In this document: positions 1-64,000 of the stretch, piece after piece
How positions within the stretch are numbered: the stretch's first letter is position 1
Layout: the number at the start of each line of letters is the position of its first letter
Assembly (NCBI RefSeq): GCF_900110605.1
Contig: NZ_FOFI01000005.1
Coordinates: 235,754 to 299,753 of the forward strand
DNA from: Epilithonimonas lactis
GTDB lineage: Bacteria > Bacteroidota > Bacteroidia > Flavobacteriales > Weeksellaceae
Length of the DNA: 64,000 nucleotides
Reading direction: 5' to 3'
The notes under the pieces: model-generated
The model's input: the letters and a program-made list of their open reading frames with translations, nothing else
Databases searched by the model: none
Told to the model about the DNA's origin: nothing
Made by a program: the position numbers and the translations under genes

Positions 1-1421
1 GAAACCCCATCTTCCTGCTCATTGTTCAAAGGAATACATCGGATGGTCGCTTTGGTTTCCTGCTTGATCTGCTCTTCCTCCTCTGCAGTTCCGTCCCAAT
101 GCGCCAAGATGAATCCACCTTTTTCCGCAAGGACTTTTTTGAACTCTTCGTAAGAATCAACTTTCGTGATATTTTCTTCTTTGAACTTTAAAGCTTTATT
201 ATAGATATCACTTTGAATTGTTTTCAATAAGTCTTCGATGTAAGCATCAAGACCTTCGATAGAAACTGTTTCTTTTGTCAAATTGTCTCTTCTTGCCAAC
301 TCTACGGTTTTGTTTTCAAGATCTCTCTGTCCAAGCGCAATTCTCAAAGGAACACCTTTCAATTCATATTCAGCGAATTTCCAGCCTGGTTTGTTCTGCG
401 TGTCATTATCAAATTTAACCGAAATTCCTTTCGCTCTCAATTTACTTTGAATTTCCAAAGCCACTTCACTGATCTCCGCCAATTGCTCTTCTCCTTTAAA
501 AATTGGAACAATGACAACCTGAATTGGCGCCAAAGTTGGAGGCAAGACCAAACCAAGATCATCAGAATGCGTCATGATCAATGCGCCCATCAATCTTGTA
601 GAAGTTCCCCAAGATGAAGCCCAAGGATATTCTTGTTTTCCTTCTTTGTTGGTGAATTTCACATCAAAAGCTTTCGGGAAACTTTGGCCCAAGAAGTGCG
701 AAGTTCCTGCTTGTAGAGCTTTCCCATCTTGCATCAAAGCTTCGATACAATAGGTTTCATCCGCTCCGGCAAATCTCTCAGAAGGTGTTTTGATGCCTCG
801 GAAAACCGGGATTGCCATAAAGTCTTCGGCAAATTTTGCATATACTTCCAACATCTTCTCAGTTTCCTCTAATGCTTCATCTCTTGTAGCGTGTGCGGTG
901 TGGCCTTCCTGCCAAAGGAATTCTGCAGTTCTAAGGAACAATCTTGTTCTCATTTCCCATCGCACAACATTCGCCCATTGGTTGATCAAGATTGGAAGAT
1001 CTCTGTAAGACTGGATCCAGTTTTTATAAGTACTCCAAATGATCGCCTCAGACGTTGGACGTACAATCAGTTCCTCTTCCAATTTAGCGTCTGGATCAAC
1101 AATCAATTTAGCTGGATTGTTTGGGTCTGTTTTTAATCTGTAGTGTGTAACGACAGCACATTCTTTGGCAAAACCTTCTGCATTCTTCTCTTCAGCTTCG
1201 AATAAGCTCTTGGGAACAAACAGCGGGAAGTAAGCATTTTGATGTCCGGTTTCTTTGAACTTTTTGTCCATCTCATCTCGCATTTTCTCCCAGATTGCAT
1301 ATCCGTAAGGTTTGATAACCATACATCCTCTCACGCTAGAATTCTCTGCCAGATCAGCTTTAACAACCAATTCGTTATACCATTTGCTATAATCTTCTGC
1401 TCTTGATGTTAATTTTGCCAT
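1..1421 (-). CDS. proS: Proline--tRNA ligase, 3' end cut by the window edge
   Basis: Charges tRNA-Pro with proline in the cytoplasm. The minus strand reads [19 protein letters not shown], followed by the class II signatures [28 protein letters not shown] and [20 protein letters not shown]. These fit the shorter archaeal/eukaryotic-type ProS common in Bacteroidota. About 473 codons are present, so only a short C-terminal tail is missing beyond base 1. The start is the ATG at 1421. A TATATTTG -7 box for this strand lies at 1537-1544, about 115 bases upstream. The next gene is divergent. Identity is secure. Confidence 0.95.
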
Positions 1422-1536
1422 ATTTTTTTAAAACTTTTTTTAACTTTTTTAACTTTTCCTAATCTAAATAAAAAGCCTAATTTTACGCTACTTTGTAAAT
1501 AATTACTGGTACAAAATTTGGTTTCTTTTAAGAATA

Positions 1537-1544
1537 CAAATATA
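1537..1544 (-). promoter_or_regulatory. Candidate -7 box for proS
   Basis: The minus strand reads TATATTTG, a full match to the Bacteroidota -7 consensus TAnnTTTG. No clear TTTG -33 element was found at the usual spacing, so this is only a candidate. Confidence 0.35.
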
Positions 1545-1567
1545 GCAAACTTAATACTTCTCATAAA

Positions 1568-2620
1568 ATGAAAAATATCAACAATAATCGCTTTTTAAAT
1601 CTGATCAGATCCAAAGCTTTGATCTTGATTGCCAGCAGTTCTCTTTTGACCTCTTGTGTAATCTACACAGGTGGTTATTCTGAAACTGACGGTGTTTACT
1701 ACGACCCAAATAGAGATTCTTTACCAGCGGGAACATATTCTTACGGTAACAATCAAGTTGACAACTACTACAATTATCAAGATACCTATCCAAGCATCTA
1801 TGATAACAACCAACAAAACATTCAGGATCAGGACAATCGTTATAATCTAGCGAGCAGTTCTTCTGACTGGGGAACTTTTACAGGTTCTGAAACCAATTAC
1901 ACAAGCTTCAACAACTGGGGCTATGGTGGCTGGGGAATGGGCTTTGGATGGGGAGGTTTTGGTGGCGGCTGGGGATATCCTGGCTACGGAATGTACGGCT
2001 GGAACAGTCCTTTCAACTCTTGGGGTTGGGGAATGGGATTTGGATGGGGTAACTCCTTCTACTCGCCTTGGGGCTGGGGCGGCGGATTCTATGACCCATT
2101 CTGGGGCTATGGCTATGGTGGCTGGGGCGGCGGTTACTATGGTGGCGGATACTATCATCCAATCAACTATAACAGGTCAGGTAGACTTGGCGGCATGATC
2201 TCTCAAAATAGAGTCGGCGGTAGAAATGACAACCGTTTCCAAGGTATCAATAATAGCAGAATCAGAACAGCTGGAAATATCAGAAATGATGTTGGAACTA
2301 GAAATAGTGCCATCCGAACTGGTAATAATGGAATGAGAAACCCAAATGGTATTAGAACAAATAATGGCGGTATGAGAACATATCCAAACAATGGAAATGT
2401 TAGAAATAATTATCCAAATAACGGAGGAATCAGAACCCAGACTTATCCTAATAATGGTAATGTGAGAACTTCTCCCAACAATGGTGGTTTCCGAAATGAA
2501 TCATTCTCACCTAGTAGATCTGGAAGTTCTGGAGGTTTCAACTCTGGTGGCGGAATGAGATCTGGTGGTTCATCTGGCGGTGGCGGAATGAGATCCGGCG
2601 GCGGCGGCGGAAGAAGATAA
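1568..2620 (+). CDS. Gly/Trp/Asn-rich surface lipoprotein, uncharacterised
   Basis: Lipoprotein of 350 residues. The N-terminal signal ends in the lipobox LLTSC, with Cys30 as the predicted lipidated residue. Residues about 110-200 are a low-complexity stretch of Gly, Trp, Tyr and Phe (GGWGMGFGWGGFGGG and similar). Residues 200-320 are Arg/Asn/Gly repeats of the type NNGGIRT and PNNGNVR, and the tail is GGGGMRSGGGGGRR. No catalytic domain is visible. Such proteins are frequent in Chryseobacterium relatives and often get arbitrary names; the function is unknown. The next gene starts 32 bases downstream on the same strand and encodes an outer-membrane protein, so the two may be co-transcribed. 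Confidence 0.85.
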   Translation: MKNINNNRFLNLIRSKALILIASSSLLTSCVIYTGGYSETDGVYYDPNRDSLPAGTYSYGNNQVDNYYNYQDTYPSIYDNNQQNIQDQDNRYNLASSSSDWGTFTGSETNYTSFNNWGYGGWGMGFGWGGFGGGWGYPGYGMYGWNSPFNSWGWGMGFGWGNSFYSPWGWGGGFYDPFWGYGYGGWGGGYYGGGYYHPINYNRSGRLGGMISQNRVGGRNDNRFQGINNSRIRTAGNIRNDVGTRNSAIRTGNNGMRNPNGIRTNNGGMRTYPNNGNVRNNYPNNGGIRTQTYPNNGNVRTSPNNGGFRNESFSPSRSGSSGGFNSGGGMRSGGSSGGGGMRSGGGGGRR

Positions 2621-2652
2621 TCATTAATTAAAAAAAAACATTTCATACAAAA

Positions 2653-4068
2653 ATGCTAAAAAAGACTTTATTACTACTAAGCATTCCCATTTCTTTTGTT
2701 TATCTGAAAGCTCAGGACATTTCAGTACTCACAAATACGGTAGATGTCTACTCAGCTAATCCGATCAACGGAACGGCAAAATATAATTCGATGGCAGGAT
2801 CTGTAGGCGCGTTGGGTGGTGACATCTCTTCTGCGAATGTGAATCCAGCTGGGATAGGGGTTTTCATCACGAACGATTTGAATTTAACGCTTGGTGTGAA
2901 TAGCAACAAGAATGCAACAACTCTGGCTGGTAATTCTCTTAATTATAAAACCAATAATACGGATATCAGTAATTCTGGTGGCGTATTGACAATCAATTTA
3001 GGTGATACAGCTTCCAAGTGGAAATTTGTAAATGTAGGAGTCAACTATTCTACAAGGTCTTTGGATAATTATTCTGAGTCACCTGCCAATGGTAATATCA
3101 AAATTGTGGACAATCTATCCACACCTGGTACACCGATCAACTACACTTTTCGAGGCCATGCGTATGACCGATATGGTGATCAGTCCAAATTGAACTTTGC
3201 AGTTGGAGCCAATTATGACAATCGAATTTATTTAGGAGCAGGGCTTAATTTTCATAATTCTTTCCTGACACAAAATGATACAGCAGGATTTTACTCTGAT
3301 TATGACAATACTTCTCTCGCCTACAGCAAGCAGTACACCGGTTTTGAAGAACATTCTGATGGATTCTCTGCCAATGTAGGTGTGATTGCAAAATTAAGCA
3401 ATCAATTCCGAGTTGGTGCAGCGTTGGAATCCCCGACCTGGTGGAGTATCGACAGAGTTTATAATCAATACTATTATAACAGTAATCAGGCAGACGTCTT
3501 TGGTGAAGACAGAAATTTGGTAACGCCAATGAAAGCGACTTTGAGTGCTGCATTCGTTCCTAGTAAAAATTTCGCTCTTAATGTCGATTTTATCCAAGGT
3601 ATCACTAAACCTAAGTATAAAGAATATGGCGATGCAGAAAGAGAATTGAACGATTTCTTCAGTGATTCTTACAAGAATTCTTCTGAAGTAAGAGTTGGTG
3701 CAGAGTACAGAATCAGTGCATTCAGGTTGAGAGGTGGTTATGCATACCAAGGAAATAATTTTGATAATTTATCTTTATTAAGTTATAATGACAATGGTTC
3801 AACATCTAACCAATCTTATTCTAACCTTTTAGTTGGGAAACGCAATACAATCGGTGCAGGTTTGGGATACGACTTTCAGGCCTTCTACATCGATGCATCA
3901 TATCAAAGTATCACTTCTGAGTATAGCAGTCCATTCTTACAAGGAAATATAGATTACAACTCAGGATATTTCAACGGTGGTTTTGATGTCAACAGTGAGG
4001 CTTACGCTGTTTCTAAAGTGAAGAATACACGAAATAATTTCTTTGTAACTGTTGGTTGGAAATTTTAA
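2653..4068 (+). CDS. Outer-membrane beta-barrel protein, OmpP1/FadL-like
   Basis: 471 residues with a signal peptide ending near YLKAQ. The mature start, DISVLTNTVDVYSANPINGTA, leads into MAGSVGALGGDISSANVNPAGIGVF, a hallmark of Bacteroidota FadL/OmpP1-like 'hemin receptor' proteins (small aligned barrels whose hatch carries an NPAG motif). Alternating amphipathic strands follow, and the chain ends in an aromatic residue (VTVGWKF), as expected for BAM-dependent insertion. It probably sits in the outer membrane and passes hydrophobic compounds, but the substrate is not known. It lies 32 bases after the Gly-rich lipoprotein and ends at a strong bidirectional terminator. Confidence 0.85.
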   Translation: MLKKTLLLLSIPISFVYLKAQDISVLTNTVDVYSANPINGTAKYNSMAGSVGALGGDISSANVNPAGIGVFITNDLNLTLGVNSNKNATTLAGNSLNYKTNNTDISNSGGVLTINLGDTASKWKFVNVGVNYSTRSLDNYSESPANGNIKIVDNLSTPGTPINYTFRGHAYDRYGDQSKLNFAVGANYDNRIYLGAGLNFHNSFLTQNDTAGFYSDYDNTSLAYSKQYTGFEEHSDGFSANVGVIAKLSNQFRVGAALESPTWWSIDRVYNQYYYNSNQADVFGEDRNLVTPMKATLSAAFVPSKNFALNVDFIQGITKPKYKEYGDAERELNDFFSDSYKNSSEVRVGAEYRISAFRLRGGYAYQGNNFDNLSLLSYNDNGSTSNQSYSNLLVGKRNTIGAGLGYDFQAFYIDASYQSITSEYSSPFLQGNIDYNSGYFNGGFDVNSEAYAVSKVKNTRNNFFVTVGWKF

Positions 4069-4089
4069 AGTTTCAATTTTAAATAAAAT

Positions 4090-4123
4090 AAAAGTCCTGT
4101 AAATTAATTATTACAGGACTTTT
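4090..4123. terminator. Bidirectional terminator between the OMP gene and rsgA
   Basis: Perfect 13-base arms AAAAGTCCTGTAA (4090-4102) and TTACAGGACTTTT (4111-4123) with an 8-base loop. The A and T tracts allow it to work in both directions for the convergent genes. Confidence 0.85.
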
Positions 4124-4128
4124 TATTT

Positions 4129-5055
4129 TTAGTTTTGATTCATCTCTTCTGCTTCTTCCATCAGTTTGAGATAGGTAATGTATCGGGTCTCTTCTAATTC
4201 GCCGGTTTCCAATCCTTGCAGAACGGCACATTTCGGTTCGTTGATATGCATACAGTTGTGATACTTGCAACTCCTACCCGCTTGGAAGATCTCAGGAAAG
4301 TAATGCTGGATCTCTTCTTTCTGAACGTCTATCATTGCAAATTCCCGAACGCCTGGCGTATCAATCACCGAACCTCCAAAATCCCAGAAATGCATCTGAG
4401 CGAAAGTTGTGGTATGTTTCCCTTTGAGTTGAGATTCCGAAATTTCTCCAGTTCTGATATGAAGATCAGGTTGCATTGCATTGACCAAAGTTGATTTCCC
4501 ACAACCGGAATGTCCGAAAAATACAGATGTTTTATCTTTAATCTTATCAATTAAGAAATTGAGATTCAGTTTTGTGTAGGATGAGATGTTTAACGTATCA
4601 TAACCGATGTTTTGGTACATTGCCTCGATGTTTTCTACAATTTCCTTTTCCTCGTCATTCAAAGTATCCATTTTGTTGAATAATATCAAGGGCTTGATGT
4701 TATAAGCCTCGCAGCAAGCAAGAAAACGGTCCAAAAATCCTAACGAAGTTTCAGGGAACTTTAAAGTGTAAATGAAACAGGCAATATCAACATTGGATGC
4801 AATGATATGAGCTTCTTTGGAAAGGTTTACTGATTTTCTGATGAGATAGTTTTTTCTCGGAAAAATTTTGGTGATCCAGGCCACATCATCTTGCTCCAGA
4901 GAAAATTCGACCTCATCTCCTACTGCAAGTGGATTTGTAAGTCTGGTTTTTATCAGTTTGAATTTGCCTCGGATCCTGGCTTCGTAGATAGTTTTAGATT
5001 CTGCTTCCAAAACCTGATACCAGCTTCCCGTAGATTTGATGATGATTCCTTTCAA
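4129..5055 (-). CDS. rsgA: Ribosome small-subunit-dependent GTPase A
   Basis: Circularly permuted GTPase that checks late 30S maturation. The order is typical: OB fold at residues 1-70, G4 motif NKMD (127-130), then the P-loop GHSGCGKS (181-188) and the G3 motif DTPG (232-235). A zinc-binding C-terminal element follows (CKYHNCMHINEPKC). The 308-residue length is normal. The start is the ATG at 5055. A well-formed promoter lies just upstream at 5077-5106, so the gene can be transcribed alone. It converges on the OMP gene, with a shared terminator. Confidence 0.95.
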   Translation of the reverse strand: MKGIIIKSTGSWYQVLEAESKTIYEARIRGKFKLIKTRLTNPLAVGDEVEFSLEQDDVAWITKIFPRKNYLIRKSVNLSKEAHIIASNVDIACFIYTLKFPETSLGFLDRFLACCEAYNIKPLILFNKMDTLNDEEKEIVENIEAMYQNIGYDTLNISSYTKLNLNFLIDKIKDKTSVFFGHSGCGKSTLVNAMQPDLHIRTGEISESQLKGKHTTTFAQMHFWDFGGSVIDTPGVREFAMIDVQKEEIQHYFPEIFQAGRSCKYHNCMHINEPKCAVLQGLETGELEETRYITYLKLMEEAEEMNQN

Positions 5056-5076
5056 AAAATAGATTTTAATATTTCA

Positions 5077-5106
5077 CAAAGTTAAAGCTTTTATCGTGTT
5101 GACAAA
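5077..5106 (-). promoter_or_regulatory. rsgA promoter, Bacteroidota type
   Basis: On the minus strand a -33 TTTG (5103-5106) is followed by an 18-base spacer and the -7 box TAACTTTG (5077-5084), matching the TTTG/TAnnTTTG consensus. The predicted transcript starts about 15 bases before the rsgA ATG. Confidence 0.6.
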
Positions 5107-5110
5107 TAAA

Positions 5111-5142
5111 AACCCTTTCAGAGTTTGAAATCTGAAAGGGTT
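5111..5142. terminator. Intrinsic terminator-like hairpin
   Basis: Arms AACCCTTTCAG (5111-5121) and CTGAAAGGGTT (5132-5142), flanked by A-rich and T-rich sequence. It lies downstream of the DAHP synthase gene on the minus strand and just before the rsgA promoter, so it probably ends the upstream transcript. Confidence 0.65.
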
Positions 5143-5183
5143 ATTTGTATTTGATTTGACAAAACGTGTTCTACGTTGAATCT

Positions 5184-5288
5184 GCAGCCCGACTTGAACG
5201 GAAATCCTTTTTTGCTTGTCCTCATGTTCAATTTGAACTGAAAACATCTTGCAAAAAAGATTGGGAGTGGAAGGCGGAAAAGCTGCCC
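5184..5288 (+). repeat. Structured dispersed repeat, copy 1
   Basis: Begins GCAGCCCGACTTGAACGGA and ends GGGAGTGGAAGGCGG, then AGCTGCCC. A second copy lies at 25291-25394. The ends pair (GCAGC with GCTGC), CCG/CGG form a small hairpin around ACTTGAA, and a central stem CTTTTTTGC/GCAAAAAAG closes a variable loop. The centre differs from copy 2 but keeps pairing, which suggests selection on structure. The spacer between rsgA and the DAHP synthase gene holds nothing else except a short direct repeat of TCTTCGAGA(A/G)CCTCA near 5300-5345. Confidence 0.7.
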
Positions 5289-5355
5289 AAATAATTCTGG
5301 TCTTCGAGAACCTCAGACTGACAATGCCAAGTCTTCGAGAGCCTCAAATCAACAA

Positions 5356-6435
5356 TTATTTGTTGACCATAATGCCGTTCTGAACCTCGATGCTTTCTTC
5401 GTGGATCGCTTTGAAGACTTTCTCGATGAAATCCTGGGACATTCCTGTTTCACTCGCCTTTTGATTGGCATATTCTGTAATGACTTTCCAACGTTCTGGC
5501 TGGAAGATCGCAATGTTGTTCTCTTTTTTTAAAGTTCCGATCTTTTCGGAGATCTTCATTCTTTGGGAAAGCAACTCGATCAACTGGAAATCCATATCGC
5601 TGATGAGTGTTCTGTGTTTTCCCATCTCGTCCTCGTAGCCTGAGATATCGGAGTTACGAATCTGAAGATTGCTGATCATCTCTGCCAACACTTCTGGCGT
5701 GATCTGCTGAGAAGCATCGCTCCACGCATTGTCTGGATCTTCGTGACTTTCTATGATAGCACCTTGGTAACCTACATTGAAAGCTTCCTGCGCTACGCCA
5801 GCCAAACCTGTTCTGTTCCCACAAATGTGAGATGGATCGATGAATAATGGGATATTCGGGAACTGATTTTTGAAATCCAAAGCGATCTGCCAGTTCGGAA
5901 TATTTCTGTATTTCGTTTTTTGGTAAGTGGAGAAACCTCTGTGGATCGCACCAACATTTTCAATCCCTTGACCTAACAATCTTTCCAAAGCGCCGATCCA
6001 AAGTGCAAGATCTGGATTCACTGGATTCTTCACCAAAATCGGTTTGTTCGTTCCTCTCAACGCCTGAGCGATCTCTTGAACTGTAAATGGATTCACTGTG
6101 GAACGTGCGCCGATCCAAAGGATGTCCACATCTGCTTCCAACGCTGCGAAAACGTGATGCGCGTTTGCCACCTCAGTTGCTGTTTTGAAACCGTATTCTT
6201 CTTTTACTTTTTTCAGCCAGTTGAGACCGATTACGCCTACACCTTCGAAACCGTTTGGTTTTGTTCTCGGTTTCCAGATCCCAGCACGGAAAGCGGAGAT
6301 CTGCGCACCACTTTCTTTCAGTCTTTTTGCGGTCCCAAGCATTTGAGATTCACTTTCTGCGCTACAAGGTCCTGCGATGATCATTGGGTTTGCGAAGTCG
6401 TTTACCCAATCATTTGTCAATTCGTTTAAGTTCAT
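5356..6435 (-). CDS. Bifunctional DAHP synthase / chorismate mutase (type II)
   Basis: Fusion of two shikimate-pathway activities. Residues about 1-260 are an AroG/KdsA-type 3-deoxy-7-phosphoheptulonate synthase (MIIAGPCSAES near 19-28, GARSTVNPF, LVKNPVNPD, FIDPSHICGNR, ESHEDPDNAWSDA). Residues about 265-359 are an AroQ chorismate mutase (DMDFQLIELLSQRMKISEKIG). The mutase domain usually makes the synthase sensitive to prephenate or chorismate in this fusion. The 359-residue length is normal for Bacteroidota. The gene stands alone with a 445-base upstream gap. Confidence 0.94.
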   Translation of the reverse strand: MNLNELTNDWVNDFANPMIIAGPCSAESESQMLGTAKRLKESGAQISAFRAGIWKPRTKPNGFEGVGVIGLNWLKKVKEEYGFKTATEVANAHHVFAALEADVDILWIGARSTVNPFTVQEIAQALRGTNKPILVKNPVNPDLALWIGALERLLGQGIENVGAIHRGFSTYQKTKYRNIPNWQIALDFKNQFPNIPLFIDPSHICGNRTGLAGVAQEAFNVGYQGAIIESHEDPDNAWSDASQQITPEVLAEMISNLQIRNSDISGYEDEMGKHRTLISDMDFQLIELLSQRMKISEKIGTLKKENNIAIFQPERWKVITEYANQKASETGMSQDFIEKVFKAIHEESIEVQNGIMVNK

Positions 6436-6880
6436 ATTTTTAATTTTATATATTTTAAATTAATGCAATAGTATATCTGTTATAAATGTTTATTTATAAT
6501 TCTTTTCCAAAAAAATGACGTTTAAAAATTTTAAATGAGATACGGACAGCTGAATGTTTCCGTAGATTTTTGAGAAAGAAATTTTTTAGCTAAACCAATA
6601 AAATCGGTAATAGGTTCTAAAATTTCTATAATAAGATCCAAAAAAGCTAAATGATCCACCAAAATACTCGGCAGATGCAAAAGTTGAAAGATATGGAAAT
6701 TGGATTGATTCCATTTGTAAATGCCTTACTGGAAGGCTTTTTTAGCTTGATTGGGTTAATTGATTTCTACTGTTGTCAGCGAAATCTTGAACAAATATAT
6801 AAATTAATGGGAAATGAGAACTATTATTGGGCAATTAATTTTCATTAACTGATAAATGTTGTAGTAAAATAAAATTGAAT
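6436..6880. other. Gene-poor 445-base spacer
   Basis: A+T-rich sequence between two minus-strand genes. It should carry the promoter of the DAHP synthase gene, but no clean TTTG/TAnnTTTG pair was seen. A 65-codon plus-strand reading frame (6651-6848) has no recognisable domain and is not called. No RNA gene was recognised. Confidence 0.5.
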
Positions 6881-8362
6881 CTACTTTGATTTTGTTTCAT
6901 TTTCAATTTTCACTAGCATTTCTTTGGCGTTAGAATTATCCGGATTTAGCTCCAAAGATTTCTGATAATTTTGTTTAGAAAGCGCATACTCTTTATTATT
7001 AAAATACGCTTCGGCTAAACTGTCGTAAGGATTTCCAGAGTTTGGAAATTCGGAAACATAAAGTTGGAATAGTTTGATGGCTGATTCTACTGCTCCACTT
7101 CTCATCAATTTGTAGCCCAGATTGTTCAATTCAGATTCATCAGAAAAGTTGTAAGAATCGGGTTTATTTTTCTTTAATTCTTTGTAATAAGCAATTCCGG
7201 AATCTATATTTTCAAAGGATTTTTTCTCGATTTCTCTTCCGATTAATTTTTGTCCAAACGGTTTCAAATCGTCAATTAGATTTTGGACAGCATTGTACAA
7301 ATTCCCATAAGTATTTTCGCCACCTTGATTGGTGATCACAGAAATACCGATGTTATAATCCGGGAAAATCCAAAACAAATTCTGCGTTCCAAAAGCACCA
7401 CCGTGTTTTCTGGCATTTCGACCGTTGTGATTGACGGTCACTTCATCCCAAAAATAAGCGTTCCAATAATTTTTATTATTAAGCAAATCCCGTTGCGATT
7501 CCTGAACAAATGAATTATTTTTATCCAATTCAAATTTCAAAAATGTAGTCAAATCCGTTAGATTAGACTTCAAATATCCTTGTGCGCCCCAAAGTGAGTA
7601 TGGCAAAAATGGCATCAGAACGCCTTTTCCGTCATAACCATTAGCGATAGATTCATTTTGATTGATGTGAAGTTTTGTGTGATATAATTTTAATGGAATT
7701 AAGATATTTTCCTTCAATAAAATCTCATAGCTTTTTCCATAAACATTTTCAAGAATATGCGCTGTCAGTTGTAAAGTTCCATTGTTATAATTATAGACAG
7801 TTCCTGGTAAAGTCTCTACTTTGATTGATTTCAAATCTTTGAAAAACTGCTCTTTCGTGTAAGCTTTTTCCAGTTTTTCAACTTTGAAAGCGGTGCTGTC
7901 ATTCCTTACTTTCATCACTTCACTTCTGTCGGGCAAATCTTTATTAAAACCGGATTTCAATGAAACCAAATCTTTAATCGTAACCGGCGTTTCATTAAAC
8001 TGAAGATTCGGATAAGAGCCGGTAATGTATTTTCTGATGTCGTCATCCAAACTGATTTTCCCATCCAGAACAGCTTTCGCCACCAATGTTCCGGTAAATA
8101 ATTTGGTAACGGAAGCGATTTCAAATAATGTCGAATTATTGGCTTTATTGCTTTTCCCTTTGTCAATTTCGCCGTAATGTCTGGTGTAAGTTTTTCCTTC
8201 TTTTACGATTCCGATGGAGAAAGAATTCGCTTTTGATTCTTTCAAAAACAATTCTGCCTGAGCATCCATTGCTGAGTAAATTTGTTTTTCAGTTAAAGTT
8301 TTTTGGGCAAATGCTGAAAATCCGACAATTAATATGATGATGATGGAAAGTAATTTTTTCAT
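6881..8362 (-). CDS. Secreted serine hydrolase (class C beta-lactamase fold) with C-terminal TPR
   Basis: 493 residues. A signal peptide ends at about AFAQ (residue 20). The catalytic S-x-x-K is S84-V-T-K87, the Y-x-N element is in VYNYNNG (near 190-194), and the third motif is HGG in ARKHGGAFG. The C-terminal 100 residues form tetratricopeptide-like helices (PYDSLAEAYFNNKEYALSKQNYQKSL). The family includes D-alanyl-peptidases and esterases as well as beta-lactamases, so no substrate is assigned. It lies 18 bases after a paralogous gene (8381-9832) with the same layout, and the two are probably co-transcribed. Confidence 0.88.
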   Translation of the reverse strand: MKKLLSIIIILIVGFSAFAQKTLTEKQIYSAMDAQAELFLKESKANSFSIGIVKEGKTYTRHYGEIDKGKSNKANNSTLFEIASVTKLFTGTLVAKAVLDGKISLDDDIRKYITGSYPNLQFNETPVTIKDLVSLKSGFNKDLPDRSEVMKVRNDSTAFKVEKLEKAYTKEQFFKDLKSIKVETLPGTVYNYNNGTLQLTAHILENVYGKSYEILLKENILIPLKLYHTKLHINQNESIANGYDGKGVLMPFLPYSLWGAQGYLKSNLTDLTTFLKFELDKNNSFVQESQRDLLNNKNYWNAYFWDEVTVNHNGRNARKHGGAFGTQNLFWIFPDYNIGISVITNQGGENTYGNLYNAVQNLIDDLKPFGQKLIGREIEKKSFENIDSGIAYYKELKKNKPDSYNFSDESELNNLGYKLMRSGAVESAIKLFQLYVSEFPNSGNPYDSLAEAYFNNKEYALSKQNYQKSLELNPDNSNAKEMLVKIENETKSK

Positions 8363-8380
8363 TTTTCTAATTTAATTATT

Positions 8381-9832
8381 TTACTTTGAAATTTCTTTCT
8401 CAATTTTAGAAAGCATTTCTTTTCCGTTTGCGTTCTTAGGATTTAGTTCAATCGATTTTTTATACATTTCTATTGACTTTTTTTTATCTCCTATTTTTAA
8501 CAATACTTCTCCATAACTGTCATAGGCATTCCAGCTTTTAGGAAATAGATAAACATTAAGTTTGAAGATTTCCAAAGCCTCGGTTTGCTGATCATATGCC
8601 ATCATTCGGTAGGCCCAATTATTCAATTCTACTTCTTGAGGCTCAAATTCGGGGTTTTTCTTTTTCGTGTTTTTTGTGAAATCAATAGCCTTATCAAATC
8701 CAATCTTCCGCAGATTTTTCCTCAAAAATGTTAAAGGATCAGCTTCTAAAATATCCGCATTATAACATCCTGCAATCTCTTCTAGAAAATCTTCAGGAGC
8801 ACTTCCGCCTAAGTTGGTCAAAACAATGATTGCCAATTTATCATCCGGATAGATCAACAATGCGGACCGATTTCCACCAGACATTCCTATTGCTTTGTGG
8901 TTTTTTCTAAATTTTGCAATTCCCCAACCTCGTGTCCAATTGGTCGGATTTCCATTGTTGAATTTGCTTGGTGACCACATCAAATCTAATGTTGAAGATT
9001 TTTGAAATAACTGACCATTTTGCAAAGCAATTATCCAGTTTGCCATATCTTCAGCTGTACTATTGACTCCCGCTCCGGTTCTTGTAAAATCTGGAAATTC
9101 TGTATAACTATTTACCAGTTTCTCATCAGTTTTTTTACCATCAAAAAAATTTCTGTAACGATAAGTAGGCGCAAATTGCGGAATCAAATCTCTTGAATCT
9201 CCAAACAATGTGTGTTTCATCCCAACAATTTCAAACTGTTTCTGCTCGAAATTAGTAGCAAATGATTGTTTACTGACTTTTTCGATAATCTTTCCTAACA
9301 GATAGTAATTGGTCTGATTGTAACTGAATTGCTCGCCTGTTTTAAATTCTAAAGGAAGTGTTTTCAGTTTTTCCCAAATGGCTTGTTCGGTTTTTAAAGG
9401 ACCTATGTTACCGGTGAGAGAATCAAGAAGTTGTAGGATTTCGGGCAATCCTGAAATATGCGTCAGCAATTGGTCAACCGTTATATTTTGCCATTCTAAA
9501 GGTAAATCATTCAGATATTTTTTGATAGGCGCATTGAGTTTTATTTTACCTTGTTCTACCAATTGCATTACAGAAACACCAGTGAAAATTTTTGTATTAG
9601 AATTAATTGGAAAAATGGTCGTGTTTCTGACTGGGATATTATCTTGGATATTTGCAATGCCGTAACATCTACTCAAAACAATTTTTCCACTTTGAACAAC
9701 CGCTAATTGCAATCCAGGAATTCTTCTTTCCTTCATTTCACGATTGATAATTTCATCAACATTTGAATTTACACTTTGTGCGAAAATGCTTAGCGATAAA
9801 AAAAGAAGGATAATCAGATTTAGTTTTTTCAT
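8381..9832 (-). CDS. Secreted serine hydrolase paralogue (class C beta-lactamase fold) with TPR tail
   Basis: 483 residues with a signal peptide ending near IFAQ (residue 19). The catalytic S-x-x-K is S78-N-T-K81, followed by FSYNQTNYYLLG (Y-x-N region). The third motif appears as MSGGNRS rather than HGG or KTG. The C-terminal tail is TPR-like (WNAYDSYGEVLLKIGDKKKSIEMYKKS). It is the first gene of a two-gene unit with 6881-8362; the shared fold plus TPR points to a tandem duplication that then diverged. It probably acts in the periplasm, substrate unknown. Confidence 0.87.
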   Translation of the reverse strand: MKKLNLIILLFLSLSIFAQSVNSNVDEIINREMKERRIPGLQLAVVQSGKIVLSRCYGIANIQDNIPVRNTTIFPINSNTKIFTGVSVMQLVEQGKIKLNAPIKKYLNDLPLEWQNITVDQLLTHISGLPEILQLLDSLTGNIGPLKTEQAIWEKLKTLPLEFKTGEQFSYNQTNYYLLGKIIEKVSKQSFATNFEQKQFEIVGMKHTLFGDSRDLIPQFAPTYRYRNFFDGKKTDEKLVNSYTEFPDFTRTGAGVNSTAEDMANWIIALQNGQLFQKSSTLDLMWSPSKFNNGNPTNWTRGWGIAKFRKNHKAIGMSGGNRSALLIYPDDKLAIIVLTNLGGSAPEDFLEEIAGCYNADILEADPLTFLRKNLRKIGFDKAIDFTKNTKKKNPEFEPQEVELNNWAYRMMAYDQQTEALEIFKLNVYLFPKSWNAYDSYGEVLLKIGDKKKSIEMYKKSIELNPKNANGKEMLSKIEKEISK

Positions 9833-9934
9833 TTTATAAGTTTTCGAACTTCATTTGTTTTCGAATACTATGATGACAAACTAGACTGTGGTTTTGTTAC
9901 ATCGAAAAGTTAATTGTATATAAACTTAAAATAA

Positions 9935-11634
9935 TTAAGTCAAATCGAAACGCATCAAATCGTCCAGATCTTTCAGAAGCGGATTAATCTCAACAAATTT
10001 TTCGAAGATCTTACGCTTGGTCAAAACTTCTTTTTTGATGGTCAAATCTGTCTGATATTCGATTTCAATTTTGAAGTTGCTGACTTTGTGTTTGAAATGG
10101 TTGAAGAATTCAATGCTCAATCTGTCGAATTCCGACTTTGCAAATTCGGAAGAATATTTGACCGTGATCTGATGTTCATCGGTTTTTTCTAACTTGAAAC
10201 TGCTGATGGCGTTGTAGACGAAAGTATTGGTTCTGGCAAGATTTTTAAGGAAAATATCCCATTCTCTATCCACATCGGTCTGTGAGAAATGGTTGGAAGG
10301 CAGATTTTCATCCTTGATCTCAGCAAACTCATCTTTCTTGATTTCCTCCTTTTGTTCCAAAGCCGCTTTGATGCTGAATTTGGAATTGGAAGAACTTCTG
10401 GCAATCGGTTCAGATGCTTTCTGAATGACCTTTTTAGGTTCTTCAAAAACTGATTTTACAGGTTCTGGCTTGCTTTCTGTCTGAGGTTTTGGCTCAGCAG
10501 AAACTGGTTTTTTTTCGGAAATTAAATTAGCTTCAAGAAGTGGCGCTAATATTAAGAACTTTTTTTTTTAGCTTCCAAACCTGCCGTGAGACTTGACAAT
10601 TGCATCAAGGCAATCTCAACAGTCAAACGTGGATTTTTGGAATTTTTATAATTGATGTCGGCGAAATTACAAATCTCAATGCCGTCTATCAATTCCTGAG
10701 CTTTCCATTTTTGAGATTGCTCAGCAAATTTGGATTTAGTTTTTTCTCCAACTTCAATCAGATTCAAAGTTTTTGGATTCTGAGCCATCATTAGATCTCG
10801 GAAATGATTTCCCAATCCGGCAATGAAAATATGTGGGTCGAAACCTTTTTTTACAATTTCGTCGAATGCAGTCAAAACACCTGGAATATCATTTTCCTTC
10901 GCTAAATCAGCGATTTTCAGATATTGGTCGTAGTCCAGAATATTGAGAACTTCTGCTGCTTTTTCGAGTGTAATGTTTTTCTGAGAAAAAGTACTTAATC
11001 TATCAAAAATAGATAAAGCATCTCTCAAAGCACCATCAGCTTTCTGAGCAATCAGGTAAAGCGCATCATCCTCGTAAGTGATATTTTCCTTCTCAGCAAT
11101 TTTCCTCAAATGCTCCTGAATATCCTCAATGGTAATTCTTTTGAAATCATAGATCTGACATCTGGAAAGAATTGTAGGAATGATCTTGTGTTTCTCAGTC
11201 GTTGCTAAGATGAAAATCGCGTGAGCTGGTGGTTCTTCCAAAGTTTTCAGGAACGCGTTGAAAGCAGCCTGAGACAACATATGAACCTCATCGATAATAT
11301 AAACTTTGTACTTTCCGACTTGAGGTGCAAATCTAACTTGGTCAATCAATTCACGAATATCATCAACCGAGTTGTTGGAAGCGGCATCTAATTCATAAAT
11401 ATTGAATGCGAAGCCATCATCATCTGCAGCTCCAGATTTTTCATTGATCTTTCTTGCTAGAATTCTGGCGCATGTTGTTTTACCAACACCTCTTGGTCCG
11501 CAGAAAAGCAGAGCCTGAGCCAATTGACTTTCGTCGATGGCGTGTTCCAAAGTATCAGTAACGTGCGATTGCCCAACAACAGTGTCAAACTCTTGCGGAC
11601 GGTACTTGCGTGCGGATACGATGAAATTTTCCAT
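9935..11634 (-). CDS. dnaX: DNA polymerase III gamma/tau subunit, full product needs a -1 frameshift
   Basis: Clamp-loader ATPase. The 0-frame part (11634 to 10552, 360 residues) has Walker A GPRGVGKT (46-53), Walker B VYIIDE (111-116), sensor LATTEKHKIIPTILSRCQ and helical domain III. It ends LEAKKKSS then TAA, right after a run of ten A. Reading one A twice (-1) opens the other frame, which runs on as KKKFLILAPLLEANL and a Lys/Pro/Glu-rich linker to a tau-like C-terminal domain ending at 9935. The full product would be about 566 residues, normal for the phylum. So the gene either uses programmed slippage to make short gamma and long tau, or carries a homopolymer error. The Cys cluster usual after Walker A is absent. 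Confidence 0.9.
10526..10569 (-). promoter_or_regulatory. dnaX slippage site with downstream hairpin
   Basis: Ten consecutive A on the coding strand (10569 to 10560), then GTTCTTAAT with the 0-frame stop. Downstream, ATTAGC (10550-10545) can pair with GCTAAT (10531-10526) around a 13-base loop. A long A run alone allows transcriptional slippage, as known for Thermus dnaX; A-AAA-AAG within it also fits E. coli-type -1 ribosomal frameshifting. Confidence 0.6.
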
Positions 11635-11711
11635 TGCTCAAAAGTAAGGATTAATTGTGAATTTTGGAAATGGTTTTTAAATAATTGTTGGTTGGTTTTG
11701 GAGAAGATTTA

Positions 11712-11787
11712 AACGCAAAGAGCGCAAAGATTTCTTTGAAATTATAGAAAATATTTTTGAGGCGCAAAGACGTAAAACTCATCAAAG
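11712..11787 (+). repeat. Dispersed intergenic repeat, copy A
   Basis: Begins AACGCAAAGAGCGCAAAGA and ends GCAAAGACGTAAAACTCAT, then CAAAG. It closely matches 62117-62193, including the central TTGAAATTAT.GAAAATATT segment. No coding potential is seen. The function is unknown. Confidence 0.75.
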
Positions 11788-11831
11788 GAATGTAATTATA
11801 TTTCTATAAGTCTTTGATTCGGTACAAAGCC

Positions 11832-11999
11832 TCTTTGAGTTACTTCGTTCAATCATCGAATTATTACATCACTTCATTGATTAATTACGTTAAGTCATTG
11901 ATTCATTACGTTAAGTCATTGATTCATTACAATGAAGCAGTGAAGCATTACGATAAAGCCTTGAAGTATTACGATGAGCTGGTGATTCATTACAAAAAG
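11832..11999 (+). repeat. 21-base tandem repeat, eight units, one open frame
   Basis: Eight consecutive 21-base units with no length change. In the open plus frame each unit reads as a seven-residue variant of SLIHYVK (for example SLINYVK, SLIHYNE, AVKHYDK, ALKYYDE, LVIHYKK). Middle units are nearly identical and outer units are diverged, yet the frame and the Tyr stay. The surrounding frame begins only at a TTG (11814) and overlaps the next gene antisense, so a protein product is doubtful. Confidence 0.7.
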
Positions 12000-12033
12000 G
12001 CATCTTCACGTATCCATCGGCATTCCGGTAATA

Positions 12034-12504
12034 TTAATAATCGTCATCATCCTCATCCAAAAAGTTCAATTCGTCATCTCTTTGAATGTAATCAGGCGAA
12101 ATTCCAGGTGGATTGAACAATCCCCAATCATCAACGATGTAATGTTTCTGATTAAAAGTTCCAACCCAATCGATAAACAAAAGTCTAAATTCGTCAACTA
12201 ATTTTCTGACAAGATGATAATATTTTGCATCGGAAAAACCAAAGTGTTCCAAATTGTTACCACCAACCATTATATCGCGCGCCGCTTTCCTAATGATTGC
12301 GGCATTCTCCATTTTTATGTCATACAACTTCACCGCTTCTGCGCCACAAATCTTTGCTTGAATTATCATGCTTTCGCCCAACAAATGGTGCTTGACGGTT
12401 TGTAGATGATTATTGTCCTCTGGAAACAAATCAGAAATGACTTTCAAAGTTTCGTAGATTTCCTGTGATTTTTTGTAAAGTGGTAACTGAAAGCAATCCA
12501 TCAT
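12034..12504 (-). CDS. Uncharacterised helical protein with acidic tail
   Basis: 156 residues with no signal peptide. It is mainly helical (LYKKSQEIYETLKVISDLFP, SMIIQAKICGAEAVKLYD, YYHLVRKLVDEFRLLFIDWV) and ends in an acidic tail (LNFLDEDDDDY). It looks like a small cytoplasmic helical-bundle protein, but no domain was recognised with confidence. The gene starts just upstream of the sucAB terminator and is probably transcribed alone. Confidence 0.7.
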   Translation of the reverse strand: MMDCFQLPLYKKSQEIYETLKVISDLFPEDNNHLQTVKHHLLGESMIIQAKICGAEAVKLYDIKMENAAIIRKAARDIMVGGNNLEHFGFSDAKYYHLVRKLVDEFRLLFIDWVGTFNQKHYIVDDWGLFNPPGISPDYIQRDDELNFLDEDDDDY

Positions 12505-12529
12505 AATTTAATTTTATGATTAAATATAA

Positions 12530-12562
12530 AAAAAAGAGAGCAAAAAACTTGCTCTCTTTTTT
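12530..12562. terminator. Terminator after sucB
   Basis: Arms AAAAAAGAGAGCA (12530-12542) and TGCTCTCTTTTTT (12550-12562) with a 7-base loop, 19 bases after the sucB stop on the minus strand. Confidence 0.85.
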
Positions 12563-12580
12563 TTATAATATTGAAATCAA

Positions 12581-13822
12581 TTACAATTCCAAAGCTTTTC
12601 TTTCGTCGCCATCCATTAGGAATTCTACTGGATTGTCGATTGCTTCTTTTACTGCAACCAAGAAACCTACGGATTCTTTTCCGTCGATGATCCTGTGGTC
12701 ATAAGACATTGCAACGTACATCATTGGTCTGATCACAACTTGTCCGTCAACCGCAACTGGTCTTTGGATGATGTTGTGCATTCCCAAGATCGCAGATTGT
12801 GGCGGGTTGATAATTGGCGTAGATAACATCGATCCGAAAGTTCCACCATTAGTGATAGTGAAAGTTCCGCCAGTCATCTCGTCAACAGTGATTTTTCCAT
12901 CTCTTACTTTTAAAGCAAGGTCTTTGATGTTAGCTTCAACACCTCTAAGAGACATGTTTTCTGCATTTCTAAGCACTGGCACCATCAAACCTTTTGGTCC
13001 TGAAACCGCGATAGAAATATCTGCGAAATCATAGTTGGTTTTGAAATCACCGTCGATAGAAGCGTTCACATCTGGATACAATTTCAATGCTCTCGTCACC
13101 GCTTTCGTGAAGAAAGACATAAATCCAAGACCAATCCCGTGTTTTGCCGCGAATTCTTCTTTATATTGTTTTCTGATTCTGAAGATCTCAGACATATCAA
13201 CTTCGTTGAAAGTCGTCAACATTGCAGTTTCATTTTTCACTGAAACCAATCTTGCAGCGATCTTTCTTCTAAGAACTGAAAGTTTTGTAGTCGATGTTCC
13301 TCTGTTTCCACCACTTGCACTTCCCATTGCAGGAACCGAAGCAGTTACAGCGTCATCTTTTGTAATTCTGCCATCTCTGCCAGAACCACTTACCTGACTT
13401 GGAGCAATTCCTTTTTCGTCAAGGATCTTCTTAGCAGCTGGAGAAGGCGTTTGAGCAGCGTAAGTTTCAGTTTTTGGAGCCTCAGCTTTTGGAGCTGGTG
13501 CTGGTTCTTCTTTTTTCTCTTCCGCTTTAGGCTCTTCTTTTGTTTTCTCTGCAGCTGGCGCAGCGCCACCGTCTGGTTTTGCAGCATCCATATCAATAAG
13601 GCAAACCACTTGGCCAACCTGAACCACTTCACCTTCTTCAGCTTTCAAAGTGATGATACCACTTTGCTCAGCAGGAAGTTCCAAAGTTGCCTTATCAGAA
13701 TCTACTTCTGCAATTGGCTGATCTTTTTCTACGTAATCACCGTCTTGTACTAACCAAGTCGCAATTTCTACTTCTGTGATAGATTCTCCCGGTGAAGGAA
13801 CTTTCATTTCTAATATTGACAT
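12581..13822 (-). CDS. sucB: 2-oxoglutarate dehydrogenase E2, dihydrolipoyl succinyltransferase
   Basis: TCA-cycle E2 core subunit of 413 residues. The N-terminal lipoyl domain carries the lipoyl-lysine motif VDSDKATLE (near 40-48). An Ala/Pro/Lys/Glu-rich linker (about 85-120) follows, then the E1/E3-binding domain ([20 protein letters not shown]) and the catalytic acyltransferase domain ending with the active-site motif [16 protein letters not shown]. It lies 68 bases downstream of sucA on the same strand and ends at a strong terminator, so the pair forms an operon. The E3 subunit is not in this window. Confidence 0.96.
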
Positions 13823-13890
13823 ACTCTTTTTTGTTTTTAATTACAGAACAATCTGTGAGGATTGTTATTCTTTATAGTTTATTAATTTTA

Positions 13891-16701
13891 TTAAGCTGTA
13901 ACTGGTCTTTTTACAGGCTCATCGTTACACTGAAAAACAGAATTGATGATCTTAGTCTGGTTTTTCTCAAACATCTTGTGACTTCCTGGCGCTGGCGTTC
14001 CGCTCGCAACTGGAGAGATCAATTGGATATTGGTATGACGGAAGTTTCTTAGGATGAAACTCCAAGCTCCCATATTTTCAGGTTCTTCCTGAGCCCAGAT
14101 CAAGTCTTTCTTATTATTATATTTATCGAAGATGGCTTGAATTTTTTCAAAATTTAAAGGATAAACTTGCTCAAGTCTTACCAAAGCTACTTTATCATCA
14201 TTCAATTCTTCTTTCTTAGCCAATAGGTCGTAATATAATTTACCAGTACAAAGTACCAATCTTTCCACTTTTGCTGGATCTGCCGTTGGATCGTCCAAAA
14301 TTGGTTGGAAACTTCCTGTTGCAAGGTCTTCCAATGGAGAAACTACTTTTGGATGTCTCAACAATGATTTTGGCGTCATGATCACCAATGGTTTTCTGAA
14401 TCCGAATTTCATCTGTCTTCTCAGCAAATGGAAATAGTTGGCTGGAGAAGTTATGTTCGCTACGATGATATTCTCATTTGCAGCAAGCGTCAGGAATCTC
14501 TCTAGTCTGGCAGAAGAGTGTTCTGCACCTTGACCCTCGGATCCGTGAGGCAACATCATGACCAAACCGTCCTGGATCTTCCATTTTTCTTCAGCAGCAA
14601 CCAAATATTGGTCAACGATGATCTGAGCACCATTTGTAAAATCACCAAACTGAGCTTCCCAAATCGTCAATGTTTTAGGAGCAGCCATGGCATAACCATA
14701 GTCAAATCCTAGAACACCATATTCTGAAAGGTGTGAGTTGTAAACATCAAATCTTTGTTCATTGATGTGTCTCAATGGGATGTATTCTTCTTCTGTATCT
14801 TCAGTTTTTACTACGGCGTGACGGTGAGAGAACGTTCCTCTTTCCACATCTTCTCCGGAAAGTCTTACATTGTAACCTTCTGTAAGAAGTGTTGCGTAAG
14901 CCAACAACTCTCCTGCTGCCCAATCCAAAGAATTATTCTCAACCATCTTCACTCTGTTTTCGAAAAGACGGGTAATTTTATTGATGAATTTTTTGTCTGC
15001 AGGAAGTGTAGAGATCTTAACTGCAAGTTCCTTCAGTTTTTCAAGGTCGTAAGTCGTGTCAATATTAGCATTTGAAACGCAACCTTTTCCACCGATCGGG
15101 AAATCTATCCAGTCATCTTTCATGAAGACGTCCATCGTATTTCTTTCAATCTCTTTGGAAGCATCAAAATTCTCATCTAACAAAGCTTTGAATTCCTTCT
15201 CCATCTTGCTCAAAACTTCATCAGAAACTACATTTTCCTTGATCAAAAGGTCTTTGTAGATCTCTCTTGGATTCTTATGTTTTGAGATCAGTTTATAAAG
15301 ATTTGGCTGAGTAAATCTCGGCTCATCACCTTCGTTATGTCCGTATTTTCTATAACCAAGAAGGTCGATATAAACATCCTTACCAAATTTCGCACGGAAA
15401 TCCGCTGCAAATCTGATCGCGTGAACTACAGCTTCTACATCATCAGCATTGATGTGCATTACTGGAGAATCTGTCACTTTTGCAATATCTGTACAATAAA
15501 CAGACGATCTAGCATCCAAGAAATTGGTGGTGAAAGAAACCTGGTTGTTCACAACAATGTGAACTGTTCCGCCTGTTTTGTAACCTTCCAGATTCATCAT
15601 CTGAGCGATCTCATAAACGATACCTTGACCCGCAATCGCACCGTCTCCGTGGATCACGATCGGTAAAACTTTGGAGTAATCGTCTTTGTAAACATTATCA
15701 ACTTTGGCTCTGCAGATTCCTTCTACAAGCGCAGCTACAGTTTCCAAGTGAGATGGATTCGGCGTTAAATTAATTCTAACTTCTTCTCCGTTTGCTGTTG
15801 TTATTTTTTTGGATGATCCCAAGTGATATTTAACATCACCGGAGAATACATCTTCTTCAAATTCTTTTCCTTCGAACTCAGAGAATATTTGCTTGTATGA
15901 TTTTTGGAAAACATTGGTCAAAACATTCAAACGTCCTCTGTGGGCCATTCCTAGAACAACCTCATCAACGCCAAGCTGAGAAGACCTTGTGATCAACTGA
16001 TCCAAAGCTGGGATCAAAGATTCACCTCCTTCTAGAGAGAAACGTTTTTGACCTACGAATTTCGTGTGAAGATAATTTTCAAACGCCACCGCTTGGTTCA
16101 ATTTGAAAAGGATCTCTGTCTTTTCCTGGGCAGAGAGTGTCGGATGGTTTTCGTTCACATTCACCCATTCCATGATCCACTTCTTCTCCTCCACATTTTG
16201 GATATGCATGTATTCTACACCGATAGAATCACAATAGATGTTCTGAAGGTGTGTGATGATCTCTTGCAGAGTTGCAGGACCAGGCATTCCCGTTTGGGTA
16301 GCAGAATTGAATTTCTTATTCAGATCCTCTTTCGACAATCCGAAGTTTTCTATATCAAGCGTTGGAAAGTAATGTCTTCTTTCTCTTACAGGATTCGTTT
16401 TTGTAAAAAGGTGTCCTCTTGACCTGTAAGCTTCGATCAGGTTGACCACCTTGAATTCTTTCGAAATATCTTCTGAAACCGCATTATTGGTGACAGCTTG
16501 CTGAGCATATTGAACAGGAGCAGAACCAGAAGGCGCTGCAGAAGCCGAATCATCATCGCCATAGTTTTCTAAAGCGAAATCAAAACCTTGAAAAAAAGAT
16601 TTCCAAGAAGGCTCAAGAGAATCCGGGTATTTTTGGTATTGCGCATACATGTCATCAATCAATTGAGCATGTACGGCATTTAGAAATGAAAATTTATCCA
16701 T
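13891..16701 (-). CDS. sucA: 2-oxoglutarate dehydrogenase E1, thiamine-diphosphate dependent
   Basis: 936 residues, normal for SucA. The N-terminal SucA segment FLNAVHAQLIDDMYAQYQKY is followed by the GMAHRGRLNVL signature, the thiamine-diphosphate site IHGDGAIAGQG to VNNQVSFTT, and the transketolase-like C-terminal half (MLPHGSEGQGAEHSSARLER, LVIMTPKSLLRHP). It decarboxylates 2-oxoglutarate and passes the succinyl group to SucB. A possible -7 box for this strand (TAAATTTG, 16746-16753) lies about 45 bases upstream. First gene of the sucAB operon. Confidence 0.97.
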   Translation of the reverse strand: MDKFSFLNAVHAQLIDDMYAQYQKYPDSLEPSWKSFFQGFDFALENYGDDDSASAAPSGSAPVQYAQQAVTNNAVSEDISKEFKVVNLIEAYRSRGHLFTKTNPVRERRHYFPTLDIENFGLSKEDLNKKFNSATQTGMPGPATLQEIITHLQNIYCDSIGVEYMHIQNVEEKKWIMEWVNVNENHPTLSAQEKTEILFKLNQAVAFENYLHTKFVGQKRFSLEGGESLIPALDQLITRSSQLGVDEVVLGMAHRGRLNVLTNVFQKSYKQIFSEFEGKEFEEDVFSGDVKYHLGSSKKITTANGEEVRINLTPNPSHLETVAALVEGICRAKVDNVYKDDYSKVLPIVIHGDGAIAGQGIVYEIAQMMNLEGYKTGGTVHIVVNNQVSFTTNFLDARSSVYCTDIAKVTDSPVMHINADDVEAVVHAIRFAADFRAKFGKDVYIDLLGYRKYGHNEGDEPRFTQPNLYKLISKHKNPREIYKDLLIKENVVSDEVLSKMEKEFKALLDENFDASKEIERNTMDVFMKDDWIDFPIGGKGCVSNANIDTTYDLEKLKELAVKISTLPADKKFINKITRLFENRVKMVENNSLDWAAGELLAYATLLTEGYNVRLSGEDVERGTFSHRHAVVKTEDTEEEYIPLRHINEQRFDVYNSHLSEYGVLGFDYGYAMAAPKTLTIWEAQFGDFTNGAQIIVDQYLVAAEEKWKIQDGLVMMLPHGSEGQGAEHSSARLERFLTLAANENIIVANITSPANYFHLLRRQMKFGFRKPLVIMTPKSLLRHPKVVSPLEDLATGSFQPILDDPTADPAKVERLVLCTGKLYYDLLAKKEELNDDKVALVRLEQVYPLNFEKIQAIFDKYNNKKDLIWAQEEPENMGAWSFILRNFRHTNIQLISPVASGTPAPGSHKMFEKNQTKIINSVFQCNDEPVKRPVTA

Positions 16702-16825
16702 TATTACAGATTATCTGTTAATTTTTATTATTAAATAATTGCCACCAAATTTACTAATTTTTTGTGGATTAGCATCTAGTGTATCAATTTATTCCCGTAA
16801 ATATACGTGATATTTATCAGATTTG

Positions 16826-17860
16826 CTAGCGGTAAACCGGAAGTGATAATTTCAGTTTTACATCCTGAACGTCAGTAGGTTCTTCGAGGAACTCTTCCAT
16901 CAGCTGTCCATTTCGTAGCGTGTCTTTTTTCGCCTTTTTCAGTAGTTCCTGGATGTTTTTCAAGCGGTTGTTATAATTTCCCTGGAAGTAGATGACGTAA
17001 ACTTTTGAAGCGTTCAAAGTCTGGAAATTAAAATTATTATCGCTCACGGAAACTCTTTTCGACAAAGGAATTCCATAGAAATAGGAGATCTCTTTATCTT
17101 TTAGATTAGCTGGATTCGTCAGAAGAACCGGCAAACCGATCTCATCGTCTTTTTTTGCAAGGTCTGATTTTACGAAATTGAGCACTTTGTTGTGATTCAT
17201 CAAAACATTTTTGAAGATGATCTCCTTTGTGTTTCTTGTACTGACATTCACGCCCAAAAGAATTCCGCCTTCTCGGTTTTCCACCATGATGCTGTCGTAT
17301 TTCACCGATGCCAATTGCTGATCCTTATCTACTTTGTTACCCAAAAGTGAGAAAAGATTCTTCATGCTTTTATCAATATTCTCAACAAAGAAATCTTCCG
17401 CAACCAAGTTCAATGACCTTTCCAGATAACTTCTTTTTGGTGTGTGGATATTCCAAACCAATTTGGTCTTGTTGCCAGCCGGAATGAATTTAACATCGAT
17501 CAAATAAGGATTTTCACTTTCGCCTTCAAAGAGTTGATAACGCAAGGTTCTGTTGACATTAGAGTATCGAATGAACATATCACCGAAGTCATTGTTCTTT
17601 TTGTCAGAGAATTTCATCGAACTTCCCAAACCATCATAAGGCGTAAAGAAGCTGTAGCTGATGTCTTGTTTTTCATTGAAGAAATCATTCCAGGTTGTGA
17701 AGTTCTGAAGGTTGTTGAATTGAGGAAAAACTTTGTCCACAGGATAATTGATCTCAGAATGATGGACAAAACTTTTGCTCTCATCCACAAAATTCATTGA
17801 AATAGAATAGACTCCGAATAAGCAGAGAATGATTATGATGATAAATTTGAGAAAACGCAT
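16826..17860 (-). CDS. Membrane-anchored SRPBCC-domain protein
   Basis: 344 residues. One N-terminal membrane segment (FLKFIIIIILCLFGVYSISM) is followed by an SRPBCC/polyketide-cyclase-like domain of about 130 residues (SEINYPVDKVFPQFNNLQNFTTW, IKFIPAGNKTKLVW-type strands). The second half resembles the effector-binding fold that often follows such domains (GILLGVNVSTRNTKEIIF, YGIPLSKRVSVSD). It probably faces the periplasm. It starts 15 bases before the end of tamL-side sequence on the same strand and may be co-transcribed with tamL. Ligand unknown. Confidence 0.75.
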   Translation of the reverse strand: MRFLKFIIIIILCLFGVYSISMNFVDESKSFVHHSEINYPVDKVFPQFNNLQNFTTWNDFFNEKQDISYSFFTPYDGLGSSMKFSDKKNNDFGDMFIRYSNVNRTLRYQLFEGESENPYLIDVKFIPAGNKTKLVWNIHTPKRSYLERSLNLVAEDFFVENIDKSMKNLFSLLGNKVDKDQQLASVKYDSIMVENREGGILLGVNVSTRNTKEIIFKNVLMNHNKVLNFVKSDLAKKDDEIGLPVLLTNPANLKDKEISYFYGIPLSKRVSVSDNNFNFQTLNASKVYVIYFQGNYNNRLKNIQELLKKAKKDTLRNGQLMEEFLEEPTDVQDVKLKLSLPVYR

Positions 17861-17874
17861 TTTTGAAAATAAAT

Positions 17875-20472
17875 TTAGAATGGATATCCGATTGCGAAGT
17901 TGATGGTTGGCTTCAATGGTTGAATTTTGTCAATCACCCATCTTTCGCCTTCTGGCTGATTTGGATCGTGTATTTTATAAGCCATATCCAATCTCAGATT
18001 CACGTACGCAATATTCATTCTAATACCAAGTCCACTACCAACACCCATTTGGCTGATGAATTTTTTGAACTTGAACTGATCGCCAAAACCATTATCCTTC
18101 AGACCCCAAATATTACCAGCATCTGTGAAAAGTGCCGCTTCAAAAGTATCTGTAAGCGGGAGACGATATTCTACACTGGTTGTCAGTTTCACATTATCCA
18201 TCGCATAAGAACGCACTCTCTCGTCCAATTGGGAATCTGCTGGTCCCAATCCACCAAAGGCGACCCAAGCTCTAATATCATAAGCGCCACCATTGAAATA
18301 AGACCTTACAAACGGCATCTCACTAGAATTACCATAAGGAATCCCAACGCCAACGAACTGTCGGAATGCTAGCGTATGAGGTTTCGCACGGTCATTGAAA
18401 AATGTAAAATATTTTCGGAAATCAAAATCAAACTTAATGAACTGAGAGAATGGGATCTTGAAAATGGTTTTCGTGTTTCCATAGAGCAAATAGTTCTCTT
18501 CTTTTTTGGTGATCAGATTCAGGAAATTACCTGCAATCTCCACCTTTCCAGTAAATGAAAATGGATTTTTGTAGTCTTTTTTCCCGATCTCATTATAAGT
18601 GAAATTATAGATCAAAGAAGAAATAATCACATCCTGCGTCTGGCGCTCCTTATTGTAGATAGATTGCATGTAATTGTACAGCAAACCACTGTCGGCTGCA
18701 AGAAGATTGGTAATGAAAGGTGTATCGCCTAAAATGATCGCAGAGATCTGATCATAGGAATAATTGTTTTCTGGAGTGATCTCCGGATGATCAATTTTAT
18801 AGAGATCGAAGATATTTTGTCGATATTCATTATCGGCCGGGAAATAGTCGTAATATCTGTCTTTGTTCTGTGTTAAACTCAATTGTGTATTGAACAAGGT
18901 CAATCTGTGTTGCACAAGGCCGTCATTTACATTGGCGTTGTACGAAAGTCCAGTGTTGAAGTTGATCCTTCCTAGTCCGATATTATTCTGAACAGACGCG
19001 CCAAGATTAATACTCGTCGTTGGCGAATATCTTTTTGGAACCAACTTATAATATCTTCGGATCGGGACCAACAATCTCGGAAATTGGAGAGACGTCTGGG
19101 CAGAAAGTTCGTAAGCATTGAAGAAAGCATTTGGATTTTTTGGATCTTTCGTGGTTCCAATAATTCCGGAAAAACTGGTCACCAAGTTTTCTGCACCACC
19201 AAACACATTCCTAGTTGTGAGATCGACAGATGGTGAGAATCCAAAATTCAGGATTTGAGAATAATGGATATCTGTGGCTATATTGAACTCGTACTTCGGC
19301 AACGGCTTCAAGACATATTCTACATCTATGATACTGTCTCTCTCCGCAGCGGTACCTTCTTTTCTAAGTTCATCGGTAGCTTTCAAGACTGTGAAGTTGT
19401 TCATCGCGATCAGGTTTCTTCTGGTAAGATCCAGATTGGCCTGTTTATAGACTTCGCCTTTTTTGATCGTGATAGGTAACCAAAGAGAGTTCAACGTGTA
19501 AGCACTGTCTTTTCTATTAATGGAAATCCCTCTGAGACTATCTTTAAGTGGAAGTTTTTCGGTATTATTTATATTTCTAGCAACAGAAACTTTGATATTT
19601 CCAATTGTTGCTTTTCGATAAGGCGTATCCACAGAATCTTTATGAATAGACATGACCACAGGAACATCCTTTCTACTTTTCAAAGAATCTGCAACAAAAT
19701 ATATATCCTGATTGTCATTATTGAATTTATAATAACCTTCATTCTTCATAAGTTCGTTGATCCGGGTTATTTCTTTTTCCAGAACACCTTCATCCAGGAT
19801 CTGACCTTTTCGGACAAGACTTTTATCCAGTTTGTACTCATACAAAGCTCTGATATTTGGATCAGGAATATTGTAATAATATTCTTTGATGTAGGTGGGA
19901 TCTTTGTGAGTGATGACATATTCGACTTCCGCTTTTTTCGCTGCGGAATCTTTCTCTACATTGGTTTTCACTTCAGCATCCCAGTAGCCTCGGTTGATCA
20001 ATCTATTGTTGATACTTTTCGCACTCTGTTTTGTTTTGGCATCACTCAGGATTACTGGCGGGGTACCAACAGTATGGAAGAATCTGTTCCAAAAGAGATT
20101 CTTGCCGACATATTCCGGATGGTTGTATTTGACCGCAAGAGAATCTCGGAGTTTCTGATTTCTCATCTCACTCGGATAGGTCATATATTCTTTCAGGATC
20201 GTATCATACTTCGGATTGGCTGCATTGTAGAATACCAAACCTAGTGGTAGGAATAGTAGTGTGTTTTTATTTGGCTTTTGCGCCACAAGATCAGGCAGTT
20301 CATCGCCAAGGACTTTGCCATCTGTGTACTCGAATTTGTTTTTTGTGAGAAGAAATTCTCCGTCAGGAACTTTTTTGGTGACATTACATGCGTACAAAAT
20401 CACACTTAAAATTGCGGAGTAACAAAATATATGATATTTTTGAAAATATTTGTTGATATGCTTACGGCTCAT
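17875..20472 (-). CDS. tamL: BamA/TamA-family outer-membrane lipoprotein (TamL type)
   Basis: About 865 residues from the ATG at 20472; an upstream extension to 20517 would need a TTG start. A lipoprotein signal ends in SVILYAC, with the Cys about 29 residues from this start, typical of the Bacteroidota TamL branch. POTRA-like domains occupy the N-terminal part (KQSAKSINNRLINRGYWDAEV, ITRINELMKNEGYYKFNND), and an Omp85 barrel follows with ending AYVNLRLDMAYKIHDPN to NFAIGYPF. It probably helps insert outer-membrane proteins. Its 5' end overlaps that of the divergent methyltransferase gene. Confidence 0.88.
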   Translation of the reverse strand: MSRKHINKYFQKYHIFCYSAILSVILYACNVTKKVPDGEFLLTKNKFEYTDGKVLGDELPDLVAQKPNKNTLLFLPLGLVFYNAANPKYDTILKEYMTYPSEMRNQKLRDSLAVKYNHPEYVGKNLFWNRFFHTVGTPPVILSDAKTKQSAKSINNRLINRGYWDAEVKTNVEKDSAAKKAEVEYVITHKDPTYIKEYYYNIPDPNIRALYEYKLDKSLVRKGQILDEGVLEKEITRINELMKNEGYYKFNNDNQDIYFVADSLKSRKDVPVVMSIHKDSVDTPYRKATIGNIKVSVARNINNTEKLPLKDSLRGISINRKDSAYTLNSLWLPITIKKGEVYKQANLDLTRRNLIAMNNFTVLKATDELRKEGTAAERDSIIDVEYVLKPLPKYEFNIATDIHYSQILNFGFSPSVDLTTRNVFGGAENLVTSFSGIIGTTKDPKNPNAFFNAYELSAQTSLQFPRLLVPIRRYYKLVPKRYSPTTSINLGASVQNNIGLGRINFNTGLSYNANVNDGLVQHRLTLFNTQLSLTQNKDRYYDYFPADNEYRQNIFDLYKIDHPEITPENNYSYDQISAIILGDTPFITNLLAADSGLLYNYMQSIYNKERQTQDVIISSLIYNFTYNEIGKKDYKNPFSFTGKVEIAGNFLNLITKKEENYLLYGNTKTIFKIPFSQFIKFDFDFRKYFTFFNDRAKPHTLAFRQFVGVGIPYGNSSEMPFVRSYFNGGAYDIRAWVAFGGLGPADSQLDERVRSYAMDNVKLTTSVEYRLPLTDTFEAALFTDAGNIWGLKDNGFGDQFKFKKFISQMGVGSGLGIRMNIAYVNLRLDMAYKIHDPNQPEGERWVIDKIQPLKPTINFAIGYPF
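20435..20442 (+). promoter_or_regulatory. Candidate -7 box for the methyltransferase gene
   Basis: TATTTTTG matches TAnnTTTG and lies 16 bases before the ATG at 20458, inside the tamL coding region. A matching minus-strand box (TATTTTTG, 20515-20522) for tamL lies inside the methyltransferase coding region. Confidence 0.4.
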
Positions 20473-21186
20473 ACTATAAAGACTATACAATCTCTGGACA
20501 AAAAGAAATACAGGCAAAAATACAATTTGTTTTTAGTTGAGGGTAATAAAATTATAAAAGAACTACCCAATTCTGACTACGAGATTGAAAACCTTTATTC
20601 CACAGATCCGGAAAATATTACTTTCAAAACGGTCAATATTGAGAAAATCTTGCCTACAGACCTCAAAAAGATAAGTTTCCTTCAGCATCCGAAAGATTCT
20701 GTGGCTGTTTGCAAAATTCCGGAAAGCAAAATTTTAAAGGACGTAAAAATTCAATTGATCTTGGATGGGATTCAAGATCCTGGAAATCTAGGGACGATTA
20801 TCCGATTGGCTGATTGGTTTGGGATAGAACAGATCATCTGTAGCAATGATACCGTAGATGTTTATAATCCAAAGGTAATTCAGGCGACAATGGGTTCTTT
20901 TTTGAGAGTGAATGTGTTCTACACAGATTTGGAAGAATATCTTAAAGAATATCAATATCCGATCTTCGGAACAGACATGAATGGCGAAAACATTTACGAA
21001 ACAGATTTTCCAGAGAGGTTTTCTTTGGTCTTTGGAAATGAAGGAAATGGATTAAGACCTTCCACGGAAGATCTTATTTCCACTATGATCACCATCCCAA
21101 GATTCGGAAGATCACAGTCAACAGAGAGTCTGAATGTTTCTATGTCCGCCGGGATCATCTTAGGAGAGATATTTTCTAAAAAATAA
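20458..21186 (+). CDS. TrmH/SpoU-family RNA 2'-O-methyltransferase
   Basis: 242 residues from the ATG at 20458 (MLTAHTIKTIQSLDKKKYRQ). An upstream ATG at 20431 is possible but would start inside the candidate promoter. An N-terminal substrate-binding domain (KYNLFLVEGNKIIKEL) precedes the SPOUT domain with motif 1 DGIQDPGNLGTIIRLADWF, motif 2 LVFGNEGNGL and motif 3 ESLNVSMSAGIILGE. It transfers a methyl group from SAM to a ribose in rRNA or tRNA; the exact site cannot be told. The first 15 bases overlap the divergent tamL start. Confidence 0.9.
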   Translation: MLTAHTIKTIQSLDKKKYRQKYNLFLVEGNKIIKELPNSDYEIENLYSTDPENITFKTVNIEKILPTDLKKISFLQHPKDSVAVCKIPESKILKDVKIQLILDGIQDPGNLGTIIRLADWFGIEQIICSNDTVDVYNPKVIQATMGSFLRVNVFYTDLEEYLKEYQYPIFGTDMNGENIYETDFPERFSLVFGNEGNGLRPSTEDLISTMITIPRFGRSQSTESLNVSMSAGIILGEIFSKK

Positions 21187-21189
21187 ATT

Positions 21190-21684
21190 CTAGATCAATT
21201 TTTCCAAGCTCGAGGCTGTCTGGTTTTTCTGATATTCATCTAATTTTTTTCTGATGAATCTCAAGGCGTAAGGTGCAAGATACACCAATGCCAAACCAAC
21301 TGCTTTTCTTTTCCAATTCTTATTCATTACACTTTTTTTTGCAAAATTACTTACTAGCGCCACGGTTCCCATTTTGATGGTTGTTTCCAGCAATCCGGAT
21401 TTTACGCTATCATTTGCCAAATTTAGAACATTTTTCCGGGATGCAGTTTCCTTCATTCCAGAAGAGATTTCCCTCATGATATTTTGAGTGTCGAGTGAGA
21501 GCGATTTTTCACCTTCTTCGTTCTCTGTCTCTTTCAGAAATTTGTCGGTCAATCCGCCGGTCATTGCACTTAGGCTATCTTTTTTACTTTTGAAGGTCAG
21601 AATGTCCTCCAACTCGCCAATTTCCTGTTTCAGAAGTCTTTTTTCACTTCTCAGTTCATCAAGATTAGTATATTTTGTTGCCAT
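21190..21684 (-). CDS. Uncharacterised protein with coiled coil and membrane segment
   Basis: 164 residues. A coiled-coil-like N-terminus (LDELRSEKRLLKQEIGELED) is followed by a hydrophobic region (TTIKMGTVALVSNFA) and a second one near the C-terminus (KAVGLALVYLAPYALRFIRKK). It lies 3 bases after the holin-X/YqjE-like gene on the same strand, so the two form a unit. Small clusters of this kind are common in flavobacteria and are often tied to envelope stress, but no function is known for this protein. Confidence 0.75.
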   Translation of the reverse strand: MATKYTNLDELRSEKRLLKQEIGELEDILTFKSKKDSLSAMTGGLTDKFLKETENEEGEKSLSLDTQNIMREISSGMKETASRKNVLNLANDSVKSGLLETTIKMGTVALVSNFAKKSVMNKNWKRKAVGLALVYLAPYALRFIRKKLDEYQKNQTASSLEKLI

Positions 21685-21687
21685 AAA

Positions 21688-21996
21688 TTATTTTTTTAGA
21701 AAATCAATTACCTGGTTTGCGATAGATTTCACAATTAATTTCTTTAGGAAAAAAACAGCGATCATCAAGACGAAATAGAATCCCGCGACAATCAAAAATC
21801 CATAACCTGTATTACCCAATGATTGACCAATAAGGAAAGCGATTCCAAAATTAAAAAGAATGATAAAGAACGAAAACGCGATCACCACTATAGAAATGAA
21901 TGCGATAATACCTGCTGAAAGAGAGGATTTCTCCGTGAATTGGAGTTTGATCAGATCCAGACGCTTGGTCGTATAATCTTTTATAATATCAATCAT
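21688..21996 (-). CDS. Phage-holin-family (Holin-X/YqjE-like) membrane protein
   Basis: 102 residues with two membrane segments (AGIIAFISIVVIAFSFFIILFN and a second, GYGFLIVAGFYFVLMIAVFF) after a short amphipathic start IIKDYTTKRLDLIKLQFTEK. This matches the YqjE/'Actinobacterial Holin-X' family. The family name does not mean lysis; such genes sit in chromosomes next to YtxH-like genes. It is the first gene of a two-gene unit with 21190-21684. Confidence 0.75.
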   Translation of the reverse strand: MIDIIKDYTTKRLDLIKLQFTEKSSLSAGIIAFISIVVIAFSFFIILFNFGIAFLIGQSLGNTGYGFLIVAGFYFVLMIAVFFLKKLIVKSIANQVIDFLKK

Positions 21997-22037
21997 ATGT
22001 ATCTTGTTAAATATAAAATTACACTTTTATTTACAAA

Positions 22038-22066
22038 AAAAGGAATTTAGTTTCTAAATTCCTTTT
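22038..22066 (-). terminator. Terminator after the ytxH-like gene
   Basis: Arms AAAAGGAATTTAG (22038-22050) and CTAAATTCCTTTT (22054-22066). It lies 23 bases beyond the ytxH-like stop on the minus strand and separates it from the downstream pair. Confidence 0.75.
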
Positions 22067-22088
22067 CGAGAATGCTGAGATATCAGGC

Positions 22089-22466
22089 TTATTTCAAGCC
22101 GTCCAATTCAGTTTCAACGTCTTTTACAACGTCAGATGTTTTGGAAACGATCTGATCTTTATATTTGTCATAGCTGTCTTTTACAGTAGAAGCTACATTT
22201 TGAGCTGTTTCTTTGAAAGTTGAAGACAAAGAGTTGTACTTGTCTTTCACGTTGTGAGAAACTTCAGAATATTTGTCTTTTACAACTTCAGATGTTCTTC
22301 CGTATTCGTCAACAGCTTTATCTTTTAAGTCGTTTGCTTTGTCCTTGATTTTTTTTCTGGTTTCCTTACCTTCTTCTGGAGCATAAAGCAATCCTAAAAT
22401 TACACCTGTTGCTGCTCCTGCTAGTAATGCAGCTAAAACTGCTGCTGAGTTTGATTTTTTTGACAT
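22089..22466 (-). CDS. YtxH-domain protein
   Basis: 125 residues. A glycine-rich N-terminal membrane segment (AAVLAALLAGAATGVILGLLYAP) ends in the family hallmark APEEGKETRKKIKDKANDLK. A long amphipathic helix follows with repeated VKDKYSEVS/VKDKYNSLS/VKDSYDKYK units of about 11 residues, like LEA or apolipoprotein repeats. YtxH proteins are linked to general stress and membrane association. A strong terminator follows. Confidence 0.85.
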   Translation of the reverse strand: MSKKSNSAAVLAALLAGAATGVILGLLYAPEEGKETRKKIKDKANDLKDKAVDEYGRTSEVVKDKYSEVSHNVKDKYNSLSSTFKETAQNVASTVKDSYDKYKDQIVSKTSDVVKDVETELDGLK

Positions 22467-22551
22467 TGTTATTATTTTTAAGTTAATTTATTGATGATAA
22501 TAAATTTACAACTAAAATGCCAAAGAAGGAAATCGTATTCTTAAAATTTTG

Positions 22552-23229
22552 TTAAAACTTTTTGATATAGGATAAAATCAACTCTATTGTCTCTTCTTTA
22601 TTGATAGTCGTATTATCAATTAGGATTGCGTCATCTGCCTGTTTCAGCGGAGAAACTTCCCTTTCGCTATCAATTTTATCGCGTGACATCAAATTTTGTT
22701 TTACAGTTTCGATGTCTGTTTTTTCTCCGGCAAGTTCCAATTCCAGGAAACGTCTTCTGGCACGCTCATCCTGACTTGCTGTCATGAAAAATTTGTAATC
22801 CGCATCTGGCAGGACAACCGTTCCGATATCTCTACCATCCATGATTACACCACCTTTCTCAGCAATGTCGCGCTGTGTTTTTAACAAGAAGTTTCGGACT
22901 TCGGCTTCCTTTGCCACTGGGCTCACATTGTCAGAAACTTGAGGAAACCTGATTTCCCTATCGATGTTGTTACCATTAAGGAACAACTGCAGTTCACCAT
23001 CAACATTCTGAAACTGAAGATCAATATCAGGAAGTGATGAGATCAACTTATCTATATTAATGGACCTGTCTTCGTTGATACAGTTTTGAAGTGCAAAATA
23101 AGTGATACCTCTATAGAGCGCACCCGTATCCATATGGATCAGGCCAAGCGTTTTTGCAATGATTTTAGAAATGGAACTTTTCCCTGTGGATGAAAATCCG
23201 TCGATTGCGATAACCGGTTTTTTTGTCAT
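22552..23229 (-). CDS. cmk: (d)CMP kinase
   Basis: 225 residues. The P-loop is GFSSTGKSS (11-19), with DTGALYRGIT, the CMP-binding region MDGRDIGTVVLPDADYKFF, and the lid QDERARRRFLEL. It phosphorylates CMP and dCMP for nucleotide synthesis. The pairing with porQ directly upstream on the same strand is a recurrent Bacteroidota arrangement and supports both calls. A TAATTTTG box (23234-23241) is just upstream of the start, too close for a normal leader unless transcription starts almost at the ATG. Confidence 0.95.
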   Translation of the reverse strand: MTKKPVIAIDGFSSTGKSSISKIIAKTLGLIHMDTGALYRGITYFALQNCINEDRSINIDKLISSLPDIDLQFQNVDGELQLFLNGNNIDREIRFPQVSDNVSPVAKEAEVRNFLLKTQRDIAEKGGVIMDGRDIGTVVLPDADYKFFMTASQDERARRRFLELELAGEKTDIETVKQNLMSRDKIDSEREVSPLKQADDAILIDNTTINKEETIELILSYIKKF

Positions 23230-23333
23230 AGCACAAAATTAAAAAATTCTGAGATTTTGACATTATGAAATTGAAAGATTAAGAAATTAAGTTTCGAATC
23301 TTAGATCTTGATACTTTTTTCTTGAGTCTAATG

Positions 23334-24329
23334 CTATCTCCTATTTCCACCAAGCTGAACGAGGTCCAAAGTAAGCCCCAACATATTTACATTGGAAGCA
23401 TTGTGATAGCGCATGTGAGAATAATCGAAACGGAAAGATGAAATCTTTAAACTGAAACCTGCGGACAAACCTGTAAAACTTCTTTGATCAAGAACCGCCA
23501 ATTCTCCTCCTCTTTTCACATTATACCCAAATCTGATATTGAAAGCCTGTCCTGGGAAAAGCTCGGCACCAAACGAAAGGTGATCCAACACTTTTCGTCC
23601 AAATTTGGTTGGCTGACCATTGATGTCAGTAGTGGCTGAAATGTTGGGTTGCTGAAGGTCGTGCGCTGTGATGGTAAGCGCAGCAGGAAATTCATCCAAA
23701 ATCTTGGTGTAACCTAGATCTACCCGGAATGGCAATCTTTCCCGCACGCCGTTGTAAGGCTGGATCTGATAACCAAAATTCCTAAAGACCAAAGCTAAAG
23801 TTTCATTGCTCTTATCAAAATAATAGGTGACACCTGCATTGGCCGTGATAGCAGAAGATGAGTAGGTATCGATTTTTGAAGTGATATAATTCACGTTGGC
23901 TCCGATCGTCCAGTTATCTTCGAATTGATAAGCGTAGCCAAGTCCTACAGAAGCATCCATTGCAGAAAAATTCCCGTTGATGATAGAATTTTCATCTGTT
24001 CTTGGCATCGAACCATAATCCATATACCTCGCATTGAAGGACATCAAATGGCCATATTCCAGATCGCGGACGTAGCTGATGCTTCCAATTTTTGTATCGG
24101 CAAGATAGGAGGCATAATTCACAGAGATCATATTGTCCATCTCGATATTCATCAAGGCTGGATTGGCCGCTGTAAAGTTGACATCACTATCACGGACCGA
24201 AACTGCATCTCCCAAAACCGCTTGTCTAGGCGAGATCGGAATATTCAGGAACTGATAAACCGTGGTTCCCGTTTGAGAGAAAACCACACTGGAAACTACG
24301 ATAAAAAAGAGATTGTAAAACTTCTTCAC
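23334..24329 (-). CDS. porQ: Type IX secretion system protein PorQ
   Basis: 331 residues with a signal peptide ending at VVFSQ. The mature start TVYQFLNIPISPRQAVLGD, the NPALMN motif and the barrel strands through FRFDYSHMRYHNASNVNMLG fit PorQ/PorV-like FadL-fold proteins of the type IX system. PorQ works at the outer membrane, where cargo with a C-terminal sorting signal is released or anchored. The gene lies upstream of cmk, its usual neighbour. A promoter is visible at 24347-24376. Confidence 0.9.
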   Translation of the reverse strand: MKKFYNLFFIVVSSVVFSQTGTTVYQFLNIPISPRQAVLGDAVSVRDSDVNFTAANPALMNIEMDNMISVNYASYLADTKIGSISYVRDLEYGHLMSFNARYMDYGSMPRTDENSIINGNFSAMDASVGLGYAYQFEDNWTIGANVNYITSKIDTYSSSAITANAGVTYYFDKSNETLALVFRNFGYQIQPYNGVRERLPFRVDLGYTKILDEFPAALTITAHDLQQPNISATTDINGQPTKFGRKVLDHLSFGAELFPGQAFNIRFGYNVKRGGELAVLDQRSFTGLSAGFSLKISSFRFDYSHMRYHNASNVNMLGLTLDLVQLGGNRR

Positions 24330-24346
24330 ACTGTATTTTAGCTTTG

Positions 24347-24376
24347 CAAAAATAATCTATTTTGATGCGTATCAAA
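24347..24376 (-). promoter_or_regulatory. porQ promoter, Bacteroidota type
   Basis: On the minus strand TTTG (24373-24376), an 18-base spacer and TATTTTTG (24347-24354) match the consensus. Transcription would start about 10 bases before the porQ ATG. Confidence 0.6.
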
Positions 24377-24424
24377 ATTTTTGAACGACTATCTTTTTCA
24401 TTAACGTAATTCTTTTCCTTTCAT

Positions 24425-24432
24425 TATATTTG
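24425..24432 (+). promoter_or_regulatory. Candidate -7 box for pyrH
   Basis: TATATTTG matches TAnnTTTG, 80 bases before the pyrH ATG. A clear -33 TTTG is not present at 17-23 bases, only a T-rich stretch. It is divergent from the porQ promoter. Confidence 0.45.
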
Positions 24433-24511
24433 CACAGTCAAAATTTAAAATAAATTTGAAATATTGATAATCCATGTTTCAATAGACCCAGACAAAAAAA
24501 TAAAAATATAA

Positions 24512-25219
24512 ATGAAATACAAAAGAATCCTTCTGAAACTGAGTGGTGAAGCACTAATGGGAGAACGCCAATACGGAATCGACAACGACAGACTGAAAGA
24601 ATATGCAGTCGAGATCAAAAAAGTTGTGGAAAAAGGTTGTGAGGTCGCAATCGTGATCGGTGGTGGAAACATTTTCAGAGGATTGGCAGGTGCTGCAACC
24701 GGAATGGACAGAGTCCAAGGTGATTACATGGGAATGTTGGCGACGGTCATCAACGGAATGGCATTGCAAGGTGCTTTGGAAGATGCAGGGATTATCACAA
24801 GATTGCAATCTGCTATCGAAATGGACAAAGTAGCTGAGCCATTTATCAAAAGAAAAGCTGTTCGTCACCTTGAGAAAGGAAGAGTGGTCATCTTCGGTGC
24901 TGGAACAGGAAATCCATATTTCACGACTGATACTGCGGCGACACTTAGAGCAATAGAAATTGATGCTGATGTGATCCTAAAAGGAACAAGAGTGGACGGA
25001 ATCTACGACAGCGATCCTGAGAAAAATGCAGACGCAGTGAAATTCAATAGCCTGTCATTCGACGAAGTGTTTGAAAAAAACCTGAAAGTAATGGATATGA
25101 CCGCTTTCACACTAAGTCACGAGAATAAATTACCAATCATTGTTTTTGATATGAACAAGGAAGGTAATTTGGAAAAACTGGTAGATGGTGAAAACATCGG
25201 AACGCTGGTGAATGTGTAA
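24512..25219 (+). CDS. pyrH: UMP kinase
   Basis: 235 residues of the amino-acid-kinase fold. [14 protein letters not shown] opens the protein, followed by [10 protein letters not shown], the UMP site [19 protein letters not shown] and the ending GENIGTLV. It makes UDP from UMP. frr follows on the same strand, as in very many bacteria, but with a structured repeat in between. Confidence 0.96.
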
Positions 25220-25290
25220 ATCATAGATGATAAACGATGGTTGATAAATGATTTAAAACCTTGTTTTATTTTGGAATGTTGAATCTTTTT

Positions 25291-25394
25291 GCAGCCCGAC
25301 TTGAACGGAGCTCTTTTTTTGAAAAATAAGCTGGGGATCTTGGAGTTGGGATTTTTCAAAAAAAAGCGGGAGTGGAAGGCGGAAATAGCTGCCC
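25291..25394 (+). repeat. Structured dispersed repeat, copy 2
   Basis: Starts GCAGCCCGACTTGAACGGAG and ends GGGAGTGGAAGGCGG, then AAATAGCTGCCC, nearly identical at both ends to 5184-5288. The central stem is a perfect 14-base inverted repeat TTTTTTTGAAAAAT/ATTTTTCAAAAAAA. The flanks hold ATGATAAACGATGG-type low-complexity sequence. It lies in the pyrH-frr spacer, probably in the frr leader. Confidence 0.7.
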
Positions 25395-25470
25395 TAACAA
25401 ATCATTTATCGCTTATCAAATATCATTGATTAAATAATATATGTGTCAATTATCAAATTTTAAATATACA

Positions 25471-26025
25471 ATGGAAGAATTAGAACTCATTGTAGCCTCC
25501 GCAAAGCAAGAGATGGATGCTGCAATCAAGCATTTGGATCATGCGTTCCAAAAGATCAGAGCCGGACGTGCTTCTACATCTATGGTTCAGGACGTGATGG
25601 TTGAATATTACGGAGCGCCAACGCCTCTAAGCCAAGTGGCAAACGTGTCTGTAGTGGATGCGATGACGCTTTCTATCCAACCTTGGGACAGAACGGCAAT
25701 TGGTGCGATCGCAAAAGGAATCGTGAACTCGAACCTTGGATTTGCACCTTCTAACAATGGCGATGTGATCATCATCAACGTTCCGCCTTTGACCGAGGAA
25801 AGAAGACGTGAATTGGCAAAACAAGCTAAAGGTGAAACGGATCAAACGAAAGTTACCATCAGAAACGCAAGACAGGAAGGTAACAAAGAACTGAAAAGAC
25901 TTGATGGAATCGCAGAGGACCTGATCAAAGGTGCTGAGAAAGATATCCAGGACCTGACAGATGCTTATGTAAAAAAGTCAGATGACGCTTACAAAACAAA
26001 AGAAGCGGAGATCTTAAAAGTTTAA
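25471..26025 (+). CDS. frr: Ribosome recycling factor
   Basis: 184 residues from the ATG at 25471 (MEELELIVASAKQEMDAAIK); an ATG at 25441 would add ten residues not typical of the family. Signature segments are LDHAFQKIRAGRAST, VSVVDAMTLSIQPWDR, INVPPLTEERRRELAKQAK and VTIRNARQEGNKELKRL. With EF-G it splits post-termination ribosomes. It follows pyrH and ends at a terminator. Confidence 0.95.
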   Translation: MEELELIVASAKQEMDAAIKHLDHAFQKIRAGRASTSMVQDVMVEYYGAPTPLSQVANVSVVDAMTLSIQPWDRTAIGAIAKGIVNSNLGFAPSNNGDVIIINVPPLTEERRRELAKQAKGETDQTKVTIRNARQEGNKELKRLDGIAEDLIKGAEKDIQDLTDAYVKKSDDAYKTKEAEILKV

Positions 26026-26046
26026 GTTTCTGTTTTTAAAATTAAT

Positions 26047-26079
26047 AAAACCTCGTTTCAATTTTTGGGACGAGGTTTT
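26047..26079 (+). terminator. Terminator after frr
   Basis: Arms AAAACCTCGT (26047-26056) and ACGAGGTTTT (26070-26079), followed by T residues, 22 bases after the stop. Confidence 0.85.
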
Positions 26080-26251
26080 TTGTGGATTAGGCATTAATAG
26101 TAGTAATTATGAATTCCAACTAAAAAGATTAAAGAATTAATTTTAAAGAATTTATTAAAACTTAATATTGTCGAATCTTATTTCTTAGTATTTTTATGAT
26201 CGACATTTAGTTTTAAATTTATAATTCTAGCTTCACCAAAAATAAGTAAAA

Positions 26252-26662
26252 ATGAAAAAGATCTTACTTGCTTTAATTGCTACATCAACCATTCTATCTT
26301 GCACTAGAGATAATGATACAGAAGCAGCAACAGAAAATCTAGCCGGCAGATGGAATTGGAAAAGCTCTTACAGCGGACTCGAAGGTTCTCTTGTAACGCC
26401 AGAATCTTCCGGAAAAACCGTCATTCTCGAATTTACTAGTAAGCGACTGAAATATTATGAAAATGACCAATTGGTTTCCGAACACACCTATACGATACAG
26501 ACGAAAAAAGATGCGCTTGGAAATGATAAGAAAATGATCGTTTACCAGCCTTACAGAAAGGAAGAAACCTATGTCGTACAAGATGACAAATTAGTGCTTA
26601 CCAATCAAACGATGATGGACGGCGCCACGTCGGAATACATTAAAGTTAAAACAGGAGAATAA
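26252..26662 (+). CDS. Lipocalin-like lipoprotein
   Basis: 136 residues. The lipobox is STILSC (Cys17). The mature part starts with a lipocalin-type ENLAGRWNWKSSYSG and continues with eight or so short strands (TVILEFTSKRLKYYENDQLV, DDKLVLTNQTMMDGATSEYIKVK). Small proteins of this type are usually annotated lipocalin or DUF-family. It stands alone between two terminators. Ligand unknown. Confidence 0.75.
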   Translation: MKKILLALIATSTILSCTRDNDTEAATENLAGRWNWKSSYSGLEGSLVTPESSGKTVILEFTSKRLKYYENDQLVSEHTYTIQTKKDALGNDKKMIVYQPYRKEETYVVQDDKLVLTNQTMMDGATSEYIKVKTGE

Positions 26663-26718
26663 AGCAAAGTCAAATCTACTTTTCTAACAGATTAAAAAAA
26701 AGACTTATTTCGAATAAG

Positions 26719-26749
26719 AAAAAATCTCTGAAATTTCCAGAGATTTTTT
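26719..26749. terminator. Bidirectional terminator
   Basis: Arms AAAAAATCTCTG (26719-26730) and CAGAGATTTTTT (26738-26749) between two convergent genes. Confidence 0.85.
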
Positions 26750-26751
26750 TA

Positions 26752-27162
26752 TTACTTTATTTTATCGTAGATCAACTTCGTGACCACCGCGCCAAAGAGA
26801 TAGTAACCTACCGTCATGACCTTTTTTTGTGTAGTTTCTGCGACTGGCGAATCATCCAATCCCATTTTCTCAGGCAACAACACCGCACCTACACCTGCTG
26901 CGACACCGGAAACCAAGTTGAAACTACTGGTTGCCGTAGCAGCATAATAAATACCGTTGCTTATCACATCGCCGGCGAGTGTGGCCGCATAGAGCTGGTC
27001 TTTGTCAGTGATCTTCATATCCACAGTCTCCAAGGATTTGTTAAGCGCCTCCTCTCCTACTTTGTTCACTTCTGGGACATTGTCAAAATTGTGCCTCACG
27101 ATCTCGTGCAAAAGGTTCAGGGCAATCGCGCCGCCCAGACCTGCTAATATTTTATTGTACAT
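26752..27162 (-). CDS. Uncharacterised membrane-associated protein
   Basis: 136 residues with three moderately hydrophobic, Gly/Ala-rich segments (KILAGLGGAIALNLLHEIV, FNLVSGVAAGVGAVLLPE, VGYYLFGAVVTKLIYDKI) joined by charged linkers. No known domain was recognised. It lies downstream of a SemiSWEET gene on the same strand with a 97-base gap. Confidence 0.65.
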   Translation of the reverse strand: MYNKILAGLGGAIALNLLHEIVRHNFDNVPEVNKVGEEALNKSLETVDMKITDKDQLYAATLAGDVISNGIYYAATATSSFNLVSGVAAGVGAVLLPEKMGLDDSPVAETTQKKVMTVGYYLFGAVVTKLIYDKIK

Positions 27163-27259
27163 TTTGTATTGATTTTGGTATTAAGCTTACTTGCACAAAT
27201 TGAGCCACTACACCAAATTAGTTTAATAATCTGATAAAATAAATAATTCCCAGAATGTG

Positions 27260-27520
27260 CTAAATTGCTGTAGCGAAAGCGAAAAGACCAAAAAATATCC
27301 CGGGAGAATTGGCAACCACGATTGGCCAGTCTCTTTTAGGTTTTTTCATGAAACCATACGTTACCCATAGGCTACAGTTGATCCCAGCAACCAACGGTTG
27401 AAGCCAATCGCCCTTATCACCATTCAGGTTATGAGAGATTTGTGGAATATAGGAAAAGTACATGGCCATGGCTGTCACTGTTGCAACCCATCCTAAAACT
27501 TGCATAAATTTACTTTCCAT
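27260..27520 (-). CDS. SemiSWEET-type (PQ-loop) sugar transporter
   Basis: 86 residues from the ATG at 27520; a longer form would need a TTG at 27547. Three membrane helices: VLGWVATVTAMAMYFSYIPQ carries the PQ motif, LQPLVAGINCSLWVTYGFM is the second, and VVANSPGIFFGLFAFATAI the third. The 86-residue, three-helix size is that of bacterial SemiSWEETs, which work as dimers in sugar uptake or efflux. No sugar gene is adjacent, so the substrate is open. Confidence 0.85.
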   Translation of the reverse strand: MESKFMQVLGWVATVTAMAMYFSYIPQISHNLNGDKGDWLQPLVAGINCSLWVTYGFMKKPKRDWPIVVANSPGIFFGLFAFATAI

Positions 27521-27614
27521 CTTGTTCTTTGTTTTAATTAACAGCAAACCTTGAAATTATCATACCGAAGAGGCGAACATGATAATTTGGAATCAAATGA
27601 TGCAAATATCGATG

Positions 27615-28022
27615 CTAGATCGCCTGACGTGTTGGGATGTCCTGATGAAAATTATTATAGGTGATGTACAAATCGTAAAAATAGATGTCTTGATCTACGT
27701 AATCATTCAGTACTTTTTGATTACGATTGGTATTTGGTGCTAAATAATAGAGATGCTCTCTTTTGTGGTTGGCTTTTTTTGAACAGGTGCAATATCGTTG
27801 GTCATCTTTGATATGCTCATGCAAATCGATTGTTTCGATACCACCTTCTCGACGTTGTACTGACTCTTCAAATGTTTTCTGATCCAGCGTAAACCATGGT
27901 TCGCCGTGGTAGAAGTAGTGATCGACGATGTCGGGATGGTTGATATTTTTAGGGTTTAATACTGTTGAAGAATAATATCCGTTGCAAGCATCGCAATGTG
28001 CCAATTGTAATTTTAGAGCCAT
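27615..28022 (-). CDS. Uncharacterised protein with Cys pairs
   Basis: 135 residues with no signal peptide. An N-terminal CDAC pair (near residues 10-13) and a later CTC pair suggest possible metal binding. The rest is rich in Tyr, His and Asp (DHYFYHGEPWFTLDQKTFEE, YFYDLYITYNNFHQD). No family was recognised. The upstream gap to the next gene is 223 bases. Confidence 0.6.
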   Translation of the reverse strand: MALKLQLAHCDACNGYYSSTVLNPKNINHPDIVDHYFYHGEPWFTLDQKTFEESVQRREGGIETIDLHEHIKDDQRYCTCSKKANHKREHLYYLAPNTNRNQKVLNDYVDQDIYFYDLYITYNNFHQDIPTRQAI

Positions 28023-28197
28023 AGTTTGTAATTTGATATGACGTACTTATCAGAATTTGTGCCATTGGATGGGCGTTTTGAGCAGAATTTTGTTACCTGT
28101 TGTTAATGTAAATCAATATTATAGCTTCACCGAATTGATCTAAATAATTATCATTAAGTCTTTTAGCAGTAGAACATTTCATATTAGAACAATAAAA

Positions 28198-28223
28198 AAA
28201 GCTTTGCAAAATGACAAAGCTTT
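28198..28223 (-). terminator. Terminator after the VOC/SRPBCC/DinB run
   Basis: Arms AAAGCTTTG (28198-28206) and CAAAGCTTT (28215-28223), 23 bases after the last minus-strand gene of that run. Confidence 0.7.
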
Positions 28224-28245
28224 CCATATTTTAAATCAATAGTGA

Positions 28246-28683
28246 TCATCCTTCGTATCCAGAATCTTTACTGAAATTCACCATCCAGTAAACCCCGAAC
28301 TTATCTTTGAAACTACCGAAATAGTCGCCCCAGAATTGGTCTTCCATCGGCATTTCCACTTCGCCGTCAGCAGATAATGTGTTGAAGATTCTGTCCGCTT
28401 CTTCTCTGCTTTCCGGGAAAATTGAAATATAATTTCCGTTGCCTTGGTTTAAGCTTTGTTCCATAGATGGAACGATGTCCGACGCCATCAAAAGGTCTTT
28501 GCCGATTGGCAATGCGATGTGCATCACTCGGTTTTTCTCGTCTTCCGAGAGATTCTCAGTTCCAGGCGCATTGCCCATTTTCATCACTCCGCCGACAAAT
28601 TCTCCACCAAAAACGGATTGGTAAAATTTGAAAGCTTCTTCTGCTGTTCCATCAAAATTGAGGTAAGGATTTAATTTTGGCAT
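28246..28683 (-). CDS. VOC-superfamily (PhnB-like) protein
   Basis: 145 residues. MPKLNPYLNFDGTAEEAFKF is the typical opening of PhnB/3-demethylubiquinone-like VOC proteins, followed by YISIFPESREEADRIFNTLS and the C-terminal WGDYFGSFKDKFGVYWMVNF. Such proteins pair two beta-alpha-beta-beta-beta modules around a ligand or metal site; a specific reaction cannot be inferred. Last gene of a minus-strand run of six related small genes. Confidence 0.88.
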   Translation of the reverse strand: MPKLNPYLNFDGTAEEAFKFYQSVFGGEFVGGVMKMGNAPGTENLSEDEKNRVMHIALPIGKDLLMASDIVPSMEQSLNQGNGNYISIFPESREEADRIFNTLSADGEVEMPMEDQFWGDYFGSFKDKFGVYWMVNFSKDSGYEG

Positions 28684-28800
28684 AAGTTAATTTTTATTAA
28701 TGATAATTGATTAAGAATTGAAATCTGTCGCAATCAGCCTTTTGCAAATTACTTTGTAGAATCTGCTACATCTGCCAGATATGCAAGGAAAATCTAGTAA

Positions 28801-29247
28801 TTAATGCGTCTGCACTATCGCTGGGTCGTCATAATTCACCATCCATTGGATTCCGAATTTGTCTTGCCACATTCCGAAATAAGCGCCCCAAAACGTGTCC
28901 TGAAGTTCCATCGTCACTTTTCCACCTTCGGAGAGTTTGCTAAAAAGATTCTGCGCTTCTTCTCTTGAATCTGTGTTGATGGAAATCGAAAAATCATTTC
29001 CGTTTTTATATTCGCCCATGCCTGGCAGAGAGTCGCTTCCCATCAAAGTTGTCTCTTTGGAAATCGGGAGCGAGACGTGCATGATCTGGTTTTTGAATTC
29101 GTCCGCCAACGGTGGCATTCCTTCTGTTGGTGGCATATCGCCAAATCTTCCCCAAAATGGGACTTTGGTGCCGAATGCAGATTCATAGAATTTAAAAGCT
29201 TCTTCACATTGTCCGTGGAATGTGAGATAAGGATTGACTGTTGCCAT
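28801..29247 (-). CDS. VOC-superfamily (PhnB-like) protein
   Basis: 148 residues, a paralogue of the next gene downstream: VNPYLTFHGQCEEAFKFYES at the start and WGAYFGMWQDKFGIQWMVNY at the end. In the middle, MHVSLPISKETTLMGSDSLP is shared in pattern. The gap to the downstream VOC gene is 117 bases. Reaction unknown. Confidence 0.88.
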   Translation of the reverse strand: MATVNPYLTFHGQCEEAFKFYESAFGTKVPFWGRFGDMPPTEGMPPLADEFKNQIMHVSLPISKETTLMGSDSLPGMGEYKNGNDFSISINTDSREEAQNLFSKLSEGGKVTMELQDTFWGAYFGMWQDKFGIQWMVNYDDPAIVQTH

Positions 29248-29285
29248 AGTTTTTTAATAAATGATTAATTATAAATGATAGTTGA

Positions 29286-29810
29286 TTAATATTTCAAGTC
29301 TTTATCGAAATCGTATTTCATTCCTTCATAACCGAGAATCCTGCGCATCAAACCAATCTGTCCGCAGAGATAATCTTCTCTTCCAATGCACATTCCGATG
29401 AAATTGAGAACATTCTCTGGAAAGAAATCGATGTTCATTCCCATCGGAAAAGCTTTTTCTAAATCCTCATCAGAAATCTCCAAAAGTTTGTTGTAAATCA
29501 ATGGTGAAATTTGATGAAAGTTTTCTTTCAATTCTTTCAAAGTGGGATAATCAAGGTTTTCATCGAGCGCTTTTCCTTGGAAAAACAAATCGTTGTGCGG
29601 GTTTTTCAAATCTAATCCTAGCACATTTCCCAAAGCGTAACGCATATCCAGAAAATTCCCAACCATCCAAATGATGTGATTGGTCCTGCCTTCGATTCTC
29701 TTTTTGGCATCGTCGTCAGAAATCCCATCCAAAACGAGCAGGAAATTCTGAGAATGACCTCGGAAAGCGGGAATGATGATGTCTAATCTTTTTGATTTTG
29801 GTGTGTCCAT
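29286..29810 (-). CDS. DinB-like four-helix protein
   Basis: 174 residues. The pattern of HSQNFLLVLDGISDDDAKKR, NHIIWMVGNFLDMRYALGNV and IGREDYLCGQIGLMRRILGY fits the DinB/YfiT metal-binding helical bundle, with His residues at the expected helix positions (NHIIW). The last His of the usual metal triad is not obvious. It starts 5 bases after the SRPBCC gene, so they are co-transcribed. Role unknown; relatives act as thiol-dependent transferases or hydrolases. Confidence 0.75.
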   Translation of the reverse strand: MDTPKSKRLDIIIPAFRGHSQNFLLVLDGISDDDAKKRIEGRTNHIIWMVGNFLDMRYALGNVLGLDLKNPHNDLFFQGKALDENLDYPTLKELKENFHQISPLIYNKLLEISDEDLEKAFPMGMNIDFFPENVLNFIGMCIGREDYLCGQIGLMRRILGYEGMKYDFDKDLKY

Positions 29811-29815
29811 CGTTT

Positions 29816-30256
29816 TTATTTTTCCGATAATTCTTTGATGATTTGCAGACCTTTCGTGAATCCGTTATCGAACATTTCTTTGTAGTTTTCATCGGAATCC
29901 ACTTCCACTTTCAAAGTTGTTTTGCCATTGTTTTCTTCGAGGTAATAAGCTTCTTTGCTTCCGCTCCAAACTTTCACTTTTTCACTTTCGGTGTCTTCCA
30001 CGCCATCGGTTATTTCTCCCAAATGTTTGAAAATCAAATATTTGTTTTCTTCAATTTTATCAATCGTGCTTACCATTCCATTCTTCTTGCTGGCATCCGT
30101 AAAATAAGTTCTACCGCCCACTTTCCAATCGGTCACCATCTGGGAATCTGGACTGAAAAAATGGGTCCATTTGGAATATGTGTCTTCGTTCCAAAGGATG
30201 TCCCAGACTTTCTCCGCTGGAGCATCGATTTCTGTTTGATACTTAAATGTTTCCAT
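29816..30256 (-). CDS. SRPBCC (AHSA1/activator of Hsp90 ATPase-like) protein
   Basis: 146 residues. FKYQTEIDAPAEKVWDILWN is the standard opening strand and helix of AHSA1-like START-fold proteins. KTTLKVEVDSDENYKEMFDN and the C-terminal helix GFTKGLQIIKELSEK complete it. It lies 12 bases after the two-domain VOC gene. In this class, AHSA1-like and PhnB-like genes are often adjacent; ligand unknown. Confidence 0.87.
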   Translation of the reverse strand: METFKYQTEIDAPAEKVWDILWNEDTYSKWTHFFSPDSQMVTDWKVGGRTYFTDASKKNGMVSTIDKIEENKYLIFKHLGEITDGVEDTESEKVKVWSGSKEAYYLEENNGKTTLKVEVDSDENYKEMFDNGFTKGLQIIKELSEK

Positions 30257-30268
30257 AACTTTTTGATT

Positions 30269-31120
30269 TTAAGAATTAAAAGCGTCTTCAATATCTTGGA
30301 TATTAATTTTTTTCATTTTCAGCATTGCGTCAAAAGCTTTTTTGTTTTTCTCGGGATTATCTGTGTTGGTGAGTTCAATCAATTTTTTCGGTGTGATTTG
30401 CCAACTGAAGCCATATTTGTCCTTCAGCCATCCGCACATACTTTCTTCGCCATCTGCCGTTAGTTTGTTCCAATAAAAATCGGTTTCTTCTTGACTGTCC
30501 GTCATCACCACCATCGATGTTCCTTCCGAAAAATTGAATTGATGTTGATGCGAGCTGTCCATCGCCATCATCGTGTAGCCATCAGTGATAAACTGCGAAT
30601 GCCCGATGTTTCCTTCTGGTTCGCCTTGTCCAGCGGGATATTCCATTATGCCTTCGATTTGGGAATTTGGGAAAATTGAGGTGTAATAGTTCAAAGCTTC
30701 TCTGCATTTTCCGTTGTTCTTTCCTGTGAACATCATCACGGGCGAGAATTTCTGTTTCGCTTTTTCCGCGCCGTAATACAGTTGCCACGAGATTCCGAAC
30801 TGGTCTTCCACCCAAGCGTACTTTTCGCTCCACGGATAAGAATCTAATTCCATCATTACTTTTCCGTTCTCAGACAATTTTTGATAGTAATCTTCCACCT
30901 CATCTTTGGAATCGCACATCATCATCAACGATACTGTGAGATTGGGTTTGAACATTGGGCCAGCGTCCAGAAACATCAATTTCTGACCTTCGATTTCTAT
31001 GTTGATGACCATAGACGTTTCCTGTGTGATGTTAGAATTTCTAAAAATCGAGGTGTAGAACTTTGCAATCTGACTGCCGTTTTGGTTGGTCCAGATGCAG
31101 GGAAAAATATCGTTGTTCAT
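30269..31120 (-). CDS. Tandem VOC (PhnB-like) protein, two domains
   Basis: 283 residues with two PhnB-like modules. Residues 1-130 begin IFPCIWTNQNGSQIAKFYTS and end WVEDQFGISWQLYYG. Residues 135-265 begin VMMFTGKNNGKCREALNYYT and end WLKDKYGFSWQITPKKLIEL. Each half thus repeats the (Q/K)(F/Y)G(I/F)SWQ hallmark. It resembles a duplication-fusion of the single-domain genes nearby. It is second in a minus-strand run of six genes. Confidence 0.88.
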   Translation of the reverse strand: MNNDIFPCIWTNQNGSQIAKFYTSIFRNSNITQETSMVINIEIEGQKLMFLDAGPMFKPNLTVSLMMMCDSKDEVEDYYQKLSENGKVMMELDSYPWSEKYAWVEDQFGISWQLYYGAEKAKQKFSPVMMFTGKNNGKCREALNYYTSIFPNSQIEGIMEYPAGQGEPEGNIGHSQFITDGYTMMAMDSSHQHQFNFSEGTSMVVMTDSQEETDFYWNKLTADGEESMCGWLKDKYGFSWQITPKKLIELTNTDNPEKNKKAFDAMLKMKKINIQDIEDAFNS

Positions 31121-31180
31121 AATTTATAATTGATGAATGATAAATGATAAATGATAATTGATAATTGATGTCCTGAAATA

Positions 31181-31594
31181 TTATCTGCTTTCCGAATATT
31201 TTTTGAAATTATCCAAAATCGCTTGCCAGCCATCTTTTTGGAAGTCCAGCGGATTCATATTTTCTGGGTCGAAGTTTTCTGTGATTTTGGTTTTGTTATC
31301 AGATAGTTTTTCAAAGATAACTTCGATATTTCTATGGTCTTCGAAATGGTATTTGAGACGTTCGTTTTCTACAACCTCATCATAAATCCCAACCAGATCG
31401 AAACCGAAACTTCCGTCTTTGGCTTGCATTCTCACTTCCAATTTTCCACCAACTTTCAAATCGTTTTTTGCGGATGGACATTCCCAGCTCTCGTGTGCAA
31501 AGTTCCAATTCACGATATGTTCTGGATTGTTGAAGAAATCCCATACTTCATTCAAAGGTTTATTGATTTCCGAAGTTACTGTCAGTTTTTGCAT
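31181..31594 (-). CDS. SRPBCC (AHSA1-like) protein
   Basis: 137 residues. LTVTSEINKPLNEVWDFFNN and the closing FQKDGWQAILDNFKKYSES match the family, where the C-terminal (GW..(I/L)L..(F/L)) helix is typical. It is the first gene of the run that continues with VOC, SRPBCC, DinB and two VOC genes. The spacer downstream (31121-31180) is a low-complexity tract of TGATAAATGATAATTGAT-like words. Confidence 0.86.
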   Translation of the reverse strand: MQKLTVTSEINKPLNEVWDFFNNPEHIVNWNFAHESWECPSAKNDLKVGGKLEVRMQAKDGSFGFDLVGIYDEVVENERLKYHFEDHRNIEVIFEKLSDNKTKITENFDPENMNPLDFQKDGWQAILDNFKKYSESR

Positions 31595-31684
31595 TTGTAT
31601 TTGTTTTGAATTTGTTTATTTCAAAGTTAAATTTCTTTTCGATTCCACAATTTCAATTGACAAAAAAATTTTTATGCAAAACAA

Positions 31685-31710
31685 AAAATCACTCCTAAAA
31701 GAGTGATTTT
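31685..31710 (-). terminator. Terminator after the DUF3108 gene
   Basis: Arms AAAATCACTC (31685-31694) and GAGTGATTTT (31701-31710), 8 bases after the stop on the minus strand. Confidence 0.8.
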
Positions 31711-31717
31711 CAATATA

Positions 31718-32479
31718 TTATTTTTCAAATTTTATCGGATACTTGACATTGGCATAACTGTCTATACTTGCCTTGAGCGATCCTACGGCGAGTTCTGCTT
31801 TTATCAATACTGGCACTTTATTCTGATCATTGGTGACCCACATCGTCACGCCTTCTTTATCCTTAAAAACCCTTCCACTTACAACGGAAGGAATAATTTT
31901 AAGACAATTGACTTTACCAAATTTTGTTGAGATCTTCTCCGTTCCGACCACTTTCAATTGAAATGGGAACAATTCGTCATCGATCCAGACACTCATTTTC
32001 AGTACACTTCCGACTTTTAAATTGTCAACGCTTCTCAAATAATAGAAACAAGATAAAATGTCCTGAACATCGTTTGGAACTTTTACCGTTTTCGCCGGTC
32101 TGTCCGTGTGTTTCTTATCGACCAGGACCAAAGTATTGTTGTTTGTGTTGAACGTGCTTTGAAGATGCTGCGTGTAGCTGCCTTCCGAAACATTCCTCAC
32201 ATAGAACAAAGGCTCCTTCTTTTCACTGATATAACTTTCGTAAACATCTTCTACTTTGAAAAAGGCCTTAGCAGCACCGCTGGTTTTTCCCACACCTCTC
32301 ACGTAGAATGCAGGCTGACCTTTATATGAAGTTTTGGTTGTAGATAAAGTAGCGTTACCGGCAGTGATGAATCCATAATGAATCCTAAAACTGATGCTCT
32401 CTCCAGCGTTGATATTATCAAACTGCGCAGAAAGTGCAGAGAACACGAAAACACCGATAAATAAAAATAGATTCTTCAT
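31718..32479 (-). CDS. DUF3108-family secreted protein
   Basis: 253 residues with a signal peptide ending at ALSAQ. The mature chain opens FDNINAGESISFRIHYGFIT and has LRSVDNLKVGSVLKMSVWID, VGTEKISTKFGKVNCLKIIP and VTMWVTNDQNKVPVLIKAEL, the DUF3108 pattern. The protein probably acts in the periplasm; the family has no established function. It lies downstream of glgC on the same strand, but a terminator stands between them. Confidence 0.82.
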   Translation of the reverse strand: MKNLFLFIGVFVFSALSAQFDNINAGESISFRIHYGFITAGNATLSTTKTSYKGQPAFYVRGVGKTSGAAKAFFKVEDVYESYISEKKEPLFYVRNVSEGSYTQHLQSTFNTNNNTLVLVDKKHTDRPAKTVKVPNDVQDILSCFYYLRSVDNLKVGSVLKMSVWIDDELFPFQLKVVGTEKISTKFGKVNCLKIIPSVVSGRVFKDKEGVTMWVTNDQNKVPVLIKAELAVGSLKASIDSYANVKYPIKFEK

Positions 32480-32531
32480 TAAACTTATTTGAAATCTTGT
32501 AAGACAAATTATTTGCCAAAATTAAAAAACA

Positions 32532-32556
32532 AAAACCCTTCTAGGCGAAGGGTTTT
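32532..32556 (-). terminator. Terminator of the glycogen operon
   Basis: Arms AAAACCCTT (32532-32540) and AAGGGTTTT (32548-32556) around CTAGGCG, 18 bases after the glgC stop. Confidence 0.8.
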
Positions 32557-32573
32557 ATAAAAAGATATTAATA

Positions 32574-33842
32574 TTACATAATATTGGTTCCATCTGGGAT
32601 TACTGCATTTTTCTTGATCACTACGATTCCTTCTTTGATCGAGTGTGTATCGTAGTCTCCGTCTGGATGATGTTTTCCACCAATGATCCTTACGTTGTTT
32701 CCGATGTAGCAGTTCTTGTCCAAAATTGCTTTGTCTATATAACAATATTTCCCAATGCCCATACTTGTGATGCCATCTGCTTCATTTTGTACCACTTGCT
32801 GAGCAGTCTGATAGTAATCTGCTCCCATCACATAAGAATTGACAATCGTAGAACCGCGATCGATCCTAGTTCTATTGCCAATGATGCAATTCTCCACTTT
32901 GTCTGCCATAATGATACAACCATCTCCAATAATCGTCTTACTCACGTAAGAACCATTAATCTTCGACGGCGGAAGCATCCTAGCTCTTGTATAGATCGGA
33001 TTGGAACTAAACAGATTGAATTGTGGAAGGTCCTGAGCAAGATCCAGGTTTGCTTCATAAAAAGATTCGATAGTACCAATGTCTGTCCAATAGCCATCGT
33101 ATTGATAGCTCAAAACACTGTAGTTTCCAATGGCCGCCGGAATGAAATCTTTACCGAAATCGTCACCTTCGTGCTCATCAAACAGTTTTCTCAACACATT
33201 TTTTGTAAAGACGTAGATTCCCATCGATGCAAGATATTCCTTGCCTTTTGATTTGCTTTCGTCGCTCACCTCGGATTTCCAATCATTCAAGACCTCGTAA
33301 CCTGGTTTTTCTGTGAAAGAAGTGATATTTCCCTCTTCATCGGCTTTCATAATTCCAAATCCAGTAGCATCTTTTGCATTCACAGGAATGGTTGCAATGG
33401 TGATATCGCCACCTTGCTCTTTATGAAAATCTATCATTTGTTGGAAATCCATCTGATAAAGCTGGTCTCCGGAAAGAATCAAGATATATTCATATTCATA
33501 TTTTTCCAAATGCTTCATTGTTTGACGAACCGCATCGGCTGTTCCCTGATACCAATTTTCGTTCTCAACATTTTGCTCAGCAGCTAGAATATCTACAAAA
33601 CCTTTGCTGAAGATATCGAAGTGATAAGAATTTTTGATGTGAGAATTGAGTGATGCAGAATTGAACTGGGTCAAAACTAAAATTCTGTTAAGTCCAGAAT
33701 TAAGGCAATTTGAAATTGGGATATCTACCAAACGGTACTTTCCTGCAATTGGAACTGCTGGTTTTGATCTTGTATTGGTCAATGGAAATAATCGGCTTCC
33801 TCTTCCGCCTCCTAAGACAATGGAGATTACACTTTCTTTCAT
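32574..33842 (-). CDS. glgC: Glucose-1-phosphate adenylyltransferase
   Basis: 422 residues. The nucleotidyltransferase start is VISIVLGGGRGSRLFPLTNT, with RSKPAVPIAGKYRLVDIPIS, NWYQGTADAVRQ, the ILSGDQLYQMD metal site and a C-terminal left-handed beta-helix (GDGCIIMADKVENCIIGNRT). It makes ADP-glucose, the donor for glycogen synthase, and in this family is the allosterically controlled step. It is third in the operon glgB-glgA-glgC, 86 bases after glgA. Confidence 0.96.
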   Translation of the reverse strand: MKESVISIVLGGGRGSRLFPLTNTRSKPAVPIAGKYRLVDIPISNCLNSGLNRILVLTQFNSASLNSHIKNSYHFDIFSKGFVDILAAEQNVENENWYQGTADAVRQTMKHLEKYEYEYILILSGDQLYQMDFQQMIDFHKEQGGDITIATIPVNAKDATGFGIMKADEEGNITSFTEKPGYEVLNDWKSEVSDESKSKGKEYLASMGIYVFTKNVLRKLFDEHEGDDFGKDFIPAAIGNYSVLSYQYDGYWTDIGTIESFYEANLDLAQDLPQFNLFSSNPIYTRARMLPPSKINGSYVSKTIIGDGCIIMADKVENCIIGNRTRIDRGSTIVNSYVMGADYYQTAQQVVQNEADGITSMGIGKYCYIDKAILDKNCYIGNNVRIIGGKHHPDGDYDTHSIKEGIVVIKKNAVIPDGTNIM

Positions 33843-33928
33843 AAATGAGTTTTGGTTATTTTATGATTTTGTTATCGATTAAAGTTAATCATTCTTTGCC
33901 AATATTAAGCCAATGTGAATCGAAATCA

Positions 33929-35335
33929 CTAATAATTATAAAGATTTTCATAATTTTTAGCCGACTTTTCCCAAGAGAAATCAAATGACATATTATTATA
34001 GATCAATCCCTTCATCAGATTCTTTTGGCTGTAGATATGCAAAGCCCGTTTGATGGCGTGCACGGCATCTTCTGCACCGGCATTTGTAAAATTAAGCCCA
34101 CTTCCGCCACTGGATATATCCTGAACTGTATCTCGCAGACCGCCGGTATATCTTACAATAGGAACAGTTCCGTATCGCATCGAGTACATTTGGTTAAGTC
34201 CACAAGGCTCTACTCTGCTTGGCATCAACAAAAAATCTGCCGACGCGTAGATCTGATGAGATAAATATTCTTTGTAACCCAAATCGATTGCGAAGTTGAC
34301 ATTGAATTTATATTGCAATTCTTTCAGTTTGTTTTCAATATCCTGATTTCCGGAACCTAAGACTATGATATTCAAAGCACCATTGGTTTCCTGGATGCTT
34401 CGTTCTACGATCTCTGGCAAAAGGTCTGCTCCTTTTTCACCTGCAAAACGGCCGATGAATCCGAAGAGTGGAAGATTAGGATTAAGGCCGTACTCTGCAC
34501 AGATCACCCTTTTGTTTTCCCACTTTCCTTCTTCTGCGTAATCTTTATTATAATTGAATTTCAGCATTTCATCTTTCTCAGGATCCCAAACTTCCATATC
34601 AATTCCGTTAATGATCCCGAATGCTTTTTGTCTTTCTTGATCCATCAATGGTTCAAGGCCTTGGAAACTATAGAACAACTCCTGCAAATAACCGCCGGAA
34701 ACAGCATTGAAGGCATTACAACTCTTGATCATCGCTGCCATTGGATTGATCCTTCCGTTCCAGTCCAAAATCCCAGATTTCCAACCGTCGAAATGAGGTA
34801 AGAAGCTGGACATCTTCCAATCCATACTTCCCTGATATTCGCCATTATGAATCGTTCCGATGGTCTTAACGCCTTTCAAATAGCTAAATTCATAGCAATT
34901 GTCGATCATAAAAGGAACCAAACCTGTGTGATAATCGTGGCAATGGAAGACATCCGGACGGATCTGCATCGCACTCAGCCAATGCAAAACACCGTGCTGG
35001 AAGGCAATGAACTGCTGACTCTCGTCCCAATAACCATAAACACTTTCACGGTCCAAAAGTCCTGGAATCTTGACCAAATAAAGGTCAAAACCGAGAACAT
35101 TGCTTTTCTCTTTGAAAACTTGGACCTGGTACATATTGAATGACTGATGGATAAAGCCATCAAAGACCACTTCAAAGTCATGGTTATAGAAAAATGGTTT
35201 GTTGTACCAAGGCATGATCACGCTGGCATCCAATCCCATTTGGTTTTGATATTTTGGTAGAGCTCCTACCACATCTGCCAGTCCACCGACTTTTGCAACA
35301 GGATAACATTCCATCGAGAGGTGAAATATCTTCAT
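33929..35335 (-). CDS. glgA: Glycogen synthase, GT5 family
   Basis: 468 residues. MKIFHLSMECYPVAKVGGLADVVG holds the KxGGL ADP-glucose motif, followed by VFHCHDYHTGLVPF and the C-terminal SRVEPCGLNQMYSMRYGTVP and VRYTGGLRDTVQD. It elongates alpha-1,4-glucan from ADP-glucose. It begins 2 bases after the glgB stop, so translation is probably coupled. Middle gene of the operon. Confidence 0.96.
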   Translation of the reverse strand: MKIFHLSMECYPVAKVGGLADVVGALPKYQNQMGLDASVIMPWYNKPFFYNHDFEVVFDGFIHQSFNMYQVQVFKEKSNVLGFDLYLVKIPGLLDRESVYGYWDESQQFIAFQHGVLHWLSAMQIRPDVFHCHDYHTGLVPFMIDNCYEFSYLKGVKTIGTIHNGEYQGSMDWKMSSFLPHFDGWKSGILDWNGRINPMAAMIKSCNAFNAVSGGYLQELFYSFQGLEPLMDQERQKAFGIINGIDMEVWDPEKDEMLKFNYNKDYAEEGKWENKRVICAEYGLNPNLPLFGFIGRFAGEKGADLLPEIVERSIQETNGALNIIVLGSGNQDIENKLKELQYKFNVNFAIDLGYKEYLSHQIYASADFLLMPSRVEPCGLNQMYSMRYGTVPIVRYTGGLRDTVQDISSGGSGLNFTNAGAEDAVHAIKRALHIYSQKNLMKGLIYNNMSFDFSWEKSAKNYENLYNY

Positions 35336-35337
35336 AT

Positions 35338-37287
35338 TTATTTTTTCTTTTTAATAAGACCTTTGTCTTTTGATTTTTGTTTGATGACCTTGTTCTGTTT
35401 CAAAACCACACCAGACAATGGCGGCAATCTCAAAATGATTGAATTTTCCCGATTATCCCAGCCTTCATCCAGTTCTTGAGAAATGACCGCTTCTACTCCG
35501 CTTCCGCTATATTTTGTATCATCGGAATTGAGAATCACTTCCCATTTTGTGTCTTTTTCTACGCCAATTCTGTAGTCAAAACTGTTGGGTGTAAGATTGA
35601 GAACCGTCATTAGAACTTCTTTATTTTCTTTACTTTTTCTAAGGAAAATAAAAATCGAGTTATCTTTGTCATCAGCATTGATCCATTCGTATCCGTTTGG
35701 TGAGAATTGTTGCTCGTACAATGCAGGATTTGATCTGTAAAGCAAATTGAGGTCTTTTACAAAATTCTGAAGGTCTTTGTGAACCGGATATTCCAGCAAA
35801 TGCCAATCGAGGGAGGTTGTAAAATTCCATTCGTTGGTTTGGGCAATCTCATTGCCCATGAACAATAATTTTGCGCCTGGATTTGTGAACATATAAACAT
35901 ACATCGCACGCAGATTAGCAAACTTTTGCCACTCATCACCTGGCATTTTATAGATCAAACTACTTTTACCGTGAACTACTTCATCGTGAGAAAGTGGCAT
36001 CATATAATTTTCATTATACATATAGACACTTGTGAAAGTAATCTTGTTGTGATGATATTTTCTTGCGATTGGATCTTCCTTGAAATAATCCAGCGTATCG
36101 TGCATCCAGCCCATCATCCACTTCATTCCGAAACCAATACCGTCTTCGTGGACAGGTTTTGTGAGCCTTGGAAAATCTGAACTTTCCTCGGCGATTGTCT
36201 GTACATCGGGAAATTCACCATACACAGCGACATTAAAATCCTGAAGGAATTGTTTCGCTTCCAGATTGACATTCGTTCCGTAGATATTCGGTTCCCATTC
36301 GCCTTCGTTTCTGGAGTAATCCAGATGAAGCATCGATGTCACCGCATCTACCCGAAGTCCATCCGCGTGATATCTATCAAGCCAAAAGATAGCATTTGAA
36401 ATTAAAAATGATTTGACTTCCGGTCTTCCATAATTGAAAATGTAGGACTTCCAATCCGGGTGGAAACCTTTTCTCGGGTCTTCGTGTTCATACAAAAATG
36501 AGCCGTCGAAAAAGTGTAAACCATTGGCATCTCCTGGAAAATGCGAAGGCACCCAATCCAGGAAAACGCCAATGTTATTTTTATGAAGTTCGGAAATGAG
36601 GTACATCAATTGCTGTGGCGAACCAAATCTGTTCGTTGCGGCGTAAAATCCAGTGATCTGATAGCCCCAACTTGGGTCATAAGGATATTCCATCACGGGC
36701 ATCAACTCTACGTGAGTGAAATTCATCGCCTTGAGATATGGAACTAATTTGTCCGCGATTTCGCCATAACTAAGATAGCGTTCTGGATTGCCAGGATCGC
36801 GCATCCAAGAACCAAGATGGACCTCGTACACAGACATTGGCGATTCCAAACTGTTATGCTTTGCGCGATCTTTCATCCAATCTTCATCCTGCCATTCATA
36901 CCAAGTGGTGCAAACGACAGAGCTGGCTTGCAAAGCTTTTTCAAAACAAAGTGCATACGGATCTGCTTTTTCTAGCAAAATTCCAGTATTGGTTCGGATG
37001 CCATATTTATAAACTTCACCAAAATCGAGACCTGGAATAAAACCTTCCCAAATCCCAGATTGGTCCCAGCGTCCTGCCAATTGATGGGAAAATGAATTCC
37101 ATTGGTTGAAATTCCCGATCACGGAAACCTCTGTTGCCGTTGGTGCCCAAACTGAAAAATAAACGCCTGAAACGCCGTCCACTTCAACTTTGTGAGAGCC
37201 AAACTTCTCGTAGAGTCTGGTGTGTTTTCCTGAGCGGAAAAGATAAATATCGAAATCGGAAAATAGAGAATAAGGCTGAACGGTCAT
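35338..37287 (-). CDS. glgB: 1,4-alpha-glucan branching enzyme, GH13
   Basis: 649 residues from the ATG at 37287 (MTVQPYSLFSDFDIY); the extension to 37332 would need a TTG. An N-terminal carbohydrate-binding/isoamylase-like domain (VYFSVWAPTATEVSVIGNFN) precedes the barrel with YEVHLGSW, DWVPSHFP, the nucleophile motif GLRVDAVTSML, the acid/base Glu in IAEESSDFP and PLSHDEVVHGK. It adds alpha-1,6 branches. First gene of the glg operon. The C-terminus ends in a short Lys-rich tail (KSKDKGLIKKKK). Confidence 0.96.
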   Translation of the reverse strand: MTVQPYSLFSDFDIYLFRSGKHTRLYEKFGSHKVEVDGVSGVYFSVWAPTATEVSVIGNFNQWNSFSHQLAGRWDQSGIWEGFIPGLDFGEVYKYGIRTNTGILLEKADPYALCFEKALQASSVVCTTWYEWQDEDWMKDRAKHNSLESPMSVYEVHLGSWMRDPGNPERYLSYGEIADKLVPYLKAMNFTHVELMPVMEYPYDPSWGYQITGFYAATNRFGSPQQLMYLISELHKNNIGVFLDWVPSHFPGDANGLHFFDGSFLYEHEDPRKGFHPDWKSYIFNYGRPEVKSFLISNAIFWLDRYHADGLRVDAVTSMLHLDYSRNEGEWEPNIYGTNVNLEAKQFLQDFNVAVYGEFPDVQTIAEESSDFPRLTKPVHEDGIGFGMKWMMGWMHDTLDYFKEDPIARKYHHNKITFTSVYMYNENYMMPLSHDEVVHGKSSLIYKMPGDEWQKFANLRAMYVYMFTNPGAKLLFMGNEIAQTNEWNFTTSLDWHLLEYPVHKDLQNFVKDLNLLYRSNPALYEQQFSPNGYEWINADDKDNSIFIFLRKSKENKEVLMTVLNLTPNSFDYRIGVEKDTKWEVILNSDDTKYSGSGVEAVISQELDEGWDNRENSIILRLPPLSGVVLKQNKVIKQKSKDKGLIKKKK

Positions 37288-37343
37288 AGAATATTGGTGA
37301 TGATTGATAATTGATAAATGATTTTTAATCAAATATTACAACC

Positions 37344-37616
37344 TTACCAAGATAAAGAAATTAATCGATACATAGTAATTTTTTTTGTTAATTTGATATT
37401 ACGTGATAGATCGGAGGTGGTCTTAGTTACTTTGAAGTTAAATTCTTCATTGTGACCGAAATCATTTTGATGATAACCCAGTCCATCCTCAAGCAGATAT
37501 CGTTCCATTGGTAAGAAATATTTTGAAGTGGAAGGTTTTTGCAATGATAATATTGCTTTTCTCAAACTTAAAAAGAAGGATTTTTTAGATATCAGGGATT
37601 GACCGTTTGTGCCCAC
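37344..37616 (-). CDS. Doubtful small reading frame of 90 codons
   Basis: Overlaps the last 25 bases of the next upstream gene and encodes a Lys/Ser/Leu-rich peptide (MERYLLEDGLGYHQNDFGHN in the middle) with no recognisable domain. It may be the decayed remnant of a gene or chance. It is listed because nothing else explains this 300-base stretch before glgB. Confidence 0.25.
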   Translation of the reverse strand: MGTNGQSLISKKSFFLSLRKAILSLQKPSTSKYFLPMERYLLEDGLGYHQNDFGHNEEFNFKVTKTTSDLSRNIKLTKKITMYRLISLSW

Positions 37617-38314
37617 AGGTAGGTTCCGACATTTTTTTCCGTCTTTTCGAGTTGTGTTTTGGTGGACTCAAAATCCAATGTTGCGATGATGAAAAGCCAT
37701 TTTGTATTTTGTGGGACGCTAAAAGACCAATCTTGTGCTGGCACATTTTCTTTTTCTCTCAGCAATAGCGATAAGGACGAAAGCACTTCGACATCCACCA
37801 TTTTAAAATTCAGATTGGTTGACACGGCGTAAAAATTAAGTTTTGCGGTGGTGGCATTTTTCGGTGCTCTTACCTGATCTCCCCAAGCTAAAGCAGGAAG
37901 GCTAATGCTCATTGTTTGATCTACAATTTCATTATATTTTGGATAGAAGTTGGTGTAGCGCTGCCACTCTACTTTCGGGTTGAAGTTGAAGCCAATCATC
38001 GCTTCGGGATCCTGGAAACTAAGGAGCATCGTTCCGCTTTCGGTGACTTTGCTTGAAATCGTTTTGAGCAATCTTGTCTTGTGCTTTACTGCTTGGTATT
38101 GATGGGAAACCAGACCTATTTTATCTTTCAGAAGATCTCTATACAGTTTTTCCTTCACTCCAGCCAAAGCAAACTTTTCGGCTTCTGCTTTAGTATTTTT
38201 GGTCTGTTTTGGTTTGTTTCCTTTTTCGCGGACGTAAACTCTATCGCCATCATTGACGAAAACCAGATTGCCTACGGCACCGCTCAAGTTGCCATTCTTT
38301 TTCAATCTTGCCAT
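37592..38314 (-). CDS. Uncharacterised protein
   Basis: 240 residues with no signal peptide. The opening MARLKKNGNLSGAVGNLVFV and the following DGDRVYVREKGNKPKQTKNT look like a basic, flexible N-terminal arm. The centre has SLPALAWGDQVRAPKNATTA and the C-terminal part has beta-rich stretches (AKLNFYAVSTNLNFKMVDVE, TKWLFIIATLDFESTKTQLE). I do not recognise the family, although similar proteins with an N-terminal 'GxxGNLVF' appear to be frequent in flavobacteria. It is next to the recombinase gene but outside the cassette array. Confidence 0.6.
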   Translation of the reverse strand: MARLKKNGNLSGAVGNLVFVNDGDRVYVREKGNKPKQTKNTKAEAEKFALAGVKEKLYRDLLKDKIGLVSHQYQAVKHKTRLLKTISSKVTESGTMLLSFQDPEAMIGFNFNPKVEWQRYTNFYPKYNEIVDQTMSISLPALAWGDQVRAPKNATTAKLNFYAVSTNLNFKMVDVEVLSSLSLLLREKENVPAQDWSFSVPQNTKWLFIIATLDFESTKTQLEKTEKNVGTYLWAQTVNP

Positions 38315-38545
38315 TTTTTTGTGTTTTTAGGTTATGGTTTATGGTGGTACTGTTAACCCACCGTTCGATTTTAGAGCAATGTAAAAGTAACAATAATCCG
38401 ATACAGATGTAATATTTTATTGGACTTTTATTGGAGTTGTGATGGATCTGTATTGGAGAAGCTTCGTAGGAAATTCGGAATTGTGAGATTTGATCGTCTC
38501 GGTAGGTAAAGTTAATGAATTTTTGGGATTCTTTTTCTTCTCAGC

Positions 38546-39613
38546 TTATAAAAAATCCAGCGGGCTTTTTACCTTGGTTTTAGAAATATCGGTAATGTGT
38601 GTATAAATCTGTGTCGTTCTGATAGAATTGTGCCCCAGAAGTTCCTGCAGGAAACGGATATCGGCTCCACTTTCCATCAGATGTGTCGCATAGGAATGGC
38701 GCAAACCGTGCACACCAATGCTTTTGTTGATCTTTGACTTCCTCATTGCTTGTTTGAAGACGCTCTGAACACTTCTAACCGTGTAGGCCCCGCCATATTG
38801 CCCTTCGAAGAGAAAATCTTTTGGGCGATATTCTTTGTAATAACTGCGGAGCAGTGTCAGGATAGACTCGGGCAAATTGGTATATCTGTCTTTTTTACCT
38901 TTGGCACCTGCAATGAGAACCAGCATATTCCCACTATTGATATGTTCGACTTTTAGATTCACAATCTCGCTTACACGCAATCCCATCCCATAGGAGAGCT
39001 TGAGCATCAGGAGATGTTTCTGATTTTCGGTGTTCTCAAATATTTTTCTAATCTCTGCCTGTGACAGCATTTTCGGAAGCTGTTTTGGGGTTTTGGGGCG
39101 CGGGATGTCAAAGAACATTTTGGATTTTTTGCGCACTTGCTCAAAATAGAATTTCACAGCATTGATCCTGCTATTCAAATGGTTTTCCTTGATTTTTTCT
39201 TTGTCGAGACAATAGAGGAAATAATCTTTCAACCTATCTTCTGAAAGATCGTCAACTGAAATTTTTTTTAGAATTCGTAGCAGATGTGCAAACTCTGTGA
39301 TATAGGTCCGGATGGTATTCTTGCTGTAGGCCTTTAATTTTAAGCAATCCACATAATCTGAGAATGCTTTTTGGTTTACCTGCTCTATCTCGGATCGTAT
39401 TTGGCTTCCCCACTCTTCCCGATCCAGCTTGAGTGCGTCCCTCAAGGTTGGGAGATCTGGCAAGTGCCAAGCCTTGTTGGTATTGCTCCACTTAGAAGAT
39501 GGGAATGCTTTTCGAAGTTCCTGGATCAAGACATCCTTCTTTTCGAAACGGATCCAAATGACGTTTTTGTCTCTATGATTTCCGAAGCTGAAATTGTATA
39601 AATCTAAATTCAT
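38546..39613 (-). CDS. Tyrosine recombinase, XerC/D-IntI-like, of the cassette array
   Basis: 355 residues from the ATG at 39613 (a GTG lies just before). An N-terminal extension of about 70 residues (FGNHRDKNVIWIRFEKKDVL) precedes the SAM-like core-binding domain (SDYVDCLKLKAYSKNTIRTY) and the catalytic domain. Active-site residues are all present: R213 (GMGLRVSEI), K240/K241 (AGAKGKKDRYT), H302-x-x-R305 (HGLRHSYATH), H328 (LGHNS) and Y337 (QIYTHI). The ending KVKSPLDFL is like the IntI ending VRSPLDAL. Between the Lys and HxxR boxes the length matches XerD, so the extra IntI segment seems absent. Its divergent position next to the array suggests it moves the cassettes. Confidence 0.93.
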   Translation of the reverse strand: MNLDLYNFSFGNHRDKNVIWIRFEKKDVLIQELRKAFPSSKWSNTNKAWHLPDLPTLRDALKLDREEWGSQIRSEIEQVNQKAFSDYVDCLKLKAYSKNTIRTYITEFAHLLRILKKISVDDLSEDRLKDYFLYCLDKEKIKENHLNSRINAVKFYFEQVRKKSKMFFDIPRPKTPKQLPKMLSQAEIRKIFENTENQKHLLMLKLSYGMGLRVSEIVNLKVEHINSGNMLVLIAGAKGKKDRYTNLPESILTLLRSYYKEYRPKDFLFEGQYGGAYTVRSVQSVFKQAMRKSKINKSIGVHGLRHSYATHLMESGADIRFLQELLGHNSIRTTQIYTHITDISKTKVKSPLDFL

Positions 39614-39755
39614 CACTTAAAATATTGTTATTCGCATTTTCAATAGATATAAACAGACCTAAAGCGAGGAGGAGAAAAAATCTATTCATAATGCGAAGTA
39701 TAAAAATAATAAAAAAACTAATGATTTCACCTATTTGTTGATAATATCAAAATAA

Positions 39756-39786
39756 TTTGTGGAATTGTTAGACTTTCGTATATTTG
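39756..39786 (+). promoter_or_regulatory. Cassette promoter (Pc-like) at the array edge
   Basis: TTTG (39756-39759), a 19-base spacer and TATATTTG (39779-39786) match the Bacteroidota consensus. It points into the array and ends 4 bases before the first crossover base. Transcription would start within the first bases of cassette 1 and could drive several promoterless cassettes. Confidence 0.7.
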
Positions 39787-39800
39787 AGTGTTAGCGGTAA
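39787..39800 (+). other. attI-like recombination junction
   Basis: AGTGTTAGCGGTAA, where GTTAGCG (39790-39796) has the GTTRRRY form. The cassette-side TTAGCGGTA is the reverse complement of TACCGCTAA at 40711-40719, the opening of the first attC-like site. The left side is unlike the attC-like sites, as expected for attI. Confidence 0.65.
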
Positions 39801-39824
39801 TTTTAACCAAACACCCTAAATAAA

Positions 39825-40706
39825 ATGAAATTATTTGAAATTGGAGACGGACTAAAATCTATAAAAGTATCGAGCAACTATTTTGCAGAAAGAGAAAATG
39901 ATGGAACAGTCATTTTATACGACCCTGAAATTGATTTTGCAGAAATCAGAGTTAGTGTAATTACGGTTGAACCTAAAGATAACTCGGATTTGCAGGCAAT
40001 GTATAGAAGAGTAATTGAATTAGCTAAAGAAAAGGAAATCGAAATAAATATTATCGATGAGAAAAGTTATTATAGTTATGTTGAACAAAACCAAAAAGAT
40101 GGCTTGACAATTTTCTATTTTGAAGTTGGCTATCTTAACCACCTTATTATAATTAGTGTTACAACTAACGCTGAGTATGCTCAAAATAATGAAGAGAATG
40201 TTGAAAATGTATTGAGTGATATTAACAGTTTTATATCTACTATAAAAGAAACAAATCTTGAAAGTCAAAACATTTTTGAACCAATATATAGTGATATTGA
40301 TGATATAAATGAAAGGATTAAAAAAATATTAAACATTAGTGAGGACGAAATAGATAACTATCACAATACCGACAAAACAATTCCTTTAATACAAAAAATC
40401 ATTAACGAAAATACATTTCAAGCTGACAATATATATGAACTTCAATCTTTAGGAATTGCTCTAGGAGATTATATTTCTCACAAAAATAATGACTTTCATT
40501 GGGCTGTAGTTAGAGATGAGTATGGAAGAGATATTTGTTTGCAATATAAAACATTAGCATTAACCATTTTTCCACTGACGATGATTTCCAAAAGAATTGA
40601 AGATGGAGAAAATGTGAATGTATCAGAATTATATTCTAACCTTTTGCACAAGATTAATGAATTATCAATTAGTGGAGATTTTGCAGAATTAGACCATAAT
40701 AATTAA
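39825..40706 (+). CDS. Cassette 1: DUF3805/DUF3806-like protein
   Basis: 293 residues with no signal peptide. The N-terminal half (KVSSNYFAERENDGTVILYD) resembles the DUF3805 domain and the C-terminal half (LGIALGDYISHKNNDFHWAV, RDEYGRDICLQYKTL) resembles DUF3806. Proteins with these domains are found near polymorphic toxin loci and may be immunity proteins; direct evidence is lacking. The gene starts 34 bases inside cassette 1 and is the first behind the Pc-like promoter, so it should be the best expressed of the array. Confidence 0.75.
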   Translation: MKLFEIGDGLKSIKVSSNYFAERENDGTVILYDPEIDFAEIRVSVITVEPKDNSDLQAMYRRVIELAKEKEIEINIIDEKSYYSYVEQNQKDGLTIFYFEVGYLNHLIIISVTTNAEYAQNNEENVENVLSDINSFISTIKETNLESQNIFEPIYSDIDDINERIKKILNISEDEIDNYHNTDKTIPLIQKIINENTFQADNIYELQSLGIALGDYISHKNNDFHWAVVRDEYGRDICLQYKTLALTIFPLTMISKRIEDGENVNVSELYSNLLHKINELSISGDFAELDHNN

Positions 40707-40713
40707 AAACTAC

Positions 40714-40845
40714 CGCTAACAAGGGTTTTGCAATAGTGGGGCGAAACTGCAAAGTTCAACGGTAGTTCTTCGATTCAACTTTTGTGCAAAATTGAAGTTT
40801 TGTGCTTCGATTGCCCCACCATCGCAAAGCCCCGAAACGTTAGCT
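40714..40845 (+). repeat. attC-like site 1
   Basis: 132 bp from CGCTAAC to GTTAGCT. Outer stem GGGTTTTGC/GCAAAGCCC and inner stem GTGGGGC/GCCCCAC enclose a variable loop with GTTCAACGGTAG and GCAAAATTGAAG. Serves as the reference copy. Confidence 0.85.
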
Positions 40846-40863
40846 ACAATATTATTAAACGCC

Positions 40864-41382
40864 GTGTTAAAAAGAATTTTTCAGATTTTTGTTTTATTAT
40901 TCAATTCATTTTTGTTTGGACAAAATGAACAAATTGCTATTACTGAAATTATAAAAATGAGTAAAATCCCGACATTCAACACATTTATTAATTCTGAGAT
41001 TTTAGTATACAAAAAACAAGACTTAACAAAATCTATTGCATTTACTTTATATGATTATTACTATTGCGATGTAAATAAAGCTAACGAAATTCTAAACATA
41101 CAAAAATTCAAGTTTGATTTTGAAGATTTGCCGATTTCTTATGAAAATGCTGAGACTGAAAAAGGTCTATTAAAACCAAAATTGAAATTCGATAAAAGAT
41201 TTTTAAAAAAGAATCAAAAATATATCGTTACAGTTTTTGAGTCAATAAAAGTTTCTGATTTTGAATATATAACAAGAATTAACTATTCCGAAAAATCTAA
41301 AAATTATATAACAACTAATTTTTATGTGCGAACAAATAAGTCAAAAGTCGTTGATATTTGTGAGCAAACAACAGAATTCTAA
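40864..41382 (+). CDS. Cassette 2: small secreted protein
   Basis: About 172 residues if translation starts at the GTG at 40864 (24 bases inside the cassette). Upstream in-frame codons belong to the attC-like site, so longer forms are unlikely. The start LKRIFQIFVLLFNSFLFGQ is a signal peptide cleaved after FGQ. The mature chain is beta-rich with no recognised domain (YYYCDVNKANEILNIQKFKF, LKFDKRFLKKNQKYIVTVFE). It probably goes to the periplasm or surface. Function unknown. Confidence 0.65.
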   Translation: MLKRIFQIFVLLFNSFLFGQNEQIAITEIIKMSKIPTFNTFINSEILVYKKQDLTKSIAFTLYDYYYCDVNKANEILNIQKFKFDFEDLPISYENAETEKGLLKPKLKFDKRFLKKNQKYIVTVFESIKVSDFEYITRINYSEKSKNYITTNFYVRTNKSKVVDICEQTTEF

Positions 41383-41391
41383 AAATACTGT

Positions 41392-41523
41392 AGCTAACAA
41401 GGGTTTTGCAATAGTGGGGCGAAACTGCAAAGTTCAACGGCAGTTCTTCGGTTCAACTTTTGTGCAAAATTGAAGATTTTTGCTTCGATTGCCCCACCAT
41501 CGCAAAGCCCCAAAACGTTAGCG
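41392..41523 (+). repeat. attC-like site 2
   Basis: 132 bp from AGCTAAC to GTTAGCG. TGTAGCTAAC mirrors the TTAGCTACA that opens cassette 2. Stems as in site 1. Confidence 0.85.
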
Positions 41524-41564
41524 GCAAGCACAAAACAACACTACAAAAGTATACAAATCACAAA

Positions 41565-42725
41565 ATGGAGAAAATAATTTTTGAACTATCAAACGAACAA
41601 CGACAATATTTAGGACTTACACCAGTTGAAAATAACTGGGAGCTTGTGAAATTATTTGACAGTTATGTATATTTTGATGGAGACATTATCCGTAAAGAAA
41701 TTACTGTTAATGAACAAGCCTATACCGAACGTGACCTTAATGAAAAAACAGCTGAACACAGAACCATTCTATTACCAAAAACAGAAAAAGGAAAACCAAA
41801 AAAGCTCAACTATACTGCTACACAATCCTTTAAAGGAATAGGTGTTTATTTTTCATTCTCAAGTGATTATCTGACTATCTCGAACTATACAACACAAACA
41901 ACTTATTACTCAGAAAATTTTGAAGATAAAAAACTTGACTACCTAAAAATTTGGTTAGAAAAATGGATTTCTGAGACAACTAGTGGAGATTTAGCGGAAA
42001 TTACAGCTTTTAAAAATGCAGACCGCAAACACTGTAAATTTCAGGAAGGCGACTTTTTTGCCTTTAAAATTGACAGAAGGAACTACGCTTTTGGTAGAAT
42101 TTTAATTGATGTTTCTAAACGAACAAAAACCGATAATCTAAAAGAAAATAAAAACTATGGCCTAACCCACTTAATGGGAAAAGCGCTAATTGTAAAACTC
42201 TATCACAAGATTAGCAATAATCTCGATGTTGATTTGAATGAATTATCAAAGACATTAGCTTTGCCATCACAAGCGGTTATGGATAATCAATTTTATTATG
42301 GAGAGAAATTTGTAATTGGACATAAATCACTTGAAATGTCAGAATATGATATGCTTATTTCTTACAGCAAAAGCATTAGTTCTGATGAAAAAAATCTCAT
42401 CTATCTACAGTACGGATTTATTTACAAAGAAATGAATATTTCAAAGTTTGATAAGTATTTAAAAATAGAAGATAAGAGTTTGTATGGTGGATACAACGAA
42501 AATCCATTTAGAAAAGAAGGAATCGGATTTGGTTTGGACATTGAAGAACTTAAAGAATGTATCGCAGAAAAATCTAATAAACCATATTGGAATAGTAACC
42601 ATAGATATGACATCAAATATGATTTGCGAAACCCAATCAACCTTGATACAAAAAGAGAAATATTTTCGGCTTTTGGACTTGATGCTGACAAAACGTACGA
42701 ACAGAACTTAGCGCTAACAAAATGA
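41565..42725 (+). CDS. Cassette 3: protein with Imm26-like segment
   Basis: 386 residues from the ATG at 41565, 48 bases inside the cassette. The central part, KFQEGDFFAFKIDRRNYAFG then RILIDV, looks like the GDvFaiPl...GRvl core of the Imm26 immunity family. The remaining parts (LSNEQRQYLGLTPVENNWEL at the N-terminus; YNENPFRKEGIGFGLDIEEL at the C-terminus) are unassigned. No signal peptide, so probably cytoplasmic. If Imm26-like, it would bind and block an incoming toxin; no toxin gene is adjacent. Confidence 0.65.
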   Translation: MEKIIFELSNEQRQYLGLTPVENNWELVKLFDSYVYFDGDIIRKEITVNEQAYTERDLNEKTAEHRTILLPKTEKGKPKKLNYTATQSFKGIGVYFSFSSDYLTISNYTTQTTYYSENFEDKKLDYLKIWLEKWISETTSGDLAEITAFKNADRKHCKFQEGDFFAFKIDRRNYAFGRILIDVSKRTKTDNLKENKNYGLTHLMGKALIVKLYHKISNNLDVDLNELSKTLALPSQAVMDNQFYYGEKFVIGHKSLEMSEYDMLISYSKSISSDEKNLIYLQYGFIYKEMNISKFDKYLKIEDKSLYGGYNENPFRKEGIGFGLDIEELKECIAEKSNKPYWNSNHRYDIKYDLRNPINLDTKREIFSAFGLDADKTYEQNLALTK

Positions 42726-42739
42726 CCGAAATTGCCAGC

Positions 42740-42872
42740 CGATAACAGGGGTTTTGCAATAGTGGGGCGAAACTGCAAAGTTCAACGGTAGTTCTTCGAT
42801 TAAACTTTTGTACAAAATTGAGGTTTTGTGGCTTCGATTGCCCCACCATCGCAAAGCCCCGAAACGTTATGT
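42740..42872 (+). repeat. attC-like site 3
   Basis: 133 bp from CGATAAC to GTTATGT. It has AACAGGGG in place of AACAAGGG, otherwise like site 1. The preceding cassette starts GTTAGCGGC and this site opens with GCCGATAAC: one mismatch. Confidence 0.8.
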
Positions 42873-42916
42873 GCAAGCTACAAAAAACACGCAAACAGAC
42901 ATTGACAAATTAAGAT

Positions 42917-43669
42917 ATGAGAACAGATACCGAATATGTTGATTTAGATTTTGAAGAATTTCAGAAAATAAATTCACCGTATGAACTTCATAAATTGGCT
43001 ATAAAATGCTACTTCTACATACAAGAATGGATTGTAGAAAGCAAAATTTGTAGTGAAGCAACTGCACTAATGTTGTTTTGGAACAACAATCCCTTTGAAC
43101 ATATTCGCATTGGTTGGAAAACAAGAAAAGGAACAAATGAAAACTTTGACCTAATCAAAACGATAATAACAAATTTTGAAAAAGGATTTTATCTAAAAAC
43201 CGATATCAGTTACGACCCATCAGAAAAGATTTCACAAGAAGAAAAAATTCCAAATATTGTATTACAACCAAGCAATGGAGAAGAACCATTTACTTATTTG
43301 GAAGAAAAAGAAGTGCATAGTTGGTTTGGAGAGTATCTACAAACACAAATTCACCGTTGCGACAGCACAATAGAATTATATAATATTGCATTATTTTTGA
43401 AGCACAGAGAATTTAACGTCTATACAACAATAATTGAGCACAAATTCTGTGATAAAGCGATTGCTCTATTAATCTATTGGCGACTTGAAAAATATTCCTC
43501 TTTAAGTTTGTATGCTGAAGATTGGTTTGAAATAAAGCCAATTATGGAACAAATAATTAAAAAACTTGAAAGCAATGAATATAAAGACGTTTTAGCTTAT
43601 GACCCAAACATAGAAATAAAGCCAATTAAGTGGGAAATCCCAAAGTATTTGTTTGACAAGATAATTTAA
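42917..43669 (+). CDS. Cassette 4: DUF4274-like repeat protein
   Basis: 250 residues, cytoplasmic. Two similar halves are visible: ELHKLAIKCYFYIQEWIVES with ATALMLFWNN, and ELYNIALFLKHREFNVYTTI with KAIALLIYWRLE. The pattern (L.(L/I)A ... (C)..A.AL(M/L)(L/I)(F/Y)W) is like DUF4274, a family seen among bacterial immunity-type proteins. Each half ends with a YDP...I segment (SYDPSEKI, AYDPNIEI), which strengthens the view of an internal duplication. The function is inferred only from this resemblance. Confidence 0.65.
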   Translation: MRTDTEYVDLDFEEFQKINSPYELHKLAIKCYFYIQEWIVESKICSEATALMLFWNNNPFEHIRIGWKTRKGTNENFDLIKTIITNFEKGFYLKTDISYDPSEKISQEEKIPNIVLQPSNGEEPFTYLEEKEVHSWFGEYLQTQIHRCDSTIELYNIALFLKHREFNVYTTIIEHKFCDKAIALLIYWRLEKYSSLSLYAEDWFEIKPIMEQIIKKLESNEYKDVLAYDPNIEIKPIKWEIPKYLFDKII

Positions 43670-43694
43670 ATAACAAAATATGGGATAAGCCTGC

Positions 43695-43826
43695 ACATAA
43701 CAAGGGTTTTGCAATAGTGGGGCGAAACTGCAAAGTTCAACGGTTGTTCTTCGGTTCAACCTTTGTGCAAAATTGAAGTTTTTTGCTTCGATTGCCCCAC
43801 CATCGCAAAGCCCCGAAACGTTAGCC
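43695..43826 (+). repeat. attC-like site 4
   Basis: 132 bp from ACATAAC to GTTAGCC. TGCACATAAC mirrors GTTATGTGCA at the start of cassette 4. Stems intact. Confidence 0.85.
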
Positions 43827-43843
43827 GTCATATTATCCAGACT

Positions 43844-44545
43844 ATGTACACTATTGGACAAACAAACCCTTTGACAGAAAGCGACATTCAAAATATTGAA
43901 CTGTTGACACCAATACCATTACCTTTAGATTATAAACAATTTCTAAAAAGTTATGGTTTTGGCAGTATAAATGAAATATTAATGATAACACAACCAGATG
44001 AGCAATACATAAAATTGAACTTTGGTGATTATTTGGACTTATGGAATTTGACTGAAATCGAAAAGGAAGAAACATTAAATGGACTTACAATTGCAACAAC
44101 AATTGATGGAGATATAATCATTGTAGTAAACAGTAAAGAAAATCCAATTAAACTATTGCCACGACATTCAAAAAATCCTTTACATTTTGATAATTTTCAA
44201 CAGGTTATAGACCATTATGACAATCAGTACCAATTCTTGAACGATTTGTACTTTGACACCTATTATAATTATGAACAAGAAAACATAAGTTTCATTAGAA
44301 ACGGAATACTCAACAAAGCTCTATTCAAAATAATCTATCAAAATATTCTTAATATTGTTTCCTACGAGAAAGTTTACAACCTTGAAAGCCAACCAAAATA
44401 TATTATTCAAAAAATTGGTGGTTGGATATACTTTGACAATATCAGTAAAAGCTCTATAAGAATAAAATTCCAAAGACAGCTCAAATCAGAAGCAGACAAA
44501 ATAATTGAGTATATTAATACCGAGATTGACAAATACGACGGCTAA
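43844..44545 (+). CDS. Cassette 5: SMI1/KNR4 (SUKH) family protein
   Basis: 233 residues from the ATG at 43844. The SUKH pattern is clear: LTPIPLPLDYKQFLKSYGFG, then INEILMI, a beta-rich core and GDIIIVVNSKENPIKLLPRH. SUKH proteins are the largest group of immunity proteins against contact-dependent and polymorphic toxins in bacteria. The stop TAA is formed by the site's first box (GGCTAAC). No toxin or secretion gene is nearby, so it is an orphan immunity candidate. Confidence 0.8.
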   Translation: MYTIGQTNPLTESDIQNIELLTPIPLPLDYKQFLKSYGFGSINEILMITQPDEQYIKLNFGDYLDLWNLTEIEKEETLNGLTIATTIDGDIIIVVNSKENPIKLLPRHSKNPLHFDNFQQVIDHYDNQYQFLNDLYFDTYYNYEQENISFIRNGILNKALFKIIYQNILNIVSYEKVYNLESQPKYIIQKIGGWIYFDNISKSSIRIKFQRQLKSEADKIIEYINTEIDKYDG

Positions 44546-44671
44546 CAAGGGTTTTGCAATAGTGGGGCGAAACTACAAAGTTCAACAGTTGTTCCGCGGT
44601 TCAACTTTTGTGCAAAATTGAAGATTTGCGCTTCGATTACCCCACCATCGCAAAGCCCCGAAACGTTATAG
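44540..44671 (+). repeat. attC-like site 5
   Basis: 132 bp from GGCTAAC to GTTATAG. GACGGCTAAC mirrors GTTAGCCGTC at the start of cassette 5. The loop half reads GTTCAACAGTTGTTCCGCGG; stems intact apart from a change in GATTACCCCACC. Confidence 0.85.
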
Positions 44672-44705
44672 GCCATTTAAAGACACACTTCCATAACATA
44701 GACGA

Positions 44706-45530
44706 ATGAAAACAAATTTTGAAAACTGGAATACAGAACTTGAAAAAGTTTGGAATTTAAAAACAGAAGAAGATTGTGTAAAATTTAGTGATTTAATGTA
44801 TTCATTAAATGGCGATGAAGATGAGACTTATCTAAATAAGCTAATTGACACTGTAAGATTAAAAGAAGATTTTGGACTTTATGAAAGTTTGTATAATGCA
44901 GTTTGGGCGTTCCCACCAGAATTGGTCGGGCAGATATTAGCCAAACGACTTCCTGAATTTCAAAAAAGAATAGGAAAATCTGACCAAGTTTTTAGATTTT
45001 ATATTCCAATTCCGAATAATGAAGATACATTGAACGGTTTTATAGAGGAAGCTAAAAATTGGACTACAACTGAAAAAAGAACTTCATTATCTGCTATAGA
45101 AAATTGGTTTGTAGAGGATGAAGAGTGGGAAACTGTTTTAAAAAAACTAGGCAAAACTATCTCAAAACCTAAAGAAGATGCTATTCCTGAATATTGGGAG
45201 GAAAATTGGAAAAGAAGATTTGAAGATGGTAGAAAAAAAGGTGGAGAATATTCTATAAGTGGTATATTTTGGAAAAAGGGAAAGAAGGAATGGCTTGAAG
45301 ATTTAGATTTCTTAATGGAAGTTTTAGCTTTAAATCTTGGTAAAGATTGGCGACAAATCGACACGATGACAAACGCTCTCTGGTTTTTTGCCAAAACTAC
45401 AGTTTATCCAATTTTTGTTCAAAAACTAAAAGAATTATCAATTGAAAAACAATCAAAAATTCTTGACAACATTAAGAAAGTTAATAAAAAGAAATTTAAA
45501 CAATTAAGTGAAGAAATAAACGGCATATAA
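44706..45530 (+). CDS. Cassette 6: uncharacterised cytoplasmic protein
   Basis: 274 residues, Trp- and Lys-rich, mostly helical (WNTELEKVWNLKTEEDCVKF, FPPELVGQILAKRLPEFQKR, VYPIFVQKLKELSIEKQSKI). No signal peptide or membrane segment and no family recognised. The size, solubility and position are like the other immunity-type cassettes, but that is only context. The stop TAA is part of the site's first box (ATATAAC). Confidence 0.7.
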   Translation: MKTNFENWNTELEKVWNLKTEEDCVKFSDLMYSLNGDEDETYLNKLIDTVRLKEDFGLYESLYNAVWAFPPELVGQILAKRLPEFQKRIGKSDQVFRFYIPIPNNEDTLNGFIEEAKNWTTTEKRTSLSAIENWFVEDEEWETVLKKLGKTISKPKEDAIPEYWEENWKRRFEDGRKKGGEYSISGIFWKKGKKEWLEDLDFLMEVLALNLGKDWRQIDTMTNALWFFAKTTVYPIFVQKLKELSIEKQSKILDNIKKVNKKKFKQLSEEINGI

Positions 45531-45656
45531 CAAGGGTTTTGCGATAGTGGGGCAAAACTGCAAAGTTCAAGAGTTGTGCTTCGGTTCAACATTTGTGCAA
45601 AATTGAAGATTTGTGCTTCGATTGCCCCACCATCGCAAAGCCCCAAAACGTTGGTG
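45525..45656 (+). repeat. attC-like site 6
   Basis: 132 bp from ATATAAC to GTTGGTG. It carries GCGATAGTGGGGCAAAAC in the left half; stems intact. GGCATATAAC against GTTATAGGCC: one mismatch. Confidence 0.85.
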
Positions 45657-45692
45657 GCAATATTAACCGAACAGACCTTAAAAACAGAAAAA

Positions 45693-46211
45693 ATGGAATT
45701 ACCGAAATTTAGATACAGTCCTAACGCATTCGAACTTGACATTTTCGAAAATGTAGAAGGAACCTGTTCTGTCTGCAATGAAAAAAGACAAATCAAATAT
45801 ACAAGTTCATTTTATAGCGTTGACGAACCCGAATATATTTGTCCTTGGTGCATCGCAGACGGAAAAGCATCGGAAAAATACGAGGGAGAGTTCAATGATT
45901 ATGAAGGAATTGAAAATTCAGAGAATATTGAAAAAGAACTTTTATTACAAGCAAGTGAAAGAACGCCAAGTTATACAAGTTGGCAACAAGAAGTTTGGCT
46001 AACACATTGTAACGAACCTTGTGCTTTTGTTGGGTATGCTGACACAAAGACGATAGAGCCTCTAATGGAAGAATTAAATGACGATATTGAAAATAATGGC
46101 TATGACCCTGATTTTATAAAAAGTAGTTTAACAAAAGACGGAAGTTTAGTTGGCTATTTGTTTCAATGTGTAAATTGTAACCAACACCGACTTCACGTTG
46201 ACTGTGACTAA
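45693..46211 (+). CDS. cbrC: Cassette 7: CbrC-family protein
   Basis: 172 residues from the ATG at 45693. MELPKFRYSPNAFELDIFEN, CSVCNEKRQIKYTSSFYSVD and YICPWCIADGKASEKY are the CbrC/UPF0167 pattern. C-terminal QCVNCNQHRLHVDCD and the earlier Cys pairs suggest zinc binding. E. coli CbrC is linked to tolerance of colicin E2, which fits the immunity-like content of this array. The cassette is bounded by one standard site and one divergent site. Confidence 0.85.
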   Translation: MELPKFRYSPNAFELDIFENVEGTCSVCNEKRQIKYTSSFYSVDEPEYICPWCIADGKASEKYEGEFNDYEGIENSENIEKELLLQASERTPSYTSWQQEVWLTHCNEPCAFVGYADTKTIEPLMEELNDDIENNGYDPDFIKSSLTKDGSLVGYLFQCVNCNQHRLHVDCD

Positions 46212-46228
46212 ATGAATAAAAATACTGC

Positions 46229-46360
46229 TACCAACAAGGGCTTGGCAATAGCGGGCTGAAAGTACAAAGTTCACGTTTTGTGCTTCGGTAGAAATTTATA
46301 TTTTAGTTGAAAGTTTCCGCTTCGGTTTGCCCGCCATCGCCAATCCCCGAAACGTTAGCG
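46229..46360 (+). repeat. attC-like site 7, divergent type
   Basis: 132 bp from TACCAAC to GTTAGCG. Both stem halves differ from site 1 but still pair: GGGCTTGGC with GCCAATCCC (one mismatch) and GCGGGC with GCCCGC. The loop is TTCACGTTTTGTGCTTCGG with TTAGTTGAAAGTTTCCG. Compensatory changes support folding. Confidence 0.8.
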
Positions 46361-46405
46361 GTCAGACTTAAAGAACGTAACGAGAACAACCTTACAAGAC
46401 ATTGA

Positions 46406-46927
46406 ATGAAATTTTGGATTAGAATAATTTTACTGACAATCATTGATTTTGCAATAATTTGGTTGTGGGTTAAACAAATGAACCCTGACCCAAGCGTTTC
46501 AATTGGAATTTTAATACTTGTTCCGTTTGTTGTTATCTTGAATTTGATTATTGCTTTGATTTTATACTTTATCAAAAAAGAATTTGTTTCTCTTTTTTTA
46601 GTCAATTCAATCATTGCTGGAATATTAATGTTCTATTTATTTGGTAAAGGCGTTGACAGATATCAAAATGAAAGACTAGAAAGTTGGAACTTTAGATTGC
46701 AAAATACGACCTATAATATTACACACTGGAAACTCGAAAACACTTTTAGTATGAGTGAAAGTAATAATCCCGGTTCTTCAACAGGTTTTTTAGACGGAAA
46801 ATTTATTAAAAAGGGAAACGAATATTATCTGCAGACAGACACAACTGAATTTATTATCAAAAACGGATATTTGTATAAATTTAGAAATGAAGGTGACAGT
46901 ATAAAATTGAACAAAATTAAAAGATAA
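46406..46927 (+). CDS. Cassette 8: membrane protein
   Basis: 173 residues. Three membrane segments occupy residues 1-85 (IILLTIIDFAIIWLWVKQ, ILILVPFVVILNLIIALILY, VSLFLVNSIIAGILMFYLF). The C-terminal 85 residues are soluble and beta-rich (WNFRLQNTTYNITHWKLENT, GKFIKKGNEYYLQTDTTEFI). Membrane immunity proteins of this size exist, but no family was recognised. Starts 51 bases inside the cassette. Confidence 0.7.
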   Translation: MKFWIRIILLTIIDFAIIWLWVKQMNPDPSVSIGILILVPFVVILNLIIALILYFIKKEFVSLFLVNSIIAGILMFYLFGKGVDRYQNERLESWNFRLQNTTYNITHWKLENTFSMSESNNPGSSTGFLDGKFIKKGNEYYLQTDTTEFIIKNGYLYKFRNEGDSIKLNKIKR

Positions 46928-46948
46928 TCACATGATTAAAAGCCCGAA

Positions 46949-47081
46949 CCGCTAACAAGGGCTTTGCAATAGTGGGGCGAAACTGCAAAGTTCAGCGGTA
47001 GTTCTTCGGTTCAACTTTTGTACAAAATTGAAGTTTTGCGCTTCGATTGCCCCACCATCGCAAAGCCCCGAAACGTTGTGA
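46949..47081 (+). repeat. attC-like site 8
   Basis: 133 bp from CGCTAAC to GTTGTGA. ACCGCTAAC mirrors GTTAGCGGT at the start of cassette 8. AAGGGCTTTGCAATAGTGGGGC pairs with GCCCCACC and GCAAAGCCCC; intact. Confidence 0.85.
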
Positions 47082-47129
47082 AATATGCTAACCAAACTTT
47101 CATCCAAATTTGAAACGATAAAAAACCAA

Positions 47130-47999
47130 ATGAAAAAATTATTATTACTATTTACATTATTAACTACACAAATTTTTGTTTTCGGACAAACAAAAGACCC
47201 TGAATTAATTCCTGTAAACGACAGAAAAGTTGGTCAACTTGGATATTATCTTGAGGACGGGACTAACGTTGTAAAGCCGCAATTTTGTTCGGCTTCTTAC
47301 AATACGAACGGATATTATATTGTATCAAAAGCAGAACATAAATATACAGCAGATGGAAGAAGAATTGAAGAACATATTGAAGGAACTGAAAAATACGGAT
47401 TACTTAACAGCAAAGGACAGTTTATAATCAATTTTGACAATGACTATAGTTCAATAATTGTAAGTAATGGAGTTATTGAAGTGTACAAAAATGGATTTGT
47501 TGGAATTGTGAATGATAAAAATGAGATTATAACTCCTATAATGTATGAAGATATAAATCCTCTGAACTCCTCATCAATTATTGCTACAAAACATAAAATG
47601 ACAGGAGTTATTAATAGTTTTAATAAAATAATAATACCTTTCAATTACGATGTAATTTGGATTGGGGTTTTTGAAAAAAATAAAGTTCATAATTTTATTG
47701 TAAAACAAGGAGAAAAATATGGCGTAATAAATCATAAAGGAGAAAAAATAATTCCACTAAGTAATAACAAGATAATACATGTTACACCATCTTCGATAAT
47801 TGTAGAAAAAGACAATCAATACGGAATTTTAGATTATAAGAGAAAAGTATTATTAGCTTTTAAGAAGTATGATAATGTAGAATATTTTGGAGGCAATGAA
47901 ATCAAATTCATTAAAAATTATGAGGAGTATATTTACGATACTAAAGGTAATTTTATAAGAAAGCAAAAAATAGAATTTTTAGAAAAATCAGCTTTTTAA
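47130..47999 (+). CDS. Cassette 9: secreted WG-repeat protein
   Basis: 289 residues from the ATG at 47130, which gives a clean signal peptide (KKLLLLFTLLTTQIFVFGQ); an ATG at 47085 would place 15 polar residues before it. At least five WG-type repeats follow: KYGLLNSKGQFIINF, FVGIVNDKNEIITPIMYEDI, MTGVINSFNKIIIPFNYDVI, KYGVINHKGEKIIPL and QYGILDYKRKVLLAF. WG repeats form beta-structures for protein binding. The protein is probably exported; role in the array unknown. Confidence 0.82.
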   Translation: MKKLLLLFTLLTTQIFVFGQTKDPELIPVNDRKVGQLGYYLEDGTNVVKPQFCSASYNTNGYYIVSKAEHKYTADGRRIEEHIEGTEKYGLLNSKGQFIINFDNDYSSIIVSNGVIEVYKNGFVGIVNDKNEIITPIMYEDINPLNSSSIIATKHKMTGVINSFNKIIIPFNYDVIWIGVFEKNKVHNFIVKQGEKYGVINHKGEKIIPLSNNKIIHVTPSSIIVEKDNQYGILDYKRKVLLAFKKYDNVEYFGGNEIKFIKNYEEYIYDTKGNFIRKQKIEFLEKSAF

Positions 48000-48019
48000 A
48001 ATGAAGTGAAAGCACAATC

Positions 48020-48149
48020 GCACAAAAGGGTTTTGCAATAGTGGGTTGAAACTGCAAAGTTCCAAAACTGTGCTTCAGTTCAGCTTTTATGCAAAATTGA
48101 AGATTTGTGCTTCGATTGCCCCACCATCGCAAAGTCCAGAACGTTATGC
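48020..48149 (+). repeat. attC-like site 9, damaged first box
   Basis: 130 bp. The first box reads GCACAAA instead of RYYYAAC, and GTGGGTTG replaces GTGGGGC, weakening the inner stem. It ends GTTATGC. Confidence 0.75.
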
Positions 48150-48157
48150 GATATTTT

Positions 48158-48756
48158 ATGAAAACAACGTCAATGAAACAAATTTTGGTGATTTTTATAA
48201 TATTAAATTCATTTGCTTGTAAACAAATGAATAAAGTTCCAAATAGAATAAACTCTATCGATGTCAAAATTTACGAAACAAATTTTATGACTAATAAAAT
48301 CAAAACGTCTGAAATTCCAAAAATTGAGAAAAAAAATAGTGGAGTTAAGTATACAAAGCCTATAAACAATTATCTTTCTAAAGATTACTTCCCTGATATA
48401 GATAAATATGATTTCGCACAACCTATAATTTATCAAAGAGATACACTAAATCTCAATACTGAAATTTCATATTATTTTACAAAAAAAGACAGCATTGTTC
48501 GTTTAATTGAGTATAGTTGGAATACGAATTGGGAAATAAAAAATCAAAAACCATTTATTAATGATTTGTACTCTCTTAACAATTCATTTATTGCGAAAAA
48601 AATGAAACAAAATAGTAAAGAAGAATTCCAAAAATTTAATAATGGTTGGAGAAAAAGTAAAAACTGGGAAAATCAAAAAATAAATATATATATAGTTTTG
48701 TTTTAGGTTCTGATAATGAGGGCCATAGAACAAGAGTTATAGTTCAACAGAAATAA
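48158..48756 (+). pseudogene. Cassette 10: lipoprotein gene with frameshift near the 3' end
   Basis: The intact frame (48158-48706) encodes 182 residues with a lipoprotein signal ending SFACKQ (Cys21). It stops at TAG shortly after an (AT)5A tract (48684-48694). Removing one AT unit joins the frame to an extra stretch ending in SFVLGSDNEGHRTRVIVQQK and TAA at 48756, just before the next site, where other cassette genes end. The gene is thus probably shifted by one dinucleotide. The protein, with or without the tail, has no recognised domain (PINNYLSKDYFPDIDKYDFA). Could be a phase-variable or a damaged gene, or a sequencing slip. Confidence 0.6.
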
Positions 48757-48766
48757 AAAAAATATC

Positions 48767-48898
48767 GCATAACAAGGGTTTTGCAATAGTGGGTTGAAAC
48801 TGCAAAGTTCCAAAACTGTGCTTCAGTTCAGCTTTTGTGCAATATTGAAGATTTGTGCTTCGATTGCCCCACCATCGCCAAGCCCTGAAACCTTACCT
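48767..48898 (+). repeat. attC-like site 10, non-consensus crossover base
   Basis: 132 bp from GCATAAC to CTTACCT. The last box has C where G is expected (48892). AAATATCGCATAAC is a 14-base mirror of GTTATGCGATATTT at the start of cassette 10. The inner stem is weakened by GTGGGTTG. Confidence 0.8.
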
Positions 48899-48966
48899 GC
48901 TATGTTCAGAGCGATCGTTAAATATAAGACCTTGACAAAAAATATTAATAATAATTTAATTGACAT

Positions 48967-49365
48967 ATGAGTTTTGATCTAGTTATTTGGAAACGTTCCG
49001 CAAGGACAAAAACCGCAATGCTTCAAGAATGTTATGACGCAATTATCGACCACAAAGACCATTCTGCTATGGATTTTTTTGAAGAAGACACTTTTTTGAA
49101 CGACTTTGAAATTGAGTTTGGTAAAAGACAGAAAGAACATTTTGGTAGCGATGTTGACAACTGCCCTTTTTTATTTTCTACAGGTCGTGGACAATTTGGA
49201 AATTGGGTTTTTATGAATTTAAATTGGTCGACACATCAAGACACGAAAAACAAAATAATTCCCATTGCTTTAAAACACGGACTAATGGTTTATGACCCAC
49301 AACAAAAAGCTGTTTGGGGTAACAAAAGACCGCCAAAAATTGTGACCGAAAATAACATAAAATAA
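48967..49365 (+). CDS. Cassette 11: uncharacterised cytoplasmic protein
   Basis: 132 residues. MSFDLVIWKRSARTKTAMLQ is reminiscent of a family of small proteins opening MSFDL..W, often found near SMI1-type genes. YDPQQKAVWGNKRPPKIV ends the chain. WVFMNLNWSTHQDTKNKIIP fits a compact alpha/beta fold. No function known. Starts 74 bases inside the cassette, the longest leader of the array. Confidence 0.7.
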   Translation: MSFDLVIWKRSARTKTAMLQECYDAIIDHKDHSAMDFFEEDTFLNDFEIEFGKRQKEHFGSDVDNCPFLFSTGRGQFGNWVFMNLNWSTHQDTKNKIIPIALKHGLMVYDPQQKAVWGNKRPPKIVTENNIK

Positions 49366-49421
49366 TAGACAACATTTTGAAATATATCATTCTTTGACAA
49401 TCCTACGAAGAATAACACAGC

Positions 49422-49554
49422 AGGTAACAAGGGTTTTGCAATAGTGGGGCGAAACTGCAAAGTTCAACAGTTGTTCCGCGGTTCAACTTTTGTGCAAAAT
49501 TGAAGATTTGTGCTTCGATCGCAAGCCCGAACGCAAAGCCACGAAACGTTGGCC
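49422..49554 (+). repeat. attC-like site 11, right stem half lost
   Basis: 133 bp from AGGTAAC to GTTGGCC. The right half reads CGATCGCAAGCCCGAACGCA instead of CGATTGCCCCACCATCGCA, so the inner stem GTGGGGC/GCCCCAC cannot form. The first box mirrors the start of cassette 11 (CTTACCTGCT with AGCAGGTAAC). Confidence 0.75.
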
Positions 49555-49601
49555 GTAATTTTATAAAAAAGCGCTGAACCAATAAAAGAAGAAAATAAAA
49601 A

Positions 49602-50114
49602 ATGGACGGAATAACTTACATAGAGAACTTTATAGACAACCCAACAGAATTATTCAATATTTTGATAACTAATGTGAAATGGGATGAACGAATGACTGCG
49701 CGAAAAACTGCAAGTTTTGGTAAAGCCTATAATTATTCACAAATTGACTATCCATATCAAGAATTTTTACATGAACTAAAAGTAATTATTGAGAAATTGA
49801 AACCAGTAATTGGATTTGAACCAAATAATTGCTTAGTAAATTTTTACATGGATGGAAAATCTAGTATGGGTTATCATTCCGACCAAACTGACATTTTAGA
49901 AACAGACACAGGAATTGCAATTGTTTCCATTGGAGAAGCAAGAGTTTTAAAATTTAGGAATATTGAAAACCCGGCGCAGTTCTTAACTTATGAATTAACA
50001 GCAGGTAGTTTAGTTTATATGACACAAGAAATTCAAAAAATTTGGAAGCATTCAATTCCAAAATCGGACACTGAAAATGGTAGAATTAGTTTAACTTTTA
50101 GACAAATGAAATAA
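49602..50114 (+). CDS. Cassette 12: AlkB-like 2-oxoglutarate/Fe(II) dioxygenase
   Basis: 170 residues. The iron triad is H92-x-D94 (GYHSDQTD) and H150 (KHSIPK), and the 2-oxoglutarate arginines are R161 and R167 in GRISLTFRQMK, matching the AlkB RxxxxxR ending. The N-terminal lid (WDERMTARKTASFGKAYNYS) has the substrate loop found in AlkB. Short for the family but apparently complete. It may repair alkylated bases or modify RNA; it would be the clearest metabolic or repair cassette in the array. Confidence 0.85.
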   Translation: MDGITYIENFIDNPTELFNILITNVKWDERMTARKTASFGKAYNYSQIDYPYQEFLHELKVIIEKLKPVIGFEPNNCLVNFYMDGKSSMGYHSDQTDILETDTGIAIVSIGEARVLKFRNIENPAQFLTYELTAGSLVYMTQEIQKIWKHSIPKSDTENGRISLTFRQMK

Positions 50115-50123
50115 AAAAACTAC

Positions 50124-50256
50124 CGCTAATAAGGGTATTGCAATAGTGGGGCGAAACTTCTAAAATTCACGCTTTGTGCTTCGGTTAAAATTTGTAGTTT
50201 AGTTTAAAGTTTCGGCTTCGGTTTGCCCACGATCACCAAGCCACAACTCGTTGTAC
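50124..50256 (+). repeat. attC-like site 12, diverged
   Basis: 133 bp from CGCTAAT to GTTGTAC. The left half is close to site 1 (GTGGGGCG); the loop and right half are like site 7 (TTCACGCTTTGTGCTTCGG, GTTTGCCCACGATCACCAAG). The first box ends in AAT rather than AAC. Confidence 0.75.
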
Positions 50257-50287
50257 GATATGCAAACCACCATCACGGACAAAGACT

Positions 50288-51039
50288 ATGGATGATAAAA
50301 AACCGACTGACAGAATTGTTGAAATCATAAAACCATATATTGAAAGCAAAGGATTTTTATATAAAAAAGGCCAAAAAGATTTTGTGCGAAAATTTAAATT
50401 AGGCAGGCAACGATTTAGTTTCAATTTTGACGGGCGAGGTGGATTAACTACAGTAAACTGCGGATTTTCATCTACTTTGATGAACTCATAAAACTCTTCA
50501 TAGAAATATTTGATAAAAGAACAGGCGATTGGAATTTTCAAATCGGTGCAAATAGATTAAAAGGAATTGACACAATTTTCGACGGAAATATAGGCTTTCT
50601 GTTTGATGAGAAATTCGGGAATATGCCTCTTTCTGAGAAATCAAAATATAGTTCTTATGAAGTACATCCTGAACACAAAATAAAACAAGGAACTGATTTT
50701 ATTATCAAAGCATTTGAATTGGATGCCGAGAACCATTTTAACACTATTGACAATTACGAAACTTTGTACGAAGCCTTTATACACGCAATAAAAGTAAGAA
50801 CCGGAAAACTCCCACAAACAACACCTTTTCTCAATCTAAATCTTCGGTATGATGATGAAAATTTGCTCTACTATTCTTTAATTCTTGCTTTATGCCTTAG
50901 CAAAGACACAACCGCAATGAATGAACTTGCAGAAAATATTTACAAAAGATATGTTGTTGGTATAAACGAAATTAAAGAAAATATACAGAAAATATATAAC
51001 TATGACAGAGCAGAGAACTTGAAGAATAGGCTATCATAA
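50288..51039 (+). pseudogene. Cassette 13: DUF4304-like gene broken by a frameshift
   Basis: The first frame (ATG at 50288) gives VEIIKPYIESKGFLYKKGQK, then FVRKFKLGRQRFSFNFDGRG and stops at 50491. The second frame is open from 50431 to 51039 and continues FIYFDELIKLFIEIFDKRTG, DWNFQIGANRLKGID and the rest. One missing T in the run at 50465-50468 would join them into about 250 residues. The N-terminal pattern is like DUF4304. The gene is therefore a pseudogene by a single-base loss, or the loss is a sequencing error. Confidence 0.65.
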
Positions 51040-51049
51040 AAGCACAGTC

Positions 51050-51182
51050 GCACAACAAGGGTTTTGCAGTCGCAGGCGGAAAGTCTAAAATTCACGCTTT
51101 GTGCTTCAATTGATATTTTGTATTTTAGTTAAAAGTTTTTGATACGATTTCAGCTACATCGCCAAGCCAAAAACCGTTATCG
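51050..51182 (+). repeat. attC-like site 13, strongly diverged
   Basis: 133 bp from GCACAAC to GTTATCG. AAGGGTTTTGCAGTCGCAGGCGG on the left and CATCGCCAAGCCAAAAACC on the right share only parts of the stems. The loop TTCACGCTTTGTGCTTC is of the site 7 type. Confidence 0.7.
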
Positions 51183-51209
51183 GCTATTATTCAAAAACGA
51201 ACGTGACAC

Positions 51210-52277
51210 ATGAAATGGGTAAATGACATAACGAAATTATTAGGCATTGACTTTCCGATTGTTCAAGCACCAATGTTTGGCGTCACAACACCAGAAATGG
51301 TTGCTAATACTGCAAACATTAACTGCTTAGGTTCACTTGCTTTGGGAGACCTTGACGCTGAAAAAAGTGTGGAGGCTATTCGCAAAACGAAACGACTCAC
51401 GAGTAAACCGTTCGCAGTAAACTTTTTTGCTCACAACATTCCCGAAATCACGGATACTTTGAAAGCTGATTATGTAAAAGCAAAAATATTTGTAGAGCAA
51501 TTAGCGAAGCAAAACAACTTGATCATAACTATTCCTGAGCTGGACGAATTAAAAATCAATAGTTATGATGAACAAGTTGATGCCATCATTTCCGAAAATT
51601 GCAAAATTGTAAGTTTCACTTTTGGCAATCTTGACAAGCGAAGTATTGAAAAATTGAAAAGCAGTGGAACGGTTTTAATTGGCACTTGCACTTCAGTAGC
51701 CGAAGCAATGATTTTAGAAAAATCAGGAATTGACATTATTTGTGTACAAGGTTTGGAAGCAGGCGGACACAGAGGAAGTTTTGCTTTAGAAGATATTCCT
51801 AAAATTGGTGGTTTATCTTTATTGGCACAAGTAAGTGAAGCTATAAAAATACCAATCATTTACGCAGGGGGGATTTACAACTCAAAAACGTTATTAGCTT
51901 CAAAAACATTAGGTGCAAGTGGCTTTCAAATCGGAAGTTTGTTGTTGGGTTCTGCAGAAAGTGCGTTGGCAGATTTTGAAAAAAAACGATTGAGAAAAGT
52001 GAACGAATCCGAGATTATTCTGACAAAAAGTTTTTCGGGACGTTTTGCAAGAGGAATAAAGAATACATTCATAAATGCAACCGAACAAACAGAATTCATT
52101 TTGCCTTATCCCTACCAAAACAAACTAACAAGTGAATTGCGAAGAGTAGCAAAATACAATAAAAATGCAGACTTCGTGAATATCTGGGTTGGACAATCTA
52201 TCAATGAATTTAGTGGACAATCAACAGCAAAAATCATCCAAAACTTAATTGAACAAACAGAATGTGACAGTCGATAA
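51210..52277 (+). CDS. Cassette 14: nitronate monooxygenase-like flavoprotein
   Basis: 355 residues of the NMO/2-nitropropane dioxygenase TIM barrel. Opens MKWVNDITKLLGIDFPIVQAP; the FMN-binding patterns are GLEAGGHRGSF and IPIIYAGGIYNSKTLLASKT with GASGFQIGSLLLGS. It probably oxidises nitronates or related compounds, or acts as an NADH:quinone-type oxidoreductase. It is the last cassette; its stop TAA is part of the CGATAAC box of a truncated site. A metabolic gene, unlike most of the array. Confidence 0.9.
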   Translation: MKWVNDITKLLGIDFPIVQAPMFGVTTPEMVANTANINCLGSLALGDLDAEKSVEAIRKTKRLTSKPFAVNFFAHNIPEITDTLKADYVKAKIFVEQLAKQNNLIITIPELDELKINSYDEQVDAIISENCKIVSFTFGNLDKRSIEKLKSSGTVLIGTCTSVAEAMILEKSGIDIICVQGLEAGGHRGSFALEDIPKIGGLSLLAQVSEAIKIPIIYAGGIYNSKTLLASKTLGASGFQIGSLLLGSAESALADFEKKRLRKVNESEIILTKSFSGRFARGIKNTFINATEQTEFILPYPYQNKLTSELRRVAKYNKNADFVNIWVGQSINEFSGQSTAKIIQNLIEQTECDSR

Positions 52278-52400
52278 CAAGGGTTTATCTCATTATTATC
52301 TATTGTTTTTTTAGGTTTCGATGATTGCCTTGCAGTTTGCATCTCGCGGGCTAAGTACTAAATTCAACGGTAGTTGCTCAATCAAAATTTTATCTTAACT
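52272..52400 (+). repeat. Truncated attC-like site 14 and remnant
   Basis: Opens CGATAACAAGGGTTT like the other sites, then diverges completely. A remnant at about 52349-52394 (GCGGGCTAAGTACTAAATTC, then AACGGTAGTTGCTCAATCAA) resembles the left arm and loop of another copy. No right-hand GTTRRRY box was found, so the array ends here. The rest of the spacer up to 52512 holds nothing recognisable. Confidence 0.6.
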
Positions 52401-52512
52401 TTATTAATAATAATTGATGACGATTTTCGCCGACTTTAATTTTCAAAGTGATAATTGATGTAATAATCCTTCATTAATCATTAAAAATTTGAAACACTTT
52501 AAACACAACGAG

Positions 52513-52944
52513 ATGGAAAAAACTAAAACTACACTAAGAGGTTTAGCGACCATCAGCTTCTTTGCTGAAAATTTACAGGATGCAACAAACTGGTACACCG
52601 AACTTTTAGGCATCGAACCTTACTACACTTTTCCAGACAAGGAAAATCCTGCTTATGTTGAGTTTCGTATTGGAGATTTAGAGCACGAATTGGGCATCAT
52701 CGACAAGAAATATCAGCCCAAACTTGCTTCGGGCAAAATTGGTGGCGCAGTTGCCTTCTGGCACGTGGACGATATTCAACAGGTTCTTGAAAAATTAATG
52801 AAAATGAAGGCGAAAGAATACGAAAAAATCACCGAAAGAGAAGACGGATTTATTACGGCCTCTGTGATAGACCCGTTTGGTAACATCTTAGGAATTATGC
52901 ACAATCCCCATTATTTGGAAATTTTAAAATCATTGAACAAATAA
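52513..52944 (+). CDS. VOC-superfamily (glyoxalase-like) protein
   Basis: 143 residues from the ATG at 52513; the extension to 52489 would start with TTG. GLATISFFAENLQDATNWYT, then ELLGIEPYYTF, and the C-terminal FITASVIDPFGNILGIMHNP show the paired VOC motif. It lies directly behind the cassette array but lacks a downstream attC-like site, so it belongs to the flank. Substrate unknown. Confidence 0.86.
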   Translation: MEKTKTTLRGLATISFFAENLQDATNWYTELLGIEPYYTFPDKENPAYVEFRIGDLEHELGIIDKKYQPKLASGKIGGAVAFWHVDDIQQVLEKLMKMKAKEYEKITEREDGFITASVIDPFGNILGIMHNPHYLEILKSLNK

Positions 52945-53029
52945 AAACGGTAGCGCAAAAATGGTTATCAACAAACCGTTAAAACATTTCATTTATCAAT
53001 ATCATTAACAACAATAAAAAACACACATT

Positions 53030-53653
53030 ATGATTATTTTTGGAACAAGAGCCAGAACATTGGTCCCAAAGGAAAACAAATCCTACGACTGCGATTACTG
53101 TCAGACAAAAGGCAGTGTCACATTTGCTTTTATCGCGCGCTATTTTCATATTTTTTGGATTCCGGTTTTTCCAATCTCGAAAAAAGGAATCAGCCAGTGT
53201 AGTCACTGCAAACAAGTGCTGTACGAAAAGGAAATGAGCCCAAGGATGAAGCAAGATTACGCCAATGCATCTGCGAGTGCAAAAAGACCGATTACCCACT
53301 ATTTTGGACTGTTCATTATTGGCTTAATTTTCTGCACCGTCATTTACGGCATTACCACCAATTCTATCAATGAATCCAAATATTTAGCCGAGCCAAAGGT
53401 GAATGATGTTTATGAAATCGAGAAAAATGGTTCCTACACGCTTTACAAAATTTCGGAAGTAAAAGGTGACACCTTGATTTTCAAACCGCATAATATGGTG
53501 GCGGAGAAATATACGAAACTTTCCGAATTGCAGAAGAAACATAAAAATGACTATTCTGAGGAAACGATAAAATTTACCAAATCTCAAATCAATTCGATGA
53601 AAGAAAGTTCTAAAAGTGATTTTGGAAAGATTTATAGTATTAAACGCGAGTAG
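53030..53653 (+). CDS. Zinc-ribbon membrane protein
   Basis: 207 residues. MIIFGTRARTLVPKENKSYD is followed by CDYC and a second CSHC pair (near residues 21-24 and 57-60), forming a zinc ribbon around a hydrophobic stretch typical of this family (FIARYFHIFWIPVFPISKKG). One membrane helix follows (YFGLFIIGLIFCTVIYGITT), then a charged C-terminal domain (NDVYEIEKNGSYTLYKISEV). Function unknown; a frequent accessory protein in flavobacteria. Confidence 0.8.
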   Translation: MIIFGTRARTLVPKENKSYDCDYCQTKGSVTFAFIARYFHIFWIPVFPISKKGISQCSHCKQVLYEKEMSPRMKQDYANASASAKRPITHYFGLFIIGLIFCTVIYGITTNSINESKYLAEPKVNDVYEIEKNGSYTLYKISEVKGDTLIFKPHNMVAEKYTKLSELQKKHKNDYSEETIKFTKSQINSMKESSKSDFGKIYSIKRE

Positions 53654-53676
53654 AGCATTTATCTAAACTGTAAACC

Positions 53677-54192
53677 TTGATTGAAATCAATTTTAAAAGA
53701 AGCGCTTTCAACACCAGCATTAGTCTTTTTGTTGGCGCGATTCTCATTTGTTCCTATTTAATCTACAAAGAATACAATATTCCTGAAAGAATTGCACTGA
53801 GTTTGTTTCTCATTGCTACTGTATTTGTCTTAATATTTAGATTAAAACAATTGCACAAATTGTACAGTTCAGGAAATAATGTTGCGCTGAAAATTGATGA
53901 ATTCGGTATTGAAAACAATACGCAAGCTAAAAGTTATTTCATCAGCTGGAGTGAGATTAGCGCCTTTGAAATCGGACATTTCAGAACCCGCCAAATCTAT
54001 ATTAAACCAATAAATCCAAATCACTTTCCGCGCAAAAAATATTTTGGATTTTACTTCACTTCCAAGCCGGAACTTTTGTGGATTGACAGCGATATGATTG
54101 ATATTAAACGAGATGAGTTAATTAACATTTTAAATAGAGAACTTCATAATTATAATAACAACAACAATTCCGTTAATACAAATCAATCATAA
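53677..54192 (+). CDS. STM3941-like membrane protein
   Basis: 171 residues, apparently from a TTG start. Two membrane helices (TSISLFVGAILICSYLIYKE, IALSLFLIATVFVLIFRLK) are followed by a PH-like domain (ALKIDEFGIENNTQAKSYFI, then SWSEISAFEIGHFRTRQIYI). This order matches the STM3941 family. The tail is Asn-rich (NNNNNSVNTNQS). It lies 23 bases after the zinc-ribbon gene and probably shares its transcript. Confidence 0.7.
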   Translation: MIEINFKRSAFNTSISLFVGAILICSYLIYKEYNIPERIALSLFLIATVFVLIFRLKQLHKLYSSGNNVALKIDEFGIENNTQAKSYFISWSEISAFEIGHFRTRQIYIKPINPNHFPRKKYFGFYFTSKPELLWIDSDMIDIKRDELINILNRELHNYNNNNNSVNTNQS

Positions 54193-54211
54193 AAACTCAA
54201 AACATCAAAAG

Positions 54212-54706
54212 ATGAAAAAACTATTACTAACTTTATTTTTTTCAATCAGAATTTTCGCTTCTGCACAAGAATTGCCAACCGAACCAGCAAAAGGTTTTGC
54301 CTTCCCTATCGGAACAAAGTTTACAATCAAACTACATCCTACCGACTCTACTAATTTTGATTTTTCAATCATCGAATTTGAACCATTTCAAGAAATAATC
54401 GATAGTTGGGAAAAAAGTAAACTGTTTAAGGAAAAAGGCCTGGATGGAACGATAGAATTTTACTTTTGTTTAGGAACACACGGCAAGACCGAAGAAGAGA
54501 AACAAAAAAATATGAAAGTGTTGCTTGTGATGAAGAACAGAACAAAATATGCTCTTTCCTACAAATCAGATATCCAGACTGTTGAGGATGGAGAATTCAA
54601 AGAAACATCGAATGTCGGAACTTTTCCCAATGCACAAGGAACAGAAATTTGGCCATATATGATTCAGCAAATTGGTTTGCACGATTTCGCGATAATGAAG
54701 CAGTAA
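54212..54706 (+). CDS. Uncharacterised secreted protein
   Basis: 164 residues with a signal peptide ending near SAQ (LLLTLFFSIRIFASAQ). The mature protein opens ELPTEPAKGFAFPIGTKFTI and is soluble with short strands. No domain was recognised. It starts 19 bases after the STM3941-like gene, so it is probably in the same transcript. Confidence 0.7.
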   Translation: MKKLLLTLFFSIRIFASAQELPTEPAKGFAFPIGTKFTIKLHPTDSTNFDFSIIEFEPFQEIIDSWEKSKLFKEKGLDGTIEFYFCLGTHGKTEEEKQKNMKVLLVMKNRTKYALSYKSDIQTVEDGEFKETSNVGTFPNAQGTEIWPYMIQQIGLHDFAIMKQ

Positions 54707-54792
54707 AATAATTTCCCAGAAGAAAATTCTTCACACATTGCCAGAACAAACAATCCCATTCTTGGAAAGCATTTTGCTGTTCCTTTCCTAAA

Positions 54793-55422
54793 ATGAAAGT
54801 TATGAGAATCCTTTGTTTTTCAATTCTATTTTTAGCAATTACCTCTTGCGCGACGAAAAAATACACCAAAGCCAACTTACTTCCAAAAGGCATAAAATCT
54901 GCAACGGAAGAAGTCTATGACGTTTCAAATGGTCAAAGAAAACTTCTCCAGAAAAAGGAAATGGTCTTTACCAAAAATGGCAGAATCAAATCTTCCAAAA
55001 CCGTTGATTCTGACGGAAAATTGTTGCAAACCACCGAAAAGAAACTTTGGTTCACGGTGGAAAGATATCCCGACAAAGATTCCTACTATTGCAAAACGCG
55101 ATGGAAACCGAATCAGCGGGAACGCATCAGTTGCTACACGCAAAAGCAATACAAACAGAACGAAAGCATCTACCATTACAACAAAAATGGAAGCATCGAC
55201 AAAATAGTTGACAATTTTGACACCTTCCACACGCGTCAATTTCATTATGCTAATGATGAACTTTCCAAGATTGTTATCACCGGAAAAGACAATCAGAAGA
55301 TTGATGAGCTATCGATAAAATGCATCTCAGAAGACGAAAAAGGAACTTGCCTGAAACAAACCAGAGCTTCTATAAAATCAAACAAAAAAGAAGAAATTTT
55401 GATTAATCCGAAATATGATTAA
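54793..55422 (+). CDS. Uncharacterised lipoprotein
   Basis: 209 residues. The lipobox is LAITSC (Cys19, or Cys16 from the second ATG). The mature part has strand-rich segments of the MORN-like or YD-like antitoxin-repeat type (KKEMVFTKNGRIKSSKTVDS, ESIYHYNKNGSIDKIVDNFD). No specific function. It ends just before a hairpin-rich spacer that separates it from a convergent gene. Confidence 0.7.
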   Translation: MKVMRILCFSILFLAITSCATKKYTKANLLPKGIKSATEEVYDVSNGQRKLLQKKEMVFTKNGRIKSSKTVDSDGKLLQTTEKKLWFTVERYPDKDSYYCKTRWKPNQRERISCYTQKQYKQNESIYHYNKNGSIDKIVDNFDTFHTRQFHYANDELSKIVITGKDNQKIDELSIKCISEDEKGTCLKQTRASIKSNKKEEILINPKYD

Positions 55423-55424
55423 GA

Positions 55425-55575
55425 GCCTGTTTAAAAATGATTCAAAAATAAACTTCTCAAAACGTTTTCTTTCTCCTAACCCTAAAGTGGAAAAACGCCT
55501 TTTGAATTTCATCAAAATTACTCCCTTTAGGGTTGGGGAATAATTTTGATGAAATTTAAACAAACTCTAAGTTTA
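55425..55575. repeat. Inverted-repeat spacer, probable bidirectional terminator
   Basis: AATTTCATCAAAATT and AATTTTGATGAAATT form perfect 15-base arms around TACTCCCTTTAGGGTTGGGG. An earlier CTCCTAACCCTAAAG can pair with CTTTAGGGTTGGGGA. The block lies between convergent genes. The opening GAGCCTGTTTAAA and the strong pairing could also mark a small mobile remnant. Confidence 0.6.
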
Positions 55576-55579
55576 ACTA

Positions 55580-57058
55580 TTAAAACTTAAACAAACTCTT
55601 GATAAAATCCTTGTTCAAAAATTTGTCCAACGGATAGATTTTCAGGAAGTAATTTCCGATGAAAAGCAGAATCAAAACGACGCTTGGTTTGTAGAAAAGA
55701 TTTAAAATATTATGTTCGAAATCTGGCAAAAGAATCGCCACATTGATTGACAGAAATCCCAAAATCAAAGCGTACATCATCTCGATTCCCAATGGAAAAA
55801 CTTTGAATTTGACGTAATTAAAAGTGATTTTGGTGATGTTGTACAAGGAAAGAGAAATGGCATAAGCAAGTGCAATTCCGAGAATTCCCAAATCTGTGTA
55901 AGTCAGGAAAATCATATTAAGACTAATCGTAAGAATTGCTAAAATCAACATTACAACAATATTGAATTTGTAAAACTTGGATAATGAGATAATATGACTG
56001 TTAAAACCTGTCGCCAAATCAAACAACATTGCAAATCCTAGAATCCAAATGATAGGCTCTGCTGTTCTTAGGTCTTCACCATTTTTCATAAAGTCTGCCA
56101 AGTACGGAAACCCAACAGCTATACAACAGAACAAAACCAAACCAAGAAAGAATAGACTTAGCGAAGTTTTTTTGTGAAACCTATCGAGTTCTTCGTAATC
56201 GCCGTTCGCAAGAACTTTGTTGATAATTGGCGCAGAAAGATTGAACAATCCCATTTGCGGAACAACGATTAAGGAAATAATAGAATAAATGTTATTATAA
56301 ATCCCGTTTTCCTCAAAGTTGATAAACTCGCCAATCATAATACTATCAATCTTAATGGCTACGTAGCTACCGATGTTTCCGAGAAAACCGAACAAACTAT
56401 AAGTAAAAATCTGTTTGTAAAAATTATCTTTTTTAAAATATGCTACATCAAAATCTGGTTTTATCTTTTCTAATTTATTAGTGTAAAATCCGTAACCGAA
56501 AAGTGAAATCACAAACATCATAAAGAAAAATCCATAAGCACTTTTCTCTGCAAATCCCATAAAAAAGAACAGACAAAACGCACCAAGATTCGCAATTTTT
56601 GGGACGAAATTCTCGAAGATATTTGGAATTACTACCCTTTTATAATTGGTCAAAAACTTGTTAAAAACTGATGACAAAGCGAGAACCAAAGCCAAAGGTA
56701 AAATCATTTTTTTCATCTCCCAAATTTTAAATTCTTTCAAACTGGGAAAAATATATGCAAGAAGAAAATAGATTCCGACAATAATAGCAAAATTAATAAA
56801 AATCGCCAGCAAACTGAGCGACAACATATTGTGGTGTTTCCCATCAGCATTCACTTTGCTGAAGAATTTAACGTTGGAAAAACTGAGTCCAAAAACCACG
56901 ATTGGAACTATCATTTCGGCAGTTGGCAAAATGTAACGGAGCTTTCCATAAAACTCCATATCGTACGGAAAAATGAAAATCGCCGAAAACGTTCCCAGCA
57001 AAAAACCGAGATAACCAATGATGGAATATTTTATACCTTGTCTTGCAACAACACTCAT
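55580..57058 (-). CDS. Oligosaccharide flippase (Wzx/MATE-like)
   Basis: 492 residues with about 12-14 membrane helices (for example GYLGFLLGTFSAIFIFPYDM, FINFAIIVGIYFLLAYIFP, INVAILLPDFEHNILNLF between them). Polar Lys/Arg positions in loops fit lipid-linked oligosaccharide flippases of the PST/MVF group. It probably moves undecaprenol-linked sugar chains across the inner membrane. It starts 9 bases after the FkbM methyltransferase gene. Confidence 0.85.
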   Translation of the reverse strand: MSVVARQGIKYSIIGYLGFLLGTFSAIFIFPYDMEFYGKLRYILPTAEMIVPIVVFGLSFSNVKFFSKVNADGKHHNMLSLSLLAIFINFAIIVGIYFLLAYIFPSLKEFKIWEMKKMILPLALVLALSSVFNKFLTNYKRVVIPNIFENFVPKIANLGAFCLFFFMGFAEKSAYGFFFMMFVISLFGYGFYTNKLEKIKPDFDVAYFKKDNFYKQIFTYSLFGFLGNIGSYVAIKIDSIMIGEFINFEENGIYNNIYSIISLIVVPQMGLFNLSAPIINKVLANGDYEELDRFHKKTSLSLFFLGLVLFCCIAVGFPYLADFMKNGEDLRTAEPIIWILGFAMLFDLATGFNSHIISLSKFYKFNIVVMLILAILTISLNMIFLTYTDLGILGIALAYAISLSLYNITKITFNYVKFKVFPLGIEMMYALILGFLSINVAILLPDFEHNILNLFYKPSVVLILLFIGNYFLKIYPLDKFLNKDFIKSLFKF

Positions 57059-57067
57059 AGTTTCAGT

Positions 57068-57937
57068 TTAAAGTTCTAAGTTTTTGTCAGTCTGTGGTTC
57101 TTGAAGACTTGGTAAAAATATGATGTTATTGATGTAATCTTTGTAATTCTTCACGTTGTCAGGATTTTGCTGATTCAGAAATTCTTCTGTCAAAGTTTTC
57201 AACTTTAGAGATTCTCTGTCGAGATAATTGACGGAAAATCCCCACTCGGCAATTTCGGAAATCAAAGTCCATAGATTGTCGTCGTGATGGCGTTGTTCCA
57301 TTTCCACCATCAAAATTGGCTTGAACTTCTCAATCGTTTTTTTCGCGCCACGCAAAGTCTGCATCTCATTGCCTTCCACATCAATTTTGACGAAATCGAG
57401 CTGTTGAAAATTCAATTTGTCAGTCTGAGCATTTCGACTTCGCTCAATATAAACTTCGTCGAAGACCAAGTCATCCAAAGGCTTCACCTCTACTTTTTGA
57501 AGAATCGTGTTTTCCTCATTTTTCTCTTTGATAGAAGTCTGCAAAGTTCCTCTTGTATGGATTTTTTCACCATTGATGACAGGAATTTTGAACTCGGCGA
57601 TTGTGGAAATATCAGACAAGGCAACTGACGACAAATTGACTTTCGGGAATAATCTTCCCAATCTTTTGAACAATTGCGGATTGGGTTCGAAAGCGTAAAT
57701 ATTTTCTGGTTTCAAGTGGTTTTCCAAAGTGAAAAGATAGGCGCCAACATTTGCTCCAACATCCATAAACACAGCATCTTTCGACAGAATATTTTTAATC
57801 CAAAGAAACTCAGGTTCCACTTTCCTTGCCAACAGATTATGAGCATCCAGACCTTTCAGTTTTTTGAAAAATCGGCTTTTGTAGAAGGTTGGCGAAATGT
57901 ATTGTAGATTCTCAGCAAGCTTACTGTAAACGCTCAT
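57068..57937 (-). CDS. FkbM-family methyltransferase
   Basis: 289 residues. The SAM motif is AVFMDVGANVGAYLFTLENH, with IYAFEPNPQLFKRL and the FkbM hallmark QLDFVKIDVEGNEMQTLRGA. Such enzymes methylate sugars on exopolysaccharide or glycan precursors. Located immediately upstream of the flippase gene, it probably belongs to a surface-glycan pathway. No other glycosyltransferases are in the window. Confidence 0.9.
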   Translation of the reverse strand: MSVYSKLAENLQYISPTFYKSRFFKKLKGLDAHNLLARKVEPEFLWIKNILSKDAVFMDVGANVGAYLFTLENHLKPENIYAFEPNPQLFKRLGRLFPKVNLSSVALSDISTIAEFKIPVINGEKIHTRGTLQTSIKEKNEENTILQKVEVKPLDDLVFDEVYIERSRNAQTDKLNFQQLDFVKIDVEGNEMQTLRGAKKTIEKFKPILMVEMEQRHHDDNLWTLISEIAEWGFSVNYLDRESLKLKTLTEEFLNQQNPDNVKNYKDYINNIIFLPSLQEPQTDKNLEL

Positions 57938-58033
57938 AAAGTTGTTTCATAAAGAAATGAACGGCAAAGAAAAGGGATTTATTTTACAAATCATAAAATT
58001 TTGTTAAAATAATAAAGTCGAAGCAGTGACCAT

Positions 58034-58900
58034 TTATTTGAAAAAATTATTTTTTGCGATGTAATCTGTACTGATTTTCAAGCTTTCGAAAATATCTTTA
58101 TCGCTGGAATCCTGTTCTAAAAACCAATGTTTCAGTCCAGCTTTTTCTCGCGCTTCGAAAATAGTTTTGAAGTCAATCGTTCCGTTTCCGATTTCTGTAA
58201 AATCTTTGGTTCCAGCTTTCATATCCTTCACGTGCCACAGCGGGAATCTTTTGTGATATTTTTCAAAATAATTGAGAGGATTTAATCTCGCTTTCGCCAT
58301 CCAATAAAGGTCGAGTTCCATTTTGACCAAATCAGGAGACGTATTATCTAAAATGAAATCGTAAACAGTTATCTCATCAAACTTTTCAAATTCAAAATCG
58401 TGGTTGTGATACGCAAATTGGATTCCTGCTTTCTTGGTTATTTCGCCAGATTGATTGAGCAATTCGGGCAGTTTTTTGTAATGTTCCAAAGTTCTTTCTT
58501 CTTCGAAAAGATAAGAACAAACCATATATTTTGACCCGATGAAATGCAAATCTTCGACAGATTTTTCCCAATCGTTGAGCAAAGTTCCTTTAGTACTATG
58601 AACAATTCCCGTCGTGTGATGCGAGCTGATGACTTCCAAACCGACATTTTTCAATATCGATTGAAATTCCGTTCTGGTTTTCCCGAAGAAAGTTCCGTCG
58701 TAACCATAAATTTCGACTTGATTAAATCCCAACTCGGCTAACTTTTCCAACGCTTTTTCCAAGTTCGCAGAAATCGCATCCCGAACCGTGTACAATTGGA
58801 TGGCTAAAGGTTTTCTAATGTTCATCATATTTGAAGTTCCACAAGCATACAATCCTAAAAATCCCAACGAAGACAAGGCGATAAAATCTTTTCGGTTCAT
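58034..58900 (-). CDS. Sugar phosphate isomerase/epimerase-like lipoprotein
   Basis: 288 residues of the xylose-isomerase-like TIM barrel. The N-terminus ALSSLGFLGLYACG has a lipobox (Cys20), so it is probably a periplasmic lipoprotein. QVEIYGYDG, VISSHHTTG, FAYHNHDFEFEKF, VKMELDLYWMAKA and LWHVKDMKAGT carry the Glu/His/Asp metal ligands. Related proteins process oxidised sugars such as 3-keto glycosides. No partner is adjacent. Confidence 0.87.
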   Translation of the reverse strand: MNRKDFIALSSLGFLGLYACGTSNMMNIRKPLAIQLYTVRDAISANLEKALEKLAELGFNQVEIYGYDGTFFGKTRTEFQSILKNVGLEVISSHHTTGIVHSTKGTLLNDWEKSVEDLHFIGSKYMVCSYLFEEERTLEHYKKLPELLNQSGEITKKAGIQFAYHNHDFEFEKFDEITVYDFILDNTSPDLVKMELDLYWMAKARLNPLNYFEKYHKRFPLWHVKDMKAGTKDFTEIGNGTIDFKTIFEAREKAGLKHWFLEQDSSDKDIFESLKISTDYIAKNNFFK

Positions 58901-59031
58901 TATCGATTTTAAATTTGATTAAAGGTATATATTTTTCGAAGTATTAATCAACTTAAAAATTCCAAAATTTTAATAATCATCCTCATAGATAGATTTGTAA
59001 AAAATCACATTACAAATCCCCAAACTTGTTT

Positions 59032-59039
59032 TAAATTTG
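59032..59039 (+). promoter_or_regulatory. Candidate -7 box for the glutathione peroxidase gene
   Basis: TAAATTTG matches TAnnTTTG, 38 bases before the ATG. The -33 element was not found at normal spacing. Confidence 0.35.
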
Positions 59040-59077
59040 ATTTTTAAATTGTCTTTAAAAAAATTTAAATTACTTTT

Positions 59078-59611
59078 ATGAAATACTTACTTATAATTAT
59101 GTTTTCACTTTTCGGATTTTCAAAAAACAAAGCGCAGGCAAAATCGATTCACAGTTTCAAAGTAGAAGCCTTGGACGGCTCTACAATTGACTTTTCTAAA
59201 TTCAAAGGCAAAAAAATATTGGTTGTGAACACGGCCTCGGAATGTGGTTTTACACCGCAATACAAAGATTTGCAAAAATTGGCGGACACTTATAAAAACA
59301 AATTGGTGGTCGTAGGTTTTCCAGCAAACAATTTTGGAGGACAAGAACCAGGTTCCAACAAAGAAATTGCAACGTTTTGCCAAAGAAACTATGGCGTGGA
59401 TTTCCCGATGGCTTCTAAGATTTCTGTAAAAGGTGACGACATCGCGCCCATCTACAAATTCCTGACAGACAAGAAAGAAAACGGTGTGAAAAACACAAAA
59501 ATCCTATGGAACTTCACTAAGATTTTGCTTGATGAAAAAGGAAATGTGATTGACAGCTTTATCAGCACCACCAACCCAACGAGCGAAAGCATCACGAAAT
59601 ATTTGAAATAG
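59078..59611 (+). CDS. Glutathione peroxidase family (exported, Cys type)
   Basis: 177 residues. A signal peptide precedes the thioredoxin fold. The peroxidatic Cys56 is in NTASECGFTP, with GFPANNFGGQEPGSNKE and the Trp in LWNFTKILLDEKG as the other catalytic elements. It uses Cys, not selenocysteine, and probably takes electrons from thioredoxin. Located in the periplasm if the signal is real. A convergent terminator separates it from the PepSY-like gene. Confidence 0.92.
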   Translation: MKYLLIIMFSLFGFSKNKAQAKSIHSFKVEALDGSTIDFSKFKGKKILVVNTASECGFTPQYKDLQKLADTYKNKLVVVGFPANNFGGQEPGSNKEIATFCQRNYGVDFPMASKISVKGDDIAPIYKFLTDKKENGVKNTKILWNFTKILLDEKGNVIDSFISTTNPTSESITKYLK

Positions 59612-59647
59612 ACGGAAGTCGGAAGATGGAAGTCAGAAGTCAAAAAA

Positions 59648-59673
59648 AAAGCGTTCAAATTATTGAACGCTTT
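59648..59673. terminator. Bidirectional terminator
   Basis: Arms AAAGCGTTCAA (59648-59658) and TTGAACGCTTT (59663-59673) in A- and T-rich flanks between convergent genes. Confidence 0.85.
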
Positions 59674-59681
59674 CTTTTTTA

Positions 59682-60152
59682 TTAATCGATTCGCAAAAAA
59701 TTTCCATTTTTATCAAATTCCAAGTCGATGTCATTATTTAAATCAACTTTGATTTTATTTTTCTCTTTGTCAATAGATTCTACTTTGGCGCCTTTGTATT
59801 TTTTATCGACATAAGCTTTTATTTTTACAGGAATCAAAGCCGTCGGAACGCCTTGTTTGTCGCTTATTTCTTCCCAATTTCCATTTTTATCGAAGTCGAT
59901 TTCTACGCCGTTGTTCAGTTTCACTTCGTACTTTCTACCGACAAGCGTGTTTTTGGATTCGTATTTTGTAACTGTGGCTTTTGGATAATATTTCGCCAAA
60001 AAACTTTTGATATTTGCTGGCATTTGCTGGAAAGGCACAGAAATATTGGTTGAAATTACTTCTGATTTTAAAGCAATTTCTCTTTTTTCTACGGCTTGGA
60101 ACATCATTGCTCCAGAGAAGAACAGTACTAGACTTAGTTTATTTGATTTCAT
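59682..60152 (-). CDS. PepSY-like (DUF2874-type) secreted protein
   Basis: 156 residues with an N-terminal signal (LSLVLFFSGAMMFQAVEKRE). Two repeats follow: QQMPANIKSFLAKYYPKATV with VKLNNGVEIDFDKNGNWEEI, and LIPVKIKAYVDKKYKGAKVE with VDLNNDIDLEFDKNGNFLRI. This is the PepSY-like beta-lactamase-inhibitor-type duplication common in Bacteroidota. Probably periplasmic; no defined partner. Confidence 0.85.
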   Translation of the reverse strand: MKSNKLSLVLFFSGAMMFQAVEKREIALKSEVISTNISVPFQQMPANIKSFLAKYYPKATVTKYESKNTLVGRKYEVKLNNGVEIDFDKNGNWEEISDKQGVPTALIPVKIKAYVDKKYKGAKVESIDKEKNKIKVDLNNDIDLEFDKNGNFLRID

Positions 60153-60196
60153 AATTAATTATTTTTCTGAAATTTACTAAATTATTGACAATCAAA

Positions 60197-60219
60197 AAAG
60201 CGACCAAAATAGTCGCTTT
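60197..60219 (-). terminator. Terminator after gcvT
   Basis: Arms AAAGCGAC (60197-60204) and GTCGCTTT (60212-60219), 25 bases after the stop on the minus strand. Confidence 0.75.
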
Positions 60220-60243
60220 AATTATTTTAAAATCAAAATCAAT

Positions 60244-61323
60244 TTAAACAAAAGGCAATTTCACCACTTTCGCAGGAATGTCTTTGTTTCTAATTCTGAT
60301 GAAAATCTCTGAGTCCAGTTTGAAGTTTGGTGTATCAACGTAAGCCAATCCTATTCCCACTTTCTTCATTGGTGACATTGTTCCGGAAGTTACTTTTCCG
60401 ATGATTTTTCCGTCTGCATCTACCACTTCATAATCGTGTCTTGGAATTGCTTTTTCTAACATTTCGAAACCTACCAATTTTTTGGTAATTCCTTCAGCCT
60501 TTTGATTTTCCAAAAATGCTTTATTCACAAAATCTTTATCAAATTTCGTAATCCAACCTAATCCAGCTTCAAGTGGAGATGTTGTATCGTTGATGTCGTT
60601 TCCGTAGAGACAAAATCCTTTTTCCAATCTTAAAGTGTCTCTGGAAGCCAATCCGCAAGGAATCAATCCGAAATCTTGTCCAGCTTCGGTTAGCGCGTCC
60701 CAGATTTGCTCGGCATTGTCATTATTAAAATAAATCTCAAAACCGCCACTTCCCGTGTAACCTGTATTCGAAATGATGACATCCGAAAAACCAGCCACAG
60801 AACCCACTGTGAAATGATAATATGGAATGGCTGACAAATCTGTCTCGGTCAGTTTTTGAAGAATCTCAGTAGCTTTTGGACCTTGGATGGCAATCAATGA
60901 CATTTCGTCTGAAGCGTTGGTCATCTTCGCCCCGAATTTCGCATTGTATTGTGCGATGTGATTCCAGTCTTTATCGATGTTTGAAGCGTTTACCACTACG
61001 AAATATTTCTCATCTTCCATTTTGTAAACAATCAAATCGTCCACGATTCCGCCAGTTTCGTTTGGCAAACAAGAATATTGTGCTTTTCCGTTCTCAAGCG
61101 CATCCACATTATTGGAAGTCACAAATTGCAAAAGGTCTTTGGCAGACGGACCTTCGATGAAAAATTGTCCCATATGAGACACATCGAACATTCCCGCTTT
61201 TTCGCGGACAGCAAAATGCTCCTCGTTGATTCCGGCATATTGAACAGGCATTTCGAAACCTGCAAAGGGAACAATCTTGGCTCCCAAAGAAACGTGTTTA
61301 TCGTATAAAGCGGTCTTTTTCAT
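60244..61323 (-). CDS. gcvT: Aminomethyltransferase, glycine cleavage T protein
   Basis: 359 residues. LYDKHVSLGAKIVPFAGFEM is the standard opening, followed by REKAGMFDVSHMGQFFIEG (catalytic Asp region), GYTGSGGFEIYF and LEAGLGWITKFDKDFVNKA. It passes the methylene group from the aminomethyl-lipoyl H protein to tetrahydrofolate. Other gcv genes are not in the window. A TAGATTTG box for this strand (61354-61361) may serve as the -7 element. Confidence 0.96.
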   Translation of the reverse strand: MKKTALYDKHVSLGAKIVPFAGFEMPVQYAGINEEHFAVREKAGMFDVSHMGQFFIEGPSAKDLLQFVTSNNVDALENGKAQYSCLPNETGGIVDDLIVYKMEDEKYFVVVNASNIDKDWNHIAQYNAKFGAKMTNASDEMSLIAIQGPKATEILQKLTETDLSAIPYYHFTVGSVAGFSDVIISNTGYTGSGGFEIYFNNDNAEQIWDALTEAGQDFGLIPCGLASRDTLRLEKGFCLYGNDINDTTSPLEAGLGWITKFDKDFVNKAFLENQKAEGITKKLVGFEMLEKAIPRHDYEVVDADGKIIGKVTSGTMSPMKKVGIGLAYVDTPNFKLDSEIFIRIRNKDIPAKVVKLPFV

Positions 61324-61442
61324 CTACTTTTTTATTAATTTATTTATTGCAAGCAAATCTAAAAATTTATTATGAGTTTTTGGTTATGAATGATAAGTTA
61401 CATTTCCAAATTAATATCATTTTTAGATTGCGACATTAATGT

Positions 61443-61450
61443 TAACTTTG
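61443..61450 (+). promoter_or_regulatory. Candidate -7 box for yjdM
   Basis: TAACTTTG matches TAnnTTTG and lies 17 bases before the ATG at 61468. No consensus -33 at normal spacing. Confidence 0.4.
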
Positions 61451-61467
61451 CGACTCAAAACAAAACT

Positions 61468-61800
61468 ATGAGCGACACGATTCTTTGCCCGAAATGCCAA
61501 TCCGAATTCACCTACGAACAAGACAATCTGCAGGTTTGTTCCCAATGTTTCTACGAATGGGACCCGGCAGAAGTTTCTACGGAGGGGAAAATTTTCGATT
61601 CTCTTGGCAAGGAATTGCAAAACGGAGATTCTGTGATTGTCATCAAAGACCTTCCCGTGAAAGGTGCTCCGAAAGATATCAAGGCTGGAACGAAAGTGAA
61701 AAACATTAGACTAAGACCAGAAAGTGACCACAATATCGATTGCAAAATTGATGGTTTTGGGTCGATGGCTTTGAAGTCTGAGTTTGTTAGAAAAGCTTAA
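61468..61800 (+). CDS. yjdM: YjdM/PhnA-type zinc-ribbon protein
   Basis: 110 residues from the ATG at 61468 ([20 protein letters not shown]); the upstream frame is non-coding leader. Zinc-ribbon pairs CPKC and CSQC are followed by the PhnA domain: [38 protein letters not shown] and [13 protein letters not shown]. The E. coli homologue was once tied to phosphonate use, but the true role is unclear. Confidence 0.92.
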
Positions 61801-61821
61801 TAGAAAAGAAAAAATAAAACA

Positions 61822-61881
61822 CTTCGACTCCGCTCAGTGTGACAAGTTTAATACTAATTGTCAGGCTGAGCGGAGTCGAAG
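61822..61881. repeat. Perfect 16-base inverted repeat
   Basis: CTTCGACTCCGCTCAG (61822-61837) and CTGAGCGGAGTCGAAG (61866-61881). Inside, TGACAA pairs with TTGTCA. The G+C-rich palindrome is of a type scattered through flavobacterial genomes and could terminate transcription from yjdM. Confidence 0.75.
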
Positions 61882-62116
61882 CCTTTTAGATATTAAAAGA
61901 AAAAAGGAAAAATTTGGCAGGGTCGACTTTCAAAGACTTTGATTGCTTGCGCTAATTTCAGTCCTTAGGGGCAGAAAGAGAATTAACCAAAAATTTCCTG
62001 ATGTATTTTCGTTTAGCAAAATTAGAAATTATTTTTAATTCAACAAACTGGAAATCTATAAGTTATCCATATTTTATCCACAAAAAAAATCCATTTAATT
62101 ATTGAGTGGGAATTTG

Positions 62117-62193
62117 AACGCAAAGTCCGCAAAGACTTTTTTGAAATTATTGAAAATATTTTAGGGTTCGCAAAGACGTAAAACTCATCAAAG
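62117..62193 (+). repeat. Dispersed intergenic repeat, copy B
   Basis: AACGCAAAGTCCGCAAAGAC at the start and CGCAAAGACGTAAAACTCAT near the end, matching 11712-11787 over its whole length with a few substitutions and one indel. Confidence 0.75.
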
Positions 62194-62221
62194 TTTATAA
62201 TTAAATAGGTAATATAATTAA

Positions 62222-63157
62222 TTATAAAAATTTAAGATTCACTTTTCCTTCCAGAAATTCATCTGTATAGATAATGATTGGCTTATCATTAATCAATAAC
62301 TTGTTTCGGTAATGAGAACCTGCGAAACGGCTGTCAGAAACGGTTGCCTCTACTCCACTTTCGGCAATTTTAATTTGATGTGGGAAGTAATTGGTTTTCT
62401 TTAAATTCAATTGAGACTTTTCTTCTTCCGTGAAAATATTGACCTCGCCGAGAAGCCTTGCAACGTAATCATTGTAAGGATTTTCGTAGGTTTCTTTCGG
62501 CGAATCATTTTGAATTAATCGTCCTTGTTGCAAAACCACGATTTTGTCCGCCCAAGGTAAAACTTCTTCTAAATTGTGCGTCGAAATAATTAAACTGAGA
62601 TTATTTTCTTTGACATAATTAAAAAGCTTTTCCCTCAACTCAAATTTTCTAGAAAAATCCAAGTTGCTGAAAGGCTCATCCAACAAAAGCATTTTCGGAA
62701 GAACCGCCAAAGCCCGTGCAATCGCGACTCTTTGCTGTTGACCGCCACTCAGATTCTTTGGAATCACTTTCGCAAATTCCGTCAAACCGACAACATCCAG
62801 CAACTCTTCGACTTTCGCTTTTTTTTCTTTTAGATTAATGTTGGAAATATATTTCCCGACGTTGTCATAAACTGTTCCGTACGGCATCAAATCGTAGTTT
62901 TGTGCTACAAATTTCATTTGAGATTCACCTGGAACCAGATTGCCTTTTGGTCCAAAAAGTTTTTCGCCTTCAAACAAAATGTCGCCACCTTGCCAATCTA
63001 TCAAACCATAAATCAAACTCAGCAAAGTCGATTTTCCACAGCCACTTTCGCCAACCAAAGCGATGATTTGTCCTTCATCCACATTCAGATTAAGATTTTG
63101 AAACAATGGTTTATCGGTCTGATAATTGAAATACAGGTTTTTAACTTCTAACAACAT
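62222..63157 (-). CDS. ABC transporter ATP-binding protein
   Basis: 311 residues. Walker A GESGCGKST (36-44), signature LSGGQQQR (136-143), Walker B MLLLDEP (156-162) and the switch His in IISTHNLEEVL. After the ATPase domain, a C-terminal part of about 80 residues (ARLLGEVNIFTEEEKSQLNL, YFPHQIKIAESGVEATVSDS) looks like the regulatory TOBE-like domain of importers of the PotA/CysA type. No permease gene is adjacent, so the substrate is unknown. Confidence 0.9.
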   Translation of the reverse strand: MLLEVKNLYFNYQTDKPLFQNLNLNVDEGQIIALVGESGCGKSTLLSLIYGLIDWQGGDILFEGEKLFGPKGNLVPGESQMKFVAQNYDLMPYGTVYDNVGKYISNINLKEKKAKVEELLDVVGLTEFAKVIPKNLSGGQQQRVAIARALAVLPKMLLLDEPFSNLDFSRKFELREKLFNYVKENNLSLIISTHNLEEVLPWADKIVVLQQGRLIQNDSPKETYENPYNDYVARLLGEVNIFTEEEKSQLNLKKTNYFPHQIKIAESGVEATVSDSRFAGSHYRNKLLINDKPIIIYTDEFLEGKVNLKFL

Positions 63158-63240
63158 CTTGCAAAATTAGTGGGTGAAATCGTAATAATTTTATTATTTT
63201 AGCAAAAACACAAATTTAGACATTATTTAAAAATTTCATT

Positions 63241-63900
63241 ATGAAAAAGACAACTTTAATCTCCGCCATTTTATTGATTTCCGCTTCGGTTTTCATCATT
63301 TCTTGTGGAAAAGATAAACCCGTGACCAGCGAAAGCAACGAAGTTTTGACAACATCCGACGGACAAGTCTATGTTGTGGATACGCTAAACAGTAAAGCGG
63401 AATGGAAAGGTTTCAAAGTTGTAAAGTCTGATAACACCAGTCACATCGGACATTTGAAATTCGAAAGTGGTGAAGTAACGGTGAAAGAGAATAAGTTGGA
63501 AAGCGGACAATTCGTGATCGATATGACGTCTCTTTCGAATGAAGATCTTAAAGATGCAGAATCCAATGGAAAGCTTTTGGGACATTTGAAAAGTGCAGAT
63601 TTCTTTGATGCTGCAAAATTCCCGACTGCTTCATACGAAATTACGAAAGTGTCGGAAGGACTTGCAGGAAGCGATTACAATACAGTTTTGGACGGAAACC
63701 TAACTCTAAAAGGAATTACAAAACCTTTCACTTTCAATGCCAATGTAAAAGTTGACAAAGGCGAATTGATGATCGCTACAGAACCCAAAGATATCAATAG
63801 AGATGAGTTTGGTGTGAAATTCCAGATGCCTGCCGCTGAAGGTCTGATCAAAAACGAGATCAATATCCAAGTTAAAATAAAGGCAATTGAAAAGAAATAA
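63241..63900 (+). CDS. YceI-family lipoprotein
   Basis: 219 residues. The lipobox is VFIISC (Cys22). The YceI lipocalin-like barrel starts at VYVVDTLNSKAEWKGFKVVK and includes HIGHLKFESGEVTVKENKLE, GHLKSADFFDAAKFPTASYE and NLTLKGITKPFTFNANVKVD, all family landmarks. YceI proteins bind isoprenoid lipids in the periplasm or outer membrane. It stands alone and ends at a terminator. Confidence 0.94.
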   Translation: MKKTTLISAILLISASVFIISCGKDKPVTSESNEVLTTSDGQVYVVDTLNSKAEWKGFKVVKSDNTSHIGHLKFESGEVTVKENKLESGQFVIDMTSLSNEDLKDAESNGKLLGHLKSADFFDAAKFPTASYEITKVSEGLAGSDYNTVLDGNLTLKGITKPFTFNANVKVDKGELMIATEPKDINRDEFGVKFQMPAAEGLIKNEINIQVKIKAIEKK

Positions 63901-63946
63901 CTTGAAGAAACAATAGACAAGACTTGATCCTCAAGATTAAAAATTG

Positions 63947-63973
63947 AAATCTGCTTTCCAAAAAGGCAGATTT
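63947..63973 (+). terminator. Terminator after the YceI gene
   Basis: Arms AAATCTGC (63947-63954) and GCAGATTT (63966-63973) followed by T residues, 47 bases after the stop. Confidence 0.8.
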
Positions 63974-64000
63974 TTTTATTTTAAAGTTTTCAGGAAAAAG

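Follow-up and report, generated by a model that had tools for sequence, protein, structure and literature searches.

A cassette array in Epilithonimonas lactis beside an integron-type recombinase without the I2 helix: probably a sedentary chromosomal integron of a distinct type

Can an integron exist when its integrase lacks the segment that is taken to make integrons possible? In canonical integrons, the I2 helix of IntI docks the extrahelical bases (EHBs) of attC and prevents a second strand exchange (PMC7790495; PMC4792948). I2 is regarded as the innovation that enabled integrons, and its profile is used by integron finders to recognise integrases. In the published view I2 is required for integron function (PMC8138268; PMC7790495), which counts against an integron without it, and Ghaly et al. 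treat the IntI-specific domain as defining. Escudero et al. have remarked on a 'lack of intermediates' (PMC7790495), and they speak of a 'chicken-egg paradox' (PMC4792948). The question is raised by a recombinase gene in a 64,000-nucleotide stretch of the E. lactis contig NZ_FOFI01000005.1 (the window). From its sequence, we consider the locus likely to represent a type of sedentary chromosomal integron without the IntI-specific I2 helix.

The ORF of the recombinase is open from an ATG that gives 355 residues, with an alternative GTG one codon upstream. A preliminary description of this DNA had listed six catalytic residues, a SAM-like domain and an IntI-like ending, all of which were found again. 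The R-K-H-R-H/W-Y set of tyrosine recombinases is complete (R213, K238, H302, R305, H328 and Y337 in the 355-residue numbering), Pfam gives Phage_int_SAM_4 as well as Phage_integrase (E 1e-37), and the end KVKSPLDFL aligns with VRSPLDAL of IntI1. The SPLD tail is common to IntI, and by analogy the C-terminal helix may dock between monomers here too, a role that helix N has in IntI (PMC7790495). VchIntIA (2a3v) was the closest solved structure in a Foldseek search, and with VIA-align IntI was tied with XerA and XerH as the nearest folds.

The same description had stated that the IntI segment is missing and that the spacing of the active site is that of XerD, and this holds. The catalytic Lys and His are separated by 63 residues, versus 105 in 16/16 canonical IntI (IntI1 plus 15 proteins of the host's phylum); the spacing is 64-72 in Xer-type proteins and 71 in the host's own Xer-like protein (L002). 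Direct alignment to IntI1 reveals no intact IntI segment, which falls into one large gap. The integron integrase model TIGR02249 gives 183 bits, below its cut-off of 265, and its match is split over two stretches; model positions from about 180 to 238 have no match in relatives. Because of the spacing, the single gap and the split match below the cut-off, we regard the I2 segment as absent and not merely diverged. The window recombinase thus lacks the additional domain with the I2 helix that marks canonical IntI.

The recombinase gene is divergent from an attI-like site, a putative promoter and a cassette array (Table 1), none of which the preliminary description had mentioned, and which confirm a link to cassette arrays. 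A tyrosine recombinase gene beside attI and an array of cassettes is the arrangement expected of an integron. The array consists of 13 attC repeats of 129-131 nt and a degenerate 14th, with 14 one-directional cassettes of 0.66-1.35 kb and one plus-strand ORF in each cassette interval. The repeats have the form YTAACAAGGG...CCCCGAAACGTTR, which is the shape of attC. A covariance model, in whose building the window sites were among those used, finds the 13 repeats at E 1e-23 to 1e-42, values well outside chance. No known RNA family was matched. The cargo includes immunity-type proteins (Imm26, SUKH), UPF0167, an AlkB-like oxygenase and a nitronate monooxygenase, and most other cassettes have no family. 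Cassette 7 matches DNA of a different genus (90% over 458 nt); the stem finder saw no attC beside that match, and sharing of this cassette across genera was set aside.

Table 1. Positions in the window of the recombinase gene, the intergenic elements and the cassette array
Feature	Position	Strand	Basis
I2-less integron-type tyrosine recombinase, 355 aa (stop 38546-38548)	38546..39613	-	ORF, profile, structure
C-terminal tail KVKSPLDFL, common to IntI	38549..38575	-	alignment
Lys238-His302 stretch (I2 missing)	38708..38902	-	spacing, IntI1 alignment
N-terminal extension, residues 1 to ~77, bba-bba fold (predicted), W-containing motif; absent from clade B	39383..39613	-	predicted structure, alignment
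Inverted repeat TTCGCATT (39631) / AATGCGAA (39690), between integrase and attI	39631..39697	.	conserved in related genomes
Pc-like Bacteroidota promoter (putative), TTTG-N19-TATATTTG, overlaps attI	39756..39786	+	sequence match
attI-like site TATATTTGAGTG^TTAGCGGTA, crossover inferred between 39790 and 39791	39779..39799	+	
Cassette 1 ORF (DUF3806)	39825..40706	+	ORF, Pfam
attC 1	40712..40850	+	repeat, covariance model
Cassette 2 ORF (no Pfam match)	40870..41382	+	ORF, Pfam
attC 2	41390..41528	+	repeat, covariance model
Cassette 3 ORF (Imm26 immunity-like)	41565..42725	+	Pfam
attC 3	42738..42877	+	repeat, covariance model
Cassette 4 ORF (DUF4274)	42917..43669	+	Pfam
attC 4	43693..43831	+	repeat, covariance model
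Cassette 5 ORF (SMI1/KNR4-SUKH)	43850..44545	+	Pfam
attC 5	44538..44676	+	repeat, covariance model
Cassette 6 ORF (no Pfam match)	44706..45530	+	ORF, Pfam
attC 6	45523..45661	+	repeat, covariance model
Cassette 7 ORF (UPF0167)	45696..46211	+	Pfam
attC 7	46227..46365	+	repeat, covariance model
Cassette 8 ORF (no Pfam match)	46406..46927	+	ORF, Pfam
attC 8	46948..47086	+	repeat, covariance model
Cassette 9 ORF (WG repeats)	47085..47999	+	Pfam
attC 9	48017..48154	+	repeat, covariance model
Cassette 10 ORF (no Pfam match)	48146..48706	+	ORF, Pfam
attC 10	48765..48903	+	repeat, covariance model
Cassette 11 ORF (no Pfam match)	48967..49365	+	ORF, Pfam
attC 11	49420..49560	+	repeat, covariance model
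Cassette 12 ORF (2OG-Fe(II) oxygenase, AlkB-like)	49602..50114	+	Pfam
attC 12 (diverged)	50122..50261	+	repeat, covariance model
Cassette 13 ORF (no Pfam match; gene may be broken upstream)	50623..51039	+	ORF, Pfam
attC 13 (diverged)	51048..51187	+	repeat, covariance model
Cassette 14 ORF (nitronate monooxygenase)	51210..52277	+	Pfam
Degenerate attC 14, AGTCGATAACAAGGG	52269..52421	+	sequence; weak model matches 52336-52421

Related genomes indicate where cassettes enter. Four relatives (L011-L014) have an integrase 85-94% identical to that of the window and also share the flanking glycogen-gene neighbourhood. In L011-L013, homology with the window ends at 39792, 39793 and 39801, at or just past the G^TT; in L014 the local alignment ends at 39830, and the first cassette of L014 opens with a similar R box. 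The DNA beyond the G^TT is different in each related genome, and this alternative occupancy in five genomes places insertion at attI between G and TT. The attI site is conserved beside the integrase gene in many genera, and its motif GCGTAnATTTGnnnGTT is found upstream of integrases from two different clades. The putative Pc-like promoter was assigned by its match to TTTG-N19-TATATTTG, which we take to be the Bacteroidota promoter consensus, and its -7 box is conserved in relatives. The inverted repeat between the integrase gene and attI is kept in related genomes while the surrounding sequence changes; it may serve the integrase as accessory sites or act as an operator for its gene.

The ends of the cassettes bear on how attC is used. 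In the window array the first 10 nt of a cassette are complementary to its own last 10 nt (R''/R'). At positions 5-10, 66/78 matches were counted within the own cassette and 26 in the neighbour-cassette control; permutation gave a mean of 33.7 and a maximum of 56, so that 0/100,000 permutations were as high as observed. In the degenerate attC 14, AGTCGATAACAAGGG is complementary at 9/10 positions to the cassette start GTTATCGGCT directly after attC 13. The complementarity was repeated in L014 (p 0.001), in L056 (p 0.0002) and in L026, whose attC sequence is unrelated (p 0.008; 5/5 testable cassettes match 10/10), while the tests in L037, L050, L052, L061, L059, L063, L041 and L035 were too small or mis-registered for significance. 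The R''/R' pairing is therefore specific to the cassette, as in integrons. Because the cassette ends covary by base pair, they point to a folded attC. When the sites were reconstituted and folded with DNA parameters, the bottom-strand hairpin was more stable than the top-strand one in 11/13, with one tie and one reversal.

Since I2 is reported to dock EHBs, the attC stems of the two groups were compared. In 20 arrays of I2-less integrases, the L'' half contained no EHB in 59/65 sites, one in 5 and two in 1. In 10 canonical integrons of the same phylum, 34/34 attC had 1-4 EHBs, and 32 of these 34 had two or three. Under one rule for both groups, the contrast of 6/65 vs 34/34 sites gives p=1e-20, or p=1e-6 by loci (20 vs 10); here two sister clades are compared, the sites of one clade are not independent of each other, the sample is dominated by R1-like sites and those of L026 often have one extra base. 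Neutral scoring of sites picked by repetition only found no EHB in 49/63 I2-less vs 0/32 canonical sites, and thermodynamic folding gave 38/60 vs 0/31. The confident attC sites of the window have no EHB, unlike those of canonical integrons. In both groups the spacer is longer by 3-4 nt on the prime side. As read from the stems, the missing I2 is thus matched by a change in the DNA, namely attC stems without EHBs, and integrons seem able to exist without the I2-EHB lock and key.

An alternative is that this integron integrase acts in a Xer-like manner on double-stranded attC via the L'/R' half-site only, an option that the preliminary description had left open. The Xer-like catalytic spacing and the absence of I2 would fit. 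Moreover, I2-bearing IntI1 still recombines double-stranded attI, and bulge-free stems resemble double-stranded DNA, as in the hairpin of CTXphi used by XerC (PMC4792948). If only the L'/R' half-site were used, however, R'' could drift freely, yet in arrays with unrelated attC it follows the start of the cassette over 10 nt. In addition, the stem differences of I2-less sites wobble-pair more often in the bottom strand than in the top (104 vs 39; 4 vs 4 in canonical sites). We consider recombination of double-stranded attC unlikely; the R''/R' complementarity and the stabler bottom-strand hairpin point instead to a folded single-stranded attC.

The architecture of the platform, the breakpoints at attI, the R''/R' complementarity, the absence of I2, the absence of EHBs and the absence of another integron integrase are read from the sequence. 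For an integron with a folded attC, we infer the following working from them. At attI the recombinase would insert circular cassettes between the G and the TT (39790/39791), immediately behind the putative promoter, and at attC it would excise or shuffle them. The substrate would be single-stranded attC in its folded form, probably the bottom strand, and the choice of strand may come from two conserved asymmetries, the longer prime-side spacer (3-4 nt) and T.G wobbles, which form pairs in the bottom strand only. A second cleavage would be avoided without the grip of I2 on EHBs, by these asymmetries or perhaps in the way reported for XerC acting on the hairpin of CTXphi.

Recombinases of this kind are widespread. 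An alignment-based search found the I2-less family in 81/149 sampled Bacteroidia genomes, and the lengths of the matches are too short for a 42-residue insert. attC sites occurred in 86/120 Weeksellaceae genomes; 64 of the 120 had integrase and attC, 3 integrase only, 22 attC only and 31 neither (Fisher p=4e-11). In 18/20 contigs, the 20 being those with listed coordinates for both integrase and attC, the attC nearest in the list lay upstream and divergent of the integrase at 0.4-16 kb. No canonical IntI over the TIGR02249 cut-off was found in the host genome or in the genomes of 18 relatives, most of which have arrays. Of 296 genomes sampled from the phylum, 84 had a canonical IntI with I2, a type nearly absent from the class of the window (only G037); the I2-less family showed the reverse.

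It might be argued that the array is a remnant or is acted on in trans (CALIN) and that an unrelated tyrosine recombinase adjoins it by chance. The 22/86 attC-bearing Weeksellaceae genomes without a detected integrase of the I2-less kind, the other attC sites of the host on contig 10 and elsewhere on contig 5, and the degenerate last members of the array are consistent with this idea. Chance proximity, however, would leave the co-occurrence of integrase and attC and their conserved divergent position without a cause, and attI is kept beside a gene whose catalytic residues are intact. Besides, the host and the 18 genomes contain no other candidate integrase. We therefore regard the array as the partner of the adjoining recombinase and a relic or in trans array as very unlikely. 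No tRNA lies within the window, and placement on a tRNA-targeted island, which the preliminary description had weighed against its own reading, was ruled out.

The preliminary description had also proposed to place the protein in a tree. Proteins of the window type and canonical IntI formed a group that leaves out the Xer and archaeal rows (100/99), canonical IntI formed a clade of its own (100/99), and the window protein was outside that clade. On this tree the I2-less family is a sister lineage of IntI. An I2-less protein of Peregrinibacteria (L068) stood beside canonical IntI (99/96). The remaining I2-less proteins formed one group with weak support (84/87) that contains several strong subclades, and a single clade for all I2-less proteins including L068 was not rejected (p-AU 0.19). 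Clade A includes the window recombinase, clade B (Chryseobacterium, Pedobacter, Saprospiraceae; L035, L041, L049, L056) has no N-terminal extension, and clade D (Winogradskyella, Pontibacter, Bacteroides and others) has attC-like families of its own. A decaying pseudo-integrase, that is, a degenerate IntI which lost I2 secondarily and recently, would fit the absence of I2 taken alone, but several clades and many families all without I2, with identical spacing of 63-64 and intact active sites, outside the canonical IntI clade and in more than half of the Bacteroidia genomes sampled, make it the least credible reading. The proposal of a distinct type of cassette recombinase is borne out, since the protein has no IntI segment, is outside the IntI clade and is tied to an array. 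L068 was considered as an argument that attC came before I2; it cannot show this because the stem finder saw no attC on its contig, and the argument was set aside. Other I2-less members outside Bacteroidota are L058 (Nomurabacteria) and L030 (Spirochaetaceae), and no attC was seen on their contigs either.

The N-terminal extension of about 70 residues was noted earlier and does exist, with a predicted fold of its own (beta-beta-alpha-beta-beta-alpha; mean pLDDT about 85-90 over residues 1-60). A Foldseek search limited to the extension yielded no fold match below E 0.5. The Pfam family HARP was matched below threshold in one relative only (E 0.0094), and had no match in the window protein. The suggestion that the extension replaces the IntI segment fails as a general rule, because the clade B proteins have neither segment nor extension and yet stand beside attC arrays of the same family. 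The extension may add DNA binding, and it is not required across the wider family.

The locus shares with canonical integrons (IntI1, VchIntIA) the divergent integrase gene, attI with a putative promoter, attC of the TAACAA...CGTTR type, the G^TT boundary, a central spacer that is unpaired and has its longer side on the prime strand, R''/R' pairing, the SPLD tail and 2a3v as the nearest fold. It differs from them in the lack of I2, the score below the TIGR02249 cut-off, the attC stems free of EHBs, the N-terminal extension and the separate clade. XerC/XerD and archaeal XerA resemble the enzyme in their two-domain architecture without I2, and its best NCBIfam model is XerA (NF040815, 201 bits, cut-off 220); however, all Xer equivalogs score below cut-off, and the window enzyme is tied to a cassette array whereas Xer proteins are tied to a dif site. 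The CTXphi hairpin recombined by XerC, as described in the paper, is likewise a folded single-stranded stem without EHBs handled by an enzyme without I2, but it serves phage integration at dif by host Xer proteins and involves no cassettes (PMC4792948). For the 'Integron-like' subgroup of Smyshlyaev et al. (2021), the insertion is stated to be essential for integron function, and the accessible part of that paper links no I2-less member to cassette arrays. Our literature search, which covered journal papers, few of them from subscription titles, found no description of I2-less integrons. The array is integron-like and the enzyme fails the test that defines IntI; on the sequence evidence, we judge the locus to be a genuine integron, of an I2-less, EHB-less type that is undescribed.

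These results may imply two sister forms of integrons, one with I2 and EHBs that comprises all known IntI, and a widespread one without either that is centred on Bacteroidia, and we lean slightly towards this idea. If it is true, cassette capture with folded attC would predate I2, the published chicken-and-egg problem of the joint origin of I2 and EHBs would be resolved, and the I2-less form would select the strand and prevent second cleavage by a different mechanism. The lineage offers living cassette systems without I2, with attC that lack the bases gripped by I2, so the origin of I2 can be tested directly. Within Bacteroidetes proper, Salinibacter ruber is the only species for which IntegronFinder 2.0 listed complete integrons (PMC9024848). 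In view of the numbers of Bacteroidia and Weeksellaceae genomes given above, a large reservoir of mobile genes may therefore escape surveys.

Several further observations were made. I2-less integrases stand beside quite different attC-like families (L026:11897-16354; L051, L059, L061, L063 and L064; L037 and L045; L050 and L052), which look like separate attC lineages, and very short attC-like sites (about 40-60 nt) occur in Pontibacter, Bacteroides and Phocaeicola. A plasmid of Chryseobacterium oryzae (L121; NZ_CP094530.1, 38318-39361) encodes an I2-less integrase that belongs to this superfamily (42% identity); its neighbours include an IS91-family transposase and another tyrosine recombinase, and no clear attC array lies nearby. 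Further attC sites of the host lie away from the integrase at C10:3488-4853 (L003) and C5:304800-305918, one of them directly upstream of a transposon-type tyrosine recombinase ORF. These are probably attC clusters without an integrase.
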